From Corynebacterium sp. HMSC04H06 (GTDB lineage Bacteria; Actinomycetota; Actinomycetes; Mycobacteriales; Mycobacteriaceae): a stretch of DNA of 64,000 nucleotides. The stretch lies in assembly GCF_001815935.1 (NCBI RefSeq), contig NZ_KV823418.1, forward strand, positions 1-64,000. Direction: 5' to 3'. The position numbers were made by a program, and so were the translations under genes. Below, one piece after another: positions 1-64,000 of the stretch. Numbering within the stretch: the stretch's first letter is position 1; every line of letters begins with the position of its first letter. The notes beneath the pieces were generated by a model. It was not told the DNA's origin and made no database searches. It saw only the letters and a list, made by a program, of their open reading frames with translations.

Positions 1-243
1 AGCCGGCGGCGGCGCCGGCGCAGCAGCCGGGGCGGGGCGAACCGTTCCGGGGCCAACAACTCCAGCGCCCAGTCGGCAGCCGCGCCGGAGCATCCGGCGG
101 GGGCGAAAACCGACTCGCCGTCGCCGAGAAACGGCGAAGGCACAGGGCAGGGCGGCTCCCGCGGCTCCCGGCGCAAGCGCGGCGGACGGCGGCGCGGTGG
201 GCGCGGCGGTCAGCGCAACAGCAAACCGCAGGCAAATTCTTAA
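1..243 (+). CDS. C-terminal tail of a basic, low-complexity protein (partial)
   Basis: An open frame enters from the left edge and stops with TAA at 241-243, giving about 80 visible residues. They are Arg/Gly/Ser-rich, with an Arg6 run at residues 2-7 of the visible part and a later RGG/GRGG-type segment. Such tails often bind nucleic acid. In related genomes a DNA polymerase III epsilon-type exonuclease gene lies next to murT, so this may be its C-terminus, but no catalytic domain is visible. The identity is therefore only a guess; the reading frame itself is fairly convincing. Confidence 0.55.
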   Translation, partial: SRRRRRRSSRGGANRSGANNSSAQSAAAPEHPAGAKTDSPSPRNGEGTGQGGSRGSRRKRGGRRRGGRGGQRNSKPQANS

Positions 244-287
244 AAACCCACCCGCGTGCACAATCGCGCCCGGGCCCACCGGCGGAC

Positions 288-293
288 TAACCT
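288..293 (+). promoter_or_regulatory. -10 element of leaderless murT
   Basis: TAACCT ends exactly 7 nt before the murT ATG, and no Shine-Dalgarno sequence precedes the gene. Transcription would therefore start at the start codon. No clear -35 box is visible. Confidence 0.5.
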
Positions 294-300
294 GTAGCCT

Positions 301-1614
301 ATGAGTTTTAACCTACGCAGAACGCTCAGGAAGGTGCGGACATCCGTCGCCACCTCGGCCGCGAACCTGGCCACCACGGCTTCCCGCGCCACCGGGCGCG
401 GCGCCGGCGGGATGATCGGCGGCTTGGTGGCCAACGCCATCGACCCGAGCATCATGTCCTCCCTGGGCGCCGGCCGCCCGGCCGTCCTAGTCACCGGCAC
501 CAACGGCAAGTCCACCACCACCCGGATGCTGGCCGCAGCCCTGCGTACGCGCCACACCGTGGCCACCAACGACGGCGGCGACAATATGGACGCCGGCATC
601 ATCTCCGCCCTGCTGGCGGGCAAGGACGCCTCCCACCTAGTCCTCGAGGTCGATGAGCTACACGTGCCGCACGTGGCCGACAACCTGAACCCGCAGGCGC
701 TGGTGTTGCTGAACCTCTCGCGCGATCAGCTCGACCGCGTGGGCGAGATTAACAAGATCGAACGCGCCCTGCGCGCTTGCGTTAAGGCCCACCCGGACAT
801 GCTGGTCATCGCCAACTGCGACGACGTTCTGATGACCTCGGTGGCCTACGACGCCCCGAATGTCATCTGGGTGGCTGCCGGCGCCGGCTGGCTGGGCGAC
901 TCCGTGACCTGCCCGCGCACCGGCGGCCACGTGGTCCGCGAACCGGAGGACTGGTACGCGGTCAAGAAGCTGCCCGACGGGCGCGAATTCCGCCGCCCGC
1001 AGCCGGAGTGGACGGTCAGCGAAGAGGGCATCGTCAGTCCCGCGGGCACCTACCCGCTGAACCTGGCGCTTCCCGGGCGCGCCAACCGCGGTAACGCGGC
1101 CCAGGCCGTCGCCGCCGCCGCGGAGGCCTTCGGCATTGCTACCGATGCCGCCGTGACCGCCGTGGAGAGCATCGACGACGTGGCCGGGCGCTATTCCACC
1201 ATCACCCGCGGCGAGCCCGAAATCCGCCTGCTGCTGGCCAAGAACCCGGCCGGCTGGCAGGAAGCGCTGTCCATGGTGGACCGCAGCGCGGACGGCCTCG
1301 TCATCGCCACCAACGGCCAGGTGGCCGACGGCGTGGACATGTCCTGGCTGTGGGACGTACGCTTCGAGGACTTCGAAGGCATTTCCGTCAAGGCCGCCGG
1401 CGAGCGCGGCACTGACCTGGCGGTGCGCTTGGTCTACGCGGACATTACCCACGAGCTCATCCCGGATCCGGTCCAGGCCATCGACGCCTGCCCGCCGGGC
1501 CGCGTGGAAGTTCTGGCCAACTACACCGCCTTCCGCGATCTGAAAAAGGCCCTCGAGCGCGACGCCGCTGAGCAGCACGGCAACTCGGAGAACAAGGAGA
1601 ACCGCCATGCCTAA
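301..1614 (+). CDS. murT: Lipid II isoglutaminyl synthase, Mur ligase-like subunit MurT
   Basis: This 437-residue Mur-ligase-fold ATPase works with GatD to amidate the D-glutamate of lipid II to D-isoglutamine at the cytoplasmic membrane. The ATP-binding loop GTNGKSTTT lies near residues 67-75, followed by the Mur ligase central domain and a C-terminal domain that ends in a charged tail. The Cys4 zinc-ribbon insertion of typical MurT proteins looks degenerate: CPRTG at residues 204-208 keeps one cysteine, and the later pair is absent before FRRPQPEW. The stop overlaps gatD by 8 nt, so translation is probably coupled. Transcription appears leaderless from the -10 box just upstream. Confidence 0.92.
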   Translation: MSFNLRRTLRKVRTSVATSAANLATTASRATGRGAGGMIGGLVANAIDPSIMSSLGAGRPAVLVTGTNGKSTTTRMLAAALRTRHTVATNDGGDNMDAGIISALLAGKDASHLVLEVDELHVPHVADNLNPQALVLLNLSRDQLDRVGEINKIERALRACVKAHPDMLVIANCDDVLMTSVAYDAPNVIWVAAGAGWLGDSVTCPRTGGHVVREPEDWYAVKKLPDGREFRRPQPEWTVSEEGIVSPAGTYPLNLALPGRANRGNAAQAVAAAAEAFGIATDAAVTAVESIDDVAGRYSTITRGEPEIRLLLAKNPAGWQEALSMVDRSADGLVIATNGQVADGVDMSWLWDVRFEDFEGISVKAAGERGTDLAVRLVYADITHELIPDPVQAIDACPPGRVEVLANYTAFRDLKKALERDAAEQHGNSENKENRHA

Positions 1615-2362
1615 TACCCTGTCTATCGGCCTGATTCTTCCCGATGTCTTGGGCACCTACGGCGACGACGGCAACGCCCTGGTGCTGCGCCAGCGCGCCC
1701 GCCTGCGCGGCCTCGACGCCGAGATCGTGCCCATCAAGCTGGGCGAGCCGGTCCCGGAACAGCTGGACATCTACACCCTCGGCGGCGGCGAGGACTCGGC
1801 CCAGATCCTGGCCGCGGAGCACCTCATCTCCGACGGCGGCCTGATTCGCGCCGCGCACGCCGGGCGCCCCATCTTCGCCATCTGCGCAGGCCTGCAGGTC
1901 TTAGGCGAGTCCTTCCGCGCCTCCGGGCGTGTGGTAGACGGCGTCGGCCTGCTGGACGCAACCACCTCTCCCCTGCAGGAACGCGCCATTGGTGAGGTCC
2001 AGTCGACCCCCTGGGCGGCCGGTTACACCAGCGAGCTGACCGAGCCGCTGACCGGCTTCGAAAACCACCTGGGCGCGACCATCCTGGGCCCGTCGGCCCA
2101 GCCCCTGGGTATTGTCAAGCGCGGCACCGGCAACAGCGATGTCGCCGCCACCGCCGACCTGCCCGATGCCAAGCAGCAGCGCGTCGGCGAGGGCGCGGTC
2201 CAGGACAGCGTCATCGCCACCTACATGCACGGCCCGGCCCTGGCCCGCAACCCGCAGCTGGCCGACCTGCTGCTGGCCCGCGCCACCGGCCAGCGGCTCC
2301 AGGACCTGGCTCCGCTGGATCTGCCTGCGGTCCAGCAGCTGCGGGCGGAGCGCCTAGCCTAG
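1607..2362 (+). CDS. gatD: Lipid II isoglutaminyl synthase, glutamine amidotransferase subunit GatD
   Basis: A 251-residue class I glutamine amidotransferase of the CobB/CobQ-like type. It hydrolyses glutamine and passes ammonia to MurT. The nucleophile is Cys93 in [11 protein letters not shown], and the catalytic histidine is His208 in [10 protein letters not shown]. The start is fixed by AAGGAG inside the end of murT. The gene forms a two-gene operon with murT and converges on recR with a 4-nt overlap of the ends. Confidence 0.92.
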
Positions 2363-3015
2363 ACCGTCAGGCGGCCCGACAGGGCGCGCGACAGCGTCAG
2401 CTCGTCCACGAATTCCAGGTCGCCGCCCAGCGGCATGCCGGAGGCCAGGCGGGTTATCCGCAGGTCCGGGAAGTCCTTGAGCAGGCGCACCAGGTAGGAG
2501 GCGGTGGCCTCGCCCTCCGTGTTCGGGTCGGTGGCCAGGATGACCTCCTTGATCTCCGGCGTGGAGTCGTATTGCGGATTCTCCTCCGTGGAATCCGCAA
2601 GCTCCCGGTCGGGTAGCACGCCGCCGATGCGCTGCAGCAGCTGGGAGATGTTCAGGTCTTTCGGGCCGATATTGGCCAACGGATCCAGCGCCCCGCCCAG
2701 CACGTGGTAGCGCCCCTCGTATTCGCCGGTGCGCTCGATGACCTGGATGTCCTTCGGCTCCTCCACCACGCAGATGGTGCCGCGGTCGCGCTGCGAGTTC
2801 ACGCAAATGCGGCAGACCGATTCCCGGGAGATATTGCAGCAAATCCGGCAGAAGGTTACCCCGTCGCGCACGGCGGCCAGCGCGTTGCGCAAACGCTCGA
2901 TGTCTTCGGGTTCCATGTGCAGAATGTGGAAGGCGATCCGCTGCGCGCTCTTCGGGCCCACGCCCGGCAGCCGGGAGAGCTCGTCGATGAGATCCTGCAA
3001 AGGTCCTTCAAACAC
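2359..3015 (-). CDS. recR: Recombination mediator protein RecR
   Basis: A 218-residue RecR of normal length that helps load RecA at gaps with RecF/RecO. It has an N-terminal helix-hairpin-helix ([14 protein letters not shown]), a four-cysteine zinc finger (FCRIC...CRIC, roughly residues 56-71), a Toprim domain beginning near ICVVEEPKD, and a C-terminal Walker-B-like segment. The start is GTG with a weak GTAGG upstream. It is the last gene of the dnaX-ybaB-recR series on this strand; this order is common in bacteria. Confidence 0.95.
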
Positions 3016-3068
3016 CGGGCACCGACCTACTTTCTTTAATCCGGGAAGGGCAACGAGAACAAGAATAA

Positions 3069-3106
3069 GGCCGCAGCCTGCTTTTTCCCAAAAGCAAACC
3101 GCGGCC
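3069..3106 (-). terminator. Hairpin between ybaB and recR
   Basis: GGCCGC (3069-3074) pairs with GCGGCC (3101-3106), and an inner GCTTTT/AAAAGC stem closes a three-base loop. On the minus strand the hairpin is followed by a T-rich but interrupted tract, so it may attenuate transcription from ybaB into recR rather than stop it. Confidence 0.45.
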
Positions 3107-3143
3107 CTGTGCCACCGGCTACGTCACGCAGCCGGGGGCAAGA

Positions 3144-3491
3144 CTAACCCATAAGGTTGCCCATGTCGCCCGGGGCGCCGCCCATGCCCTGGGACAGCGG
3201 ACCGATCTTTTCCTGGGCCAGCTCGCCGGCCTTCTGGTGGGCGTCCTTGAAGGCGCCGATGACCAGGTCCTGCAGGGTCTCCACGTCCTCCGGATCTACG
3301 ACGGACTTGTCGATCTTCAGGTCCTTGAGCTCCGCGCCACCGGTCATGGTGCAGGTCACCAGGCCGTTGCCGGCGGTGCCTTCGACCTCAGAAGCCAGGA
3401 TTTCTTCCTGGACCTTTTGCAGTTCGGCCTGCACGCGGGCGGCCTGGGCGATCAGTTCATTCATGTCTGCGGGTTGATCCGGCTGGGTCAT
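3144..3491 (-). CDS. ybaB: YbaB/EbfC family nucleoid-associated protein
   Basis: A small 115-residue protein of the YbaB/EbfC family, dimeric DNA-binding proteins that coat the nucleoid. The central segment with MTGGAELKDLKIDKSVVDPE and the helical N-terminus are typical of the family; the C-terminus is Gly/Met-rich. An AGAAAGG ribosome site precedes the ATG. A possible -10 box, TAGACT at 3542-3547 on the minus strand, would give this gene its own promoter in the 100-nt gap after dnaX. It lies between dnaX and recR as in most bacteria. Confidence 0.9.
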   Translation of the reverse strand: MTQPDQPADMNELIAQAARVQAELQKVQEEILASEVEGTAGNGLVTCTMTGGAELKDLKIDKSVVDPEDVETLQDLVIGAFKDAHQKAGELAQEKIGPLSQGMGGAPGDMGNLMG

Positions 3492-3590
3492 GGCTATGCC
3501 TTTCTCTCAAGAAAATTTAGGGATAAATTCGCCAGTGCCCGAGTCTACCGCCAAAACTCGGGCGCTGAAGAGGCTGCGTGCCCCTGATCG

Positions 3591-6290
3591 CTACAAGCGA
3601 CGCGCCCCCAGCTGATCGCTGAGCAGCTCCATCGCCACTTCCAAAGCGCTGCGGTGGTCGCGCTCCCCGGTCTCCTGGGCCGCGGCCGCCATCATCTGCT
3701 CTTCCTCGTCCCGCAGCGCCGCCGCGTCCTGCGGGCCGGGCTGGCCCTGTCCCTGCCCCGGTGCATGTCCCTGCTGCGGGGCCGCTGTCTGACCGGCCGG
3801 TTGTTGCGGCACGTAGTCGTCTTCCGGCGGGATACCGTAGCCTTCCTCCGGGCCCGGGTCCGGCGGCAGCGGTACCCCGTTGCTGAAGGTGTTGGCGTCG
3901 CGCTTTTTCGCCTGCGCCGCCGCCTGCTGGATGCGGTCCTGCCAGCTGGGTCGCGCGTTAGCGGCATTCCCACCGCCGACACCCGCACCCACGCCCACAC
4001 CGGGCCCCTGCGCGCTGGTCGCGGCAGGAGGGGCCTGTTGGGGCTGCGGGGACGGCGCGGTCGCCGTCTCTTCCGGCCCGCCCAAGGGCCGCGGGCTGCC
4101 CCAGCCAGAATTATTCGCGGGTTGCGGTTCGGGTGCGGGTGCAGCAGAGCTAGGCCTCTCGGACTCCTGATCGTCGCTGGATTCGCGCTGGTTTCTCTGG
4201 GGGTCCCAGGCCGGCTTGGCGCCCGGCTGAGCGTTGAAACCCTGTGGTACGGGGTCGGTTCCGACCACGCACTCGATGCCGAGTTCGACCTGGTATTCCT
4301 CGCGCAGGACCCGCTGCAGGTCCCCGGCATTCTCCGGGGCGTTCAAGCGCTGCGCCAGCGCCCCGGTGGTGTGTCCTATAACCAGTGTGTTATCGCGGAT
4401 ACCCAGCACGCGCGCCTCGGTCAGCATGATCTCGGCGACCTTGTTCGTCGTGCCCACGCGCTCGCGTAGGGTGGCCCACTGGTTCCGAATAGCCGCGGTC
4501 AGTTCCTCCGGGTCGGCAGCCACTCCGGCTTGCGCCGCCGGTGCAGACCCCGCGCTCGGCTCGGAGTCGTGCGCCGCATCCTGCGTTTGCTCCGGTGCTG
4601 ATTCTGGGGCCTGCCCCTGCATCTCCTCTGCTACCTGGCCCTGCCCGAGCTGCCCGGCGCCGCCTTGTTGCTCCGCGGGTTGGGGCTCAGACTCCGGCTG
4701 CTCGGCGCGCTCCCGCTGGTCCGGCTGCGGTGCCTCCTGCTCGGCACGCGCGGTCGGCTGCGGTGCGTGTTCCGGCTTCGCGTCCGCGCCGTTCGGCGCG
4801 TGCTCGGTGACTCGAGCAGACTGCTCTTCCTGGGAATGCTCCTGCGTACCCGCTGGTTGCTCGCCCGGGTGCTCGGCAGGCACCGGCTTTTCGACATGGA
4901 CCGGGGCCGGTGCCTGTGCCGCTGCCGGTTCGGACCCGTGTTTCTGGTTGCCCTGAGCCTGGGCGCTTTGAGCCTGGCTGCCGTGGGCTTGGGCATCGCG
5001 GTTTTGAGTGTTGCCCTGCTGCTGGCGCTCCCGGCGGGCGGCGGCGATTCGGGCGGCGGTGGCCGCGGCGGCTGCCGCGCCCTCCTGGGCGGAGCCGGCG
5101 GGCCGGGACTGGGCTTGTTGCTGCTGCGGCTGGCCGGACTGGGCTGCCTGATGGGGCTGGCCACTGGTGGTTGGCGCCGCGGGGCCGACGGCCGGGCGGG
5201 CGGCGGAGACCAAATGAGCGCAAAGGATTTCCAGTAGCAGGCGCGGCGAGGTCGCCCCGCGCAGGCCGGCAATCTGCTCGCTGACGGTCTCGGCCAGAAA
5301 GACCAGGTGGTCGCCGCTGAAGCGCTGCGCCTGATCGGTCAGCGCCTCGGCGCGGTCGGCGGGGGCGTCGACCAGCCCGGCGGAGATGGCGTCCGGGACG
5401 GCTTGGAGCACCATGAGATCGCGCAGGCGGTCCAGCAGATCGACAGCGAAACGGCGCGGCTCGTGGCCGGCCTCAATGACATGGTCGACCAGCTGGAACA
5501 GGGCGGCCTTGTCGCCGCTGGCCAGGGCGGCGACTGCGTCGTCGATGAGCGTGATGTCCGTGACGCCCAGCAGCGGGCGGGCGAGCTCGTAGGTCAGGCC
5601 GTCCGGGCCGGCGCCGGCCAGCAGCTGGTCCAGGATGGACAGGGTGTCACGCGGGGAGCCGCCGCCAGCCTGGATGACCATGGGGTAGACGGAGTCTTCG
5701 ACCTGCACGCCCTCGGCGGCGACGGTGCGCTGCAGCAGCCCCTTCATCGCCGGCGGGGTCAGCAGCCGGAAGGGATAGTGGTGGGTACGCGAGCGGATGG
5801 TGCCGATGATCTTTTCCGGTTCCGTCGTCGCGAAGATGAAGATGACGTGCTCCGGCGGCTCCTCGACCACCTTGAGCAAGGCGTTCGCGCCCGAGGCGGA
5901 AATCATATGCGCCTCGTCGATGATGAAGATGCGGTAGCGGGACTCCGCCGGGGCGTAATAGGCGCGGTCGCGCAGCTCACGCATGTCCTCCACGCCGTTG
6001 TGGGAGGCCGCGTCCAGCTCGGTGACGTCCAGGTTGCCCGGCCCACCCGGGGCCAGGGAGACACACGACTCGCAGACCCCGCACGGGGTGGAGGTGGGCC
6101 CTTCCACGCAGTTGAGCGAGCGCGCCATGATGCGCGCCGAGGAGGTCTTGCCGCAGCCCCGCGGCCCGGAAAACAGGTAGGCGTGGTTGATGCGCCCCGA
6201 GTCCAGGGCAGCCGACAACGGGGTGGTGACCTGTTCTTGGCCTACCACCTCGGAGAAACTTGCGGGACGATATTTCCGGTAAAGAGCCAC
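3591..6290 (-). CDS. dnaX: DNA polymerase III subunit gamma/tau
   Basis: This 899-residue clamp-loader ATPase is clearly longer than the E. coli protein (643). The AAA+ module holds Walker A GPRGCGKTS (residues 42-50), a four-cysteine zinc module (about 61-76), DEAH Walker B near 125, and the SRC-like motif GTIRSRTHHYPF. From about residue 365 to 600 there is a long Gln/Ala/Pro/Glu-rich linker, then a folded tau-like domain (about 600-700) and a second disordered Pro/Gln tail before a short conserved C-terminus. The start is GTG and leaderless. No slippery A-run for a programmed gamma frameshift was seen. Confidence 0.93.
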   Translation of the reverse strand: MALYRKYRPASFSEVVGQEQVTTPLSAALDSGRINHAYLFSGPRGCGKTSSARIMARSLNCVEGPTSTPCGVCESCVSLAPGGPGNLDVTELDAASHNGVEDMRELRDRAYYAPAESRYRIFIIDEAHMISASGANALLKVVEEPPEHVIFIFATTEPEKIIGTIRSRTHHYPFRLLTPPAMKGLLQRTVAAEGVQVEDSVYPMVIQAGGGSPRDTLSILDQLLAGAGPDGLTYELARPLLGVTDITLIDDAVAALASGDKAALFQLVDHVIEAGHEPRRFAVDLLDRLRDLMVLQAVPDAISAGLVDAPADRAEALTDQAQRFSGDHLVFLAETVSEQIAGLRGATSPRLLLEILCAHLVSAARPAVGPAAPTTSGQPHQAAQSGQPQQQQAQSRPAGSAQEGAAAAAATAARIAAARRERQQQGNTQNRDAQAHGSQAQSAQAQGNQKHGSEPAAAQAPAPVHVEKPVPAEHPGEQPAGTQEHSQEEQSARVTEHAPNGADAKPEHAPQPTARAEQEAPQPDQRERAEQPESEPQPAEQQGGAGQLGQGQVAEEMQGQAPESAPEQTQDAAHDSEPSAGSAPAAQAGVAADPEELTAAIRNQWATLRERVGTTNKVAEIMLTEARVLGIRDNTLVIGHTTGALAQRLNAPENAGDLQRVLREEYQVELGIECVVGTDPVPQGFNAQPGAKPAWDPQRNQRESSDDQESERPSSAAPAPEPQPANNSGWGSPRPLGGPEETATAPSPQPQQAPPAATSAQGPGVGVGAGVGGGNAANARPSWQDRIQQAAAQAKKRDANTFSNGVPLPPDPGPEEGYGIPPEDDYVPQQPAGQTAAPQQGHAPGQGQGQPGPQDAAALRDEEEQMMAAAAQETGERDHRSALEVAMELLSDQLGARRL

Positions 6291-6297
6291 GCCGTAA

Positions 6298-6303
6298 ATC
6301 CTA
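6298..6303 (-). promoter_or_regulatory. -10 element of leaderless dnaX
   Basis: On the minus strand TAGGAT is followed by 7 nt and then the dnaX GTG. There is no Shine-Dalgarno sequence, which supports the GTG at 6290 as the start. Confidence 0.5.
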
Positions 6304-6307
6304 CCGC

Positions 6308-6889
6308 TTAGCCATCGGCCCGGGAGAAGTCGAGCAGGTCAATCCCGCCGTCGGCGACCGCCTGCTGGAAAGGCCCCACGCCTTCGTCAGCGGCGTAGGA
6401 GTATTCGGCGTCGGTGAGCACCAGCAGCTGGCAGATCAGCGTCAGGCGTTTATCCTCTGCCACCTGCGGGGTCTGCCCGCCCCAAAGGTAGGGGGCGATG
6501 AGCAGCCCGTGCCGGGCCGTGACGGATTCGTCCTGCTCCAGGGCGCTGCCCGCGGCCATGTTCGGCAGCAGGACGCCGGGCTGGGCCGGGATGGCCCCGG
6601 CCGCCGCCGCAATCTGATCCGCGGCAGCCTGCACCGCCGCCGCCACCGTGGCGGGGTTCGTCCGGCCCACGGCCAGCAGCTCACAGCGCACGTCGACGCC
6701 ATCGTCGGCGCGCTGCAGGCCGGTATCAACCTGGCTAAAGCCCACGGTCACCGCCAGCGCCTGGCCGTCGCCGAGCTCGGCGATTCCGATCCGCCAGCGG
6801 GTGCCGCCGTCAGCGGAGGAGACGTCGCGGAACTCCAGGGAGGCCGGGATTATCTGATCGAGCCAATACGCAATTTCCGTGTTGTTAAT
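6308..6889 (-). CDS. SUFU-like conserved protein, apparent ATT start
   Basis: The conserved C-terminal part (GLLIAPYLWGGQTP, LTLICQLLVLTDAEYSYA, IDLLDFSR) resembles bacterial suppressor-of-fused (SUFU) domain proteins, whose role is mostly unknown. The first ordinary start in frame is GTG at 6751 (147 residues). However, the frame stays protein-like for 46 more codons upstream (NNTEIAYWLDQIIPASLEF...), and no ATG, GTG or TTG occurs there before an in-frame stop near 7048. ATT at 6889, 4 nt past the aspT stop and 9 nt after GGGGG, is the best start and gives 193 residues. It follows aspT closely and is probably co-transcribed with it. Confidence 0.65.
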   Translation of the reverse strand: MNNTEIAYWLDQIIPASLEFRDVSSADGGTRWRIGIAELGDGQALAVTVGFSQVDTGLQRADDGVDVRCELLAVGRTNPATVAAAVQAAADQIAAAAGAIPAQPGVLLPNMAAGSALEQDESVTARHGLLIAPYLWGGQTPQVAEDKRLTLICQLLVLTDAEYSYAADEGVGPFQQAVADGGIDLLDFSRADG

Positions 6890-6893
6890 TGCG

Positions 6894-8165
6894 CTACGCC
6901 CCCAGCTTCTCGAGGGCGGCCAGAAGCACGCAGACGGCCACGCCGTCCATGGCGGCCTCGACCTCTTCCAGCGGCGGCATCGACGGCGCGAGCCGGATGT
7001 TGCGGTCGTTCGGGTCCTGCCCCAGCGGGAAGGAGGAACCGGCCGGGGTCAGCACAATGCCGGCCTCCTTGGCCAGCTCCCACACGCGGGTGGCGGTGCC
7101 ATCAATGACGTCCAGGGAGACGAAGTAGCCGCCGGTGGGCTTGGTCCACTGCGCGACCTCGTACTTGCCCAGGCGCTCGTCTAGGATGCGCAGCACGGCC
7201 TCGAACTTCGGGGCCAGCAGCGCGGCGTGGCGGCGCATGACCGCGCGCACGCCCTCGGCGGAGCCGAAGAACTCCGCGTGGGCGAGCTGGTTGACCTTGT
7301 TCGGGCCGATACCGCGCTTGCCGGCGATCGACTTGAACCAGTCGAGGTTCGCCTCGGAAGAAGCCATGAAGCCCACGCCGGAGCCGGCGAAGGTAATCTT
7401 GGAGGTCGAGGAGAAAACGAAGAAGCGGTTGGGGTTGCCCACCTCGCGGGACAGGCCCAGCACGTCGATGATCTCCGGGAATTCGTCGGTCAGCGTGTGG
7501 ACCGCGTAGGCGTTATCCCACATGATGCGGAAGTCCGGGGCGGCCGTGTCCATGGAGGCCAGCTCGCGCACGACCTCCTCGGCGAAGGTAACGCCCGAAG
7601 GATTGGAGAACATCGGCACGGCCCACATGCCCTTGACCTGCGGGTCCTTAACCAATTCGCGGATGGCCTCCACGTCCGGGCCGTCTTCCAGCATGGGCAC
7701 GGTGACCATCTCGAAGCCGAAGCGCTGCGTGATGCCGTGGTGGCGGTCGTAGCCCGGCACCGGGCAGATCCACTTGATCGTCTCTTCCTGGCTCCACGGG
7801 CGCTCCGAGTCGTTGGTGCCGAAGGCATAGGCCCAGGAGATGACATCGAACTCGAAGTTCAGGGAAGAGGAGTCCCCGGCTATCAACAGGTCCGGGTTGA
7901 TGCCCAGCAGCTTGCCCCACAGCTGGCGGATATCAACGATGCCCTGCAGGTTGCCGTAGTTGCGCACATCCGCGCCGGTGGCGTCGGTGTAGTTGTTGGG
8001 GCCCGGCAGCTCCAGCAGGTCCTCGGACAGCGCCAGCTGCTCCTTGGAGGGCTTGCCCCTAGTCAGATCCAGTTTCAGGCCCTTAGCCTTCAAATCTTCG
8101 TAATCGGCACGAATCTGAGTTGCTAGTTCGGCGCGCTCCGCCGCGCCCAAATCTAGAAGAGACAT
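6894..8165 (-). CDS. aspT: Aspartate aminotransferase, actinobacterial type (AspT)
   Basis: A 423-residue PLP enzyme of fold type I. The N-terminus (LDLTRGKPSKEQLALSEDLL) matches the AspT/Rv3722c group, an aspartate aminotransferase class distinct from the usual AspC. It should interconvert aspartate/oxaloacetate and glutamate/2-oxoglutarate. The PLP lysine lies in SSTSKITFAGSGVGF, and the conserved Asn/Asp region is MWDNAYAVH. It sits two genes upstream of dnaX on the same strand, as in corynebacteria and mycobacteria, with the SUFU-like gene directly after it. Confidence 0.9.
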   Translation of the reverse strand: MSLLDLGAAERAELATQIRADYEDLKAKGLKLDLTRGKPSKEQLALSEDLLELPGPNNYTDATGADVRNYGNLQGIVDIRQLWGKLLGINPDLLIAGDSSSLNFEFDVISWAYAFGTNDSERPWSQEETIKWICPVPGYDRHHGITQRFGFEMVTVPMLEDGPDVEAIRELVKDPQVKGMWAVPMFSNPSGVTFAEEVVRELASMDTAAPDFRIMWDNAYAVHTLTDEFPEIIDVLGLSREVGNPNRFFVFSSTSKITFAGSGVGFMASSEANLDWFKSIAGKRGIGPNKVNQLAHAEFFGSAEGVRAVMRRHAALLAPKFEAVLRILDERLGKYEVAQWTKPTGGYFVSLDVIDGTATRVWELAKEAGIVLTPAGSSFPLGQDPNDRNIRLAPSMPPLEEVEAAMDGVAVCVLLAALEKLGA

Positions 8166-8259
8166 AGGAGCTAGTCTGCCTACCTTCCGGTATCCGAGGT
8201 GAGAGATCGGTGATTGTTTATTGGCCCCCTAGCATAGCGCCGCCTACGTGATTTAGCAC

Positions 8260-8988
8260 TCAGCTGCGGGCGAGTTTAGCCCTATCCGCACTACCCGCCC
8301 AGCGTGTGCGGGACCGCTGGAGACTCACGGCAGCCACCACTACCCCCACGACGGCTACCGGGATGCAAAAGAGGAATACTCCCGGTAGCGGCGCGGACAC
8401 AGAAATGCCCAGCACTTGGTCGATGAGCCACGCGACGGCAACGGTAGCAGCGATACCGGCGAAGGCCACCACCCACTGCGCGCGGGCCGAGCGGCGGGCG
8501 CGCACCGCGCCCAGCCCGACCCCGACGAGGGCGGCGGCCAAGAAAACGGTGAAGACCACCAAGAGGGTCAGGACAACTTCGCGCCCGCCTACCCCGGCGC
8601 CGGGGACGATATAGGGTTGCCCGTTGGTATCGAGCCATCCCACCGGGCCAGAGGTGACGATGAAGCTGTCGTAACCGGAGTAATACGGCGAGTCATCCTG
8701 CATGACAAACATCGCCACACCAAGCACGCCCGCGGCCACCGCGGCTGCGACTACCGCGCACACGACCGCGGAACCCAACCAGCGGCCGGGTGCGATCTGG
8801 TAATCGAGCAAGTGGGCCGAGTCCGCCGCCGCCAGGGTGAAAATCACGGCCGTGGCCACGACGGCCAGGATGGTCCAGGACCCGCCGTCCATAAAGAGGA
8901 AGCGGCCGCCTGCGGCCAGCCCCAGGGCCACCGCCATGCACCCGACGATCAGTCCCGGTTGGCTTGCTATAAATACTGGCGCTTTCAT
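8260..8988 (-). CDS. Membrane protein of a GntR-regulated ABC system
   Basis: A 242-residue integral membrane protein with about six hydrophobic segments (for example near residues 11-28, 38-55, 72-93 and 133-155) and a short basic C-terminus. It begins 2 nt after the ABC ATPase stop and is the third gene of a gntR-ATPase-membrane operon. This arrangement is that of YtrA-type systems, where the membrane protein is the permease partner. The substrate is unknown, and no family signature is visible beyond the membrane topology. Confidence 0.8.
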   Translation of the reverse strand: MKAPVFIASQPGLIVGCMAVALGLAAGGRFLFMDGGSWTILAVVATAVIFTLAAADSAHLLDYQIAPGRWLGSAVVCAVVAAAVAAGVLGVAMFVMQDDSPYYSGYDSFIVTSGPVGWLDTNGQPYIVPGAGVGGREVVLTLLVVFTVFLAAALVGVGLGAVRARRSARAQWVVAFAGIAATVAVAWLIDQVLGISVSAPLPGVFLFCIPVAVVGVVVAAVSLQRSRTRWAGSADRAKLARS

Positions 8989-8990
8989 TG

Positions 8991-9749
8991 TTATTGCTCC
9001 TCTTCTTCCTGCACCAGCGCACCCGCTACCGCTACGTCCAGCAGTTCACTGGTGTCGAGATACCTCACTTCTACGCCGCGGGACTGGGCAAAATCCCGGG
9101 CTGAGGCCGAAAGTCCGGCCCCCAGCACCGCCCGGCGATACCCACCCAGCGCCTTGTCGGATAGCACCGGCGCGCTGCCGATGACCTCTGCCACCACCTC
9201 GGCCGGCCCGCTCAGCACGGGGTGGGTCTCGCGCAGTTCATCCATGGTCACAGGAGCCTGGGCGTGGAAATCACGCATGACCACCACCGCATCAACCAGG
9301 CCCGCCAGGTCCTGCGAGTGCTGGGAACTCACCCACACCTCGGCGGTTTCTGCGGCCTGCCGCAGCCGCTCCCGCACCTGGTTGCGGTGTGGTGCGTCCA
9401 AACCGTTGAAGGGTTCGTCCAGCAGCAACACCGGTTTGCCGGCGGCCACTACGCTGCTGACGATGACCAGCTGGCGTTGGCCCACGCTCAGCTTTGCCAG
9501 CGGCGTGGTTGGGTCGAAGCCCAGCGTTTTCTCCGCTTCGCCCACGTCCAGCCCCTGCCAGCCGCGCTGCACTACACGAAAATGGTCTCGGGGCGTGGCG
9601 CCGAAGAAGTGAATATCGGCGCTGGCCTGGCCGAAGGCCACATCGGGCTCCGCGCTGCGCCGGCGGAAAAACGTGGTCTTGCCGGACCCGTTCGGCCCGA
9701 TCAGCCCCATGATGGGCCGCGGGCCCCCAGTATCTTGCGTGCTGGTCAT
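8991..9749 (-). CDS. ABC transporter ATP-binding protein
   Basis: A 252-residue ABC ATPase. Walker A GPNGSGKTT lies unusually near the N-terminus (about residues 18-26). The signature is degenerate (LSVGQRQLV), and Walker B with the D-loop reads VLLLDEPFNGLD. The usual first beta-strands before Walker A are missing or very short, and no better upstream start exists because the frame overlaps gntR by 4 nt (ATGA). It is the middle gene of the GntR-controlled operon and probably powers the membrane protein encoded next. Confidence 0.88.
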   Translation of the reverse strand: MTSTQDTGGPRPIMGLIGPNGSGKTTFFRRRSAEPDVAFGQASADIHFFGATPRDHFRVVQRGWQGLDVGEAEKTLGFDPTTPLAKLSVGQRQLVIVSSVVAAGKPVLLLDEPFNGLDAPHRNQVRERLRQAAETAEVWVSSQHSQDLAGLVDAVVVMRDFHAQAPVTMDELRETHPVLSGPAEVVAEVIGSAPVLSDKALGGYRRAVLGAGLSASARDFAQSRGVEVRYLDTSELLDVAVAGALVQEEEEQ

Positions 9750-10114
9750 GGTTTTAACTCCTTAGCGATCATCTGGGCAATGTCGTCTTCCCCCAAGCCC
9801 AGGGCACTGGCCTCCGCCACCAGCGGGCGGACAAAGTCTTGGGCGAACGCCTTCTTCCGTTGGTCCCTGATGCGCTCGCGCGCCCCGGGCATGACAAACA
9901 TCCCTCGTCCTCTCTGGCTTTCCACGAGCCCGGCTTGCGCCAGCGCCGTGAGCGCCTTCGATGCCGTAGTCGGCGTGACCTCATGAAAATTTGCTAATTC
10001 GTGCGTCGACGGTGTCCTGTCGCCTTCGGGCAGCTGTCCGGACAAGATCATGCCGCGCAGCTCCTCCGCTATCTGCTGATAGATAGGGCGGGGATCCTTA
10101 GCCGTTATAGCCAT
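9746..10114 (-). CDS. GntR family (YtrA-like) transcriptional regulator
   Basis: A 122-residue regulator with an N-terminal GntR winged helix (PIYQQIAEELRGMILSGQLP ... STHELANFHEVTPTTASKAL) and a short C-terminal tail, the YtrA subgroup layout. ATG at 10114 is chosen because GGAAGGTGACGG precedes it; the upstream extension has no coding character. It leads an operon with an ABC ATPase (4-nt overlap) and a membrane protein. A perfect palindrome 48 nt upstream is the likely autoregulatory operator. Confidence 0.9.
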   Translation of the reverse strand: MAITAKDPRPIYQQIAEELRGMILSGQLPEGDRTPSTHELANFHEVTPTTASKALTALAQAGLVESQRGRGMFVMPGARERIRDQRKKAFAQDFVRPLVAEASALGLGEDDIAQMIAKELKP

Positions 10115-10161
10115 CCCGTCACCTTCCTTGTTGTTCCCGCAGCAAACCGACCTACCAACAT

Positions 10162-10185
10162 GGTTTACTACGTAGGTAGTAAACC
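10162..10185. promoter_or_regulatory. Perfect inverted repeat, probable GntR operator
   Basis: GGTTTACTAC (10162-10171) and GTAGTAAACC (10176-10185) form a perfect 10-bp inverted repeat around GTAG, upstream of the gntR start. Size and placement fit an autoregulatory YtrA-type operator. Confidence 0.7.
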
Positions 10186-10231
10186 TAACCCAGCCTGCCC
10201 ACCCCGTCAAGCCCCAAAAGCGGACCAGACA

Positions 10232-10264
10232 TAGAAAAAGCCACCCGGCAGGCGCCGGATGGCC
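10232..10264 (-). terminator. Intrinsic terminator of the SRP RNA
   Basis: On the minus strand GCCATCCGGC pairs with GCCGGGTGGC (one mismatch) and is followed by TTTTTCTAT, a standard rho-independent terminator just downstream of the SRP RNA gene. Confidence 0.8.
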
Positions 10265-10274
10265 ACAAAGATTA

Positions 10275-10366
10275 AGGGGACCTCGCGCACCCGTCAGAGC
10301 CTGCTGACCCTTGCTGCATTCCTGCCCTGGGGGAGTTCACAGGATGGACGCCACGCGAGATCCTGC
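10275..10366 (-). ncRNA. ffs: Signal recognition particle RNA, bacterial small type (4.5S)
   Basis: The minus strand carries the SRP hallmark: a CCCCCAGGGCAGGAATGCAG segment followed by CAAGGGTCAGCAGG, the domain IV hairpin that binds Ffh. The ends pair as a long stem (GGATCTCGCG with CGCGAGGTCC). A TAGAGT -10 box lies at 10372-10377 and an intrinsic terminator follows. The exact ends are uncertain by a few bases. It acts with Ffh in co-translational targeting to the membrane. Confidence 0.9.
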
Positions 10367-10371
10367 CCCAT

Positions 10372-10377
10372 ACTCTA
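10372..10377 (-). promoter_or_regulatory. -10 element of the SRP RNA gene
   Basis: TAGAGT on the minus strand lies 6-7 nt before the likely 5' end of the SRP RNA. Confidence 0.5.
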
Positions 10378-10561
10378 GCCGGGATTCCGGCGATAGTCCA
10401 AACAGTCCACTCCCCGCCCAGGCGCCCAGGCGCGTCACCACCGCCGGCCCCGACAACCGCCTACCCGACAGCCACTCTTATAGCCCTAGATCACCCACCC
10501 ATTTCCCAAGCTGACCTGCCGATTTTGTCGCCACTTGCCGGGGCTGCTACAGTTTCTTCTC

Positions 10562-10650
10562 GGAGGATTCGACTAGCGGCCTATGTCACACGCCTGGAAC
10601 GCGTGCGGGGCTCACGCCCCTCGTGGGTTCAAATCCCACATCCTCCGCCA
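10562..10650 (+). tRNA. tRNA-Ser(GGA)
   Basis: The acceptor stem GGAGGAT pairs with ATCCTCC, the anticodon loop displays GGA, and a long variable arm typical of serine tRNAs is present. The T loop is GGTTCAAATCC. The discriminator is G and CCA is encoded. A terminator follows at once. Confidence 0.95.
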
Positions 10651-10651
10651 C

Positions 10652-10683
10652 AACGCGCTTCACTTCGGTGAGGCGCGTTTTTC
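10652..10683 (+). terminator. Intrinsic terminator after tRNA-Ser(GGA)
   Basis: AACGCGC pairs with GCGCGTT, a nested CAC-TTCG-GTG tetraloop stem sits inside, and a T-rich tract follows. Confidence 0.8.
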
Positions 10684-10761
10684 TTTGCGTTAACCAAAGC
10701 ATGACGGGGTACCGGATTAGTCGCACATGATGTGACTACTCAACGCGTCAGGACCAGGCTC

Positions 10762-11160
10762 TCATCGAGCCTTTTGGACGCCTGGCAAGTAGCTGCACTC
10801 GGTGTCTATCGCACTGCCGAAAAAAGGCCGGTCGTTCGGCTTGGAGAGCAGCTTGAGCTTTCGGGCCTCGTCGACAGTGATGCAAGCTTTGAACCGCCCC
10901 AGGTTTTCCTCATAGGCACGTGCCTTGATTCCCATTGCCCCTTGGGGGTCGGCCTTCCAAAACTCGGTTTCAACCTCTGTCGGTGCGCGGCAGTCTAGGG
11001 GGCTGGGGAAGGCAACGAAAGTCGCCCCAGGGCAAGCAAACCTAGAGATACCTTCATTCAACTCCACCTTGTCTCTTCTTTGTCGTTTCACCCAAGCCGC
11101 TGTTTGGCGTAAAACCCGGGCCGCACCCGTTGGTCTAAAACCAAGGCGGCTCATGCTCAA
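10762..11160 (-). CDS. Orphan hypothetical protein
   Basis: An open frame of 132 codons (TTG at 11160 or ATG at 11154, the latter after a weak CAGG) in an otherwise empty 600-nt stretch. Its C-terminal half (EEN...RFKACITVDEARKLKLL...FFGSAIDTECSYLPGV) has a balanced composition unlike shadow frames of this genome. No family is recognised. It lies between tRNA-Ser(GGA) and a dehydrogenase gene, and its codon use is less GC-biased than its neighbours, so it may be acquired DNA or a remnant. Confidence 0.35.
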   Translation of the reverse strand: MSMSRLGFRPTGAARVLRQTAAWVKRQRRDKVELNEGISRFACPGATFVAFPSPLDCRAPTEVETEFWKADPQGAMGIKARAYEENLGRFKACITVDEARKLKLLSKPNDRPFFGSAIDTECSYLPGVQKAR

Positions 11161-11314
11161 CCTGATATTAATTTACGCAGTCGAGACTGGCACTGCTCAG
11201 AAATAGACCACCCGAGGGAGACTTCTCGCGTACCGCCTCTAGTTACCAGGAAGGGATTGAAAATGCGACGTATCCTGGGAATTGAAAGAGCGCACTCGAC
11301 ATGAAGGAACTCCC

Positions 11315-12397
11315 ATGAAAGCCGCCCGCCTTTACGGCAAGGAAGACGTCCGGATCGATGACATTGAAGAGCCACAACTGCAACCCGGTACGGTAAAGAT
11401 CGCGCCGGCCTACAGCGGCATCTGCGGTTCTGACGTGCACCTTTACTTCGAAGGCCCGTTCCGCCCAGCACCCAGTGAGACCACACCGCACCCGGTCTCC
11501 GGGGAGACGCTGCCCGTCGTTTTGGGCCACGAATTCTCCGGCGTGGTGGAGGAAGTCGCTGCCGATGTCGAGGGGTTCGAGCCAGGTCAGCCCGTCGTGG
11601 TCGAGCCGCTCATGGTCGATGGCACCTGCCACGCCTGCCAGCGTGGCGACTACCATCTGTGCGACAACATGGGCTTTATCGGCATCTCCGGCCGAGGCGG
11701 CGGTATCGCCGAGCACATCGTGGTCGAAAAGCGCTGGGTCCACCCCATCGGCGATATCCCGCTAGACCAGGCGGCGCTGATCGAGCCATTGGCCGTGTCC
11801 CACCACTCCATCGCGCACGCCGGATTCGCCAACGACGACCACGCCGGCGAAGTCGCAGTCATCGGCGGTGCCGGCCCCATTGGGTTGCTCGCCGCCGCGG
11901 TGCTGAAAGCCTACGGGGTGAAGGTCATCATCTCCGAACCGTCACAGGCCCGGCGCGAGAAGGCCCTGGAGACCGGGGTCGCAGACCTGAGCGTGGACCC
12001 GATGAACGAGGATCTAGCCGAGAAAGTCCGCCAGTTCACCGACGGCGCCATGGCCGACGTCGCTTTCGAGTGCACCAGCGTTCCCGCAGTGCTCCAACAG
12101 CTGATCGACGTCACCCGACCCGGCGCGCACATCGAAATCATCGCCCTGCACAACCGGAACTTCGAGCTCGACATCGTGGGAGATCTGACCATGCCCGAAC
12201 GCTCCATCGGCAGTTCCGTGGGATACAACAACGACCACCCACAGGTAATCAAGATGATCCAGGACGGCCGCCTAGACCTCGCGCCGTACATCACCTCCCG
12301 GATCCCCATGGACGATCTCGTGGAGAAGGGCTACACGGCCCTAAAGGAAGACCCGACCGAGGTAAAAATCCTCATCGACGTCCAAGGCCGCAGCTAG
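11315..12397 (+). CDS. Zinc-dependent butanediol dehydrogenase-like MDR enzyme
   Basis: A 360-residue medium-chain dehydrogenase close to (R,R)-2,3-butanediol dehydrogenases, which reduce acetoin/diacetyl with NADH. The catalytic zinc region is SGICGSDVHLY and GHEFSGVVEEV, with VEPLMV following, and the nucleotide fold is VIGGAGPIGLLAA. In the structural-zinc lobe (CHACQRGDYHLC) Asp102 occupies the position of the first of four cysteines; Cys105, 108 and 116 remain. ATG at 11315 has AAGGA upstream. It stands alone and is followed by a strong hairpin. Sorbitol or threonine dehydrogenase activity cannot be excluded. Confidence 0.82.
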   Translation: MKAARLYGKEDVRIDDIEEPQLQPGTVKIAPAYSGICGSDVHLYFEGPFRPAPSETTPHPVSGETLPVVLGHEFSGVVEEVAADVEGFEPGQPVVVEPLMVDGTCHACQRGDYHLCDNMGFIGISGRGGGIAEHIVVEKRWVHPIGDIPLDQAALIEPLAVSHHSIAHAGFANDDHAGEVAVIGGAGPIGLLAAAVLKAYGVKVIISEPSQARREKALETGVADLSVDPMNEDLAEKVRQFTDGAMADVAFECTSVPAVLQQLIDVTRPGAHIEIIALHNRNFELDIVGDLTMPERSIGSSVGYNNDHPQVIKMIQDGRLDLAPYITSRIPMDDLVEKGYTALKEDPTEVKILIDVQGRS

Positions 12398-12405
12398 CGC
12401 GCACC

Positions 12406-12436
12406 TGCGCCTGCCGCACTAAGTGCGGCGGGCGCA
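12406..12436 (+). terminator. Strong hairpin after the butanediol dehydrogenase gene
   Basis: TGCGCCTGCCGCAC and GTGCGGCGGGCGCA form a 14-bp stem with a TAA loop just after the stop. No U-tract follows, so it may need Rho or act as an mRNA-stabilising end. Confidence 0.5.
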
Positions 12437-12546
12437 TACCTTGGGCGACAAGCTCAACAAACAAAAACCTTCATTTTCGTTTCTTGCACGGTGACACCGT
12501 TGACCGGGCACTTACTGGTGGGTGATGTCCAAGTACCAGCCCCAGG

Positions 12547-13050
12547 CTAACCGAACGCCGGGTGGTAACGCGCCTTACCGAGTGGAATCTCGGGGCCGAA
12601 GGAGCAGGCGGTGAAGTACTTTGCGGGTACGCCGGGGTATTCCAGGCCGGGTACGGGATGAAAGCCGAAGCGGTTGTAGTAGTCCGGTTCGCCGAGAACC
12701 ACTGCGCCGGCTGCGCCTGCTGCGCGCAGGCGGGCAAGTGCGGCTTCCATGAGGGCGCTGCCTATGCCTTCGCCTTGGCGCTGCGGTGCGACGGCGACGG
12801 GGCCGATTCCGTACCACCCGTGCGCGCCTTCGGCGCTGGTGCCCAGGGTGACTGGGGAGGCGGCCACGTGACCAACCAGGGTGTTGTTGTCCTCAGCGAC
12901 CAGGGAGACGGTCAGTGCACCTGCTACGCGGAGGGCATCGACGATGTGCTGCTCGGTGTGATCGGACTGCTCCACGGGGGCAAAGGCAGCCTCCACGAGC
13001 TGGTGGATACCCGCATTATCGGCGGGGTTCTCAGGGCGGATGGTGGCCAT
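12547..13050 (-). CDS. GNAT family N-acetyltransferase
   Basis: A 167-residue acetyltransferase of the YhbS-like branch. Motif A, the acetyl-CoA pyrophosphate loop, is VAPQRQGEGIGSALM, after the beta-strand GPVAVAP. The tail YYNRFGFHPVPGLEYPGVPAKYF is typical of the group. ATG at 13050 is set by AAAGGAG 6 nt upstream; the 10-codon extension lacks a site. The acceptor substrate is unknown. Confidence 0.88.
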   Translation of the reverse strand: MATIRPENPADNAGIHQLVEAAFAPVEQSDHTEQHIVDALRVAGALTVSLVAEDNNTLVGHVAASPVTLGTSAEGAHGWYGIGPVAVAPQRQGEGIGSALMEAALARLRAAGAAGAVVLGEPDYYNRFGFHPVPGLEYPGVPAKYFTACSFGPEIPLGKARYHPAFG

Positions 13051-13177
13051 GGCAGCTCCTTTGTTGGCTGAAGGCGGCATCGGTGGCCGAATGCCTCAGG
13101 GTACCAAATGCCGGGCGGGTGACTGGTTGTTTCGCGGTCGTGCGCGGCCGGTGTACGGCAAGCGCTAAGCTGGGCCC

Positions 13178-13546
13178 ATGGACGCCCTCACCTACGCCGG
13201 TTTAGAAGACTCGCTGGACTATCTCTACGCGTTCTTGGACTCTGACCTGCTGGCACGGATTAAAGACGAGCTGCGCTACATCCCGGCCGGGATGGAGGAA
13301 TTCTTGCTGGATGACTCGCTCGAGGACTTCGTGTGGCTGTGGTTTAAAGACTCCGGCGCCAACGGCTTCCGCCAGTACCTTGCCGACGGTGGATTCGACA
13401 CCGCGGAGGTGGAGCAGGCGTATGTCTTCTGCCGGGCGGAGTGGGGAATGAACACCCCGCCGCAGGTGGAGTGGCTCCGCGAAGACGGCTTTAATTTAAG
13501 CCCCATCCGCCGGGAAATCGACAAGCTGACCGGCCGCGCATCCTAA
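13178..13546 (+). CDS. Conserved hypothetical protein (122 aa)
   Basis: A small acidic protein rich in aromatic and Asp/Glu residues (LEDFVWLWFKDSGANGF, VEWLREDGF). No signal peptide or membrane segment is seen and the family was not recognised. A TAAGCT -10 box ends 6 nt before the ATG, so it is probably leaderless, which supports the start. It is a stand-alone gene between the GNAT gene and the antiporter gene on the opposite strand. Confidence 0.75.
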   Translation: MDALTYAGLEDSLDYLYAFLDSDLLARIKDELRYIPAGMEEFLLDDSLEDFVWLWFKDSGANGFRQYLADGGFDTAEVEQAYVFCRAEWGMNTPPQVEWLREDGFNLSPIRREIDKLTGRAS

Positions 13547-13598
13547 TCACCACTGGTCTGCTCGCCGGTGGTCTGCTTGCCGGGGGTTGTTCGGCGGC

Positions 13599-15155
13599 TT
13601 ATTTCCGGGCAGCGAGCACCATGCGGTCGACCTCGTGGAGGACCTCGTCGACTAGGGCTGGGTTGTAGCGAGGGTCGTTGCGCATCTCCAGCAGGAGGGC
13701 TTGGGAGGCCTGGAAGGCGGTAGCGCGGGCCTGGGCCGCGAAGGCGCGGGCGCGGTGGGCCTTTTCCAGGCGGGCCTTTTGATCCTCCGCGTCGAGGTCG
13801 TCGGTGCCGAAGACCTTGTCGAACCAGTCGTCGATGTTGGCAGCGACCTCCGGTTCCAAGTCATCGTGCTGTTTACGCAGGCTGTCGATGGCGGCCTTGC
13901 GGGCGCGCTCAGTGACTTCGGCGTGCATTTTGTCCGAGGCGGCCTGCGAATCCGCCGTCAGATCCAGCTTGCTCATCAGCCACGGCAGGAGCATGCCAGG
14001 CAGCACCATGGTCACCAGCAGCACGGTCAGGGCGATGACGGCGAGCTCGTTGTAGAACGGGATGGCCCCGCTCGGCACCGACAGCACTAGGGCCAGCGTG
14101 ACGAGTCCGCGCATGCCGGACCAGGTCATCAGGAGGACTTCTTGCAGGCGGAGCGGGGCCACGCCGGGCTTCCCGCGCCGCAGGTTGATCCGGTAGAAGA
14201 CGTACATCCACGCCAGGCGCACGGCGAAGGCCACCAGGGACAGGATGACGCCCACCAGGACCGAGTGCCACAGATCCGAGCCGACCTGCGTGATGGCGTC
14301 GTTGACGGACAGCCCGATGAGCCCGAAGGCCAGGCCGGTAAAGAGCAGGTCCACCGTGGACCAGAAGGCCTGGCCGCTGACGCGGTCCTCGGCCTCAATG
14401 GGCGCACGCGAGTTCAGCTCCACCGCGGCGATGACCACGGCGATAACGCCGGAGGCACCCAGCTCCTCGGAGAGGATATAGGTGGCGAAAGGGATCACCC
14501 AGGTCAGTGCGTTGCGTGCGGTGACATCGTGCACGTGCTTGATAAACCAGCTGGCCACCCGCCCGACCAGCAGGCCGATGACGCTGGCCACCACGGCGGA
14601 GTAGGCGAATTTTAAGATGCCCTCCCCCACGGAAAGCTCCGCGCCACGGGTTACGGCCAACAGGGCCATGTGGAAGACAACGATGGAGGCGGCATCGTTA
14701 AACAAGCCCTCGGTCTGCAGGGCAGAGATTATACGGCGCGGAATGCCGGCGGGCTCGGCCACCGCGTCCACCGCGACCGGATCCGGCGGGGCGATGGCCG
14801 CACCAATCAACAGGGCTGCGGCCACCCCGACGCCGGGCAGGAAGACGTACGCGGCAGCGCCCACCGCGGCCGTGGTGACCACCACTAGCAGCACGGACAG
14901 GCTTACGATGGTCAGCCACTGCTGCCGGATAACTCCCCAGGAGGTCCGCCGCGCCAGCGCCCACAGCAGCGGCGGCAGGAAGATGGGCAGGATGAGATCG
15001 GCCGGCACGTGGAGCGCCGGGATACCGGGGATGAAGACGATGACCATCGCCACCACCGATAGCAGGGCGGGCCACGGCAGCCCCAGCTTCTCCCCCACTG
15101 CGACTGAAATGATACTGAGCAGCAGCAACGCCACTACCCCTAGGACTATTTCCAC
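13599..15155 (-). CDS. CPA1 family Na+/H+ antiporter
   Basis: A 518-residue antiporter with about twelve transmembrane segments and a cytoplasmic tail of some 110 residues rich in charged helices. Family signs are the N-terminal hydrophobic stretch (VEIVLGVVALLLLSIIS), PPDPVAVDAVAEPAGIPRRI with the following LQTEGLFNDAASIVVF (the ND ion-binding pair), and ELGASGVIAVVIAA. GTG at 15155 is preferred over the longer frame because GGAGAAGG lies just upstream and the extension is basic and non-membrane. It probably serves pH and sodium homeostasis. Confidence 0.88.
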   Translation of the reverse strand: MEIVLGVVALLLLSIISVAVGEKLGLPWPALLSVVAMVIVFIPGIPALHVPADLILPIFLPPLLWALARRTSWGVIRQQWLTIVSLSVLLVVVTTAAVGAAAYVFLPGVGVAAALLIGAAIAPPDPVAVDAVAEPAGIPRRIISALQTEGLFNDAASIVVFHMALLAVTRGAELSVGEGILKFAYSAVVASVIGLLVGRVASWFIKHVHDVTARNALTWVIPFATYILSEELGASGVIAVVIAAVELNSRAPIEAEDRVSGQAFWSTVDLLFTGLAFGLIGLSVNDAITQVGSDLWHSVLVGVILSLVAFAVRLAWMYVFYRINLRRGKPGVAPLRLQEVLLMTWSGMRGLVTLALVLSVPSGAIPFYNELAVIALTVLLVTMVLPGMLLPWLMSKLDLTADSQAASDKMHAEVTERARKAAIDSLRKQHDDLEPEVAANIDDWFDKVFGTDDLDAEDQKARLEKAHRARAFAAQARATAFQASQALLLEMRNDPRYNPALVDEVLHEVDRMVLAARK

Positions 15156-15223
15156 AACGCCTTCTCCCCGCGCCTTTTTCTCTTTACGTTTTAAGTGTAG
15201 GACGCGGGGCTGGCAGCCACCAG

Positions 15224-16150
15224 TTAGTTTCCTGCCGGCTCCCAGAAAACCGGATCCCAACCCATCCGTGCCGGGTCGAAGCGCTCTAAGATCTCCTCCG
15301 CGCCGCGGGCCCCGACCAGCCCCAACGACGCCGCCAGTTGCCCCACCACCTGCTGGACGCTGGCGGTCTCCAGCAGCTGGCGCAGGGTCACCGCCCCGTC
15401 GCGCTTGGACAGGCGCCGGCCGTCGCTGTTGAGCACCAACGGCACGTGGACGTACTCCGGGGCCGCCTTCCCCAACAGGTGCGCCAGATACGCCTGGCGC
15501 GGGGCGGAGGTAAGCAGGTCGTCGCCGCGCACCACCTGGTCCACGCCCTGGTAGGCGTCATCAACCACCACGGCCAGGTTGTAGGCGAAGTCCTGGTGCT
15601 GGTTTGCGTTCCCGCCGCGGCGCAGAATGAAGTCATCGATTTCACCGGTGTAGTCACCGCGGTGGTAGTCGTGCACGGTATACTCGTCGCGGTCGGCGCG
15701 CAGGCGCAACGCCGGCACGCGGCCAGCCGCGGCCAGCTCCGCCCGCTTGGCCTCCCGCTCTTTATCACTCAAGTCCCGGCACGTGCCCGGGTACTGGCCG
15801 GGAATGGCGTGCGGGGCGCGGGCGGCTTCCTGGATGTCCTTACGGGAGCAATAGCACTCGTAGTGCGGCAGTCGGGCCAGCGCCGCCTCGTACGCCGCAG
15901 AACGGTCCTGCTGGCGCACCACCTCACCGTCCCAGTCCAGGCCGATAGCCTGCAAGTCTTCTTGCTGCCGCGCGGCGGATTCCAGCGAGGAACGCTGGGT
16001 GTCCACGTCCTCGACCCGCAGGTAGAATTTCCTGCCGGACCAGCGCGCAAACAGCCAAGCCAGCAGCGCAGTGCGCAGGTTTCCAAAATGCAGGTCACCG
16101 CTTGGGCTGGGCGCGTAACGCCCGGCCGCAGGAAGGGTCTCAGAACTCAT
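15224..16150 (-). CDS. gluQ: Glutamyl-Q tRNA(Asp) synthetase
   Basis: A 308-residue truncated GluRS paralogue without an anticodon-binding domain. It attaches glutamate to queuosine at position 34 of tRNA(Asp). The HIGH-type motif is PSGDLHFGN (about residues 16-24), and the KMSKS-type motif is RLSKRDG. A Cys-rich zinc site is formed by CYCSR and the later GTC. It starts leaderless and diverges from the queuosine-precursor transporter gene with 41 nt between them. This supports a shared role in tRNA queuosine modification. Confidence 0.92.
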
Positions 16151-16157
16151 AAATTAC

Positions 16158-16163
16158 AGCGTA
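16158..16163 (-). promoter_or_regulatory. -10 element of leaderless gluQ
   Basis: On the minus strand TACGCT is followed by 7 nt and the gluQ ATG. It lies within the 41-nt divergent gap to the transporter gene. Confidence 0.5.
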
Positions 16164-16191
16164 CCGCCCACGTTCTGGCACGATAAGGTGC

Positions 16192-16902
16192 ATGACAAAA
16201 CAATCGGCAACCGCAACCACCAACCCCGGTGGCGAGAGCATCCGATTCATCCCGGTGCAGGCCAGCCTGTACCCGTGGCTGGTCACGCTGTTCGTCGTCA
16301 CCTTCCTGATCTCGAATATCAACGCCACGAAGGGCGTCGAGCTTGGCCCCCTAGTCACCGACGGCGCCTTCTTCCTGTTCCCCCTGGCCTATATCACCGG
16401 CGACGTGCTGGCCGAGTGCTACGGCTTTAAGTCCACCCGGCGCGCCATCTACATCGGCTTCGCCATGGCCCTGCTGGCCGTGCTGTCCTTCTACATCGGC
16501 ATCTGGCTGCCGGAAGCCGAGTTCTACGAGGGCCAAGAGGCCTTCGCCACCACCCTGGGCCTGGTTCCCCAGATCGTTGTGGCCTCCCTCTGCGGCTACC
16601 TCCTCGGCCAGCTGCTCAACGCCTGGGTCATGTCCGTGCTCAAGCGCCGCAACGGCGAGAAGAAGCTGCCGGTCCGCCTCATCGCCTCGACCATCGTGGG
16701 CGAGTTCGGCGATACCCTCCTGTTCTGCGCCATCGCGGCGCCCGTCATCGGCATCTCCACCGCCGGCGACTTCATCAACTACGTCATCGTCGGCTTCCTG
16801 TGGAAGACCCTCATCGAGGTCGGCCTCCTGCCGGTGACCACCCAGGTCATTAAGTGGGTCAAGAAGAAGGAGAACTACATCGCCGGCGGGGCGAGCGCCT
16901 AG
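16192..16902 (+). CDS. yhhQ: Queuosine precursor transporter, YhhQ/COG1738 family
   Basis: A 236-residue membrane protein with six to seven helices. The family pattern is clear: N-terminal FVVTFLISNINATKGVELG, then a helix reading FPLAYITGDVLAECYGFKS and RRAIYIGF. A later helix reads RLIASTIVGEFGDTLLF, and the C-terminal helix ends with TTQVIKWVKKKE. Members import preQ0, preQ1 or queuine. It is placed between gluQ (divergent) and the ATPase-tgt genes (convergent), so it should supply the base that Tgt inserts. AAGG lies 3 nt before the ATG, a close spacing. Confidence 0.9.
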   Translation: MTKQSATATTNPGGESIRFIPVQASLYPWLVTLFVVTFLISNINATKGVELGPLVTDGAFFLFPLAYITGDVLAECYGFKSTRRAIYIGFAMALLAVLSFYIGIWLPEAEFYEGQEAFATTLGLVPQIVVASLCGYLLGQLLNAWVMSVLKRRNGEKKLPVRLIASTIVGEFGDTLLFCAIAAPVIGISTAGDFINYVIVGFLWKTLIEVGLLPVTTQVIKWVKKKENYIAGGASA

Positions 16903-16920
16903 GCCCGTAACGTCTTTGGC

Positions 16921-18696
16921 TTAGCGCTTGATATCCAACCTCCGGTAACGGTTCACCGCAGCCAAAATCTCGTGCTTGCGGGGGCGGGACAGGTGCCCGG
17001 GGTGGGCGCGCCCCGGGGTCAGCGCGGTCAGGGACTCGGCGGCGATGGTCGCCAGCAGCTCGTCGACTAGCTCGGTGACGGGGCGGGAGTCGTTGTGCTT
17101 GCCCAGCCACTCCAGGCACAGCGCGATGGCGGCGGTCTGCGGGGCATCGGCCAGCTGCGAGACCGCGCTTAGGCCGATGTCGCTCTTGGCAAAGCTGATG
17201 GTGTCTAGCCCGCGCGGCTTTGCGCCCTGGGGCTTGCCCTTGTGACCGGCGGTGGGCTTAAGGCAGCCCGGGGCCAGGGCGCGGCCGCTGGGTTCGAGCA
17301 TGCCGGGCCCCAGCGCCAGCTCGTGTGGGCGGGAGCCGGCGGCGATCTCATGGGCGCGGGAGGTGATCTCGTGCGGCTGGTAGCGGTCCATGGCGATGAC
17401 CGTGTCGGCCAGGCTGAGGTAGGCGCCGGAGCCACCCGCAATCAGGACGGTGGACATGCCCTTGTCCTGGTAGAGCGCCTTCACCCGCGCCACGTACGGG
17501 GTGATGGGCTCCTGGTTGCCGGGGACGAGCTCTTGCATGAGGCGGTCCCGGATCATGAAATTCGTCGCCGAGGTGTCCTCGTCGATCAGCAGGGCGGTGG
17601 CGCCGGCCTCAGCGGCCTCGACGACGTTGGCGGCCTGGGAGGTCGAGCCGCTGGCGTTGGTGGTGGAAAAGCGTCGGGTATCCGCCCCGGTCGGCAGGTT
17701 GGTAATGAACGGGGAGATATCCAGGTCCGTGACCGAGCGGCCGTCCTCGGCGCGCACGCTGGCGGCATCCGCCCGGGTGATGACCCATTCGCGGCCGTCG
17801 CCGGCCACGTGCGGGTAGACGCCGCGCTCCAGGGCGCGCAGCAGCGTGGACTTGCCGTGGTAGCCGCCGCCCACGATGACGGTCAGGCCGGCGGGGACCC
17901 CCATGCCGGTCACGGTGCGGCCGCTGGGCAGCTCGAAGCTGTGCGTGAGCTCCTCCGGGGCGATGAAGGCCGCGGCGGTATCCGCGTCCATCGGCTTGTC
18001 GCTATCCCCGGCCCGGCGCGGCAGGATGGCGCCGTTGCCCACGAAGCCGACCAGGTCGCGGGTAGCCAGCTGCGCGCGCAGGGCCTCCTGGTCGCGCAGG
18101 AGCCAGACGTGACTAGCCAGGTCATCCGGATCGAATTCCTCGGCCACAACCGCCTCTTCCACCGCGTCCGGCAGGTCCTCGGCCAGCAGGCCGGCGGCCC
18201 GGTGGCCTAAAACGCGGCGGCCCTGGGCCGGCAGGCCGACCAGCAGGCGCACCTCAATGACCTCGTCGGTGACCACGACGGCGCTGCGCTCCAGCACCTC
18301 CTGGCCGATGAACCCGACGCTCACGCTGTTGGACTTGCCGCTGCCCTTGCGGCCTTTGCCTCCCTTGCCGCCGCCGATGGCAGCGACGGTACGCGTAAGC
18401 CGGCGGGCCAGGAAGTCGGCCACCGCGACCTTGTCGAGCTCATCGGTGACCACCTCGGCTGGCAGGTCGGCCACCGCGCGGGGCACGCGCACCCGCACCT
18501 TGGACGGGGCGGCGAAGGGATCGCTTTGCACCTTGTCGATCGCCACCGTCAGCCCGTCCGGGCCGGGCTCGGTATAGGTGCCGGCCAGCTTCTTGTACGC
18601 GCCGTAACCGGCGCCGTCGATACCGTGGCAGGCCTTGGCAAGGTCCTCTAAAGTACCGCCTGCGCGGCGGTCACCGCGAAAATTCTTTCCAGACAT
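16921..18696 (-). CDS. ABC-class ATPase domain protein (PF09818-like)
   Basis: A 591-residue soluble P-loop protein of the predicted ABC-class ATPase family, whose function is unknown. An N-terminal domain has a Gly/Lys-rich loop near residues 108-121. Walker A GGGYHGKSTLL lies near residues 276-286, and Walker B is ALLIDEDTSATNFM near 380. A helical C-terminal domain follows. No membrane segments are present. ATG at 18696 is preferred because TACGGT ends 7 nt upstream; GTG at 18705 is possible. It follows tgt by about 50 nt on the same strand and converges on the transporter gene 18 nt away. Confidence 0.85.
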   Translation of the reverse strand: MSGKNFRGDRRAGGTLEDLAKACHGIDGAGYGAYKKLAGTYTEPGPDGLTVAIDKVQSDPFAAPSKVRVRVPRAVADLPAEVVTDELDKVAVADFLARRLTRTVAAIGGGKGGKGRKGSGKSNSVSVGFIGQEVLERSAVVVTDEVIEVRLLVGLPAQGRRVLGHRAAGLLAEDLPDAVEEAVVAEEFDPDDLASHVWLLRDQEALRAQLATRDLVGFVGNGAILPRRAGDSDKPMDADTAAAFIAPEELTHSFELPSGRTVTGMGVPAGLTVIVGGGYHGKSTLLRALERGVYPHVAGDGREWVITRADAASVRAEDGRSVTDLDISPFITNLPTGADTRRFSTTNASGSTSQAANVVEAAEAGATALLIDEDTSATNFMIRDRLMQELVPGNQEPITPYVARVKALYQDKGMSTVLIAGGSGAYLSLADTVIAMDRYQPHEITSRAHEIAAGSRPHELALGPGMLEPSGRALAPGCLKPTAGHKGKPQGAKPRGLDTISFAKSDIGLSAVSQLADAPQTAAIALCLEWLGKHNDSRPVTELVDELLATIAAESLTALTPGRAHPGHLSRPRKHEILAAVNRYRRLDIKR

Positions 18697-18703
18697 ACCC
18701 GCC

Positions 18704-18709
18704 ACCGTA
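18704..18709 (-). promoter_or_regulatory. -10 element of the leaderless ATPase gene
   Basis: TACGGT on the minus strand is followed by 7 nt and the ATG at 18696. This implies a promoter separate from tgt. Confidence 0.45.
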
Positions 18710-18745
18710 ACACCCGACTAGGCGTCACAGCGCGGGCCCTTCGCG

Positions 18746-20005
18746 TCAGCGGCCGGCGTAGTAGCGGCCCAGGAATTCGTCGCGGTAGGCTGCGTAGTAG
18801 CCGCCGTCGATGGCGGCGCGGATATTGTCCACCAGACGGACCATAAACTCCAGGTTGTGGATGGTGCACAGCGTCCCGGCCAGGTACTCCTTCGCCTTGA
18901 GCAGGTGGTGGAGGTAGGCCCGCGAGTAGTTCTCGGAGACGTAGCCGCCGAATTCCTCGTCCACGCCCGCAAAATCGCGCTTAAAGCGCGCGTTCGACAG
19001 GTTCAGCCGCCCGTCCAGGGTGTAAACCCCGCCGCGGCGGGCCAGGCGCGTCGGCGCGACGCAGTCAAAGGTATCCGCGCCGGCCTCCACCGCGGTAAAC
19101 AGGTCGTCCGGCTCGGAAATGCCCAGCAGGTGGCGCGGTTTGTCCTCCGGCAGCTCGTCGCAGACCCAACCGACGATGGTGCCCAGGTTTTCCTTCTCCA
19201 GCGCGCCGCCGATGCCGAAGCCGCCGAAGCCGCGGCTGCCTGTCTCCCAGGCCTTATCGGAGATCTCCACCAGGCCGCGGGCAGCCTGGCGCCGCAGGTC
19301 CTCGTACTGGGCGCCCTGCACCACGCCCCACAGGGACTGCTTGGGTCGGTGGGTGCGCTCCTGGGTCAGCCGCGTGTGCTCATCGATGCAGCGCTGCGCC
19401 CAGCGGTGCGTGCGCGCCACCGACTCTTCCTGGTAGGCGCGGGTGTCGACGAGCGTGGTCAGCTCGTCGAAGGCAAACATGATATCCGCGCCCAGCCCGT
19501 GCTGGATCTGCATGGATTTTTCCGGGGTAAACCGGTGCTGGGAGCCGTCGATGACGGACTTGAAGTCCACCCCGTCTTCATCCACCTGCGCCATGCGCTC
19601 CTTCTTGGCCGCGCGAATATCCTGCTCCGTCAGGTCGGCCAGGTCCATGGCCAGCACCTTCTTGAAGCCCACGCCGAGGCTCATCACCTGAAACCCGCCG
19701 GAGTCGGTGTACGTCGGGCCGTGCCAGTTCTCGAAGGCGGCGACCCCGCCGGCGGCGTCCACGATGTCGTGACCGGGCTGCAGGTAGAGGTGGTACGCGT
19801 TCGACAGGATGGCTTGCGCGCCGGTGGCCCGGATCTGCTCCGGGGTCAGGGTCTTGACGGTGGCCTTGGTGGCCACCGGGATGAAAGCCGGGGTCTGGAT
19901 ATCCCCGTGCGGGGTGCTAATCACCCCGGTGCGGCCGCGCTTTCCCGCGCCTTCCTGTTCCAGGCGGGTACGGACCTTAAAACTCAAGTCACCTGCGTGC
20001 GTCAT
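18746..20005 (-). CDS. tgt: tRNA-guanine transglycosylase, variant without zinc cysteines
   Basis: A 419-residue enzyme that exchanges guanine 34 of GUN-anticodon tRNAs for a deazaguanine. The general fold is intact: TDSGGFQVMSL, the nucleophile Asp314 in FDCVAPTR, and NYSRAYLHHL. Three things differ from usual Tgt. The CxCxxC zinc ligands are replaced by Phe352-Gly-Gly-Tyr-Val-Ser357, although His383 remains. The substrate-pocket DEC is DEL (Leu182). The GGLAVGE loop reads GGALEKE. The start overlaps the mmpL end by 17 nt, and a TATACT box 7 nt before the ATG suggests its own leaderless promoter. Confidence 0.92.
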   Translation of the reverse strand: MTHAGDLSFKVRTRLEQEGAGKRGRTGVISTPHGDIQTPAFIPVATKATVKTLTPEQIRATGAQAILSNAYHLYLQPGHDIVDAAGGVAAFENWHGPTYTDSGGFQVMSLGVGFKKVLAMDLADLTEQDIRAAKKERMAQVDEDGVDFKSVIDGSQHRFTPEKSMQIQHGLGADIMFAFDELTTLVDTRAYQEESVARTHRWAQRCIDEHTRLTQERTHRPKQSLWGVVQGAQYEDLRRQAARGLVEISDKAWETGSRGFGGFGIGGALEKENLGTIVGWVCDELPEDKPRHLLGISEPDDLFTAVEAGADTFDCVAPTRLARRGGVYTLDGRLNLSNARFKRDFAGVDEEFGGYVSENYSRAYLHHLLKAKEYLAGTLCTIHNLEFMVRLVDNIRAAIDGGYYAAYRDEFLGRYYAGR

Positions 20006-22403
20006 GCTGGTCAGTATATTCCCTCTGCTTAGTGGCCTGGGCTTCCCATTCCTTTTCCAGCTCGTTGCCCTCGATGTCGATGGTGGGCAGGATCTTGTCC
20101 AGCCAGCGCGGCATCCACCAGGTGCCGCGGCCCATCAGGAACATCGTGGCGGGCACGAGTGCCATGCGCACGAAGAAGGCATCGAAAAGCACGCCCGCGC
20201 CCAGGGCAAAGCCGAAGATCTGGATGAACGGCAGCGGCTGGTTGATGAAGGCCACGAAGACCGAGATCATGATGATGGCCGCCGCGGTGACCACGCGCGC
20301 GCCCTGGGTGAAGCCGACGATGGTCGCCTCTTCGACCCCGTTGTAGGGCGAGCCCGGCCGGGAGGTGCCGCCGCTGCGCGTGTAGTGCTCGCGCATGCGC
20401 GTGACCAGGAAGACCTGGTAGTCCATGGCCAGGCCGAAGGTCACGCCGATGAGGAAGATCGGCATAAAGGAAATCAGCGGGCCCGGCGCCGGCACTAGGC
20501 CCCACAGGCCCTCCTGCCAGAACAGCACGGTCACGCCGAACGCGGCGCCCACCGAGAGCAGGAAGCCGAGGCCGGCCACCAGCGGGACCAAGACCGAGCG
20601 GAAGACCACGAGCAGCAGCAGGATGGCCAGGCCCACCACGATGCCCAGGTAAAGCGGCATGGCCTGCTCGAGGCGTTCCGTGATGTCCAGCTGCACGGCG
20701 GTCAGGCCCGTCATGCCGACCTCGGTGCCGGTCGCGTCCTCAATCCGGGAGTTGGTATCCCGCAGGGCGTTGGCCACGCCCACGGTGGCCTCCTCCGTGG
20801 GCGAGGTCTCCGGGGTGACCATGATCTGCGCGGCGTTCTGGTCTTGGCTGAGCCCCACCAGCTGGGCGTGCTTGACCCCGCCCACGCCCTTGAGCTGATC
20901 CGTGGTGTACATGAAGGAGGAGAACGCGGCCTTGGAGTGTTCGTCGTTGCCCTCCTGCGCGGACATCAGTGGCTGGAGCGCGGCGGAGTCCTCGTTGACG
21001 TCAGCCGCGTCCACGATGACCAAGAACGGCCCGTTCACGCCGGGGCCGAAGCCCTCCGCGAGCAGGTCCGCGGCCTTGCGCTGGGTGGTGTCCGGGTTCG
21101 AGGTGGTATCCGCCGGCAGCGCCAGCTCCATGTTGAGCACCGGTGCCGAGAGCAGGCCGAGGGAAAGGACCACGCCGGCCATGGTCAGGCCCGGCACCTT
21201 CTGGACCGCGCGCACCCAACGGTTGCCCATGGTGCGGCGGCGGGAGCGCTTGCCCTTGCGGTTCGGGTTGCCGGCCACGCCCGGGATGCGGCCCGCGAAG
21301 GCCTTGTCGCCCAGCAGCCCCAGCAGGGCCGGGATCAGGGTCAGGGCGACCAGCACGGAGATGGCCACGGTGCCGGCGGCGGCCAGGCCCATGGCGGATA
21401 GGAAGCCAATGCGGGCGATCACCAGCGCGAATAGCGCCACGAAGACCGTGGTACCAGCGAAGACCACCGAGGAGCCGGCCGTGCCGGCGGCCATGCCCGC
21501 GGCCTCCGGCCCGGACATCCGCTCGCGCTCGGCGCGGTAGCGCGACAGGATGAACAGGGCGTAGTCGATGCCCACGGCCAGGCCGATCATCACGGCCAGC
21601 ACCGGGGTCATGTTGTTCAGCTCCACCCAGTGGGTGGCGATCATCAACCCCAGCGAGCCGAGCCCCACGCCGATCACCGCGGAGATGAGCGGCATGCCCG
21701 CCGAGACCAGCGAGCCGAAGGTGAAGATCAGCACCAGGAAGGCCACGCCCAGGCCGATTATCTCCGAGGTCGAGTTGACCCGGATATCGTCGCCGAAGCC
21801 GGCGCCGCCGGCCTCGACCTGCAGGCCCGCCGCGCGGCCCAGGTCCATCGCGTCGCTTACGATCTCCTTGTCTTCCGAGTCCACCGAATAGGGGCTCTCA
21901 GCGTCGAAGTCAAAGGTCGTGTACGCGATGGTCCCGTCCTCGCTGACCATCGCCAGGTTGTCCGCGTCCTGGCGGGCGGATTCCTCCGGCAGCCCCATCG
22001 AGGTGAACTGGTCGACGACCTGCTCCTGCAGCTTGGGCGAGACCTCCAGCGGGTTGCCAAAGCGCATGGTGTCGCCCATGTCCAGGTTGTCGCGGAGGTA
22101 GTCCACGACCTGGTCGATGGCCTGCGCGTTGTCCGGGTCGCTGAGCTTCTCGCCCTCCGGGGCGTGGAAGACCAGGTTCACCGTGGGCGCATTCGCCGGG
22201 TTGCCGCCCTCGGGGAAGAGCTCCATGGTCCGGTAGGTCGCGTCGATGGACGGCGTGCCCGCGATGGAGAACTCACTCGTCATCGGCTTCATCAGCGCCA
22301 CGGCCGTACCCGCGGTCGCGGCCAGGAGCACAAGCCAGGTGACGATGACCTTCCACTTGTTCAGGTAGGACCAATGCCCCAACCGGTACAGGAGTTTAGC
22401 CAC
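19989..22403 (-). CDS. MMPL/RND family transporter
   Basis: An 804-residue MmpL-type RND exporter with two sets of about six helices (11-12 in all). There is a large extracytoplasmic loop after helix 1 (about residues 40-190) and another after the middle helices. Family motifs include GIDYALFILSRYR in the first half and FGLAMDYQVFLVTRMRE in the second, with the Asp residues of the proton relay. Corynebacterial MmpLs export trehalose mycolates or other envelope lipids; which substrate applies here is unknown. GTG start with AAAAGGTG upstream. Its 3' end overlaps tgt. Confidence 0.9.
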   Translation of the reverse strand: MAKLLYRLGHWSYLNKWKVIVTWLVLLAATAGTAVALMKPMTSEFSIAGTPSIDATYRTMELFPEGGNPANAPTVNLVFHAPEGEKLSDPDNAQAIDQVVDYLRDNLDMGDTMRFGNPLEVSPKLQEQVVDQFTSMGLPEESARQDADNLAMVSEDGTIAYTTFDFDAESPYSVDSEDKEIVSDAMDLGRAAGLQVEAGGAGFGDDIRVNSTSEIIGLGVAFLVLIFTFGSLVSAGMPLISAVIGVGLGSLGLMIATHWVELNNMTPVLAVMIGLAVGIDYALFILSRYRAERERMSGPEAAGMAAGTAGSSVVFAGTTVFVALFALVIARIGFLSAMGLAAAGTVAISVLVALTLIPALLGLLGDKAFAGRIPGVAGNPNRKGKRSRRRTMGNRWVRAVQKVPGLTMAGVVLSLGLLSAPVLNMELALPADTTSNPDTTQRKAADLLAEGFGPGVNGPFLVIVDAADVNEDSAALQPLMSAQEGNDEHSKAAFSSFMYTTDQLKGVGGVKHAQLVGLSQDQNAAQIMVTPETSPTEEATVGVANALRDTNSRIEDATGTEVGMTGLTAVQLDITERLEQAMPLYLGIVVGLAILLLLVVFRSVLVPLVAGLGFLLSVGAAFGVTVLFWQEGLWGLVPAPGPLISFMPIFLIGVTFGLAMDYQVFLVTRMREHYTRSGGTSRPGSPYNGVEEATIVGFTQGARVVTAAAIIMISVFVAFINQPLPFIQIFGFALGAGVLFDAFFVRMALVPATMFLMGRGTWWMPRWLDKILPTIDIEGNELEKEWEAQATKQREYTDQHDARR
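20013..20018 (-). promoter_or_regulatory. -10 element of leaderless tgt inside mmpL
   Basis: TATACT, an ideal -10 hexamer, lies within the last mmpL codons on the minus strand and ends 7 nt before the tgt ATG. Confidence 0.5.
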
Positions 22404-22528
22404 GAGGTGAACACCTTTTCTGCATCAATATTCCCACCGCTGCGCGGGAAAGAAACGGGAAGGAAGTTTAAAAAAAATTCTAGGGTAAGGACTGCATAGC
22501 CGTATTGCCCTAGTCTAAGTTATGGATC

Positions 22529-22574
22529 AAAAAATTCCCTATCCCACCGGAATGCGCCGGTCAGATAGGGAATT
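22529..22574 (-). terminator. Intrinsic terminator after tRNA-Ser(CGA)
   Basis: AATTCCCTATC and GATAGGGAATT form a perfect 11-bp stem, with an inner CCGG-type hairpin and a run of Ts on the minus strand. Confidence 0.85.
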
Positions 22575-22578
22575 GAGT

Positions 22579-22669
22579 TGGCGGTGGCGGCGGGATTTGA
22601 ACCCGCGGTTGGGGGTTACCCAACAATCGCTTTCGAGGCGATCACCTTCGGCCGCTCGGACACGCCACC
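22579..22669 (-). tRNA. tRNA-Ser(CGA)
   Basis: The acceptor stem GGTGGCG pairs with CGCCACC. The anticodon is CGA in CTCGAAA, there is a long variable arm, and the T loop is GGTTCAAATCC. The discriminator is G with encoded CCA. Confidence 0.95.
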
Positions 22670-22742
22670 GCGTAACAGGTTACGGCAGGCGCCCCGCGTT
22701 AACAAAATCGCCGGTTAGCGCCCGCCGCACCGGGACCACGAC

Positions 22743-22949
22743 TTACTTGTCGTCGCCGGTCAGCTTACCCAAGGCCTCGGAGGCCTTGTCCTTGATGTTG
22801 TTAGCAGCGTCGGACAGCTTGTCCTTGGCGTCAGCAGCGGTCTGCTCGCCCTTGCCCTCGTTGGCAACCTGGTCGTTGTCGGTAGCCTCGCCGTAAGCTT
22901 CCTTAGCCTGACCGACGACCTTGTCCTTGGCATTCTCGAAATCAGCCAT
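22743..22949 (-). CDS. CsbD family stress-response protein
   Basis: A 68-residue hydrophilic Lys/Ala/Asp-rich protein typical of CsbD-like general stress proteins (ADFENAKDKVVGQAKEAYGE at the N-terminus, LSDAANNIKDKASEALGK later). The molecular role is unknown. ATG at 22949 has a strong AAGGAGGA site; a longer frame upstream lacks support. It stands alone, 70 nt from tRNA-Ser(CGA). Confidence 0.9.
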   Translation of the reverse strand: MADFENAKDKVVGQAKEAYGEATDNDQVANEGKGEQTAADAKDKLSDAANNIKDKASEALGKLTGDDK

Positions 22950-23046
22950 GCTTTTCCTCCTTGTTAGAAACAAATTCGTTTGGGTAGCCCCCAGCATACG
23001 CGTGAATACTCGACTGCGCCGCCGTAAAGGTGTCGCACCTCACAAA

Positions 23047-23538
23047 CTAGCGCAGTGGTTCAAAAAATCGTGCCATAAGCTGCGCACATTCCTCGTCGAG
23101 GACCCCCGCCCGGACCTGCGGAATGTGTAGCCCGCCCGGCGCGCGCACCAGATCGATCCATGATCCGCAGGCCCCCGTCTTCGGCTCGAAGGCGCCGAAG
23201 ACCACCGAGCTGACCCGCGCCCCCAGCAGCGCTCCGGCGCACATGGCGCACGGCTCCAGGGTGACCACCAGCTCGCAGCCGGTTAACCGCCACCCGTCCC
23301 CGTGTTCTTTAACCGCGGCCCGGATGGCCTCCACCTCCGCGTGGGCGGTCGGGTCCTGGCGCTGCTCGCGGCGGTTGACGCCGGTGGTCAGCTCGCGCCC
23401 TGAGGCATCAAAAAGCACGGCACCGACCGGCACGTCCCCGGCCGGGGTGCCGGCCGCCACCTCGAGCGCGCGGCGCATGCGGCTTTCTGCCCGGCGCGAC
23501 CCCTCACTGTCCGGCAGGCCGTGGGTGGGCGCGGGCAT
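23047..23538 (-). CDS. tadA: tRNA adenosine(34) deaminase
   Basis: A 163-residue zinc deaminase that converts A34 to inosine in tRNA-Arg(ACG). The zinc/catalytic motifs are HAEVEAI (His and the proton-shuttle Glu) and PCAMCAGAL (two Cys ligands). The N-terminal 15 residues are a non-conserved extension. The start codon overlaps the stop of the preceding gene by 1 nt (TGATG), so the pair is translationally coupled. Its substrate tRNA is encoded at 28125-28200. Confidence 0.92.
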   Translation of the reverse strand: MPAPTHGLPDSEGSRRAESRMRRALEVAAGTPAGDVPVGAVLFDASGRELTTGVNRREQRQDPTAHAEVEAIRAAVKEHGDGWRLTGCELVVTLEPCAMCAGALLGARVSSVVFGAFEPKTGACGSWIDLVRAPGGLHIPQVRAGVLDEECAQLMARFFEPLR

Positions 23539-24062
23539 CAGTCGAGCTCGTCGTCGGTGTCGCTGTCGAGGTTGTCGATGGCCTCCTCCAGCTCGTCGCC
23601 GAAGCCGATATCGCCCGCAATGCGCAGCAACATGTCCGACGGCCAGTCCTCGTCGTTGTCCACGATGAAGCCGAGCTGGTCCTCGCCCACCCCGAGATCC
23701 GCCAAGATGTCGAAGTCGCCGTCGGCGAAGCCGTCCACGTCGTCCAAATCATCCGGGTCGATATCCGGCACGTCCAGGTCTCGCATGTCCAGAAAGTCCG
23801 CCGCGTAATCATCATCGACCGCCATCGTGGCGTCCGAGAGCAGCATGTAGACTCCGCCGGGCACGGGGCGGATGATGACGAAATAGTCGTCGTCGACGCA
23901 GACCATCCCGAAAGCGGCACCCTCGGTGCGCAGGCTCCGCACGGCCCGCACAGTGCGCTCGGCGTCGTCAAAGTCGTCGTCGAATTCGCGCACCACCCAG
24001 CGGCCGTTATCTTGGTGAACCGTGACCGCGAAGGAGTACCCGGAAAAATTTGCGTCGTTCAT
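23538..24062 (-). CDS. TadA-associated acidic protein
   Basis: A 174-residue highly acidic protein of the actinobacterial family found next to tadA (tRNA adenosine deaminase-associated protein). Features are SFAVTVHQDNGRWVVREFDD near the N-terminus, GMVCVDDDYFVIIRPVPGG in the middle, and an Asp-rich C-terminal half. Its biochemical role is unknown. ATG at 24062 is used because TACTCT lies 8 nt upstream (near-leaderless). It is translationally coupled to tadA and divergent from tyrA with a 39-nt gap. Confidence 0.85.
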   Translation of the reverse strand: MNDANFSGYSFAVTVHQDNGRWVVREFDDDFDDAERTVRAVRSLRTEGAAFGMVCVDDDYFVIIRPVPGGVYMLLSDATMAVDDDYAADFLDMRDLDVPDIDPDDLDDVDGFADGDFDILADLGVGEDQLGFIVDNDEDWPSDMLLRIAGDIGFGDELEEAIDNLDSDTDDELD

Positions 24063-24101
24063 ACCTCGTGAGAGTAGTCGCAATGTGGGAAGATTGTCAC
24101 T

Positions 24102-25130
24102 GTGAGTTCTTCAGATGTCCAACGTCCCATTTGCATTATCGGTCTCGGCCTTATCGGCGGCTCTCTGCTGCGCGATTTGACCGAATGTAAACACTCCGTT
24201 TTCGGTTACAACCACTCCACGTCCGGCGCCCGCACCGCTGTCAAGCAGGGCTACGACGTCACGGACGATCTGCCGGCCATCCTCCACCGCGCCGAAACCG
24301 AGGGGGCCCTCATCGTCGTGGCCGTGCCCATGGAGGCCGTCGGAGAGGTCCTCGACGCCATCGCTGAACACGCCCCGAACTGCGGCATCACCGACGTCGT
24401 CTCCGTCAAGACCGCCGTCTACGACCTGATCAAGCAACGCCAGATGGAGACCCGCTACGTGGGCAGCCACCCGATGGCCGGCACCTCCAACTCGGGCTGG
24501 AATAACTCCCAGACCGGCATGTTCAAGCGCGCCGCCTGGGCCATCACCTTCGACCACGCCCAGGAATGCGAGGCCCGCGGCGAGCGGATCGGCCAATTCT
24601 GGATCGATCTCTTCGCCGACGTGACCCGCATGACCCAGATGGTCGGCGCGGAAGCCGTCCCGGTGACCGTGGACAACCACGACGCGGCCGTGGCCCGTAT
24701 CTCCCACCTGCCCCATATCCTGGCCGAGCTGCTCGCCGTGGTGGGCGACAACGGCGGCATCCTCGCTCAGTCGCTGGCGTCGGGCTCCTTCAAGGATGGC
24801 ACCCGCGTGGCGGGCACCCGCCCCGAGCTCGTCCAGCAGATGTGTGAGACCAACGCCCCGGCCTTAGTCGACGCCCTGGACGAGTCCCTTGAGCTCCTGC
24901 AGGCCGCCCGCGACTCGCTGTCCTCCGCGGAGCCGTCCATCGCGGACCTCGCCGACGCCGGCTACCGCGCCCGCACCCGCATTGAGGCCCGTTCCGGCGC
25001 ACGCAAGGAGTCGGTCTCCCCCATCAAGATCTCCTCCCGCCCGGTCCTGCGCCTGCACCCCGGCGGCCACGGCTGGGTCGCGCTGCTGCGCCAGTCCCAG
25101 TCCCTGGGCGGACGGATTGAAATCTTTTAA
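24102..25130 (+). CDS. tyrA: Prephenate (arogenate) dehydrogenase
   Basis: A 342-residue TyrA-family dehydrogenase of tyrosine biosynthesis. The N-terminal Rossmann fold has IIGLGLIGGSLL. The substrate region holds TDVVSVKTAVYDLI, then YVGSHPMAGTSNSGW (catalytic His). The helical dimerisation domain includes ISHLPHILAELLA and FKDGTRVAGTRPELVQQM. Corynebacterial enzymes of this type often prefer arogenate. The start is GTG without a clear ribosome site. The 3' end overlaps the DUF1990 gene by 14 nt. Confidence 0.92.
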   Translation: MSSSDVQRPICIIGLGLIGGSLLRDLTECKHSVFGYNHSTSGARTAVKQGYDVTDDLPAILHRAETEGALIVVAVPMEAVGEVLDAIAEHAPNCGITDVVSVKTAVYDLIKQRQMETRYVGSHPMAGTSNSGWNNSQTGMFKRAAWAITFDHAQECEARGERIGQFWIDLFADVTRMTQMVGAEAVPVTVDNHDAAVARISHLPHILAELLAVVGDNGGILAQSLASGSFKDGTRVAGTRPELVQQMCETNAPALVDALDESLELLQAARDSLSSAEPSIADLADAGYRARTRIEARSGARKESVSPIKISSRPVLRLHPGGHGWVALLRQSQSLGGRIEIF

Positions 25131-25623
25131 CCCGCTCCCCCAACACGTCGCCGCCCGCCGGCGCGCCCAGCCGCTGACCTACCAGCCCGCGGAGTTATAC
25201 CGTCTGCCGCAGCTGCGCGCCAGCCGTGTACTGGACGCCGACTTCGACACCGCCGCGGCCGGCCTGCGCGGCTGGCGGGTTCAGGCCAGCGTCTTCCGCG
25301 TCCGCGCCACCGGCCCGGCCCTGTCCGGCGCGGTAGTCGAGCTCGGCTTCGGCCTTGGCCCACTGGTGAAGAATTTCTATTGCCGCGTCACCGACGTTAT
25401 CGACGAACCCGACCGCTGCGGCTTCACCTACGGAACACTCCCCGGCCACCTCGAGCGCGGCGCCGAAACCTTCACCCTGACCCGCCTGCCCGGAAACCGC
25501 GCCCGCCTGGACATCCTCGCCCGCTCCGAGCCCGCCACCTGGTGGCTGCGGCTTGCCCGACCCGTTATCGACCTCGCCCGGGGTGCCCTGACCTCGCGGC
25601 GGTACCTGCGGGCGCTGGGTTAG
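25117..25623 (+). CDS. DUF1990 family protein
   Basis: A 168-residue protein with DUF1990 features: GWRVQASVFRVRATG, VVELGFGLGPLVKNFYCRV, FTYGTLPGHLERGAETF, and a C-terminal RYLRALG. The family is of unknown function with a predicted START-like fold. TTG at 25117 is chosen because the frame further upstream is only the shadow of tyrA and GGACGG precedes the TTG. It overlaps the end of tyrA, so the two are probably co-transcribed. Confidence 0.8.
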   Translation: MKSFNPLPQHVAARRRAQPLTYQPAELYRLPQLRASRVLDADFDTAAAGLRGWRVQASVFRVRATGPALSGAVVELGFGLGPLVKNFYCRVTDVIDEPDRCGFTYGTLPGHLERGAETFTLTRLPGNRARLDILARSEPATWWLRLARPVIDLARGALTSRRYLRALG

Positions 25624-25634
25624 GGCTTCCCATC

Positions 25635-25716
25635 GGAAAAATATCGACCTCTGACCGATTTCTTCCACGTTTCCCAGGTGGACGGGTCAGATGTGGAGCA
25701 GAGGTCGATATTTTCC
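25635..25716. repeat. Palindromic repeat, copy 1
   Basis: Left arm 25635-25653 (GGAAAAATATCGACCTCTG) is the reverse complement of right arm 25699-25716 apart from one extra A. A nested TCCAC/GTGGA stem surrounds the central GTTTCCCAG. A related copy lies at 39976-40059. Both copies sit just after a gene end. Confidence 0.75.
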
Positions 25717-25756
25717 GCAGCACCCAATCATTCCCCACGCCACACCAAGCCGGACA

Positions 25757-25772
25757 TGTGACCCAGATCATT
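25757..25772. promoter_or_regulatory. GlxR/CRP-like site upstream of butA
   Basis: TGTGACCCAGATCATT has the TGTGA-N6-TCA core of the corynebacterial CRP-type regulator GlxR with two mismatches in the right half. It lies about 80 nt before the butA ATG. Prediction only. Confidence 0.4.
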
Positions 25773-25852
25773 GTCGAAAACTATATTCTCCCGGATACTT
25801 GAATAGTGAACCAATAATCGCGGGTCTCCGCCCGCCGACCGGAGGGAGTTTC

Positions 25853-26641
25853 ATGACAAACCAGCGCATTGATGACAAGGTCGCACTCGTTACCGGCGCC
25901 GCTCGCGGCATCGGTCAGGCCATTGCCCTGCGGCTGGCCGAGGACGGCGCCAACGTGGCAGTCTTGGACTTGGACGCCGATAAGTGCGCGGACACCGTCG
26001 CGAAGATCGAAGGCACCGGCCGCAAGGCGATCGCCATTGGCGCCGACGTCTCCTCTCGCGACCAGATCTACGCCGCCATCGACAAGGCCGCTGAGGAGCT
26101 CGGCGGCTTCGACATCATGGTCAACAACGCCGGTATCGCCCAGGTCCAGCCCATCGCGGAAATCGCCGACGGGGAGGTCGACTCCATCTTCGACATCAAC
26201 GTCAAGGGCGTGCTGTGGGGCATCCAGGCGGCTGCCGCTAAGTTCAAGGAGCTGGGCCGCGGCGGCAAGATCATTAACGCCTCCTCCATCGCCGGCCACG
26301 ACGGCTTCCCGGTCCTGGGCGCCTACTCCGCCACCAAGTTCGCCGTGCGCGGTCTGACCCAGACCGCGGCGCAGGAGTACGCCGCAGACGGCATCACCGT
26401 CAACGCCTACTGCCCGGGCATTGTTGGCACCGACATGTGGGTCGAAATCGACGAGCGCTTCCACGAGCTCACCGGCGCCCCGCTGGGCGAGACCTACCAG
26501 AAGAACGTCGAGGGAATCGCCCTGGGCCGCGCCCAGACCCCGGAGGACGTCGCCGACTTGGTCTCCTTCCTGGCTAGCCCCGGCGCGGACTACATCACCG
26601 GCCAGGCCATCCTGACCGACGGTGGCATGGTCTACCGCTAA
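25853..26641 (+). CDS. butA: Acetoin (diacetyl) reductase / 2,3-butanediol dehydrogenase, SDR family
   Basis: A 262-residue short-chain dehydrogenase resembling C. glutamicum ButA. The cofactor motif is TGAARGIGQ (about residues 16-24), with NNAGIAQ and the catalytic Ser-Tyr-Lys in [10 protein letters not shown]...[11 protein letters not shown]. The region after PGIVGTDMW and the tail [15 protein letters not shown] match acetoin reductases. It should interconvert diacetyl, acetoin and S-form butanediol with NAD(H). GGAGGGAG precedes the ATG at 25853. A GlxR-like site lies upstream and a terminator follows. Confidence 0.87.
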
Positions 26642-26659
26642 ACCACCCTGTGCATAGCT

Positions 26660-26693
26660 AAAGCCCCTGGCTGTTTTCACAGCTAGGGGCTTT
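26660..26693 (+). terminator. Intrinsic terminator after butA
   Basis: AAAGCCCCTGGCTG pairs with CAGCTAGGGGCTTT around a TTTTCA loop, followed by a short T/G-rich run. Confidence 0.8.
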
Positions 26694-26698
26694 GTGTT

Positions 26699-26711
26699 GT
26701 GCGCCCGGAGG
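26699..26711 (+). repeat. 13-bp direct repeat of the tRNA-Arg 3' end, distal copy
   Basis: GTGCGCCCGGAGG is identical to 28127-28139 inside tRNA-Arg(ACG) and abuts the left end of the IS element. It may be a target-site duplication or a remnant attachment site. Confidence 0.6.
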
Positions 26712-26856
26712 TGTCTGAGTTCACGACATATTTGACACCCTGTTCCTGCGACGGCAGTCCTGATACTTGACAGGTGAGTCGCGACAAACTTGACACTTAG
26801 CCCCCCCTTACCGTGTCAGGTAATGTTTTACAGGTGAGTCGGGACATGTTTGACAC
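26712..26856. repeat. Three reiterated IS-end motifs
   Basis: Three related blocks occur at about 26712-26738, 26771-26796 and 26831-26856, each with TGAGT(C/T)...(A/G)CGACA or GGGACA...TTGACAC. The second and third match the right IS end better than the outermost one does. Confidence 0.6.
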
Positions 26857-26857
26857 C

Positions 26858-28051
26858 ATGAACAGTCCCAACCGCAACCTCGACATCGTCAAAGCCGTCC
26901 GTGAGCAAAAGCGAAGCCCATCACAAGTAGCCAAGCAATTCGGCATCTCTCGCCAACGCGTCTACCAAATCCTCAACGCCTTCGGCACCGGCGGCACCGA
27001 CGCCATCGCGCCAAAATCCCGCGCCCCACGCACTCACCCCCAAGCCGTGCCAGACACCGTGCGCAAAGACATCATCGCCATCCGAAAACAACTCACACGC
27101 CACGGACTCGACGCAGGCCCAGAAACCATTGCCTACCACCTGCAACAAGACGGCAAACGAGTCCCTTCAACCTCGACAATCCGCCGCATCCTCACCACAG
27201 CAGGACTTATCACCCCAGCATCCAAGAAGAAGCCCAAAAGCTCTTTCATCCGCTTTGAAGCGGCCATGCCCAACGAATGCTGGCAGGCTGACATCACCCA
27301 CCTGTACCTAGCAGACACCACCCGCATCGAAGTCCTTGACTTCCTCGACGACCACTCCCGTTACCTGCTATCAATCACCGCAGCCCCAGCCTTTAGCGGC
27401 ACACAAGTCGCCGAGGAACTATCACGCCTGATAACTGAATACGGACCGCCAGCATCCACCCTCACCGACAACGGCCTCGTCTCTACCGCCCGCCTAGCAG
27501 GGCGCAAAGGTGGACGAAACGCCTTTGAAAAAGTCCTCACCACCAACAAAATCCAACAGAAAACGGCCGGCCAGGACATCCCCAAACCCAAGGAAAAATC
27601 GAGCGCTTCCACCAAACACTCAAAAAATGGATCACTGCCCGCCCACTCGCTAAAACCGTTGCTGAACTGCAGAAACGCCTTGACGAATTCCGCGATTACT
27701 ACAACACCACACGCCCCCACAAAGCCCTAGGCCGACGCACCCCACACCAAGCCTACACCACCGGCACCAAAGCCAGCCCAGCCCACAACCCAACACAAGA
27801 AAGGCGCACCAGAAACGACGTCGTCTGGGACAGACGGCAAAACCACCGTGCGCTACGCCGGCAAACTCTTCCACCTAGGCATCGGCTGCAAGTGGAAAAG
27901 ACAGAAAATCCTCATGGTCATCGCCGACAACCACGTCATCACATCACTAGCCGAAACCGGCGAAGTCATCACCGAGCACTACATCGATACCAGCCACAAC
28001 TATCAAAAGCCCTACTGGAAACAAACAGACCCACCCCTAGCCCCAGAATAA
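26858..28051 (+). pseudogene. IS481 family transposase, two frameshifts
   Basis: The intended protein is about 400 residues: an N-terminal helix-turn-helix (VAKQFGISRQRVYQILNAFG), the integrase core with ECWQADITHLYL and FLDDHSRYLLS, and LTDNGLVSTAR; then in another frame GRPGHPQTQGKIERFHQTLK and YYNTTRPHKALG; then in a third frame VRYAGKLFHLGIG. The first shift is at 27560-27564, where four As stand where five are expected. The second is an extra base near 27825. Both fall where the family continues without interruption, so the gene is inactive unless corrected in trans. Confidence 0.85.
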
Positions 28052-28124
28052 GAAGAAACCGGCACCCCAGAACAAAAAGAAACTGAGATGCCGGTTTGTC
28101 AACCATGTCGCGACTCATGACAAT

Positions 28125-28200
28125 TGGTGCGCCCGGAGGGATTCGAACCCCCAACCTTCTGATCCGTAGTCAGATGCTCTATCCGTTGAGCCACGGGCGC
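28125..28200 (-). tRNA. tRNA-Arg(ACG)
   Basis: The acceptor GCGCCCG pairs with CGGGCGC. The anticodon ACG lies in CTACGGA, and the T loop is GGTTCGAATCC. The discriminator is A with encoded CCA. A34 should be converted to inosine by TadA. The 3' end borders the IS element. Confidence 0.95.
28127..28139 (+). repeat. 13-bp direct repeat, copy within tRNA-Arg
   Basis: GTGCGCCCGGAGG covers part of the acceptor and T stem at the 3' end of tRNA-Arg(ACG), and is identical to 26699-26711. Confidence 0.6.
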
Positions 28201-28270
28201 ATGTTGCTTAACTCGAAGAACCGCTGTTCTCTCGGCAACGAAGAATTACTATACCCGCCCTTTTGGCGAG

Positions 28271-28308
28271 TACCAAAACGCCAGCTTATTGCGCATAAAC
28301 CGGCGTTT
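28271..28308 (-). terminator. Probable terminator of the dicarboxylate transporter gene
   Basis: On the minus strand AACGCC (28302-28307) pairs with GGCGTT (28277-28282), followed by TTTGG. The loop is long, so strength is uncertain. Confidence 0.45.
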
Positions 28309-28321
28309 CGGAGGCGGGTTT

Positions 28322-29905
28322 TTACAAGACCATCCCGAAGACGGGGACGGCGATGAAATAGGTCGCCAGGGTCACCAGGACCAAGGCGATGACGTTGAGC
28401 CAGAGGCCGCCCTTGATCATCTCGCCGATGGTGACGTAGCCGGAGCCGTAGGCGATGGCGTTCGGCGGGGTGGCCACCGGCATCATAAAGGCACAGGTGG
28501 CCACGAGCGCGACCGGGACGGTCAGGATCATCACGTTGATGGCGGCCGCGTCGGTCAGGCCGATACCGACGGCGACGCCTCCCATAATCGGCAGGAAGGT
28601 CGCGGCGGTGGCGGTGTTCGAGGTGAACTCGGTAAGCACCAGCACCAGCGCGGCGACGGCGGCCACGAGAAGGAACAGCGGCAGGACCTGCAGACCCTTG
28701 GCCATCTCACCGACCCACAGGGACAGCCCGGACTGGGTGAACATGGCGGACAGCGACAGGCCGCCGCCGAAAAGCAGGAGCACGTCCCAAGGCAGCTCGT
28801 TGGCGGTCTTCCAGTCCAGCAGGCGCACGCCGTTCTTGCTGTCGGCGGGCAGCAGGAAGAGCAGCAGGCCGGCGATGATGCCGACGATGGCGTCGTCGTA
28901 GCCGACCTCCCAGCCCTGCCAGTCGATGAGCAGCGGGACGAAGACCCACGAGATGGCGGCCAGCGCGAAGATGATCGCAACGCGGATCTGCGGGGCGGTC
29001 CACGGGCCCATGTCCTTGATTTCCTGGTCGATGAGCTCCTTGCCGCCCGGGATCTGTTTCATCTCCGGCGGGAAGACGGTAATCAGCACGACCCAGGCCA
29101 GGAAGGTGAAGATGATGGCCACCGGCATGCCGACCATCATCCACTGGGCGAAGCCGATCTCAATGCCGTGGGTTTCCTTCATGTAGCCGGCCAGCAGCAG
29201 GTTAGGCGGGGTACCGATGAGGGTGCCCAGGGAGCCGATGGAGGCCGAGTAGGCAATCGCCAGCATCAGGGCGGTGGCGAACCGCTTCTGGTTCTTCATG
29301 CCGCCCACCGTGTCGGCGGTCAGCTGCAGCACGGACATGCCGATGGGCAGCATGACCACCGCGGTCGCGGTGTTGGAAACCCACATGGACAAAAAGCCGG
29401 TGGAGATCATGAAGCCCAGGATGAGGCGCTTGGGCGAGGTACCCACCAGCTTGACCACCATCAGTGCCATGCGCCGGTGGACGTTCCAGCGCTGCAGCGA
29501 CAGCGCGACGAGGAAGCCGCCCAAGAACAGGAAGATGGTGGACGAGGCGTACGGCGAGGACACGTCGGAAATCTCACCGACCCCGGCCAGCGGGAAGACG
29601 GCCAGCGGGATGAGCGCGGTCGCGGCCAGCGGCAGGGCCTCGGTCATCCACCAGGCACCCATCAGGATGGTCACTGCCGCGACGGTGCGCAGAGCCAGGT
29701 GACTGTACTCCGCGTCCGGATCCGCGCCGCTGGAGTTCATCACGGTCTCCACCGAGCTGGCCGGGAAGATGAAGAAGACAATAATGGCGAGCGCGAGGCC
29801 GCCGACGATCCCGATGAGCTGGCGGCGCAGTTCACCCTTCTTGACGCCTTTGTCCTCTTCGCCTTCTGCGTGGGCGGTGGACTCGTGAGTCTGTGGAGTT
29901 GTCAT
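28322..29905 (-). CDS. dccT: DASS (SLC13) family sodium/dicarboxylate symporter
   Basis: A 527-residue membrane protein of the divalent anion:sodium symporter family with about 11-12 helices after a 30-residue charged N-terminus. Hallmarks are GFMISTGFLSMWVSNTATAV (the SNT ion-binding loop), the second SNT-like site TEFTSNTATAATFLP, and IGTPPNLLLAGY. Corynebacterial members (DccT/DcsT) import succinate, fumarate and malate. It lies beside mgtE as in C. glutamicum. Three 16-bp tandem repeats lie immediately upstream and may be regulatory. Confidence 0.87.
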   Translation of the reverse strand: MTTPQTHESTAHAEGEEDKGVKKGELRRQLIGIVGGLALAIIVFFIFPASSVETVMNSSGADPDAEYSHLALRTVAAVTILMGAWWMTEALPLAATALIPLAVFPLAGVGEISDVSSPYASSTIFLFLGGFLVALSLQRWNVHRRMALMVVKLVGTSPKRLILGFMISTGFLSMWVSNTATAVVMLPIGMSVLQLTADTVGGMKNQKRFATALMLAIAYSASIGSLGTLIGTPPNLLLAGYMKETHGIEIGFAQWMMVGMPVAIIFTFLAWVVLITVFPPEMKQIPGGKELIDQEIKDMGPWTAPQIRVAIIFALAAISWVFVPLLIDWQGWEVGYDDAIVGIIAGLLLFLLPADSKNGVRLLDWKTANELPWDVLLLFGGGLSLSAMFTQSGLSLWVGEMAKGLQVLPLFLLVAAVAALVLVLTEFTSNTATAATFLPIMGGVAVGIGLTDAAAINVMILTVPVALVATCAFMMPVATPPNAIAYGSGYVTIGEMIKGGLWLNVIALVLVTLATYFIAVPVFGMVL

Positions 29906-29935
29906 GGGGAAACACCAATCTGTGAGACTGAGATA

Positions 29936-29983
29936 TAGCGCCTAGGTGATGTAGCGCCTCTGCGATTTAGCGCCTAGGTGTGC
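29936..29983 (-). repeat. Three tandem 16-bp repeats upstream of dccT
   Basis: TAGCGCCT occurs at 29936, 29952 and 29968, exactly 16 bp apart, each followed by related bases (AGGTGATG, CTGCGATT, AGGTGTGC). They sit 31-78 nt upstream of the dccT start, a position suited to regulator binding. Confidence 0.65.
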
Positions 29984-30144
29984 GCATATGGGGTAAGGAA
30001 ACAAACAACACTTTGTTGCCTAATGTGGGGAACTTTACAAAACTTGTGTCACATATGCCACAACCCAGCCGCTTGGCCACCCCCGAAAACGGCCCGCGCG
30101 GGGTCGACTAGTCAACCGCTCACACCCGGGGACTCCCCCGGCCC

Positions 30145-31509
30145 CTAAATACCCAGAACAGCCTTGGCGATGAAGAAGTAGATGATGAGGCCGGTGGCGT
30201 CGCAGAAGGTGGAAATGAACGGGTTGGAAAAGACCGCCGGGTCCGCGCCCACGGCCTTGGCCAGGATCGGCATCATCCCACCCACCGTGGCGGACATGGA
30301 ACAGACCAAGAACAGCGTGATGCCGATGACCAGGCCGATGTCGAAGCCGTAGGCCAGCGTAGCCAGGCCGACGCCGAGCAGGCCGAGCACCGCGCCGAGC
30401 AGCATCCCCACGCGCAGCTCCCGCCACATCACCGCCAGGATGTCCTTTTTTCGCACGTCGCCTAGCGCCAGCGCGCGAGTGACGGTGGTGGCGGCCTGGT
30501 TTCCGGTATTGCCGCCGGTACCGGTCAGCAGCGGGATAAACAGACTGAGCACCACGGCGGCCGCCAGGGTTTCCTCGAAGGCGTCGAGCACCTGGACGGT
30601 CAACAGAGCGGAGACCGCTAGCACCAACAGCCAGACAATGCGCGAGCGCACCAGCTTCAGCAGCGGGGTGGACATATACGGCTGCTGCAGGGCCTCAGTA
30701 CCACCGGCGCGGGCGGAATCCTCGGAGTCCTCTTCTTCCACGATGTCCGTGGCATCATCCCATGTCAGCAGGCCGACCAGGCGCTTTGATTCGTCGACGA
30801 TCGGCATGGCCAGCAAGTCCAGGGGCAAAAACCAACGGGCGGTTTCCTCCGCGTCGTCGTAGGCGTAGGCGAAGACTGGCTCGCGCATCAGGTCCTCGAC
30901 CATGCGGTTGCCGCGGGCCATGAAGAGCTCGCGGAAGCTGACCACGCCGACTAGGCGGCGGTCCTTGCGGGTGACCGGCAGGGTGTAGATAGTCTCGACG
31001 CCATCGGCAGTAGCGCGCAGCTTGGCCAACGCCTCATCCACGGTCATCTCCCGGTAGATCTCCGGGACCTCCGGGGACATGCGGCGGCCGACCGAACCCT
31101 TCGGGTAGCCCAGCACGACACCGGTGACATCCCGCTCGGTCTTGTCCAGCGAGCGCAGCAGGCGATCGGCGATCTCGGCGGGCAGCTCGTCCAGCAGGGA
31201 GACTCGGTCGTCTGGGTCGAGCTCGTCGAAGAAGGCGTAGACGTCGGCGTTGCCCAGCTCGTCGATGATATCGGCCTGGTGCGCTGAGTCCAGCGCGTCG
31301 AAGACCTCGATGGACTTGTCCCGCGGCAACAGGCGCAGCACCACGGCCGCACGGACGTTGTTCTGGCGCTCGACCAGCGCCACGATGTCCTGGATGGGAG
31401 GCGTGTCCAGGAGCCTTTGCATGTCCGGCGCCGCTTTCGGATCGATTTCCCCTTCGGTCCGCAGCAAATCCTCTAGCCGATCGATGGCCTCGTCTACCGA
31501 ATTGCTCAT
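30145..31509 (-). CDS. mgtE: Magnesium transporter MgtE
   Basis: A 454-residue MgtE. It has an N-terminal superhelical MgtE_N domain (about residues 25-130), two CBS domains (about 130-255), and five C-terminal helices with the pore signature TGTGGNTGNQAATTVTRALA. The cytoplasmic domains gate the channel by Mg2+ level. ATG at 31509 is preferred because GGGAGGTGG lies just upstream; a longer frame has no support. It diverges from the Nudix-LOG gene. Confidence 0.92.
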   Translation of the reverse strand: MSNSVDEAIDRLEDLLRTEGEIDPKAAPDMQRLLDTPPIQDIVALVERQNNVRAAVVLRLLPRDKSIEVFDALDSAHQADIIDELGNADVYAFFDELDPDDRVSLLDELPAEIADRLLRSLDKTERDVTGVVLGYPKGSVGRRMSPEVPEIYREMTVDEALAKLRATADGVETIYTLPVTRKDRRLVGVVSFRELFMARGNRMVEDLMREPVFAYAYDDAEETARWFLPLDLLAMPIVDESKRLVGLLTWDDATDIVEEEDSEDSARAGGTEALQQPYMSTPLLKLVRSRIVWLLVLAVSALLTVQVLDAFEETLAAAVVLSLFIPLLTGTGGNTGNQAATTVTRALALGDVRKKDILAVMWRELRVGMLLGAVLGLLGVGLATLAYGFDIGLVIGITLFLVCSMSATVGGMMPILAKAVGADPAVFSNPFISTFCDATGLIIYFFIAKAVLGI

Positions 31510-31685
31510 GTCCGCCACCTCCCTTGATATCCACACTGATTGACGTTGGTTCGGTGCCGGGGTTCCCGGCGTGCCTTGCTAAGAATAAACCCAAAGTGCG
31601 GAGTTTGGGCAACGGACGCGACTGCCAGTCTTTTGCGCCTTTCAATGCACCGCGTCAACCGGCCTAACCACCGGCGGGCGCGGTG

Positions 31686-31691
31686 TAGTCT
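31686..31691 (+). promoter_or_regulatory. -10 element of the leaderless Nudix-LOG gene
   Basis: TAGTCT ends 7 nt before the ATG at 31699, and no ribosome site is present. Confidence 0.5.
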
Positions 31692-31698
31692 GTAGCCC

Positions 31699-32661
31699 AT
31701 GCCCACTCCGACCATTAACGTCAGCGCCGTCATTTTCCGCAACCGCACCGGGCAGGTGCTCACCGTCCGCAAGGCTGGCACCGAGCTCTTCCAGTTCCCC
31801 GGAGGGAAGCCGGAGCCGGGCGAAAACGCCCTTAAGGCCGCGGTGCGCGAGGTGGCCGAGGAGCTGGGTGTGGAACTTGCCGGCGCGGCGTTGAAGGAGC
31901 TCGGCACGTTTGACGCCCCGGCGGCCAACGAGGCCGGGCACGCCGTGTCTGCCACGGTCTTTAGCTACCCCTACGAGGTCTCCGCCCGGGCCAGCCACGA
32001 GATCGCCGAGCTGGCCTGGGTCAACCCGCACGCGCCGGAAAAGCCGCTCGCCCCGCTGCTGGCCGAGGAGGTTTTCCCGGCACTGGCGGCGAGAACCGCC
32101 CCGCGCGCACTGGCGGTGTACACGGGGGCGAGCACCGGCACGGACCCGCACAACCTGGAGCTGGCGCGGGAGCTGGGTACCGCGCTGGGCACGCACGGGG
32201 TGCGCCTTATCTACGGCGGCGGCAAGGTCGGGCTGATGGGCGCGGTGGCGGACGCCGCCCACGCCGCCGGCGCGCCCATCACCGGGGTCATCCCCCAGCA
32301 CCTGGTGGACGGCGAGATCGCCCACCCGGGGCTTGACCGGCTGGAAGTGGTAGAGACCATGCACGAGCGCAAGCAGCGCATGAGCGAGCTGGCCGAGGCC
32401 TGCGTGGCGCTGCCGGGCGGCGCCGGGACCTTGGACGAGTTCTTCGACGTCTGGACCCGCCAGCAGCTGGGCCTGCACGCCACGCCCCTGGCCCTGTTCG
32501 GCGCGGCCTTCTGGGCCCCACTGGTGGACCTGCTGGACCACCTGGTGGAGCAAGGCCTGGTGCGCGCCACCGACCGGGACAGCCTCATCGTGGCGGACAC
32601 AGCCGAGGAGCTCTTCGTAAAGCTGGACCGCTGGGTCGCGCCCCGGCCCAAGTGGTCCTAG
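31699..32661 (+). CDS. Nudix hydrolase - LOG phosphoribohydrolase fusion
   Basis: A 320-residue two-domain protein. Residues 1-130 are a Nudix hydrolase with a complete Nudix box (GGKPEPGENALKAAVREVAE from Gly35, then ELG). Residues 135-320 are a LOG-type (lysine-decarboxylase-like) domain with YTGASTGT, YGGGKVGLMGAVADAA and the signature PGGAGTLDE (residues 239-247). LOG enzymes cleave N6-modified AMP to free cytokinin-type bases; some members act on other nucleotide 5'-monophosphates. The fusion suggests two steps on one nucleotide. Leaderless start; the end overlaps the MFS gene by 4 nt. Confidence 0.88.
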   Translation: MPTPTINVSAVIFRNRTGQVLTVRKAGTELFQFPGGKPEPGENALKAAVREVAEELGVELAGAALKELGTFDAPAANEAGHAVSATVFSYPYEVSARASHEIAELAWVNPHAPEKPLAPLLAEEVFPALAARTAPRALAVYTGASTGTDPHNLELARELGTALGTHGVRLIYGGGKVGLMGAVADAAHAAGAPITGVIPQHLVDGEIAHPGLDRLEVVETMHERKQRMSELAEACVALPGGAGTLDEFFDVWTRQQLGLHATPLALFGAAFWAPLVDLLDHLVEQGLVRATDRDSLIVADTAEELFVKLDRWVAPRPKWS

Positions 32662-34160
32662 CGCCGGCGCCCCACCCGGTCGGCCACGCCGAAGCCCAGG
32701 GCCGCCAGGCAGACCGCGGTAATCATGGCGAAGCCCATGATGATGGCCCCGGGCCAATCGGCGTCGGTGTTGCCCAGGGTGGCAAAGACGATGGCGGTGG
32801 TCACCGCCAGCCCGACCGCGGTGCCGATCCGCTGCCCGGTCTGCATGACCGCGCCGGAGGAGCCGGCGTAGTTGGCGGGCACCTCGGCCAGCGTCAGCGT
32901 CTGGTTCGGGGAGACCACCGCGCCCTGGCCGGCGCCGACGAAGCACAGGGTGAGCACCAGCCACCACTCGCTGACGGACCAATGCGTGGTCCCCCAAATC
33001 ACCGCGATGGTCGTCACCAGACCGAAAAGCGTGGTCAGCATGCCGATAATCACCACGCGGCGCCCGTAGACCGAGACGCTCTTGCCGGCCAGGGTGGCGG
33101 TCACGGAGTTCAGCAGCGCCGAGGGCAGGCCCACACAGCCGGCCACCAGCGCGGAGTAGCCCAGCCCGTTCTGGAAATACAGCGCGACCAGCACCCAGAT
33201 GCTGGTAATGCCCATGAACCACAGCGTGGCGATGATGGTGCCGTTGCGGAAGGTAAAGGTCTGGAAGATTCCCAGGTCCACCATCGGCTCGTGGCCGGTG
33301 GACTTATGGTGGCGCTCCCAGGCCACCCAGATGGCCACGCAGACCGCCCCGGCCGGTAGGAGGGCCCAGACCCACCGCGAGCCGGAGGATTCCACGAACG
33401 GGAAGAGCACGCACAGCACCGCCAGCCCCAGCAACAGCGCACCGACCGGGTCCAGGGACTTAAACGCCTGCCAGGCCCCAACCTTCTCCCCGGCGCTGTC
33501 GCGCACCCTGGAAAACAGCGGCCGCGGGAACCACATGAGCCCTAGGACGATGGCCAGAAGCCCGATGGGGAAATTGACCAGCATGGTCAGGCGCCAACCC
33601 AGGTCCGCGCCGCCGACACGGATGAGGAAGCCGCCCAGCACCGGCCCGATGGCCACCGCCACGCCCACGGTGGAGCCGAAATAGCCGAAGGCTCGCCCAC
33701 GTTCCGCCCCGCGGAAGTACTGCTGGATCATGCCCACGCCCTGCGGGTTGAGCAGGCCCGCGCCAATGCCCTGGATGAAGCGGGACAGGTTCAGCGACTC
33801 GGCGTTCGGCGCGAAACCCGCGGAGGCACTAGCCAGGGTATAGATAGCGATACCGACGAGGAAGATGCCGCCGCGGCCCACCAAGTCCCCGGCGCGCCCG
33901 GCGGCCACCAGCACCACGCCGAAGGTGAGCGCGTAACCGGACAGCACCCACTGCACGTCGGAGTCGCTGGCGTCCAGGCCGGCCTGGATGGACGGCAGGG
34001 CCACGTTGACAATGGACACGCTAATCAGCGACATGAAGATCGCGACGAGCAGGACGATGAGTACGCGCCACCGGGCGGGATCCTGCCCGGCCGGGTGCTC
34101 CGAGGCATTCGCCTCCGATACTGTGGATGCGTTTTTGTCTGGCCGCCCGGATTTTGTCAT
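32658..34160 (-). CDS. MFS drug exporter, DHA2 (EmrB/QacA) type
   Basis: A 500-residue transporter with about 14 helices. DHA2 signs are the N-terminal VSIVNVALPSIQAGLDAS, GYALTFGVVLVAAGRAGDLVGR (motif A), and GIGAGLLNPQGVGMIQQYFRG. It probably exports hydrophobic cations or drugs by proton antiport; the substrate is unknown. ATG at 34160 is chosen because TATAAG lies 7 nt upstream and no ribosome site supports the longer frame. It converges on the Nudix-LOG gene. Confidence 0.87.
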   Translation of the reverse strand: MTKSGRPDKNASTVSEANASEHPAGQDPARWRVLIVLLVAIFMSLISVSIVNVALPSIQAGLDASDSDVQWVLSGYALTFGVVLVAAGRAGDLVGRGGIFLVGIAIYTLASASAGFAPNAESLNLSRFIQGIGAGLLNPQGVGMIQQYFRGAERGRAFGYFGSTVGVAVAIGPVLGGFLIRVGGADLGWRLTMLVNFPIGLLAIVLGLMWFPRPLFSRVRDSAGEKVGAWQAFKSLDPVGALLLGLAVLCVLFPFVESSGSRWVWALLPAGAVCVAIWVAWERHHKSTGHEPMVDLGIFQTFTFRNGTIIATLWFMGITSIWVLVALYFQNGLGYSALVAGCVGLPSALLNSVTATLAGKSVSVYGRRVVIIGMLTTLFGLVTTIAVIWGTTHWSVSEWWLVLTLCFVGAGQGAVVSPNQTLTLAEVPANYAGSSGAVMQTGQRIGTAVGLAVTTAIVFATLGNTDADWPGAIIMGFAMITAVCLAALGFGVADRVGRRR

Positions 34161-34223
34161 TACACTACTTATACTCTGCTCACGCAGATTCGCAATCCGC
34201 CGTGACAAGGCCTGCACAAAGCC

Positions 34224-34269
34224 AAAAACGCCCGCGTCCCGAGGAATAAGCTACCTCGGAGCGCGGGCG
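34224..34269 (-). terminator. Intrinsic terminator after tRNA-Ser(GCT)
   Basis: CGCCCGCG pairs with CGCGGGCG and an inner CCGAGG/CCTCGG stem adds strength. On the minus strand TTTTT follows. Confidence 0.85.
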
Positions 34270-34279
34270 GAAAATGCGG

Positions 34280-34368
34280 CGGAGACGAGAGGATTTGAAC
34301 CTCCGGCCCTCCGTTAAGAGGGCAACTCATTAGCAGTGAGCCCCATTCGGCCGCTCTGGCACGTCTCC
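34280..34368 (-). tRNA. tRNA-Ser(GCT)
   Basis: The acceptor GGAGACG pairs with CGTCTCC. The anticodon GCT lies in ACTGCTAATG, with a long variable arm and T loop GGTTCAAATCC. After the discriminator G the genome reads CCG, so the final A of CCA is not encoded, unlike the other serine tRNAs here. Confidence 0.95.
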
Positions 34369-34671
34369 AGCGTAAAACGCGGTGCTTCTAGCTAGCGCGA
34401 ACCAGCCGTCGCACCATGAGTTACGAAGATTTAGGGTACCTGTTAACCAAAACAGAAACAAACTCACCCCTCCCTACCGCCGCGGGAAGGTCCGCGGGCA
34501 TCGCGAGCCAGGGAAGATCCTGCCGACGTAGTGACCTTCACACTTTTCTCGGCATTATCGGAAGGCAGGACGTTTACAGCACGAGCCACCACCCCTGCAC
34601 CGCAAGGGCTCAAGGCCTTCGGCCCGACCACCGCAGATTTCGATTTCGGCCCGCGCGGGCCCCGCAACCCC
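34369..34671. other. Non-coding stretch between tRNA-Ser(GCT) and pat
   Basis: About 300 nt with no convincing frame and no clear RNA gene. It presumably holds the tRNA promoter on the minus strand and the upstream part of the pat promoter on the plus strand. Several short GC-rich inverted repeats (for example CCGCGG and GGCCCGCGCGGGCC near 34650) occur but show no terminator pattern. Confidence 0.5.
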
Positions 34672-34677
34672 TAAGGT
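34672..34677 (+). promoter_or_regulatory. -10 element of leaderless pat
   Basis: TAAGGT ends 7 nt before the pat ATG at 34685. Confidence 0.5.
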
Positions 34678-34684
34678 TAAGTCC

Positions 34685-35743
34685 ATGATTCGTCCTGATC
34701 TTTCCTCCCTACCCGTCTACCGGCCCGGCGCGCGCAACGAGGACGCCGTGAAACTGTCCTCCAACGAGGCCAACCACCCGCCGTTGCCGGCTGCGCAGGA
34801 AGCGATGAACCGGGCCGCCGCCGGGGCCAACCGCTACCCGGACATGGGCGCCGTGGCCCTGCGCGAGGCCCTGGCCCAGCACCTAGGCGTGGACTTCGAC
34901 GAGGTGGCGGTAGGTACCGGCTCTTCGGCCATCTGCCAGCAACTGGTGCAGATCACCTCCACCGCCGAGAGCGAGGTCATCTTCCCGTGGCGCTCCTTCG
35001 AGGCCTACCCGATCTTCGTCCAGGTGGTCGGCGCGCAGCCGGTGGCCGTCCCGCTGGGAGCGGACCACAGCATGGACCTGGCCGCGATGGCCGGCGCCAT
35101 CACCGAGCGCACCAGCCTGATTTTCCTGTGCAACCCGAATAACCCGACGGGCACCACCATCACCAACCAGGAGTTCACCGACTTCATGGACAAGGTGCCC
35201 GGCGACGTCATCGTCGCGCTCGACGAGGCCTACTTCGAGTACAACCGCGCCGCGGATACCCCGGACGTCAGCCAGTACCTGCACCGGTACCCGAACCTGG
35301 TGGGCATGCGGACGTTTTCCAAGGCCTACGGCCTGGCCGGGGTGCGCGTGGGCTACGCCTTCGGCGCCGCGAATATCATCGCCGCGCTCAACCAGGTGGC
35401 CGTGCCGTTTTCCATCAACGCCGTGGGCCAGGCCGGCGCTCTGGCATCGCTGGCGGATGCTGCCGCGCTCCAGTCCCGCACCGACGAGGCGGTCGAGCAG
35501 CGCGAACGCGTCGCCGCCGAGCTGGCCGATTTCGGCAGCCCGCACTCGGAGGCCAACTTCGTGTGGCTACCGGCGCCGGCCATCGCCGCCTTCGGCACGC
35601 CGCAGGAGCTGGCCGAAAGGATCGCGGCCGAGGGTGTGCTGGTGCGCGCTTTCGACGAGGGCATCCGCATCACCGTCACCACCACGGAGGAAACCGACGC
35701 GTTGGTAGCCGCCTTCCGCGCCGCCACGGCACAGGCGGACTAG
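34685..35743 (+). CDS. pat: Aromatic amino acid aminotransferase, HisC-like (Pat)
   Basis: A 352-residue fold-type I PLP aminotransferase. The sequence follows C. glutamicum Pat closely (KLSSNEA, ANRYPDMGAVALREALAQHL, VIFPWRSFEAYPIFVQV, CNPNNPTGTTIT, TFSKAYGLAGVRVGYAFG with the PLP lysine). Pat makes phenylalanine and tyrosine from their keto acids and differs from true HisC by group-specific residues such as SFEAYPI. TyrA, in the same pathway, lies 10 kb upstream. The start is leaderless. Confidence 0.92.
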   Translation: MIRPDLSSLPVYRPGARNEDAVKLSSNEANHPPLPAAQEAMNRAAAGANRYPDMGAVALREALAQHLGVDFDEVAVGTGSSAICQQLVQITSTAESEVIFPWRSFEAYPIFVQVVGAQPVAVPLGADHSMDLAAMAGAITERTSLIFLCNPNNPTGTTITNQEFTDFMDKVPGDVIVALDEAYFEYNRAADTPDVSQYLHRYPNLVGMRTFSKAYGLAGVRVGYAFGAANIIAALNQVAVPFSINAVGQAGALASLADAAALQSRTDEAVEQRERVAAELADFGSPHSEANFVWLPAPAIAAFGTPQELAERIAAEGVLVRAFDEGIRITVTTTEETDALVAAFRAATAQAD

Positions 35744-35802
35744 GCGGTCACGGCGGGACCGCTAGAATGGGGCGAAACGTCAACCGCAAGGAGTGCCCCG
35801 CC

Positions 35803-36255
35803 ATGCGTACCCTCGTCAACCTGGCCCTGAACGTGGTGGCCATCGCGATCGCCCTGTGGGTCGTGGTCGCCTTCGTGCCGGGCGTGGACATCGTCCCGCC
35901 GGCGGCCAACGGCTTCAACGAAATTGGCTCGACCAACGAGCCCGGCTCCTCCGGCACATTCATCGCCGTGGCCATTGCCTTCATCGTGGTCAACGCGGTG
36001 GTTACCCCGGTGCTGCGGATCCTCGGCGCGCCGATTACCTGCCTGACGCTGGGACTATTCACCCTGGTCATCAACGGCGCCGTCCTGCTGCTGGTCGAGC
36101 GGCTACTCAACCAGCTGGATCTAGGCGTGGGCAACCTGGCCATCGACGGCTGGTGGCCGGCCATCCTGGGCGCGGTGGTGCTCTCGCTGGTCTCCGGCGT
36201 GGTCAACTTCTTCACCAGCCCGGTCCGGCGCCTGGCCAACGGCGGCCGCTCCTAG
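35803..36255 (+). CDS. Phage holin family 4-TM membrane protein
   Basis: A 150-residue membrane protein with four hydrophobic helices (about residues 4-27, 50-72, 76-98 and 112-136), matching the Phage_holin_4_2-type family that is common in chromosomes and not tied to phage. A loop of 25 residues follows helix 1. The role is unknown. AAGGAG lies 10 nt before the ATG at 35803. Its end overlaps moaD (opposite strand) by 4 nt. Confidence 0.82.
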   Translation: MRTLVNLALNVVAIAIALWVVVAFVPGVDIVPPAANGFNEIGSTNEPGSSGTFIAVAIAFIVVNAVVTPVLRILGAPITCLTLGLFTLVINGAVLLLVERLLNQLDLGVGNLAIDGWWPAILGAVVLSLVSGVVNFFTSPVRRLANGGRS

Positions 36256-36527
36256 CCGCCCGCGAAAGGCGGCAGGACGTCCACGCGGGTAACCCCTTCC
36301 AGCGCCACCCCGCGGTAGCTGTCGCCGGCGGCCGAACCGTCGACGAGGAAGGTGCAGCGCGGAAGGATTTCTTCCAGACCCATACCCGCTTCCGTGGTCC
36401 CTGGGTGCGCGGCGGCCAGCTGATCGAGCAGCTCGCCTAGGCGGGCGGGCACCTGCACGTCCGAGATCTGCTCCTGAGCCGTCCCGGCGGCGGCGCGGGC
36501 GGCCGCGAAATAGTGCACCTCCAACAT
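36252..36527 (-). CDS. moaD: Molybdopterin synthase sulfur carrier subunit MoaD
   Basis: A 91-residue beta-grasp protein ending in the diglycine Gly-Gly that is adenylated by MoeB and loaded with sulfur for molybdopterin synthase. The N-terminus VHYFAAARAAAG and the end VLPPFAGG are typical. A CATAGT hexamer 7 nt before the ATG may be its -10 box. It lies opposite to the moeA-mog-moaE-moeB operon and next to it, completing the sulfur-transfer set. Confidence 0.9.
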   Translation of the reverse strand: MLEVHYFAAARAAAGTAQEQISDVQVPARLGELLDQLAAAHPGTTEAGMGLEEILPRCTFLVDGSAAGDSYRGVALEGVTRVDVLPPFAGG

Positions 36528-36642
36528 GGCCTCTACTATGCCGGGCTAGGCCGTACCTTGTCGAACCCACCACCCCAGCGCGCCTAGAACGCCCGTTCAG
36601 TCCGCGGCCAATTCTTTTCCGCGGCTGCCGCGCCGGGGCGGC

Positions 36643-36648
36643 TAAGAT
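36643..36648 (+). promoter_or_regulatory. -10 element of leaderless moeA operon
   Basis: TAAGAT ends 7 nt before the moeA ATG; no ribosome site is present. Confidence 0.5.
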
Positions 36649-36655
36649 AGGGCCC

Positions 36656-37855
36656 ATGCGTACTCCGGAACAGCACCATGCGGAAGTCAAGCAGCTGCTG
36701 GATGACTGCGGCGCGCTCCACCGCAGCCGACACCACGAGGTGGCCCTGAGCGAATCCTTGGGCGCCACGCTGGCGGCGGACGTGGTCGCCGCCTATGACT
36801 CGCCCCGCTTCGATAATTCGCAGATGGATGGCTATGCCCTGCCCACCGCGGCTGGCGGGACCTTCACGGTCGGTGAGACAATCCCGGCCGGCACGGATCC
36901 GGATCGCTTCTACGCGGACGGCTTAGGCGGCCAGGCCGCGCCCATCATGACCGGCGCAAAAGTCCCGCGCGGCACCGCCGCCATCGTGCCGGTCGAGCGC
37001 ACCGAGCCGGCGGACTTCCTACCGCAAGGAGCCACCGTTAAAGCGCCGGCCGTGCCGGAGGGCCAGTTCGTGCGCGCCGCGGGCAGCGATATTTCCCGCG
37101 GCTCCACGCTGGTCACCGGCGGCACCCGCATCAACGCGGCGGTCATCGCCACCCTGGCGGGCCAAGACATCCCAACCGTCAACGTGGTCGCCCCGGCGCG
37201 GATCGTGATCTGTACCGGCGGCGCGGAGATCGGTAGCAGCAGCGCGGACCTGGCGGATCGCTCGGCCGCCATCCCGGACTCGAACGGGCCCATGCTCACG
37301 GCCCTGGCCGCGGAAGCCGGCATCGTCGTGGCCGGCCACGTGCGCACCGACGACGATCCGGTGAAGCTGCGCCGCGACCTGGACACCGCCATCGCGGAGC
37401 TGCAACCGGACGCCATCGTGACCTCCGGCGGCATCAGCGCCGGCAAGTTCGAGGTCGTGCGCCAGGTGCTGGAACCGCACGGCTGGTTTGGCCACGTCGA
37501 CCAGCAGCCGGGCGGGCCGCAGGGGCTGGCCAAGCTTTCCGAGACGCCGGTCATTTGTCTGCCGGGCAACCCGATCTCCTCACTGGTCAGCTTCCACCTC
37601 TACGTCGCCGACCTGCTGGGGACCACCCTGCCGGCCCTGCCCGCCCAGCTCGCGCACCCGGTGACCGGGCTGGACGACCGCGAGCGCTTCCTGCGCGGCC
37701 ACATGACAATCGGGGCCGACGCCATCACCGCCAGCCAGGTCGGCGGGCCGGGTTCCCACCTGGTAGCGCAGGCTATCGGCGCCGACTGCCTCATCCGCAT
37801 CCCCATCGCCGCGGAGCTGGACGCCGGCGCCCAAGTGACCATCTACCCGCTGTGA
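36656..37855 (+). CDS. moeA: Molybdopterin molybdenumtransferase MoeA
   Basis: A 399-residue MoeA that inserts molybdate into adenylated molybdopterin. Motifs are FDNSQMDGYAL, GETIPAGTDPDRFY, IMTGAKVPRGTAAIVPVE, IPDSNGPMLTALA, IVTSGGISAGKFEVVRQVL and the domain III loop VICLPGNPISSLVSF. It leads the Moco operon, begins leaderless, and is followed by mog after 45 nt. Confidence 0.93.
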   Translation: MRTPEQHHAEVKQLLDDCGALHRSRHHEVALSESLGATLAADVVAAYDSPRFDNSQMDGYALPTAAGGTFTVGETIPAGTDPDRFYADGLGGQAAPIMTGAKVPRGTAAIVPVERTEPADFLPQGATVKAPAVPEGQFVRAAGSDISRGSTLVTGGTRINAAVIATLAGQDIPTVNVVAPARIVICTGGAEIGSSSADLADRSAAIPDSNGPMLTALAAEAGIVVAGHVRTDDDPVKLRRDLDTAIAELQPDAIVTSGGISAGKFEVVRQVLEPHGWFGHVDQQPGGPQGLAKLSETPVICLPGNPISSLVSFHLYVADLLGTTLPALPAQLAHPVTGLDDRERFLRGHMTIGADAITASQVGGPGSHLVAQAIGADCLIRIPIAAELDAGAQVTIYPL

Positions 37856-37900
37856 TTCTTTGTAATTTTCGCCCAGTTTGAAGGAATTGAAGGAGCTGCC

Positions 37901-38374
37901 ATGACCCGCACCGGACTAGTCATCGTCGCCTCGACCCGCGCGGCCGCCGGGATTTACGAGGACCGCTCCGGCCCCATCGCCGTGGAATTCCTGCGCCGGA
38001 AGGGCTTTGATACTCCTGACCCGGTGGTCGTCCCCGACGCCGATATCGAGCAGGCCGTCGACACCGCCTTCGCCGCCGGGCACTCCGTCATCCTGACCTC
38101 CGGCGGCACCGGCCTGACCGCAGACGACCGCACCGTCGAGGCCGTCTCCAAGCACCTGGAGCGCGAGCTGCCCGGCATCCCCATGGCCTTCTGGGCCAAG
38201 GGCCTGGAATCCGTGCCCACGGCCCTGGCCTCCCGCGCGGTGGCAGGGGTGACCGGCACGACCTTCGCCATGACCCTGCCCGGTTCTACGGGAGGGGTGA
38301 AGGACGGTTGTTCAGTCCTGGAAGAATTAGTGGTTCCCCTGGTTGACATGCTAGAAGGGACACATGAGCACTAA
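37901..38374 (+). CDS. mog: Molybdopterin adenylyltransferase, MogA/MoaB family
   Basis: A 157-residue protein with the MoCF_biosynth fold. Motifs are VIVASTRAAAGIYEDRSGP, VILTSGGTGLTADDRTVEA (substrate-binding GGTG) and the end TFAMTLPGSTGGVKDGC. It activates molybdopterin with AMP for MoeA. AAGGAG precedes the ATG. It overlaps moaE by 11 nt. Confidence 0.9.
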   Translation: MTRTGLVIVASTRAAAGIYEDRSGPIAVEFLRRKGFDTPDPVVVPDADIEQAVDTAFAAGHSVILTSGGTGLTADDRTVEAVSKHLERELPGIPMAFWAKGLESVPTALASRAVAGVTGTTFAMTLPGSTGGVKDGCSVLEELVVPLVDMLEGTHEH

Positions 38375-38831
38375 CGGGGATCCGGATTACGTCCACGCCC
38401 AGACCGGCAAGGTCCTGGGCGCTTTCCTGACGCAACAGCCCCTGGAAGAACTGGTTGACCCCGCCCGTGAGCAAGTCCTGACCCGGGCGATGGGCGCGGC
38501 GGTGACCTTCGATGGCATCGTCCGCAATCACGACGGCGGCCAGCGGGTAAAGCTGCTGACCTATTCCTCCTACCCCAGCGCTGATGCGGAGATCGCCCGC
38601 ATCGCTGGCGAGGTCGCCGCCGCGCACCCGGCGGTGCGCCTGTGGACCGCCCACCGCACCGGGCCCCTCACAATCGGCGAGCTGGCCTTCGTGGTCATCG
38701 CGGCCTCGGCCCACCGCAGGGACTCCTTCGTCGCGGCCGCGGAGCTCGCCGACCGAGTAAAGGCCGAGGTGCCGATCTGGAAGGAACAACTGCTGGACGA
38801 CGACTCGGTGCAGTGGGTGGGGATCGAATGA
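38364..38831 (+). CDS. moaE: Molybdopterin synthase catalytic subunit MoaE
   Basis: A 155-residue MoaE, partner of MoaD in making the dithiolene of molybdopterin. Signs are AAVTFDGIVRNHDGGQRV, LTYSSYPSADAEI, TIGELAFVVIAASAHR and the catalytic-lysine motif VPIWKEQ. The start lies inside mog and the stop overlaps moeB by 4 nt (ATGA), so it is tightly coupled. Confidence 0.92.
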   Translation: MSTNGDPDYVHAQTGKVLGAFLTQQPLEELVDPAREQVLTRAMGAAVTFDGIVRNHDGGQRVKLLTYSSYPSADAEIARIAGEVAAAHPAVRLWTAHRTGPLTIGELAFVVIAASAHRRDSFVAAAELADRVKAEVPIWKEQLLDDDSVQWVGIE

Positions 38832-39976
38832 ACACTGAGCCGTCCGGCACCGATCCACAGTTCAGCCCGGCGGAGGTCTCGCGCTACCGCCGCCAGCTCA
38901 GCCTGGCGGGCTTCGGCCGCGCGGCCCAGGCGCGGCTGCGCGCGGGGCACGTGGCCGTCATCGGCGCCGGCGGGCTAGGCTCACCCGCCTTGTTGTACCT
39001 GGCCGGAGCCGGTATCGGCCGCATTACCGTCTTCGACGACGACACCGTTGGGGTATCCAACCTGCACCGCCAGGTCATCCACACCAACGCCGCGGCCCGC
39101 GCGAACGAGCCCAAGGCGGAGTCGGCCCGGCGGGCCATGCTCGCCCTCAACCCGACTGTTGAGGTCAACGCCGTCTCCACGCGCCTGAACGCGGACAACG
39201 CCGAAGAGCTGCTGGCGGATGCCGACGTGGTCCTGGACGGATCCGACAACTTCGCCACCCGCTACCTGGCCTCCTACGCCTGCGCCCGGCGCGGCATCCC
39301 GCACGTGTGGGCCTCCATCCTCGGCTTCGACGCACAGATGACCGTCTTCTGGGCCGGCCGCGGGCCCATCTACGAGGACCTTTTCCCCACCCCTCCGCCG
39401 GCCGGTTCGGTGCCCAGCTGTTCCCAGGCCGGCGTGCTGGGCCCAGTGGTCGGCACCGTCGGATCCGCCATGGCGCTCGAGGCCCTCAAGCTGCTGACCG
39501 GCGTCGGGGACCCGCTCATCGGCCAGCTCGGGTACTTCTCCGCCCTCGACGGGACCTGGGAATACATCCCGGTGAACGGCGATCCTTCCGTCGCCGAGCG
39601 GATCCGCGCGCACGGGCCGGTCACCGACGCCCCGGCCACGGAGGAGCCCACCGCCTCCTCGCCCGCGGCCTATCCGGACGTGCACGAAACCGAGACCATC
39701 CCCGCCGGCGCCCTCGTGCTCGACGTGCGCAACCCAGACGAGGTCGCCACCTTCGCCCTCGACGGTTCGGTGAAATGCCCGCTGCCCCGCCTGCGCGAGG
39801 GCTACACCCCGCCCGAGGTGACCGCCGCCCTAGACAATGATCAGACCGTGGTGGTCCACTGCGCCGGCGGCGTCCGCTCGGCCGAGGCCGTGCACATTTT
39901 CAACGAGCGCGGGCTGACCGGCCCGCTCTACTCGCTGCGCGGCGGGATTGATGCCTGGTTGGATTCGAAGGGCTAG
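38828..39976 (+). CDS. moeB: MoeB adenylyltransferase with C-terminal rhodanese domain
   Basis: A 382-residue E1-like enzyme that adenylates the C-terminus of MoaD, fused to a rhodanese domain. The ATP loop is VIGAGGLGSPALLYLAGAGIG, with DDDTVGVSNLHRQ and the specificity region DNFATRYLASYAC. In the C-terminal domain (about 290-382) VLDVRNPDEV and the catalytic Cys in VVHCAGGVRSAEA are intact, so it may supply persulfide sulfur as well. It ends the Moco operon; a palindromic repeat begins at its stop. Confidence 0.92.
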   Translation: MNTEPSGTDPQFSPAEVSRYRRQLSLAGFGRAAQARLRAGHVAVIGAGGLGSPALLYLAGAGIGRITVFDDDTVGVSNLHRQVIHTNAAARANEPKAESARRAMLALNPTVEVNAVSTRLNADNAEELLADADVVLDGSDNFATRYLASYACARRGIPHVWASILGFDAQMTVFWAGRGPIYEDLFPTPPPAGSVPSCSQAGVLGPVVGTVGSAMALEALKLLTGVGDPLIGQLGYFSALDGTWEYIPVNGDPSVAERIRAHGPVTDAPATEEPTASSPAAYPDVHETETIPAGALVLDVRNPDEVATFALDGSVKCPLPRLREGYTPPEVTAALDNDQTVVVHCAGGVRSAEAVHIFNERGLTGPLYSLRGGIDAWLDSKG

Positions 39977-40059
39977 GGAAACTATCGACCTTTGCCGCCC
40001 CGGGCGCACGTTTCCCCAGCTGGGGTGTCGGCGAAAAGGACAGTAGTCGATATTTCCCC
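39976..40059. repeat. Palindromic repeat, copy 2
   Basis: Left arm GGGAAACTATCGACCTTTG (39976-39994) and right arm CAGTAGTCGATATTTCCCC (40041-40059) are imperfect inverted repeats around CACGTTTCCCCAGCTGG. Arms and centre match copy 1 at 25635-25716. It fills the gap between moeB and tRNA-Ser(TGA). Confidence 0.7.
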
Positions 40060-40069
40060 GAACCCCCGC

Positions 40070-40157
40070 TGGCGGAGACGGCGGGATTTGAACCCGCGGT
40101 GAGTTTCCCCACGCTGGTTTTCAAGACCAGTGCATTCGGCCGCTCTGCCACGTCTCC
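40070..40157 (-). tRNA. tRNA-Ser(TGA)
   Basis: The acceptor GGAGACG pairs with CGTCTCC. The anticodon TGA lies in TCTTGAAAA, with a long variable arm and T loop GGTTCAAATCC. The discriminator is G with encoded CCA. Confidence 0.95.
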
Positions 40158-40280
40158 ATCTGCCGCCCGCAGGCGACATGCTCACCTTACCCGAGCGGGT
40201 CTCCGCTCCGGTAAAGCGGGGCCTTTCCTGCGGATTCTCTACCTGCGGAAGCTGGGGAAGTTTCGGTACCGTGGAAGGGC

Positions 40281-41243
40281 ATGAAGGCAATCATTCAAAA
40301 AGATCCGGATACCCCACGCTCGCTCGAGCTCGCCGAGGTGGACCAGCCCGAGCTGCAGCCCGGCGAGGTGCTGCTCAAGGTCCACTACGCCGGCGTGAAC
40401 CGCGCCGATATCCTACAGACGCAGGGCAACTACCCGCCGCCGGCGGGGGCGTCGGAGCTGCTCGGCCTGGAGTGCGCCGGCACCATCGCGGACGCGGGCG
40501 ACACCGATTTTGAGGTCGGCCAGGAATTCGCCGCGCTGCTCGCCGGCGGCGCCTACGCGGAATACGTCGCGGTGCCGGCCGGTCAGTTGCTGCCCATCCC
40601 GGAAGGCTACAGCCTAGAGCACGCGGCCTCGGTCGTCGAGGTCGCATGCACGGTGTGGTCGAATATCGCCATGGAGGCCGGTCTGCACGAGGGCCAGACC
40701 ATCCTGATCCACGGCGGCGGGGGTGGAATCGGCACCTTCGCCATCCAGGTCGCCAAGGCGCTCGGCGCCAAAGTGGCGGTCACCGCCGGTTCGGCGGAGA
40801 AGCTAGAGACCTGCCGGAAGCTCGGCGCGGATATCCTCATCAACTACCACGAGCAGGACTTCGCCGAGGTGCTCAAGAACTCCTGTGACGTCATCCTGGA
40901 CATCATCGGCGCGAAGTACCTGAAGCAAAACATAAAGGCCCTGGCCAAGGACGGCCACATGGTCACCATTGGACTGCAGGGCGGGACCAAGGAAGAGCTG
41001 AACATGGGCATCCTGGTGGCCAAGCGCCTGACTCTGCAGGGCACGACGCTGCGCGCGCGTTCCCTGGAGGACAAGGCGGCCATCGTGCGGGATACCGTGG
41101 ACAACGTCTGGCCGTGGCTGGCGGACGGCACGGTGCGCCACCACTGGCACGCCACCTACCCGCTGGCCGAGGCCGCCGAGGCCCACGCGGCCCTAGATTC
41201 CGGCGAGGTCACCGGCACGCTGGTGCTGGAAGTCGCGGACTAA
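40281..41243 (+). CDS. NAD(P)H quinone oxidoreductase, PIG3/QOR-like
   Basis: A 320-residue zinc-free MDR enzyme of the PIG3 type. Signs are VHYAGVNRADILQTQGNYPPPAG, GLECAGTIADAG and ILIHGGGGGIGTFAIQVAKALG (NADPH fold). No zinc ligands are present. Such enzymes reduce quinones by one or two electrons. It is the counterpart of Rv3777 at the edge of the arabinogalactan cluster. TACCGT 8 nt upstream or GGAAGGG at the ATG could each define the start. Confidence 0.87.
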   Translation: MKAIIQKDPDTPRSLELAEVDQPELQPGEVLLKVHYAGVNRADILQTQGNYPPPAGASELLGLECAGTIADAGDTDFEVGQEFAALLAGGAYAEYVAVPAGQLLPIPEGYSLEHAASVVEVACTVWSNIAMEAGLHEGQTILIHGGGGGIGTFAIQVAKALGAKVAVTAGSAEKLETCRKLGADILINYHEQDFAEVLKNSCDVILDIIGAKYLKQNIKALAKDGHMVTIGLQGGTKEELNMGILVAKRLTLQGTTLRARSLEDKAAIVRDTVDNVWPWLADGTVRHHWHATYPLAEAAEAHAALDSGEVTGTLVLEVAD

Positions 41244-42488
41244 TTAGGCCAGCGAGGCCACCACACGCGTGAGGTGCTCCACGTCGCAGGCCGTGTTGAA
41301 CGGCGCGAGTGCGACGGTTACTGCGCCGCCGATTTCGTCGGCGCCCATCTCGCTCAGCAGCGGGGTGGACGGGGCCAGCGTGGTCACCAGGCGGTTATCA
41401 AAGAGCCGCTGGTGCACGGTCTCCGCGGGCACGCCGTTGACGGCGAAGCTCAGGCGCGGGAGGCGATCCTCCTTCGCGCCCGCGGCTGCTTCCCCAGTCA
41501 CGCCCAAGATGTGGACGGCGGGCAGGGTTCCGAGGAACTGGTAGAGATCGTCGCGCAGCCCGTTCAGGTAGGGCTCGAGCAGCTGCATCGAGGCAATCAG
41601 GCGGCGCCGGCGCGATCCGCGGCCAGCCGCCTCCCCACCCAAGGCGGCAAAGTGATCAATGAGCGGGCTGACGCCGCCGGCCAGGCCCGTGGACACGGGG
41701 GTTTCTAGCTTGGCCGCGCCGTGGCGGCCGGGGCTGAGTGCATCGATCCGCTTGAACATGCGGGTATCCCGGAAGACCAGGGCGGCGACCTGCGGCCCTC
41801 CGAGCTTGCCCAGGTCCACGCCCAGGATGTCGGCGCCGAGCGCGTCGATGTCCACCGGCCGGTAGCCCGCCGTGGCGGAGATATCCACCAGGGTCCAGGC
41901 CCGCGAGCGGGTGTTGACCGTGTCGATGATTTCTTCCACCGGCGCCACCGTGCCCAGCAGCTCGTGACCGGCGGCCAGGGAGACCAGGCGGGTCGAGCCG
42001 TCGACAAGATCGGCAAACTGGAAGGCCGGCATCTCCCCGGTCCCCAGGTCCGGCTGCGCCCAGCGCACCTGCGCGTCGACCTCCGTGAAGGCGGAGTAGA
42101 GCTCCGGCGGGTCCAGCTTGGACAGCACGACGGAGGAATTAGCGCGCAGCAACGGTGCGATCGCCCGCGCCAGCGCCTGGTAGAGCACCGGCAGGTTGGC
42201 GCCCAGCACCACGCGGTCGGCGGTAGCGCCCACCAGGTCCGCCACGGCGGTGCGCGCAGAGTCGATATAGTACTGTCCCTCCAGGCAGCCGGGCTGCGGA
42301 GCCGCCGAGTGCGTGCCCGAGGGGGTGTCCTGATCCGCCACCAAGGCGGAGGTGCGGAAAGCGCGGGATACGCCCGCGATCACCTTTTCCGGGATTTGCG
42401 GTACGTCGTGTGCATTGAGATACGTCCAACCGCCCGACAAGCCGGTATATAGGCCGCGCACACTGGCGACATCGTACCGTGTGACCAT
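41244..42488 (-). CDS. Cysteine desulfurase-like class V aminotransferase
   Basis: A 414-residue PLP enzyme of aminotransferase class V, the counterpart of Rv3778c. Lys228 in GVDLGKLGGPQ is the likely PLP lysine; the usual preceding His of true cysteine desulfurases is Gly here. TLVDISATAGYRPVDIDALGADI is the cofactor strand. The active-site cysteine loop could not be identified with confidence, so cysteine desulfurase activity is uncertain. It converges on the quinone oxidoreductase gene with no gap and diverges from wzm. Confidence 0.8.
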   Translation of the reverse strand: MVTRYDVASVRGLYTGLSGGWTYLNAHDVPQIPEKVIAGVSRAFRTSALVADQDTPSGTHSAAPQPGCLEGQYYIDSARTAVADLVGATADRVVLGANLPVLYQALARAIAPLLRANSSVVLSKLDPPELYSAFTEVDAQVRWAQPDLGTGEMPAFQFADLVDGSTRLVSLAAGHELLGTVAPVEEIIDTVNTRSRAWTLVDISATAGYRPVDIDALGADILGVDLGKLGGPQVAALVFRDTRMFKRIDALSPGRHGAAKLETPVSTGLAGGVSPLIDHFAALGGEAAGRGSRRRRLIASMQLLEPYLNGLRDDLYQFLGTLPAVHILGVTGEAAAGAKEDRLPRLSFAVNGVPAETVHQRLFDNRLVTTLAPSTPLLSEMGADEIGGAVTVALAPFNTACDVEHLTRVVASLA

Positions 42489-42746
42489 GCGGTTCGAACC
42501 CTCCTTGGGTGGTTGTTGCAGGCGCAGCTGCGCGCCTTATGCCACCCCACTTTATACGCCACTTCACCACAATACTGAAATGCCCAGGAATGGCTAATCT
42601 GCTCTGTCAATAGGTATATATTACCATCTTTATACCGCCATTAACGGCACTGTTGGAGACGCCCAAGGCGTGAGGAGCCGGCCCGCATTTGGCCGGCTGT
42701 GCGTTAACTCTCGGGCGGCAAGACCCACTTTTGTCCTTCAGCGCGA

Positions 42747-42752
42747 TAGGGT
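42747..42752 (+). promoter_or_regulatory. -10 element of leaderless wzm
   Basis: TAGGGT ends 7 nt before the GTG at 42760 and supports that start over the longer frame. Confidence 0.45.
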
Positions 42753-42759
42753 ATTTCAC

Positions 42760-43650
42760 GTGCAAGACGAAAATAAACTGCAGGAAGACGTAGCGCGCAT
42801 GACGGCTACTCCGGACGGCGGCGCCGCCCCGGAGTCGAAGTCCATGACGTTCAGCGCCGCTTTCGGAGACCTCATCCAAGGCGCCAAGCAGCGCGAACTG
42901 TGGTTCATGTTGGGCCTGCAGGACATCAAGCAGCGCTACCGCCGCTCGGTGCTGGGCCCGCTGTGGATCACCATCGCCACGGGCGTGATGGCCGCGGCGC
43001 TCGGCCTTTTGTACTCCATGCTGTTCCAGATCCCCGTCGCGGAGTTCCTCCCCCACGTCACGGTGGGCCTCATTATGTGGAACTTCATCTCCGGGGCCAT
43101 CAAGGAAGGCTCCACCATCTTCATCGACAACGAGGGGCTCATCAAGCAGCTGCCCGCCCCGCTGTCGGTGCACGTCTACCGCCTGGTCTGGCGGCAGACG
43201 CTGTTTTTGGGCCACAACATGATTATCTGGCTGCTGCTCATCCTCATTTTCCCCCGCCACCTGGGCTGGGAGTTCTTCCTGTTCATTCCGGGCCTGTTCT
43301 TGCTGCTGGTCAACGGCGTGTGGGTAGCGATGTTCTTCGGCATTATCGCCACCCGCTTCCGCGACGTGGCTCCGCTGCTGGAGGCGCTGACCCAGCTGCT
43401 GTTCTACGTCACGCCGATCGTCTGGATGACCAACACCCTGAAGGACCAGGGCGGCGCTGTGGCAGACCGCGCCCGCATCGCGGAGATCAACCCGCTGTAC
43501 CACTACCTGGAGGTCGTGCGCGCCCCGATGATCGGTGAGCCGGTGGCCGCCTACCACTGGTGGATCGTCATCGGCTGCACTATCGCCGGCCTGTTCATCG
43601 CCGGTCTGGCCATGCGCAAGTGGCGCTTCCGCGTGAGCTACTGGGTCTAG
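42760..43650 (+). CDS. wzm: Galactan exporter ABC permease Wzm
   Basis: An ABC-2 type permease of 296 residues with six helices after a polar N-terminus of about 60. Signs are LGLQDIKQRYRRSVLGPLWI and the helices FLPHVTVGLIMWNFISGAI, MIIWLLLILIF and LLFYVTPIVWMTNTL. With Wzt it flips the lipid-linked galactan of arabinogalactan across the membrane (Rv3783 counterpart). GTG at 42760 is chosen for its leaderless promoter; ATG at 42799 is an alternative. Confidence 0.88.
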   Translation: MQDENKLQEDVARMTATPDGGAAPESKSMTFSAAFGDLIQGAKQRELWFMLGLQDIKQRYRRSVLGPLWITIATGVMAAALGLLYSMLFQIPVAEFLPHVTVGLIMWNFISGAIKEGSTIFIDNEGLIKQLPAPLSVHVYRLVWRQTLFLGHNMIIWLLLILIFPRHLGWEFFLFIPGLFLLLVNGVWVAMFFGIIATRFRDVAPLLEALTQLLFYVTPIVWMTNTLKDQGGAVADRARIAEINPLYHYLEVVRAPMIGEPVAAYHWWIVIGCTIAGLFIAGLAMRKWRFRVSYWV

Positions 43651-43664
43651 AAGGAGCACCAACT

Positions 43665-44465
43665 ATGGTTTCTATCGATACTTACAACGCCTGCGTGGAC
43701 TTCCCCATCTTCGACGCGAAGTCCCGCTCCTTAAAGAAGGCAGTGCTCTCCTCCGCCGGCGGCGCCATCGGCAAGAACTCGGACAACACCGTGGTGGTCG
43801 AGGCCCTAAAGGACATCAACCTGCACCTGCGGGAGGGCGACCGCGTCGGCCTGGTCGGCCACAACGGCGCCGGCAAATCCACGCTGCTGCGCCTCCTGTC
43901 CGGCATCTACGAGCCCACCCGGGGCTCTTCCGACGTGCGCGGCCTCGTCGCGCCCGTCTTCGACTTGGGCGTGGGCATGGACCCGGAGGTCTCCGGCTAC
44001 GACAACATCATCATCCGCGGCCTGTTCCTGGGCCAGACCATCAAGCAGATGAAAAAGAAGATGGACGAAATCACGGAGTTCTCCGAGCTGGGCGACTACC
44101 TGTCCATGCCGCTGCGCACCTATTCCACCGGCATGCGCGTGCGCCTGGCCTTGGGCGTGGTCACCTCCATCGAACCGGAGATCCTCCTGCTGGACGAGGG
44201 CATCGGCGCCGTCGATGCCGCCTTCATGGCCAAGGCGCGTGTCCGCTTGGAGGAGCTGGTCAAGCGCTCCGGCATCCTGGTCTTCGCGTCCCACTCCAAC
44301 GACTTCTTGGCGCAGCTGTGCAACACCGCCCTGTGGATCGACCACGGCGAAATCCGCTCGGCCGGCGAGGTCGCCGACGTGGTGGCCGACTACGAGGGCC
44401 CCGAGGTGGGCGAATACGTCCGCGACCTGCGCAAGCGCTTCGAAAACGAGGACGCGCAATCCTAG
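43665..44465 (+). CDS. wzt: Galactan exporter ABC ATPase Wzt
   Basis: A 266-residue ATPase of the polysaccharide exporter subgroup. Walker A is GHNGAGKST (residues 65-73), the signature is YSTGMRVRLALG, and Walker B is ILLLDEGIGAVD. The long N-terminal strand region (residues 1-45) is typical of this subgroup. No carbohydrate-binding C-terminal domain is present. AGAAGGAG precedes the ATG, 14 nt after the wzm stop, so the two form an operon. Confidence 0.92.
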   Translation: MVSIDTYNACVDFPIFDAKSRSLKKAVLSSAGGAIGKNSDNTVVVEALKDINLHLREGDRVGLVGHNGAGKSTLLRLLSGIYEPTRGSSDVRGLVAPVFDLGVGMDPEVSGYDNIIIRGLFLGQTIKQMKKKMDEITEFSELGDYLSMPLRTYSTGMRVRLALGVVTSIEPEILLLDEGIGAVDAAFMAKARVRLEELVKRSGILVFASHSNDFLAQLCNTALWIDHGEIRSAGEVADVVADYEGPEVGEYVRDLRKRFENEDAQS

Positions 44466-44520
44466 TTCCGCTGGGTGTCAGTAGCCGGGCCGGCACCCCG
44501 CCGGTGGCACAATAGAGCGC

Positions 44521-45432
44521 ATGACTGCCACCTTGCATTCCTCCGGCACCACCGCCGCCGTCATCGTCACCCACCAGCGCGCCGAGCTGCTGCGCCTATC
44601 GCTGGATCAGGTGGTCAACCAGACCCACCCGGTCGACTGGGTGATCGTGGTGGACAACGGGGCAGAGGACGCCGTGCGCGACTCCCTTGACGAGCTCGCG
44701 GGCGAGCGCGCGGTCTACGTGCCCTCGGAAACCAACCTGGGCGGGGCCGGCGGCTTCGCTCTGGGTTTTTTGACCGCGCTGTCCCTGGGCGCGGACGCCA
44801 TCTGGTGCGCCGACGACGACGGCCGGCCAGCCGACCACTCCGTGCTGGAAACCCTCTACCGCGTGGCAGAAGACCACCACCTGGCGGAGGTCTCCCCGGC
44901 GGTCTGCAATATCGACGACCCGCAGCGCCTGGCATTCCCACTGCGCCAGGGGCTGGTCTGGCGCCGCCGCCTGGACGAGCTGGAGGGCGACTTCCTGCCC
45001 GGCATCGCCAGCCTGTTCAACGGCGCGCTGATCTCCGCCAAGGCGATGGAGGTCATCGGCGTGCCGGACTACCGCCTGTTCATCCGCGGCGATGAGGTCG
45101 AGTACCACCGCCGGCTGGTCGGTTCGGGCCTGCCCTTCGGCACCGCCCTGACCTGCGCCTACCTGCACCCGGACGGCTCGGACGAGTTCAAGCCGATTTT
45201 GGGCGGGCGGATGCACGCCCAGTACCCGGAAGGCGAGTTCAAGCGCTTTTTCACCTACCGCAACCGCGGCTACCTGTTGTGGCAGCGCGGCATGCGCAAG
45301 CTGCTGCCGCAGGAATTCGCCCGCTTCGGATGGTTCTTCCTCATCCAGCGCCGCGACCCGGCCGGCTTTATCGAGTGGCTCAAGCTGCACAACCGTGGCC
45401 GCACCGAAGACTTCCGCCGGCCCAAGAATTAG
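44521..45432 (+). CDS. glfT1: Galactofuranosyltransferase GlfT1
   Basis: A 303-residue GT2-family enzyme that adds the first galactofuranose units to the decaprenyl-linked linker in the cytoplasm. The nucleotide strand is VIVTHQRAELL, with NLGGAGGFALGF and the metal-binding WCADDDG (Asp98-Asp100). A C-terminal aromatic segment follows (FFTYRNRGYLLWQRGM). It follows wzt by 55 nt and matches Rv3782. Confidence 0.9.
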   Translation: MTATLHSSGTTAAVIVTHQRAELLRLSLDQVVNQTHPVDWVIVVDNGAEDAVRDSLDELAGERAVYVPSETNLGGAGGFALGFLTALSLGADAIWCADDDGRPADHSVLETLYRVAEDHHLAEVSPAVCNIDDPQRLAFPLRQGLVWRRRLDELEGDFLPGIASLFNGALISAKAMEVIGVPDYRLFIRGDEVEYHRRLVGSGLPFGTALTCAYLHPDGSDEFKPILGGRMHAQYPEGEFKRFFTYRNRGYLLWQRGMRKLLPQEFARFGWFFLIQRRDPAGFIEWLKLHNRGRTEDFRRPKN

Positions 45433-45457
45433 CCCTTAAGCTCCTAGTAGCTAGCAC

Positions 45458-45934
45458 CTAGTTCACCTCGAAGCTCTTGCGCGTGGAGCGGAAGATGATC
45501 CAGCGTTGGACCCAGAAGTTTACGAAGGTGGCCAGGCCCTGGGAGACGGCGTAGGCCACCACCAGCGCCGGGGTTGATGGCCACCCCAGTCTGTGATCCA
45601 GGAAGCCGAAGCCCCAGCGGTAGAGCATGATGTTGACTAGGAAGGTCAGCGCGTAGGTGGCGGCCACCGCCAGCAGGCGCCGCAGGCTGGGCCGCGCGTT
45701 GAACGTCCACTTGCGGTTGAGCAGGTAGGCCGTGAGCGTGCCCGCGACGAAGCCGACGGAACGCGCCCCGGTCTCCCCCAGCACGCCGAGTACGATCTGC
45801 AGCAGCCAGGTAATCCCCAGGTCCATGACCGCAGAGATGCCGCCGGTGATAATAAACTTGGCGGACTGAGCGCGCAGCGAGTTCGACTGGGACAGCCGCC
45901 CCGCCGTCGTCGATAAGTCTGCCTGCTCAGCCAC
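45458..45934 (-). CDS. GtrA family membrane protein (second copy)
   Basis: A 158-residue four-helix GtrA-like protein: FIITGGISAVMDLGITWLLQ, SVGFVAGTLTAYLLNRKWTFN, and the end ATFVNFWVQRWIIFR. GTG at 45934 with GGAG 6 nt upstream is preferred; a frame from 45982 would overlap the preceding gene by 29 nt. It lies directly after another GtrA gene. Family members flip or position polyprenyl-linked sugars; the M. tuberculosis relative Rv3789 helps AftA. Confidence 0.85.
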   Translation of the reverse strand: MAEQADLSTTAGRLSQSNSLRAQSAKFIITGGISAVMDLGITWLLQIVLGVLGETGARSVGFVAGTLTAYLLNRKWTFNARPSLRRLLAVAATYALTFLVNIMLYRWGFGFLDHRLGWPSTPALVVAYAVSQGLATFVNFWVQRWIIFRSTRKSFEVN

Positions 45935-45953
45935 TGTGTTCTCCGCCGCTTTC

Positions 45954-46379
45954 CTACTTAAAGACGAATACTCGCTGGACAACGAAGTTGGTCACCGTCG
46001 CCACGCCCTGGGCGATGACGAAGGCCACGGTATTTTTGACCGCGCCGTCCAGCCCCAGCGCCATCAGCGGCGAGTTGAGCAGCCAGAACAACAAGTTTTG
46101 CACCGCGAAGGTGCAGCCGTAAAGCGCTGCCACCGTCGCGGCGGTGCGGCCGGTCACCTGCGCGCCAAAGGTCCAGCGCGCGTTCGCCAGGTAAGCGGCG
46201 ATAGTGCCGAAGACCCAGCCAATGGCCTTGGCCGCGGAGCGGTGCAGGCCGAGCGCGATCAGCACCATGGTCAACCCGTAGTCCAAGGCAGCGGTGAAAA
46301 CGCCCACCGCGATGAAGCGCCCCAGCTGCTGTTTCAGGGATCCGCGTTGGATTTCGGTGTTCTCCGGCATGTCATTCAC
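45954..46379 (-). CDS. GtrA family membrane protein (first copy)
   Basis: A 141-residue four-helix protein of the same family (FIAVGVFTAALDYGLTMVLIA, GWVFGTIAAYLANARWTFG, VATVTNFVVQRVFVFK). GTG at 46379 has TAGGCT 8 nt upstream. Position between glfT1 and dprE1 matches Rv3789. The two copies differ widely in sequence and may form a heteromeric unit. Confidence 0.85.
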   Translation of the reverse strand: MNDMPENTEIQRGSLKQQLGRFIAVGVFTAALDYGLTMVLIALGLHRSAAKAIGWVFGTIAAYLANARWTFGAQVTGRTAATVAALYGCTFAVQNLLFWLLNSPLMALGLDGAVKNTVAFVIAQGVATVTNFVVQRVFVFK

Positions 46380-46420
46380 GGGTCACTAGCCTACCGCCTT
46401 CCGCCCCGCGGCCTTGACGA

Positions 46421-47323
46421 TCAGCGCCGTAGCAGGGCGCGGTAGATATCCAGGCGCTCGACCGGGGAGGCCTTCTTCTCACCCAGCCCGCCAATCTCCG
46501 CCAGGGCCCTCAGCGAGGCCTCGCAGACGTGGCGGGCTTGGTCGGCGGCGAGCTCAGAACCGTCGTCATCGACCCAGCCCAGGGCGTTCATGGTGGTCTC
46601 GATGACGCGGTCGGTGACCTCGGGCCCGGACAGGCAGGCCAGCCCCAGCACCGTGGACCAGAAAGCGTCCTTGCCCTGGGAGGTCACCTCCCGCGGCAGG
46701 CTCGCCAGCACCCGCTGCGTCTGGGGGCTGATGTCCCCCTCGCGCTCCAAGTCGAGCGCCTGCAGCAGCGGCACGAAATCATAAAGCCGGGTGCGCTCGA
46801 CTATCTGGCGCACCTCTTCGGTGACCAACTCCAGGACCTCGTCGATGGTGTCCTGCCCGGTCAGCGCCGCATTAACCGCGGTCAGGTTGAAGCTCGAGCC
46901 CGGGAAGGAACCCGAACCGCCCACGCACAACGCCCGGGGCGAGCCCGCGTCGCGCGGGTAGATATCAGCGACCACCAGGGAAAAGTCCCACAGCCCCCAG
47001 GTGTAGTCCACCTGCGAGCCCACGCGCCACAGGAACTCCGAAACCTGGTGGGTGGGATCTATGCGCTTGCCGCGGGCATCGTGGTGCTCGAAGAAATGCC
47101 AGGGCGAGTCCTCGTCCGGCAGGTCGAAGCAGACGGTGAGGACGTCGTGGAGGTCGTGGAAGGACAGGGCGTCGTTCAGCCCGATCTGGCGGTGGACCTC
47201 CGCGTCGGCGCGCACGTTGGAGACCTGGCAGATGACCGTCAGCGGCTCGCGCGCAAGGCGCACCAGCGGATCCCCGCGGCCGCGGGCGGCGCGGATATCG
47301 GTGACGCTGGCCATCTCTGACAT
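46421..47323 (-). CDS. pRiA4b ORF-3-like domain protein
   Basis: A 300-residue protein. The N-terminal half fits the plasmid pRiA4b ORF-3-like fold (DALSFHDLHDVLTVCF, PWHFFEHHDARGKR, DYTWGLWDFSLVVADIYP, then ALCVGGSGSFPGSSFN). The helical C-terminal half is specific to actinobacteria. Function is unknown. TACGCT ends 7 nt before the ATG, so it is probably leaderless. Confidence 0.72.
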   Translation of the reverse strand: MSEMASVTDIRAARGRGDPLVRLAREPLTVICQVSNVRADAEVHRQIGLNDALSFHDLHDVLTVCFDLPDEDSPWHFFEHHDARGKRIDPTHQVSEFLWRVGSQVDYTWGLWDFSLVVADIYPRDAGSPRALCVGGSGSFPGSSFNLTAVNAALTGQDTIDEVLELVTEEVRQIVERTRLYDFVPLLQALDLEREGDISPQTQRVLASLPREVTSQGKDAFWSTVLGLACLSGPEVTDRVIETTMNALGWVDDDGSELAADQARHVCEASLRALAEIGGLGEKKASPVERLDIYRALLRR

Positions 47324-47330
47324 AGGCCCC

Positions 47331-47336
47331 AGCGTA
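47331..47336 (-). promoter_or_regulatory. -10 element of the leaderless gene at 47323
   Basis: TACGCT on the minus strand is followed by 7 nt and the ATG at 47323. Confidence 0.45.
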
Positions 47337-47380
47337 GCGCTTTCGCCGCTAGCTAACCGTTGCCCCAGTTGAGACGGACC

Positions 47381-47875
47381 TTAATCCGCGCGGCGGGCGA
47401 TCTCCCGGGCCTCCGCCTCGCTGACCACGAAGGTCACCCCCGCCCCGATGGCCCCCAGCAGTGTCCACGGCTTGGTGACCCCGCGGGTGCGCAGCCAGCC
47501 GGCCACCCGGCGGGTGACCGCGATGTCCAGCGCCGCGCCGAGGGCGAAGACCGCCACGCCGGCCACGATTGACCACGCGGGCAGGGTCGGGGCGTCGTCC
47601 GGGACCTGGCCGAATTCCTCGTCGTCTTCGTCCTGGGCGTTCAGGTAGCCCACCAGGCCCAAAAAGCCGGCGGCGGACAGGGCGTAGGCGCCGATGAGCA
47701 CGGTGCGGTTTTTGATCCAGTCAGGGTAGGCAGTCACCGCGCCGATGATCGCCGATTGGGCGATCCTTCCGGCGAGCGTGTCATCCAGGGCGTAGTTGTC
47801 AGTGCTGTCAGTATTGTCTGCTTGCTTGTCGGCGCTGACAGTGGTGGCGGTCCGTTCGCGGTCGGTAGAAGTCAT
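47381..47875 (-). CDS. Hypothetical membrane protein
   Basis: A 164-residue protein with a polar Asp/Thr-rich N-terminus of about 40 residues, hydrophobic segments near residues 57-80 and 100-117, and a possible third near 138-150. The last residues are charged (EAEAREIARRAD). The family was not recognised. ATG at 47875 has TACAGT 6 nt upstream. It diverges from the next gene with a 33-nt gap that holds both promoters. Confidence 0.72.
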   Translation of the reverse strand: MTSTDRERTATTVSADKQADNTDSTDNYALDDTLAGRIAQSAIIGAVTAYPDWIKNRTVLIGAYALSAAGFLGLVGYLNAQDEDDEEFGQVPDDAPTLPAWSIVAGVAVFALGAALDIAVTRRVAGWLRTRGVTKPWTLLGAIGAGVTFVVSEAEAREIARRAD

Positions 47876-47881
47876 GACACC

Positions 47882-47901
47882 ACTGTAGGCAGGGCTAGAA
47901 T
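47882..47901. promoter_or_regulatory. Back-to-back leaderless promoters
   Basis: Minus strand: TACAGT at 47882-47887 lies 6 nt before the ATG at 47875. Plus strand: TAGAAT at 47896-47901 lies 7 nt before the ATG at 47909. The -10 boxes are 8 nt apart, so the -35 region of each lies over the other gene's start. Confidence 0.55.
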
Positions 47902-47908
47902 TGGGCGC

Positions 47909-48184
47909 ATGTATTCTTCGGATCCGCAACACCTCACCCCGGCGCAGCAGGCGGCGAAAGACCAGACCAACGAGGACGACCACCGCCACGGCCACTTTCT
48001 GGCCACCGAGCACACCAACCTTCCCTTCGACGGGTTCATGACGCGGCTGATGGCCGAGGAGCTGCCGATGTTGGACTCGGCCTCCCGCACCCGCGTCATG
48101 GAGATCATCAAGGCCTACGACGGCCCGGTGATCTGCTCCCAGGAGGAGCTTCCCGCCGAGATCCGCGAGCTCATGGATCTCTAG
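47909..48184 (+). CDS. Conserved hypothetical protein (91 aa)
   Basis: A small hydrophilic protein with a His/Asp/Glu-rich N-terminus and a helical C-terminus (FDGFMTRLMAEELPML, SRTRVMEIIKAYDGPVICS). No known family was recognised. A good TAGAAT -10 box 7 nt upstream indicates leaderless expression. A terminator follows. Confidence 0.72.
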   Translation: MYSSDPQHLTPAQQAAKDQTNEDDHRHGHFLATEHTNLPFDGFMTRLMAEELPMLDSASRTRVMEIIKAYDGPVICSQEELPAEIRELMDL

Positions 48185-48208
48185 GCTTCCTTCCCGAAAA
48201 GATAGAGT

Positions 48209-48247
48209 CCGGGCACAAATAATACGGTTGTACTGCCCGTTTTGTTC
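48209..48247 (+). terminator. Probable terminator before dprE1
   Basis: CGGGCA (48210-48215) pairs with TGCCCG (48234-48239) and TTTTGTT follows. The loop is 18 nt with a possible weak inner pairing. Confidence 0.6.
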
Positions 48248-48345
48248 CGAATATCACGAACTCGCCGCGCTGGCTTTCACACCTATACCGATCGGCACTA
48301 GGTAGGCTAGGACATTGAACTATCCGTCAAGCAAAGAGTTGAAAG

Positions 48346-49761
48346 ATGGAATTACACACCACTGAGAAGTCTCTCCACGGCTGGGGCCGCACCGCGCCGA
48401 CCACCGCGCACGTGCTGTCCACCCCGGATGTAGATGTCATCAAGAACGCGGTCGCACAGGTTGCGGACGCCAACGCCGACGCCCCGCAGCATCTGCGCCG
48501 CGGCGTCATCGCCCGCGGCATGGGCCGCTCCTACGGCGACCCGGCCCAAAACGGTGGCGGCCTCGTCATCGACATGCAGGCACTGAACCAGATCCATTCC
48601 ATCGATCCTGACAGCGCCATCGTGGACGTCGACGGCGGCGTCACCCTGGACCAGCTGATGAAGGCCGCCCTGCCGTTCGGCCTGTGGGTCCCGGTCCTGC
48701 CGGGCACTCGCCAGGTGACCATCGGCGGCGCCATCGGCCCGGACATCCACGGCAAGAACCACCACTCCGCCGGCTCCTTCGGTGATCACGTGGTGTCCAT
48801 GGAGCTGCTGGTGGCCGACGGCCGCGTGCTCCACCTGGAGCCGGAGGGCAGCTCCGATGACCCGGACGGCACCCTGTTCTGGGCCACCGTGGGCGGCATG
48901 GGCCTGACCGGCATCATCCTGCGCGCGCAGATCCGCATGACCAAGACGGAGACCGCCTACTTCATCGCGGACACGGACCGCACCGAGAACCTGGAAGAGA
49001 CCGTCGCCTTCCACTCGGACGGCTCGGAGAAGAACTACACCTACTCCTCCGCCTGGTTCGACGTCATCTCCCCGGAGCCGAAGCTGGGCCGCTCCACCAT
49101 CTCCCGCGGCAGCCTGGCCACACTGGACCAGCTCAAGGAATTCGCGCCGAAGCTGGCGCAGGATCCGCTGAAGTTCAACGCGCCACAACTGATGACCGTG
49201 CCGGACATCTTCCCGTCCTGGACCATGAACAAGCTGACGCTGTCCGCCATCGGTGAGGCCTATTACCTGATGGGCGCTCCCGCCCGGAACCAAGTCAAGA
49301 ACCTCACGCAGTTCTACCAGCCGCTGGATCTCATCGGCGAATGGAACCGCGGCTACGGCTCCAAGGGCTTTTTGCAGTACCAGTTCGTGGTCCCCATGGA
49401 CGCGGTCGAGCCGTTCAAGGAGATCATCCGGGACATGCAGCGTTCCGGCCACTACTCCGCGCTGAACGTCTTCAAGCTCTTTGGCGAAGGCAACCGTGCG
49501 CCGCTGTCCTACCCGATGCCGGGCTGGAACGTCTGCGTGGACTTCCCCATCCGCGAGGGCCTGGGCTCCTTCCTGGACGACTTGGACCGTCGCGTCATGG
49601 AATTCGGCGGCCGCCTCTACCTGGCCAAGGAGTCGCGTACCTCGGCGGAGAACTTCCACCGCATGTACCCCGGCCTGAAGGGCTGGCTGAAAACACGCAA
49701 CGAAATCGACCCGACCGGCGTCTTTGCCTCCGATATGTCGCGGCGCCTCGAGCTGCACTAA
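48346..49761 (+). CDS. dprE1: Decaprenylphosphoryl-beta-D-ribose oxidase DprE1
   Basis: A 471-residue FAD enzyme of the VAO family that oxidises decaprenylphosphoryl ribose, the first half of epimerisation to the arabinose donor. The FAD loop is [16 protein letters not shown], with [16 protein letters not shown]. Cys397 in GWNVCVDFP corresponds to M. tuberculosis Cys387, the residue attacked by benzothiazinones. The ribosome site is weak. A TAGGCT box near 48303 may be the promoter. dprE2 starts 12 nt after its stop. Confidence 0.95.
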
Positions 49762-49773
49762 GAAAGGACACTC

Positions 49774-50532
49774 ATGCTTAACGCAGTAGGCCAAGCACAA
49801 CACATTCTCCTTCTCGGCGGCACCAGCGAAATCGGCCTGGGCATCGTCGAAGAATTCCTGGACCGCGGCCCGGCCAAGGTCACCCTGGCGGCCCGCCCGG
49901 GCTCCCAGCACCTGGAGGCCGCCCGCGCTCAGCTGGCCCACAAGGGCGCGGACGTGGAGGTCATCGAATTCGACGCCACCGATTTCGATTCCCACCCGGC
50001 GGTTATCGATGCCGCCTTCGCCCGCGGCGACGTCGACGTCGCCATCGTTTCCTTCGGCACCCTGGGCGATCAGGAACAGCTGTGGCAGGACCAGGCCAAG
50101 GCCGTGGCTTCTGCCCAGGTCAACTACACCGCGCCGGTCTCCGTCGGCGTGCTGTTGGGCCAGCGGCTCAAGGCGCAGGGCCACGGCACCATCGTGGCGC
50201 TGTCCTCGGTGGCCGGCATGCGCGTGCGCCGCTCCAACTTCGTCTACGGCGCCTCCAAGGCCGGCCTGGACGGCTTCTACGTCAACCTAGGCGAGGCCCT
50301 GCGCGGCGACGGCGTGAACGTGCTGGTGGTCCGCCCCGGCCAGGTCCGCACCCGCATGTCCGCCGAAGCTGGCGATGCCCCGCTGACCGTCAACGTCTCC
50401 GACGTCGCGAAGGACACCGTGCAGGCGGTCCTCGACGACAAGCAGGCCATCTTCGTCCACCCGCTGTTCAAGTACGTGAGCTTGGCCTTCAAGTTCATCC
50501 CGCAGACGGTTTTCCGGAAGCTGCCGTTCTAA
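49774..50532 (+). CDS. dprE2: Decaprenylphosphoryl-2-keto-ribose reductase DprE2
   Basis: A 252-residue SDR enzyme that reduces the DprE1 product to decaprenylphosphoryl arabinose. The cofactor loop is LLGGTSEIGLGIVEEF. The catalytic triad Ser-Tyr-Lys is in ALSSVAGM and FVYGASKAGLDGFY. The C-terminus (FKYVSLAFKFIPQTVFRKL) is amphipathic, consistent with membrane association. AGAAAGGA precedes the ATG. The end overlaps a small opposite-strand gene by 4 nt. Confidence 0.94.
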   Translation: MLNAVGQAQHILLLGGTSEIGLGIVEEFLDRGPAKVTLAARPGSQHLEAARAQLAHKGADVEVIEFDATDFDSHPAVIDAAFARGDVDVAIVSFGTLGDQEQLWQDQAKAVASAQVNYTAPVSVGVLLGQRLKAQGHGTIVALSSVAGMRVRRSNFVYGASKAGLDGFYVNLGEALRGDGVNVLVVRPGQVRTRMSAEAGDAPLTVNVSDVAKDTVQAVLDDKQAIFVHPLFKYVSLAFKFIPQTVFRKLPF

Positions 50533-50864
50533 ATCGGTTCGCCGGTTGAGTCGTAGGCCCCGGAGCTTTCGTTCCGGGGCAGCTGGCGGCACTCCTGCTG
50601 CTCGGCATCGCCGAAACGACTGACGTAGAGGCCCGCGTCGCGCTGGGCCTCTTTTTCTATCTCGCCGTTGCCAACCACCGAGCCCACAACGCGCGTGTCC
50701 CCGGCCGCTCCCGGGCCTTCCACCGCGCATTCGACGGTCACTCCCACCTTCTGGGCGGGCACCGACTCCGACTCATCTTCGCCAAAGGACTGACCGACCA
50801 CGGGGACGGCGATAGCCACCGCCGCGACCGCGCCCGCCGCTGCGACTGCGTATCCTCGCTTCAT
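50529..50864 (-). CDS. Small secreted or membrane-anchored hypothetical protein
   Basis: A 111-residue protein with an N-terminal signal-type helix (KRGYAVAAAGAVAAVAIAVP) and a polar remainder with two cysteines (VECAVEG, QECRQLP) that could form a disulfide outside the cell. No lipobox is seen. The family was not recognised. It lies between dprE2 and aftA on the opposite strand, so it may be an envelope protein. Confidence 0.7.
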   Translation of the reverse strand: MKRGYAVAAAGAVAAVAIAVPVVGQSFGEDESESVPAQKVGVTVECAVEGPGAAGDTRVVGSVVGNGEIEKEAQRDAGLYVSRFGDAEQQECRQLPRNESSGAYDSTGEPI

Positions 50865-51014
50865 AGTCCTTCCCTAGTTCTGACCACGGTATCCGCGAAT
50901 CACCGTACCTAAGATCCCTGGCGCTGTATAGCGACATCCGCAACCTCGGCCAGTATCCCCGTTCGCAGCGTGCGCTATGAGGAACGAGCCGCGCCATATG
51001 AGAAACTAGAGAGC

Positions 51015-52997
51015 ATGTCCACTGAGTCCACCGTGACAACTCCTTCCGCACCTGCCTTAGCCCGTCCGCTGTCCCAGTTCGGCGATCACCGCGATGAGCT
51101 CGGCCGTGGGCCGGCGCTGCTGGCCATCCTGCTCGCCGCGCTGGGCGGCGGGCTGGTCACCCTGGCAGGCTGGGTAGTCTTCCGCTCGGTGTCCCTGCCG
51201 GCGTTTTCGACCTCGATGGTCACGCGCGCGCTGGCCACGGTAGGTATTGTCGCCACGCTGGTGGTGGTAGGTGTCCTGCTGTTTTTCTGGATCCGGGACG
51301 AGCACTCGGCCGGCCCGCGCCCGCGCTGGCGCGCCTGGCTGACCACCGTCGTGTCCTACCTTTCCCCGGCACTGCTGGTGCTGTCCTCCATCGGCTTGCC
51401 GCTGTCGGCCAGCCGCCTGTGGCTGGACGGCATCCAGGTCGACCAGGTCTTCCGCACGCAGTTCCTGACGCGGATGGCGGATTCCGCCACGCACGCGGAC
51501 ATGAACTACCTAGATCTGCCCACCTTCTACCCGATGGGCTGGTTCTGGCTGGGCGGGCGCCTGGCCAACGTGCTGGGTATTCCCGGCTGGGAGGTCTTCC
51601 AGCCCTGGGCGCTAATCTCCCTGGCCCTGTGCGGGTGCCTCCTGGTGCCGCTGTGGCAGCGCCTGGTCGGTTCCCTGCCCGTAGCCACCGCTATCGCGCT
51701 GACCACCACGGCGGTGACGCTCACCATCGGCGCCGAGGAGCCCTACTCCGCCGTCATCGCGATGGGCGTTCCGGCGGCGGCCTTCCTGTGCTCCCGGGCC
51801 TTCCACGGCTCCTGGCTGTCCACGCTGGGCCTGGCACTCTTCCTGGGCGCTTCGGCCTCCTTCTACACCCTATTCACCGGCGCGATCTCCCTGACCGTGG
51901 TCAGCTTCGTGGCCATCATTACCGCGGTGCTGGAGCGTCGCTGGGAGCCCATCGTGCGCCTAGTCTGCATCGGCGTCGGCTCGCTGGCCCTGGCCGCCAT
52001 CTGCTGGGGCCCGTACGTCCTCGGCGTGCTGCGCTCCGATGTCCCCATCAACTCCACCGCGCAGCACTACCTGCCGGAAGAGGGCACGCAGATCCCGGTG
52101 CCCTTCCTGGCCCCGACCATCATCGGGCTGCTCTGCCTCATCGGCCTGGTGTACCTGTTCCTGCGCCAGAGCAACCGCGATATCCGGACCCTGGGCTGGG
52201 CGCTCGGCGGCGCCTACCTGTGGATCGCGGCATCGATGGTGCTGACCCTGCTGGGCAGCACGCTGCTCGGCTTCCGCCTGGAAATCCTCGTGGTCCTCAT
52301 CATGGCCACCGCCGGCATCCTGGCGCTGGCCGAGCTGCGCATGCACGGCATCGATAAGCTCTGGCCGCAAGGCTTTAGCCCCGCCACCAACCGCCGCATC
52401 ACCGCCGCGTTCATGGCCGTGTTAGTGCTGGGCGGGGTCTTTTACGCCCAGCGCATTCCCGAGGAAAACGAGTCCGCCATTGATCACGCCTACACGGACA
52501 CCGACGGCTACGGCGAGCGCGCCGACCGCTACACCAGCGACTCCTCCGGCCACTACCAGGAGATCCAGCGTTTCCTGGAGGACCACGGGGTAGTACCCAA
52601 CGAATCCGTAATGCTAACCGACGAAAAGCTGTTCATGGCCTACCACCCCTACTGGGGCTTTAACGCCTTCACCTCGCACTACGCCAACCCGCTGAGCCAG
52701 TTCGACGCCCGCAACAAGCAGATCGAGACCTGGGCCAACGACTCCTGGGACCAGACCCCGGAGGAGTTCCTCGACGCCCTAGACTCGGCCCCCTGGCGCG
52801 GGCCGGACGCCATGCTCTTCCGCGGCAGCCTGGAAGACTCCGCCGACGGCTTCAAGACCCACCTGGCCGAAGATATCTACCCGAACCAGCCGAACGTGCG
52901 CTACCGGGCCGTCTTCTTCGACTCCGCGGTCTTCGACGAGGCGCACTGGGCGATGGAACAGATCGGCCCCTTCGTGGTCGCCGTCCGCACGGATTAG
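51015..52997 (+). CDS. aftA: Galactan 5-O-arabinofuranosyltransferase AftA
   Basis: A 660-residue GT85-type membrane enzyme that adds the first arabinofuranose to galactan outside the membrane, using decaprenylphosphoryl arabinose. About eleven helices fill residues 35-480. The first large loop holds ADMNYLDLPTFYPMGWFWLG, the likely active-site region with an acidic residue. A soluble C-terminal domain (about 490-660) follows. ATG at 51015 is preferred; an upstream ATG at 50970 exists. It precedes emb as in mycobacteria. Confidence 0.93.
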   Translation: MSTESTVTTPSAPALARPLSQFGDHRDELGRGPALLAILLAALGGGLVTLAGWVVFRSVSLPAFSTSMVTRALATVGIVATLVVVGVLLFFWIRDEHSAGPRPRWRAWLTTVVSYLSPALLVLSSIGLPLSASRLWLDGIQVDQVFRTQFLTRMADSATHADMNYLDLPTFYPMGWFWLGGRLANVLGIPGWEVFQPWALISLALCGCLLVPLWQRLVGSLPVATAIALTTTAVTLTIGAEEPYSAVIAMGVPAAAFLCSRAFHGSWLSTLGLALFLGASASFYTLFTGAISLTVVSFVAIITAVLERRWEPIVRLVCIGVGSLALAAICWGPYVLGVLRSDVPINSTAQHYLPEEGTQIPVPFLAPTIIGLLCLIGLVYLFLRQSNRDIRTLGWALGGAYLWIAASMVLTLLGSTLLGFRLEILVVLIMATAGILALAELRMHGIDKLWPQGFSPATNRRITAAFMAVLVLGGVFYAQRIPEENESAIDHAYTDTDGYGERADRYTSDSSGHYQEIQRFLEDHGVVPNESVMLTDEKLFMAYHPYWGFNAFTSHYANPLSQFDARNKQIETWANDSWDQTPEEFLDALDSAPWRGPDAMLFRGSLEDSADGFKTHLAEDIYPNQPNVRYRAVFFDSAVFDEAHWAMEQIGPFVVAVRTD

Positions 52998-53042
52998 TCG
53001 GCGGAAGGTATGCCGCGACATGGAGTTTTAGCCGCAGTGCCG

Positions 53043-53048
53043 TAAACT
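53043..53048 (+). promoter_or_regulatory. -10 element of leaderless emb
   Basis: TAAACT ends 7 nt before the GTG at 53056; no ribosome site is present. Confidence 0.5.
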
Positions 53049-53055
53049 ATTCGCC

Positions 53056-56000
53056 GTGTCAGATAGCCTCGCACCTCCGTATACGCCAGCCGAACCCACC
53101 AGCCACGGCTCCCCCGCCCCCGGGTGGCTCCGTCTTAGCGCCATCGTGGCGGGCCTGGTGGGCTTCGTGCTGTTTATCGCCACACCGCTGCTCCCGGTCA
53201 ACCAGGTCCAGTCCTCGTTCAGCTGGCCCAGCGACGACTCGCTGAACTCGGTCAACGCGCCGCTCATTTCCTTGGCGCCGGAACAGCTGGAGGCCGACAT
53301 CCCGGTCTCCGCTATCGACCAACTGCGCGAGGGACAGACCCAGCTCTTCGGCACGCTGCCGGCCTCCTCCAAGGAGGCCACCGACCGCGGTCTCTTCGTC
53401 AACGCGGGCGATTTCGGCCTGTCGGTCAGCTCCCTGAACGAGGTCGTGCTCTCCCTGACCCCGGATCAGATGGAGCGCCTGGACGACAAGGACGTCATCC
53501 ATATCTCCTCGACCGAGGACGAGACCACCGTTGAAGTGGGCCCGTTCTCCCAGTCGATCGATGACGACGACCTGCGCCCGCAGATCACCGGCGCCTACTC
53601 CGAGATCGAAGACACCCCGGAAAACCTCGCCCAGCTGCGCGCGGACGGGCTTGACGTCCAGGTCGAGATCAACTCGCGGTTTACCTCTTCGCCCACCCTG
53701 TTAAAGTCGCTGGCAATGTGGGGCGGCCTAGCGATGGTACTGGTTAGCCTGTTCACGCTGTGGCGCATCGACCGCTTGGATGGCAAGCGCCCGGGCTTCA
53801 TGCCGGAGTCCTGGAAGAAGATCCGCCCGCTGGACGGCGTGGTCGCCGCGGTGCTGATCTTCTGGCATATCTTCGGCGCCAACACCTCCGACGACGGCTT
53901 CATCCTGACCATGGGGCGGGTCTCGGAGAACGCGGACTACATGGCCAACTACTACCGCTGGTACGGCGTGCCGGAATCACCGTTCGGTTCCCCGTACTAC
54001 GACCTGGTGGCCTTCCTGTCCCAGATTTCCGCGACCTCGGTCTTCATGCGCCTGCCCGCGCTGGTCTCCGCGTTTCTCATCTGGTTCATCCTCTCGCGCG
54101 AGCTGCTCCCCCGCTTCGGCGAGCTGATTGACTCGCGCCGCGTGGCCCACTGGACTGCGGCGTTGATGTTCCTGGCCTTCTGGCTGCCGTACAACAACGG
54201 TGTCCGCCCGGAACCGGTCATCGCGCTCGGCGTAATTTTCACCTGGGCCTCCTTCGAGCGCGCCATCGCCACGCGCCGCCTGCTGCCCGCGGCCGTGGGC
54301 ACCATCGCCGCCACACTGACCCTGGGCGCGGGCCCGACCGGCCTGTTCGCCGTCGGCGTGTTCCTGGTTTGCCTGCCGCAGCTGTTCAAGATCATGCGCG
54401 AGCGCCTGCCGCTGCTGGGCGGCGGAGCCACCGGCTGGCTGAGCATGATCGCTCCCTTCCTGGCCTCCGGTACGGCGATCTTCGTGGCCGTCTTTGGCGA
54501 CCAAACCCTGGCCGCGGTGATGGAGTCCATCCGCGTGCGCTCCGAGGTCGGCCCGGCGCTGCCGTGGTACTCCGAGTACGTGCGCTACTCCACGCTGTTC
54601 CAGCAGTCCGTGGACGGCTCCATGACCCGCCGCTTCGCCATGTTCACCATGCTGTTTAGCCTGGTGCTCATCATCTACGCCTACATCAAGGACCACCGCG
54701 TGGCGGGCGCGCCGCAGGACATCACCCGGCGCCTGTTGCTCATCGTGGCCATGTCCATGTTCTTCCTGCTGTTCACCCCGACAAAGTGGACCCACCACTT
54801 CGGCATCTACGCCGGGGTAGCCGGCGTAATCGCCGCGCTCGGCGCGGTGGTCTTGTCCCAGATCGCGCTGAAGTCGCCGCGGGCGAGGACCTTCTCCCTG
54901 GCCGCTGTGGTTATCCTGCTCGCCTTCTCCACCGCCGGCTGGAACGCCTGGTGGTACGTCTCCTCCTTCGGCGTGCCGTGGTGGGACCGCACCATCCAGT
55001 TCCGGGCCATCGAGGCCAACACCGTGTTGCTGGCCATCGGGCTGATCCTCTTAGGGATCGGCATCTGGCAGTCCTTCCGCCACAACTCGCGCAAAGCGAA
55101 AGCCGAGGCCGCCGGCGCCACCGACGAATTCGAGCGCCAGGAGGCCGCCCGGGTGTCCCGTTGGGCCGGCGTCATGTCCGCGCCTATCGCGCTGGCCTGC
55201 GCGTTCATGGTGGGCATCTCCGTGGCCTCCTTCGCCAAGGCCTATGTCGACCAGTACCCGGCCTACAGCGTGGGCAAGGGCAACACCCAGGCCCTGGCGG
55301 GCAAGACCTGCTCGCTGTCGGATGAAGCCATGATCGAGACCAATACCAACGACGCCTTCCTCGCCCCGATGGACGGCGACTTGGGTGACTCCTTGACCGA
55401 TCCGGACAAGGACAACTACGGCTTCGACCCCAACGGCATCCCGGAGGATATCGAGCCGGAGGCGCAAAACTCCGCGTCGGTCGGCGCCATCGGTGACTCC
55501 GGCTCGGCCGGTTCCGCCACCTCCGGCGGCAACCGTTCCGCCGGCGGGGACGTCTCCGACTCGGACGCTACCGGTTCCGACGACTCCGAGGACTCCAGCC
55601 GCAAGGACTCCGCCAGCAAGGCGGCCGAGGAATCCGGCGCCTCCGAGGGCGGCTCCCGCGACACCACGGGCGTCAACGGCTCGGTCAAGCACCTGCCGTT
55701 CAACTTCGACTACAACCAGGTGCCGGTCTTAGGCTCCTACAACGAGGGCCAGAACTCGACCGCGAAGCTAACCACCAAGTGGTTTAACCTGCCGGAGGAG
55801 AAGGAAAACTCCCCGCTGATCACCGTCGGCGTGGCCGGCAAGATCCACCACCACGACGTCAACGGCGTGGAGCAGGAGGGCATGGACGTTACCCTCGAAT
55901 ACGGCACCGCGGACGAGGCCGGGCGTGTCTCCAACACCGGCGAGATTGAGATGATGGACGTCGGCGCCACCCCGAAGTGGCGTAACCTGCGTTACCCGCT

Positions 56001-56514
56001 GGCCGACATCCCGGACGAGGCCAACGTCGTGCGCATCGTCGCCGTGGACGACTCCACCAACGAGGACGACTGGGTCGCCGTGACCCCGCCCCGCGTGCCG
56101 GAGCTGACCAGCATAACCTCGCGCTTCGACAGCTCCCGCCCAGCCCTGCTGGACTGGTCCACCGCTTTGCAGTTCCCCTGCCAGCGCACCTTCGACCACT
56201 ACGCCGGCGTGACCGAGATTCCGGAATTCCGGATCCTGCCGGACGCTCCGGCGCAGACCTCCCTGACCGACTTCCAGTCCTTCAGCGGCGGCGGCGCCAT
56301 GTCCACCTCGGAGGCCGTGAACTACTCCTACGAAATCCCCAGCTACCTCAACGATGATTGGGACCGCGACTGGGGCTCCATCTACAAGTACGAGTTACGC
56401 ACCAACTCCGCGGGCATCGCCCCGGATAAGGCCAACATCAATCTGGAAGACATCACCCGTTCCGGCTGGTGGAAGAACTCCGAGATGAACGTCCGCCCCG
56501 AGGGCGAAGAATAA
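53056..56514 (+). CDS. emb: Arabinosyltransferase Emb (single corynebacterial EmbC-type)
   Basis: A 1152-residue GT53 enzyme that extends the arabinan and is the target of ethambutol. It has an N-terminal helix, a jelly-roll extracytoplasmic domain (about 45-215), then about 14 helices. The catalytic loop NTSDDGF carries Asp279-Asp280, and Met296 in YMANYYRWYG matches EmbB Met306 of M. tuberculosis. A Ser/Asp/Gly-rich low-complexity stretch (about 775-875) leads to the C-terminal carbohydrate-binding domain. GTG start, leaderless, with its own promoter 59 nt after aftA. Confidence 0.95.
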   Translation: MSDSLAPPYTPAEPTSHGSPAPGWLRLSAIVAGLVGFVLFIATPLLPVNQVQSSFSWPSDDSLNSVNAPLISLAPEQLEADIPVSAIDQLREGQTQLFGTLPASSKEATDRGLFVNAGDFGLSVSSLNEVVLSLTPDQMERLDDKDVIHISSTEDETTVEVGPFSQSIDDDDLRPQITGAYSEIEDTPENLAQLRADGLDVQVEINSRFTSSPTLLKSLAMWGGLAMVLVSLFTLWRIDRLDGKRPGFMPESWKKIRPLDGVVAAVLIFWHIFGANTSDDGFILTMGRVSENADYMANYYRWYGVPESPFGSPYYDLVAFLSQISATSVFMRLPALVSAFLIWFILSRELLPRFGELIDSRRVAHWTAALMFLAFWLPYNNGVRPEPVIALGVIFTWASFERAIATRRLLPAAVGTIAATLTLGAGPTGLFAVGVFLVCLPQLFKIMRERLPLLGGGATGWLSMIAPFLASGTAIFVAVFGDQTLAAVMESIRVRSEVGPALPWYSEYVRYSTLFQQSVDGSMTRRFAMFTMLFSLVLIIYAYIKDHRVAGAPQDITRRLLLIVAMSMFFLLFTPTKWTHHFGIYAGVAGVIAALGAVVLSQIALKSPRARTFSLAAVVILLAFSTAGWNAWWYVSSFGVPWWDRTIQFRAIEANTVLLAIGLILLGIGIWQSFRHNSRKAKAEAAGATDEFERQEAARVSRWAGVMSAPIALACAFMVGISVASFAKAYVDQYPAYSVGKGNTQALAGKTCSLSDEAMIETNTNDAFLAPMDGDLGDSLTDPDKDNYGFDPNGIPEDIEPEAQNSASVGAIGDSGSAGSATSGGNRSAGGDVSDSDATGSDDSEDSSRKDSASKAAEESGASEGGSRDTTGVNGSVKHLPFNFDYNQVPVLGSYNEGQNSTAKLTTKWFNLPEEKENSPLITVGVAGKIHHHDVNGVEQEGMDVTLEYGTADEAGRVSNTGEIEMMDVGATPKWRNLRYPLADIPDEANVVRIVAVDDSTNEDDWVAVTPPRVPELTSITSRFDSSRPALLDWSTALQFPCQRTFDHYAGVTEIPEFRILPDAPAQTSLTDFQSFSGGGAMSTSEAVNYSYEIPSYLNDDWDRDWGSIYKYELRTNSAGIAPDKANINLEDITRSGWWKNSEMNVRPEGEE

Positions 56515-56522
56515 CCCTCCGC

Positions 56523-56564
56523 ACCCGCGTCAGCTAAATCCCCGGCTGAGGCGGGTTATTTCTT
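56523..56564 (+). terminator. Intrinsic terminator after emb
   Basis: ACCCGC-GTCAGC pairs with GCTGA-GGCGGGT, and a T-rich run (TTATTTCTTT) follows. Confidence 0.7.
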
Positions 56565-56611
56565 TAAACGCTTGGTCAACGAGCAAGCGCCAGCGCAGCA
56601 GAAGGGTCACC

Positions 56612-56722
56612 ATGGACGATAAGTCCCGCATCTACCGGGCGTTCGTCATCCCGGACAACGCGAAGCAGGTGAAACTCTATGGCCGGACCATGGATGTCGC
56701 ACCTGCTACCCAGGAAAGCTAA
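56612..56722 (+). CDS. Possible 36-residue small protein
   Basis: A short frame begins at ATG 56612 with GAAGGG 5 nt upstream and ends with TAA at 56720-56722. The product is mixed polar (MDDKSRIYRAF, then VIPDNAKQVKLYGRTMDV). It lies between the emb terminator and the opposite-strand hydrolase. It may be a real small gene or the fragment of a larger one. Confidence 0.35.
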   Translation: MDDKSRIYRAFVIPDNAKQVKLYGRTMDVAPATQES

Positions 56723-56727
56723 TTCCG

Positions 56728-57630
56728 TTAGCTCACCCGGCGGAGAAACTCCGCCACGTCACGGATGCGCTGGCGCATGACGGTCGGGGTCTGGAAGCGG
56801 TGCCGGCCGGCGTAGTCCCGGGTGGTGATGTGGCTGCCCTTAACGTCCGGGTGGGCGGCGACCTCGTCCTGCCGGGCGAGCTGGAGGAAGGTTGACGGCC
56901 AGCTCTCCTGCTCGGGGAGCTCATGTCCTGCGCGGAGCTCGTCCGGCAGGGCCGCCAGGGCGCCGAAGTCCGGGAAGGTGAGCACGAAGGCATCGGCAAG
57001 CGGGGCGGCGAGTGCGGCCAGTGCGGCGCCGGAGGAATAGCCCCAGACCACGACCTTGTTCGCGCCCTGGGCGCGGCAGTACTCGATGGCTTTGGCTACC
57101 GCCTCGAGCATCTGCCCGACCGTGTGTTGCGGCGCCAGGGGGTAGTCCAGGTCCACGGCGCGAGCCCCGCTCAGCCCGACCGCGGCGGCGACCTCTGGGC
57201 GCCACTGCATTTCCAGGGCGCTACCGGAACCGCGCCACCAGCCGCCCGAGTGCAGGCTGACCACCCAGGTGCCCGAATGCTCGGTCTCCTGCGTGGAGGA
57301 GAACTGGCAGGCGGGGAGCTTGGGCAGGTCGGTCTGCTCCACGTCGCGGGTAAAAGCCACGCCCGGCAGGCTGTGATCCACCCCGGTGCCCAGGACCATC
57401 ATGGCCGCGTGGGTGACGCGGTCGGGCAGCTGGGCGCAGTAGTTGTCCGCCGGGGCCGGATCCCCCGCCCCGCCCTTCCACGGCGGGGTGAAGTCCGGCA
57501 GCTCGTAGTGGGCGTCGATATAGGAGGCCAGCTGCTCGAGCTGCGCGTCGTCGTCCAGCTGCCGGTTCTGGCCGCCGATGAACCATTCTTGGCCCTCGTC
57601 TAGGGGGCGCGCGTTATCCGGAGTGCTCAT
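56728..57630 (-). CDS. Alpha/beta hydrolase, HSL-like esterase
   Basis: A 300-residue esterase. The oxyanion-hole motif is HSGGWWRGSG (in place of HGGG), and the nucleophile elbow is GYSSGAAL. LDYPLAPQHTVGQMLEAV is the usual segment between them in this family. The catalytic His is probably in the C-terminal RHRFQ region. No signal peptide is present. It begins 2 nt after the M13 peptidase stop and is likely translated with it. The substrate is unknown. Confidence 0.85.
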   Translation of the reverse strand: MSTPDNARPLDEGQEWFIGGQNRQLDDDAQLEQLASYIDAHYELPDFTPPWKGGAGDPAPADNYCAQLPDRVTHAAMMVLGTGVDHSLPGVAFTRDVEQTDLPKLPACQFSSTQETEHSGTWVVSLHSGGWWRGSGSALEMQWRPEVAAAVGLSGARAVDLDYPLAPQHTVGQMLEAVAKAIEYCRAQGANKVVVWGYSSGAALAALAAPLADAFVLTFPDFGALAALPDELRAGHELPEQESWPSTFLQLARQDEVAAHPDVKGSHITTRDYAGRHRFQTPTVMRQRIRDVAEFLRRVS

Positions 57631-57632
57631 AA

Positions 57633-59567
57633 CTACCAGATGGTCACGCGCTGCTCGGGGGCGACGTAAACCGGGGAATCGGCCGGGACGTCGAAAGCTT
57701 CGTAGAGCTCCGCGACGTTGGCGGCGATCAGGTTACAGCGGAACTCCGCCGGGGAGTGCGGGTCGATGGCCAGGTACTGGGTGGCCATCTCCGGGCGGAT
57801 GGCGGTGCGCCAGACGCGGGCCCAGGCCAGGAACAGGCGCTGCAAACCGGAGTAGTTCTGCTCGTAGAGCTCCGGCTCGGCGCCGTCGACCTCAAAGGGG
57901 GCGAGGTTCTGATGCGGATCGATGCCCTTGTCGCGGCAGTAGTTTTGGTACGCCACCACGGCGATGCCCAGGCCGCCCAGGTCGCCGATGTTCTCACCCA
58001 GGGTGAACTTGCCGTTGACGCCGGAGGACTCGATCCCGTTGTCCTTCAGCACCGTGGGCACCTGGCCGTCGAACTGCTCCACCAGCTTGGCGGTGAGCTT
58101 CTCAAACGCGGCGCGGTCCTCATCCGTCCACCAGGAGTTCAGGTTACCCAGGCCGTCGTACTGCGAGCCCTGGTCGTCGAAGCCGTGGCCGATCTCGTGG
58201 CCGATGACCGCGCCGATAGCGCCGAAGTTCTCCGCGGCGTCCGCCTCCGGGTTGTAGAACGGTGGGCGCAGGATGGCCGCCGGGAAGGTGATGTCGTTGA
58301 CCACCGGGTTGTAGAAAGCGTTAACGGTCTGCGGAGTGGTGACCCACTCGTCGCGGTCGGCCGGCTTGCCCACCTTGGACAGCTCGTAGTCGTGGGAGAA
58401 GGCCGCGCCGCGTCGCGCGTTGTCCACCAGGTCGGCGCCCGCAGGGCTAAAGCTTAAGTCCCCGTAGTCGCGCCAGGTATCCGGGTAGCCGATCTTCGCC
58501 TTGAACTGGCCCAGCTTCTCCAGCGCCCGCTCGCGAGTGGCCGGGGTCATCCACTCCAGGGTGCTAATCCGCTCGCGGTAGGCGGCGATGAGGTAGTCCA
58601 CCAGCTCGTCCATCTCCCGCTTGGACGACGCCGGGAAGTGCTTGTCCACGAAGGCACGGCCGATCTCCTGGCCCACGAAGCTCTCCGCCAGGCCGACCGC
58701 GCGCTTCCAGCGGTCACGCTGCTGGGTAGCCCCGGACAGGCGAGTGCCGTAGAACTCGAAGTTCTTCGCCCCCACCTTCTCCGGCAGCAGGGCGGCACGA
58801 GAGAGCAGGATGTGCCAGGTGGCCCACAGCTGCCAGTCGGCGATCCGGTCCTCGGTAAACAGTCCGGCCAGGTGGTCGAAGTAGGACGGCATCATGGAGA
58901 CCACGCGGCCGTCCTTGATCCCCCCGGCACGCACGATGGTCTGCGCCACCCGGGGCACGTCCTTCAGCTCGACCGGGTTGTAGGTCTCCACCGCGTTGCG
59001 AGTGGCGACCACGTCCCAGTGGCCGGCGGCAATGTCGGTCTCCAGCTGCACCACGCGCTGCGCGGCGACCTCCGCGCCGAGGCCGAAGAGGCGGGCCGGA
59101 TCCAAAAAGCCCAGCATCTGGGCCACGTGCTCGGTATAGGCGCGCAGGGTGTCCGCATGCGCCTCCTCGCGGTAGTAGGCCTCGTCCGGCAGGCCCAGGC
59201 CCGACTGGATGAGGTAAGGGACGGCGTCCTCGGAGCCGGAATCCTTTTCCACCCAGAAGGTCACCGGGGCGCCCACACCCTCGCGCTCGAGCTGGCCCAG
59301 GACTTCCGCCAGGGCGTCCATATCCTCGACGGCCAGGCGGTCTAGGTCCTTATCCAGCGGGGCGAGGCCGGCGCCGTTGACGCCGTCGACGTCCATGAAG
59401 GAGGCGTAAAGCGCGCCCGGGCGGGAGTCGTCGCTTTGCACGATCTCGTGCACCATCTCCTCGGCCTCATCGCGCAGGCCGTGGAACGTGCCGTCCACGC
59501 CGCGATCGTCCGGGATGACGTGTGCGCCAAGCCAAGGTCCATTGACAAACTGGTAAAGGTCTTTCAT
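57633..59567 (-). CDS. M13 family (neprilysin/PepO-like) zinc metallopeptidase
   Basis: A 644-residue peptidase of typical length. The zinc site is HEIGH (His457, Glu458, His461) in VIGHEIGHGFDDQGSQYDG. The third ligand is the Glu in LGENIGDLGGL. The substrate-binding NAFYNPVVN matches the family NAYY motif. There is no signal peptide or anchor, so it is likely cytoplasmic. ATG at 59567 is supported by TAAGCT 8 nt upstream. It is followed directly by the esterase gene. Confidence 0.92.
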   Translation of the reverse strand: MKDLYQFVNGPWLGAHVIPDDRGVDGTFHGLRDEAEEMVHEIVQSDDSRPGALYASFMDVDGVNGAGLAPLDKDLDRLAVEDMDALAEVLGQLEREGVGAPVTFWVEKDSGSEDAVPYLIQSGLGLPDEAYYREEAHADTLRAYTEHVAQMLGFLDPARLFGLGAEVAAQRVVQLETDIAAGHWDVVATRNAVETYNPVELKDVPRVAQTIVRAGGIKDGRVVSMMPSYFDHLAGLFTEDRIADWQLWATWHILLSRAALLPEKVGAKNFEFYGTRLSGATQQRDRWKRAVGLAESFVGQEIGRAFVDKHFPASSKREMDELVDYLIAAYRERISTLEWMTPATRERALEKLGQFKAKIGYPDTWRDYGDLSFSPAGADLVDNARRGAAFSHDYELSKVGKPADRDEWVTTPQTVNAFYNPVVNDITFPAAILRPPFYNPEADAAENFGAIGAVIGHEIGHGFDDQGSQYDGLGNLNSWWTDEDRAAFEKLTAKLVEQFDGQVPTVLKDNGIESSGVNGKFTLGENIGDLGGLGIAVVAYQNYCRDKGIDPHQNLAPFEVDGAEPELYEQNYSGLQRLFLAWARVWRTAIRPEMATQYLAIDPHSPAEFRCNLIAANVAELYEAFDVPADSPVYVAPEQRVTIW

Positions 59568-59627
59568 ACCCACCCAGCTTAGGCGAGTTAACAGACTAGC
59601 GACGACCCCACCGGCGCCACCGTCTAA

Positions 59628-59945
59628 TTAAGCCCCCATCTCCACCAGCAGCACCCCGCCGATAATCAGCGCCACGCCCAGGGATTTCAGCCAAGTGAAG
59701 GGCTCTTTGAAAAAGAGGAAAGACAGCACCGCCGTCAGCGCTACGCCCACTGCGGACCAGATCCCGTAGGCCACGCCTAAGGCCATTCCTTCCAGCAGGG
59801 CCAGGGACAAAAAGGCGTAGGCCGCGACATAGCCGGCCAAAACGGCCATCAGCCACCAGCGCCCGCCGCGCACCGCGGACATCCGCAGGCTCATCGTGCC
59901 GGCGACCTCGCAGAGGACCGCGAGAATGATATACGTCCAGGTCAT
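59628..59945 (-). CDS. SMR family multidrug efflux subunit (second)
   Basis: A 105-residue four-helix small multidrug resistance protein. Glu13 in ILAVLCEVAGTMSLRMS is the conserved proton/substrate residue, and GVAYGIWSAVGVALTAVLSF is the family signature. It overlaps the preceding SMR gene by 4 nt. Paired SMR genes often form heteromeric pumps. Confidence 0.9.
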   Translation of the reverse strand: MTWTYIILAVLCEVAGTMSLRMSAVRGGRWWLMAVLAGYVAAYAFLSLALLEGMALGVAYGIWSAVGVALTAVLSFLFFKEPFTWLKSLGVALIIGGVLLVEMGA

Positions 59946-60298
59946 GCCGGATCCACCTCCACGGGGGACGCCTTCGGCCGCGGCTTAGCGCCCATCTCCA
60001 CGCAGGCGACGCCGGTCACGATGAGCGCCATGCCAATCATCTTCAACCAGGTCAGCGTCTCCCCGAACAACACCGCCGACAACGCGGCGGTGGCCACTAC
60101 CCCGCCGGCGGCCCACATGCCGTAGGCCACCCCAATGGCCATGCCCAGCTTGAGGACCCTATGCAGCAGTGCAAAGGCCGCCGCGTAGCCGGCCACCACC
60201 ACCGCGTAGACCCACGGATGATCCAGGGCGATCTTCAGCCCTAAGGTGGCGACCACTTCGCTGGCGATGGCCAGCAGGAGGAAAAACCCAGCGCGCAA
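59942..60298 (-). CDS. SMR family multidrug efflux subunit (first)
   Basis: A 118-residue SMR protein with Glu14 in LLAIASEVVATLGLKIA and the signature GVAYGMWAAGGVVATAALSA. It has a 13-residue polar tail that the partner lacks, as in paired SMR systems. TTG start with AAAGGAG upstream. It follows the alkyltransferase-like gene by 4 nt in the same operon. Confidence 0.9.
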   Translation of the reverse strand: MRAGFFLLLAIASEVVATLGLKIALDHPWVYAVVVAGYAAAFALLHRVLKLGMAIGVAYGMWAAGGVVATAALSAVLFGETLTWLKMIGMALIVTGVACVEMGAKPRPKASPVEVDPA

Positions 60299-60302
60299 AC
60301 AC

Positions 60303-60599
60303 TCAACTCCTTTGCCAGATGTGCTTTAACTCTTCGGCGGCAATACCGCACTGCCGCATATCCACTCTACCTGCGGAAAAAGCAATTCCTTCCGCCTGCC
60401 AGTGGCCCCGCGCGCGTTCCGGATCGTGGCAGGTACCGTCGGCTCGCACAACCCGCCACCACGGTAGATCCGCGCCATGCCGACTCATAAACCAACCGAC
60501 ATACCAGGCGCCGACGCCGGCAACCTTGCCCACCTCGCCGTAGGAGGTGACGTTGCCGGCCGGGATGGCCGCGCAGACGCTGCGGACCGTCTCTTTCAC
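60303..60599 (-). CDS. Alkyltransferase-like (ATL) DNA-damage protein
   Basis: A 98-residue MGMT-fold protein (TSYGEVGKVAGVGAWYVGWFM). The active-site PCHRV of alkyltransferases reads PWWRV, with Trp47 in place of the catalytic cysteine. ATL proteins bind O6-alkylguanine and recruit nucleotide-excision repair instead of transferring the alkyl group. The GTG start follows the VOC gene stop directly (TAAGTG), so it is coupled. Confidence 0.87.
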   Translation of the reverse strand: MKETVRSVCAAIPAGNVTSYGEVGKVAGVGAWYVGWFMSRHGADLPWWRVVRADGTCHDPERARGHWQAEGIAFSAGRVDMRQCGIAAEELKHIWQRS

Positions 60600-61415
60600 T
60601 TAGCCGCCGAGGTTGAGCACGTCGTCGGACTCGCGGGGCTCCTCCTCCGGCGCCGGCGGGGTCTCAACCAGGGTGACCGTCGCGCCGGTGGCATCGGCCA
60701 GCAGACACATGCGGCCGAACGGGGACTCCTCGGCCGGCCGGATGACCTCGCCGCCGTGGGCCTGTGCCTGCTCTATCGCGGCGTTGAGGTCCGCGACTCC
60801 CAGGAAGGTCTGCCAGAAGCTATTGACCTGGTCGGGGAACTGGCCTTGGGCGTTCCAGAAGCCGGCGAAGGCCGCGCCCTCGGCCTCCGCGGTGGCGTAT
60901 TCGATCTCCCCTGCGCGGCCCGGGCTGGTGCGCAGCTCCCAGTCGAAGAGCTCGCCGTAGAAGTCGAGCGCCTGGGGGAAATCCCGGGTGACGCTCAGCT
61001 CGTGCCAGACCGCGCAGCCGGGCTCGCCGCCGGCGGTAAAGCTGGTGGGGGCCGTCGGCTGGATAAGCCCAAAGAGGCCGCCGGCCGGATCCACTAGTAG
61101 CGCCATCTGGCCGCGTTCGATGGGGCGCGGATCCGCCATCACCTTGCCGCCGAGGCGCTCCGCGCGCTCGCAGTCGGCCGCGATATCCGCGGACAGGAAA
61201 TGCGTGACCCAGGTATCGGGGTTCTGGGCGCCTTCTGGCTGCGGGATAAACCCGCCGATGGGCAGCCCCTTGACGGTCACGGTCTGATAGCCGCCCGGCG
61301 CGCCCTCGATGTCCCAGCCCAGCACGGCTCGGTAAAACTCCGCCGAGGCCGGCTGGTCTGCGGTGGTCAAGTCGATCCAGAAGGGCAGGCCTACCTCGGC
61401 CTCGAATGCTGGCAT
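60600..61415 (-). CDS. VOC (glyoxalase-like) protein with two domains
   Basis: A 271-residue protein with two tandem vicinal-oxygen-chelate modules. The first (about 1-125) has LPFWIDLTTADQPASAEFYR and ALLVDPAGGLFGLIQP. The second (about 135-255) has VWHELSVTRDFPQALDFYGE and CLLADATGATVTLVE. Similar actinobacterial proteins are annotated as glyoxalase/bleomycin-resistance-like hydroxylases; the substrate is unknown. It starts directly after the S4 gene. Confidence 0.87.
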   Translation of the reverse strand: MPAFEAEVGLPFWIDLTTADQPASAEFYRAVLGWDIEGAPGGYQTVTVKGLPIGGFIPQPEGAQNPDTWVTHFLSADIAADCERAERLGGKVMADPRPIERGQMALLVDPAGGLFGLIQPTAPTSFTAGGEPGCAVWHELSVTRDFPQALDFYGELFDWELRTSPGRAGEIEYATAEAEGAAFAGFWNAQGQFPDQVNSFWQTFLGVADLNAAIEQAQAHGGEVIRPAEESPFGRMCLLADATGATVTLVETPPAPEEEPRESDDVLNLGG

Positions 61416-61706
61416 CTACAAGTTCCTCCACATCTCGGGGTCAAAATCATCATCGGCCGTGGCCTCGTCGAAGAAGTCGTCCTCGTCGCCGGCCTCCCCC
61501 ACCACGAAGACAGCGTCGGCGACGCGGACACGGTCGCCGGGCACGATCTTCTCGCCGCGCGTCTGGCACACCGACTCATTAACGGTGACCTCGCCGGCCG
61601 CGATGAGCTCCTTGGCCTCGCCGCCGGTGGCCACTGCGCTGGCGAGCTTAAGGAACTGGCCAATCTTGATGGACTCGCCCGCAATGGGCACTAGAATTTC
61701 CGCCAT
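61416..61706 (-). CDS. S4 domain RNA-binding protein
   Basis: A 96-residue protein. Residues 10-72 form an S4 domain (IKIGQFLKLASAVATGGEAK, LIAAGEVTVNESVCQTRGEK, then VPGDRVRVADAVFVV), with an acidic tail rich in Asp and Phe. S4-only proteins bind structured RNA, often rRNA. TAGACT lies 7 nt before the ATG, so it is probably leaderless and may drive the downstream genes. Confidence 0.87.
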   Translation of the reverse strand: MAEILVPIAGESIKIGQFLKLASAVATGGEAKELIAAGEVTVNESVCQTRGEKIVPGDRVRVADAVFVVGEAGDEDDFFDEATADDDFDPEMWRNL

Positions 61707-61713
61707 GCGGACC

Positions 61714-61719
61714 AGTCTA
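61714..61719 (-). promoter_or_regulatory. -10 element of the leaderless S4 gene
   Basis: TAGACT on the minus strand is followed by 7 nt and the ATG at 61706. It lies at the end of the YbjQ gene. Confidence 0.5.
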
Positions 61720-62046
61720 CCGCTGGGGTTTCAGCGTCACCGCGGTGCCCGAGGCCGTGACCATCAGCATGTTGTTGGACGTGCCCAGCACCGTGTAGTC
61801 GAAGGCGATGCCGATCACCGCGTCCGCGCCCAGCTCCTGGCCGCGGTTCCACAGCTCATTCAGGGCGGACTCGCGGGCCCGCACGGCCTCTTCCTCGTAG
61901 CCGGCGGAACGCCCGCCGGTGATGTTGCGGATGCCCGCGCCGAAGTCCTTCAAGAAATTGATGCCGGAAACCGTCTCGCCGGCGATGACGCGCAGGTACG
62001 TGTCGATCTCGCGGCCTTCTACTGTGTTCGTCGTGGTGAAAATCAT
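61717..62046 (-). CDS. YbjQ (UPF0145) family protein
   Basis: A 109-residue protein of the YbjQ family, which forms ring-like pentamers and is sometimes called heavy-metal-binding. Signs are IFTTTNTVEGREIDTYLRVI, GRSAGYEEEAVRARESAL, and LGADAVIGIAFDYTVLG. The function is unresolved. TAGCCT 6 nt upstream or AAAGG may define the start. It lies 4 nt after the LysE gene. Confidence 0.87.
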   Translation of the reverse strand: MIFTTTNTVEGREIDTYLRVIAGETVSGINFLKDFGAGIRNITGGRSAGYEEEAVRARESALNELWNRGQELGADAVIGIAFDYTVLGTSNNMLMVTASGTAVTLKPQR

Positions 62047-62050
62047 GCCT

Positions 62051-62728
62051 TTAGGCTACCCCGATTGCCCCGCGCACACCTTCGTAGAGGATGAACCCGG
62101 CCAGCAGCAGGAAGACCACCCCGGAGAAGAGATCCACCCACGAGGAGTGGCGCGACATCCAGCGCGAAAACGCCCGCACGGTCAGCGCGACGGCTCCGAA
62201 AAGCACCAGGGACTCGCCCACCAGCAACACCACCAGCAGCGCCGACCAGCCCAGGCTCATGCCCGGCTCTAGAAAATTCGAGAAAACCGCGCCGAAGAAG
62301 ATGACGACCTTAGGGTTCGACAGATCGCAGATAAAGCCCATGCGATAGGCCTTGCCGGCGGTGATCCACACCCGCGGCGCCGAGTCCGGGTTTTGCTCTT
62401 GGAAGGTCTCGGTCTGCACCACGCGGGCGGGCACACGGCGCTGCGCCAGCCCAGATTTGATGGCGCTGTAGGCCATCCACAGCAGATAGGTACCTCCCAG
62501 CAGCTGGAGCGTGATGAGAATCCCCGGGTGCGAATCAATCAGGGCGGACAGACCCGCCAGCGAGGCCACCACCCAGAGCAAAAGACCAGTAGAGCTGCCC
62601 AGGGCCGCCCACAGCCCGGCCCGGGTGGAGCGGGAGCCCAGCCGGATGATCTGGATGACGTCGGGCCCGGGCGAGGCCATGGCCACCAGCCACACCCCCA
62701 TCAGCGTGAGCACAGAGACTAAAGACAC
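62051..62728 (-). CDS. LysE family amino acid exporter (copy A)
   Basis: A 225-residue exporter with six helices. Signs are VWLVAMASPGPDVIQIIRLGSR near the N-terminus, then GLICDLSNPKVVIFFGAVFSNF in the second half. The central cytoplasmic loop is charged. It is of the RhtB/LysE type; the exported amino acid is unknown. GTG at 62728 is chosen because AGGAGGTG lies 4 nt upstream; a longer frame from 62755 is less likely. Confidence 0.85.
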   Translation of the reverse strand: MSLVSVLTLMGVWLVAMASPGPDVIQIIRLGSRSTRAGLWAALGSSTGLLLWVVASLAGLSALIDSHPGILITLQLLGGTYLLWMAYSAIKSGLAQRRVPARVVQTETFQEQNPDSAPRVWITAGKAYRMGFICDLSNPKVVIFFGAVFSNFLEPGMSLGWSALLVVLLVGESLVLFGAVALTVRAFSRWMSRHSSWVDLFSGVVFLLLAGFILYEGVRGAIGVA

Positions 62729-62876
62729 GCGCACCTCCTGTAGAAACGACTGCAAGGCCGCGACCGCAAACCGGGACCTTGATTGAGCTCTCTTTGGCTC
62801 CGCAAAGGGCGGAGTTGATACCGCAACCGAAGGTACGCGTCATCCCACCTAGTGGGAAACAGGTTTGTGCACTGGG

Positions 62877-63515
62877 CTAATTAACCAGGCCCATGACCCC
62901 TTCCACCAGCATGACAAGCCCGAAGATGGTGAAGATGATGCCGGCGACGATGTCCAGCCAGTTGCCGTGCCGGGCCAACCAGCGCGCGGCCGTGCGAACG
63001 ACGAGGGAAAAGCCGCCGAACCAAGCAAAAGAAATGGCCAGCAGGATGAGCCCCACCGCCACGGTCCACAGCGCAGACATGCCCGGGGAAAGGAACTGGG
63101 CGAAGACGGCGCCGAAAAACACCAGGGCCTTCGGGTTGGACAGATTGGTCATCAGCCCCAGGCGGTAGGCCTTGCCCGCGGTGAGCACCCCCTGGACGCG
63201 CTCGGGCTGCGCGGCCTCCGGCTGGCTTGTGCGCAGCCCGCCGCGCAGGGAACTAAGCCCCATGTAGATAAGCACCCCGCCGCTGATAACCTGCAAGCCG
63301 CTGAGCAGCTCCGGCCGGGCAGCAATCAGCGCGGACAGGCCCGCCAGGGAGGCCGCCAGCCACACGCCCGTGCCGGTAGCGATCCCGGCCGCGCACAAAA
63401 GGCCCGCCCGGCGCGAGCGCGGCGCAGTGCGGATCACCTGCACCACGTCGGGGCCCGGGGTCACCAGCAGGACTAGCCACACGCCGATGAGCGTCAGCAG
63501 GGAGGCCATGCTCAT
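62877..63515 (-). CDS. LysE family amino acid exporter (copy B)
   Basis: A 212-residue paralogue of the next gene, with the same signatures (VWLVLLVTPGPDVVQVIRTA, GLMTNLSNPKALVFFGAVFAQF) and a similar C-terminal helix. The two probably arose by tandem duplication and then diverged. AAAGG lies 11 nt before the ATG at 63515; ATG at 63509 is an alternative. The gap of about 150 nt before copy A leaves room for a separate promoter. Confidence 0.85.
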   Translation of the reverse strand: MSMASLLTLIGVWLVLLVTPGPDVVQVIRTAPRSRRAGLLCAAGIATGTGVWLAASLAGLSALIAARPELLSGLQVISGGVLIYMGLSSLRGGLRTSQPEAAQPERVQGVLTAGKAYRLGLMTNLSNPKALVFFGAVFAQFLSPGMSALWTVAVGLILLAISFAWFGGFSLVVRTAARWLARHGNWLDIVAGIIFTIFGLVMLVEGVMGLVN

Positions 63516-63556
63516 GGAGGTTTCTACCTTTCGAAGTATTCAAGGGGCAGTCATTT

Positions 63557-63597
63557 AAAAAAACCGCCACACTGCCGGGGTGGCAGGTGACGGGTTT
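63557..63597 (-). terminator. Intrinsic terminator after the choline dehydrogenase gene
   Basis: On the minus strand AAACC...CTGCC pairs with GGCAG...GGTTT around ACCCC, and seven Ts follow. It separates this gene from the LysE pair. Confidence 0.8.
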
Positions 63598-63623
63598 AAT
63601 GTACACGGAGCGTTTCCGTGGGT

Positions 63624-64000
63624 TTACCAGGCGCCCTCGATGGCGTCCTTGTGGTCACGGACCTTCTCGCCTTCGGCGTAGAGCGGCATGTCCTCGCCGG
63701 CCTTGTACCAGGAGGTGTACTCCGGCTCCAGCGGGGTGCGGCCGGCAATCAAGTCGGCGGCCTTCTCGCCCACCATCATCGTCGGGGCGTAGATGTTGCC
63801 GTTGGTGACGTTCGGGAAGACACCGGCGTCGGCGATGTAGAGGCCTTCGATGCCCCAGACCTGCATGGTCTCCGGGTCGACGACAGCCATCTCGTCGTCC
63901 TTGGACCCCATCTTGGTGGTGCAGGACGGGTGCAGCGCGGTCTCGCCGTCGTTGCGAACCCACTCCAGGATGTCCTCATCGGATTGGACGTCGGGGCCCG
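63624..64000 (-). CDS. betA: Choline dehydrogenase, GMC oxidoreductase (C-terminal part)
   Basis: About 125 residues of the C-terminus are visible; the gene continues beyond the right edge. The GMC C-terminal signature is clear: the active-site His in [33 protein letters not shown], and [21 protein letters not shown]. It fits BetA-like choline dehydrogenase, which makes betaine aldehyde for osmoprotection. The choline assignment rests only on this end, so other GMC alcohol oxidases are possible. Confidence 0.82.

Follow-up and report, generated by a model that had tools for sequence, protein, structure and literature searches.

What does a protein do that carries a Nudix hydrolase and a LOG phosphoribohydrolase in one chain, and is the chain truly one? 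The question is raised by a gene at 31,699-32,661 of the window, the whole stretch of 64,000 nucleotides of Corynebacterium sp. HMSC04H06 (contig NZ_KV823418.1) that was analysed. The gene is a frame of 320 codons running from the ATG at 31699 to the TAG at 32661, with a GC3 of 0.92 and zero internal stops. The Pfam NUDIX profile matches residues 5-118 (E 1.5e-17, 64 bits, cut-off 21), and Lysine_decarbox, which is the Pfam model for the LOG family, matches residues 180-308 (E 7e-39, 134 bits, cut-off 27), while TIGR00730 extends over residues 138-308 with 170.3 bits against a cut-off of 96.35. Judged from the profile ends, the linker from Nudix to LOG is only about 3 residues long. The structure of the fusion protein was predicted with confidence, with a mean pLDDT of 90.1 and a pTM of 0.69. 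An earlier note, made from the letters, had placed both domains in one chain, and the frame, the two kinds of profile and the motifs agree with it; the PGGxGT motif sits at residues 239-244 where the note had put it, as PGGAGT, and the Nudix box starts at Gly36 and not at Gly35, one residue away from the position given. The features of the locus are collected in Table 1.

Table 1. Features of the fusion gene and of the genes on either side of it, in window coordinates.
Feature	Position	Strand	Basis or remark
Nudix-LOG fusion gene	31699..32661	+	320 aa, including the stop codon
Nudix hydrolase domain, residues 5-118	31711..32052	+	Pfam NUDIX; structure match to MutT-type Nudix
Nudix box GKPEPGENALKAAVREVAEELGV, residues 36-58	31804..31872	+	Pattern; catalytic positions invariant in an alignment of 28 fusions
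Type-I LOG domain, residues 138-308	32110..32622	+	TIGR00730; top structural match CgLOG 5its
LOG active-site Arg224-Lys225 (= CgLOG Arg99-Lys100)	32368..32373	+	Alignment; roles as given in PMC4979012
LOG motif PGGAGTLDE, residues 239-247, catalytic Glu247 (= CgLOG Glu122)	32413..32439	+	Pattern, alignment
Arg254, replacing CgLOG Trp129 of the proposed prenyl pocket	32458..32460	+	Sequence, alignment
MgtE-type transporter, context only	30145..31536	-	Pfam
MFS transporter, convergent, overlapping the fusion gene end by 4 bases, context only	32658..34217	-	Pfam

A domain-architecture search for such fusions, which the earlier note had proposed, found a Nudix-LOG fusion in 62 of the 242 Corynebacterium genomes searched. 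This number is made up of 61 rows that run across both domains, that of the window included, and of one genome (G049) in which the genus search met the C-terminal part alone and the domain search placed both domains in one frame; another genome (G176), where the gene is cut by a contig end, was left out of the count. The 60 rows besides the window match over both domains with 41-95% identity and no stop inside. Since 61 further Corynebacterium genomes have a relative without a stop in the match, a chance or assembly join is ruled out, and 31699-32661 is a true single-chain fusion of a MutT/NudG-like Nudix hydrolase and a type-I LOG, with full motifs in both. Two separate proteins, which the note had named as evidence against its reading, were found only in other lineages and not at the window gene.

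A TIGR00730 search of the 62 fusion genomes gave exactly two matches per genome, one being the fusion and the other a further LOG. None of the 62 has a type-I LOG besides the fusion, which therefore takes the place of the standalone type-I LOG there. The second LOG of the window genome, which has two LOGs in all, is type-II-like and is flanked by genes that we take to be dapE-like and folP-like. Among 44 hand-picked genomes without the fusion, 28 show one LOG match of each type, I and II (one of them with an extra weak match), and 16 have a single match, which from its frame length and score is probably of type II. In eight pairs of fusions dN/dS was 0.09-0.30 when the gene was taken whole and did not exceed 0.42 in a domain taken singly, the values of the closest pairs resting on few changes, and by this measure the Nudix-LOG fusion is kept by selection.

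The Nudix half has the box GX5EX7REVAEELGV at residues 36-58, which satisfies the superfamily pattern GX5EX7REUXEEXGU, and its residues G36, E42, R50, E51, E54 and E55 are invariant in 28 aligned fusions. The predicted model has a Nudix fold (3hhj, Z 17.5, rmsd 2.2, 125 aligned; 3r03, Z 17.3), and a profile search of the PDB placed a CTP pyrophosphohydrolase first (8.3e-13), followed by MutT-type proteins. The NCBIfam MutT equivalog (36.5 bits, cut-off 97.9) and the NudG-type equivalog PRK10546 (33.9 bits, cut-off 156) were both missed, so the Nudix substrate is not fixed by homology. Among 61 distinct fusions (57 Nudix-LOG and 4 in the LOG-Nudix order described below) the box is contiguous in 53 and carries an insertion in five. 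In three of the 57 Nudix-LOG fusions (G030, G111 and G017; loci L130, L152 and L146) the box is ruined and the LOG is intact. The ruined boxes and the insertions would mean that Nudix catalysis is dispensable in some lineages. Of all the results these speak most clearly against a simple catalytic reading: as far as motifs can tell, the LOG is never lost in this set and the Nudix chemistry sometimes is. The box loss in these three could mark a switch from enzyme to sensor or scaffold.

In the LOG half, all 28 aligned fusions share R224, K225, PGGxGT and E247, and the LOG motif is present in 61 of the 61 distinct fusions of both orders. The nearest structure to the predicted model is C. glutamicum LOG 5its (Z 29.5, rmsd 1.4, 182 aligned), which together with 5zbj ranks first. 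In the LOG tree the window LOG groups with the type-I LOGs Cg and Pa and lies apart from the type-II-like LOG of the same genome; judging from the tree and from the ranking of the model, the window LOG is of type I. The equivalog for cytokinin riboside-monophosphate phosphoribohydrolases, NF058542, was missed (139.4 bits, cut-off 300).

For CgLOG, Arg99 and Glu122 are described as catalytic, and Met96, His97, Lys100, Glu125 and Trp129 have been proposed to form a pocket for the prenyl group (PMC4979012). The window has M221, H222, K225, D250 and R254 at the pocket positions; that is, Met and His are kept and Glu and Trp are changed. Conservation was counted on 117 distinct LOG domains, reduced from 146, of which 58 are fusion rows; without the one reversed fusion (G532) these are 57 (55 from Corynebacterium and 2 from Cutibacterium), and seven of the 62 Corynebacterium fusions (G006, G071, G083, G095, G194, G228 and G235) are left out. 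The catalytic Arg and Glu are kept in all 58 rows. The Trp129 position is kept in 7 of the 57 Nudix-LOG fusions and lost in 50, and the His97 position is kept in 13 and lost in 44. In the class-level LOGs His97 and Trp129 are each kept in 28 of 29, and in the standalone Corynebacterium LOGs each is kept in 2 of 23 rows and missing in 21. Since these standalone LOGs lack the His and Trp too, the pocket change belongs to the genus and not to the fusion as such. The Trp is retained in the Cutibacterium fusion and in the paired LOGs of Klebsiella and Sphingobium. MmLOG likewise differs at the prenyl-pocket positions (PMC4979012); thus specificity is not readable with certainty from the pocket, and loss of a residue is no proof. 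Near window residues 196-206, beside the active site, the LOG halves of the fusions come in two kinds, GVIPQHLVDGEIAH (that of the window) and one like GVLTTHLANYELKY, hinting at two possible substrate groups.

The linkage reaches beyond the genus. Five Cutibacterium plasmid records (H1-H5) carry a Nudix-LOG fusion with 56-57% identity. Among the matches listed for 394 genomes of the class, only that of the window spans both domains in the Nudix-LOG order; a LOG match of that search (G532) turned out to be a fusion in the order LOG then Nudix. As the 394-genome list presented this genome by its LOG half only, reversed fusions elsewhere may have been missed. A single LOG-Nudix frame was found in 4 of the 150 genomes of f19, another family of actinobacteria (G532, G647, G637 and G681; loci L190-L194); in a fifth genome of the family (G669) the two halves lie in different frames, and it was not counted as a fusion. 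As separate adjacent genes, LOG then Nudix occur with an 8-base overlap on a Klebsiella plasmid (L081, NZ_LR890236.1) and with a 4-base overlap on an Acinetobacter johnsonii plasmid (L211, NZ_CP045104.1), and Nudix then LOG on a Sphingobium plasmid. In 5 of 28 non-fused class-level loci, which were the best-scoring ones and not a random draw, a strong Nudix gene (E 9e-34 or better) lies directly beside the LOG gene on the same strand, a count made without a shuffled control; the other 23 have no strong Nudix gene nearby. Among the rows listed for family f29 (81 genomes), the pair is adjacent in at least three (G267, G356 and G487) and apart in others. When the fusion was compared with 50,697 phage records by tblastn, 24 records matched and none covered 80% of it; scanning viral contigs with the Klebsiella proteins gave no relative of the Nudix and one locus for the LOG.

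In the LOG tree most fusions fall in one clade that also holds eight standalone LOGs, and two smaller fusion groups lie outside it. The eight nested LOGs look as if the Nudix domain had been dropped; no Nudix gene was found within about 3-6 kb of them, in stretches of 9.5-12 kb around the LOG, and in five of the eight genomes a Nudix relative of at least 55% identity is present elsewhere. The fusion label has to change four times in the LOG tree (two of these forced by starred branches) and eight times in the Nudix tree (three forced), both trees having long branches and few columns and the Nudix tree being poorly resolved. A single origin of the fusion is one possible reading; the trees fit a loss of Nudix from the nested standalone LOGs as well as a fusion made separately in the 27-row clade. 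In the LOG tree and the Nudix tree alike the reversed fusions have other places, so that at least two independent Nudix/LOG joins are likely.

We propose that the protein is a bifunctional nucleotide-dismantling enzyme, Nudix acting before LOG, probably on modified or damaged nucleotides, a proposal in which we place slightly more belief than doubt. In the model, the N-terminal MutT/NudG-like domain would take pyrophosphate off a (d)NTP, or phosphate off an NDP, and leave the monophosphate, and the C-terminal type-I LOG domain would cut the N-glycosidic bond of this monophosphate, releasing the free base and (deoxy)ribose 5-phosphate. Joining both domains would render the removal one-way, because the monophosphate would be destroyed before a kinase could rephosphorylate it. 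Rather than cytokinin nucleotides, the likely substrates would be purine or cytosine nucleotides that are modified or damaged. The two-step idea of the earlier note gains indirect support from the complete active sites, and the occurrence of the fusion in both orders and of the genes side by side elsewhere supports a sequential path in which a (d)NTP becomes an NMP and the NMP is split into base and sugar phosphate; from these features we infer that both domains are active and act in sequence on this substrate class. Against the proposal stand the damaged Nudix boxes, the standalone LOGs nested in the fusion clade and the 23 of 28 class-level loci that have no strong Nudix gene nearby. The Bordetella LOG cleaves AMP, GMP and CMP and yields 6-O-methylguanine (PMC6864091), hence LOGs need not be cytokinin enzymes.

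The earlier note had also considered release of a cytokinin-like base. In such a path the Nudix domain would convert isopentenyladenosine di- or triphosphate to the monophosphate, from which LOG would free the cytokinin. LOG is the cytokinin phosphoribohydrolase family, and exactly this role has been suggested for its Nudix partners in a review (PMC7913349); the window LOG keeps M221 and H222 of the pocket, and the Trp persists in the Cutibacterium fusion and the Klebsiella and Sphingobium partners. However, the idea is weakened by the replacement of CgLOG Trp129 and Glu125 and by the frequent loss of the Trp and His positions among the fusions, by the score of less than half the NF058542 cut-off, and by the nature of the only IPT-like gene of the window genome, which is of the tRNA type (277 bits for the tRNA IPP transferase family, 27 for IPT). 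The product of a tRNA-type IPT is freed as the monophosphate, for which a Nudix step is not needed. We regard cytokinin activation as distinctly unlikely; the nucleotide-cleaning half of the earlier idea is the more likely one, and disposal of modified nucleotides is the reading that we favour.

The main alternative, considering the ruined boxes and the parallel with TRPM2, is that the Nudix domain would be mainly a nucleotide sensor regulating LOG instead of an enzyme feeding it. The three fusions that keep an intact LOG behind a broken box speak for it, as does TRPM2, where SLOG and Nudix are joined and the human Nudix domain, although catalytically dead, still has a part in gating by ADP-ribose (PMC13143021); the related nucleosidase PpnN, moreover, appears in the structure-match list with (p)ppGpp bound. 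A pure sensor, however, would not need the contiguous box of most fusions nor the catalytic residues invariant in the 28 aligned, and separate Nudix genes beside LOG genes suit a diffusible product better than allostery, so that we hold this role to be unlikely. Both domains might also be active on unrelated nucleotides, the join serving co-expression only. Nudix and LOG domains are both common (the window genome, G000, has nine Nudix domains and two LOGs), and the uncoupled Nudix relatives in five of the eight genomes of the standalone-LOG clade would fit such independence. Repeated linkage in both orders and with different Nudix branches argues against it, and we judge it quite unlikely.

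As a type, the Nudix-LOG fusion is already in print: LOGs have been noted to occur in operons or fusions with Nudix hydrolases (PMC7913349, citing Samanovic et al. 2015). The partnership is the same, and there hydrolysis of cytokinin di- or triphosphates before LOG was proposed; the passage concerned in PMC7913349 gives no organisms, orders or residues. An assay of a Nudix-LOG fusion was not found in the titles and abstracts searched, a search outside which most subscription papers lie. The present analysis adds the replacement of the type-I LOG across the genus, the fusion in reverse order, the altered pocket and the decay of some Nudix boxes. The C. glutamicum LOG Cg2612 (5its, 5zbl; type I) has the catalytic Arg and Glu and PGGxGTxxE in common with the window LOG and differs from it in being without Nudix and in having His97, Glu125 and Trp129 at positions that are His, Asp and Arg in the window. 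The best matches of the Nudix half, E. coli CTP pyrophosphohydrolase (2rrk, NudG) and MutT-type proteins, share its box but are standalone, and the window protein stays below their equivalog cut-offs. PRK08999 (NF006530) combines, like the window protein, an N-terminal MutT-like Nudix with a second catalytic domain; its match at residues 4-163 reaches 40.7 bits, far under the cut-off of 245, and its partner domain is presumably thiamine-phosphate-synthase-like, not LOG. In the IPT-LOG fusions of Rhodococcus and fungi LOG is also C-terminal to its substrate-making enzyme (PMC7913349, PMC8234997), although there the partner is a prenyltransferase and in the window a Nudix hydrolase. Bordetella pertussis BP1253, likewise a bacterial LOG, accepts several NMPs and gives a modified guanine as product (PMC6864091); unlike the window fusion, it groups with type-II LOGs and is without a Nudix domain.

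The gene neighbourhood gave no clue to the substrate in the 22 stretches compared (the window, L114-L133 and L212). The window and one other genome (G032) have common neighbours and seven stretches of one clade have another setting; the remaining stretches differ, so the setting is not conserved genus-wide and was set aside as an operon clue. The crude gene picker used for this comparison missed the fusion in one stretch (L115), and another (L129) has a Nudix gene only. Much of the reverse strand across the locus is also open, which was discounted as an artefact of GC-rich codons. A near-identical standalone Nudix gene of the fusion-Nudix subfamily is present in contigs labelled as several Corynebacterium species (L041-L045, L060), and C. 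diphtheriae plasmid NC_005001.1 has a standalone Nudix gene 99% alike (over 93%) beside an Nramp-type transporter; judging from this distribution, the standalone gene looks mobile. In a close relative (G185; L053, JAQYQB010000012.1) another, related Nudix gene lies at a distance of about 6 kb from the fusion; a tblastn search of the 64-kb window gave no second copy. The window also holds four tRNA-Ser genes, at 10562, 22579, 34278 and 40070 with anticodons gga, cga, gct and tga, and a tRNA-Arg gene at 28125.

Going further, the fusion could be a self-contained, one-way sanitiser of the nucleotide pool, a single chain taking modified non-cytokinin (d)NTPs down to base and sugar phosphate, and in Corynebacterium this could be what type-I LOG is really for; we put this forward tentatively, as a possibility more doubtful than the general proposal. 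If it holds, no monophosphate that could be rephosphorylated would be left, the presence of LOG in bacteria that meet no plants would be accounted for, and under selection for coupling the two domains would have come together at least two times, in both orders. LOGs have been tested on AMP, GMP and CMP, and the products described are cytokinins or 6-O-methylguanine (PMC4979012, PMC6864091). The fused Nudix partner narrows the question of the role of LOG in plant-free bacteria, as its triphosphate substrate should reveal the natural monophosphate of LOG. If the fusion cleans damaged nucleotides, it would represent a more final form of MutT-like sanitation.
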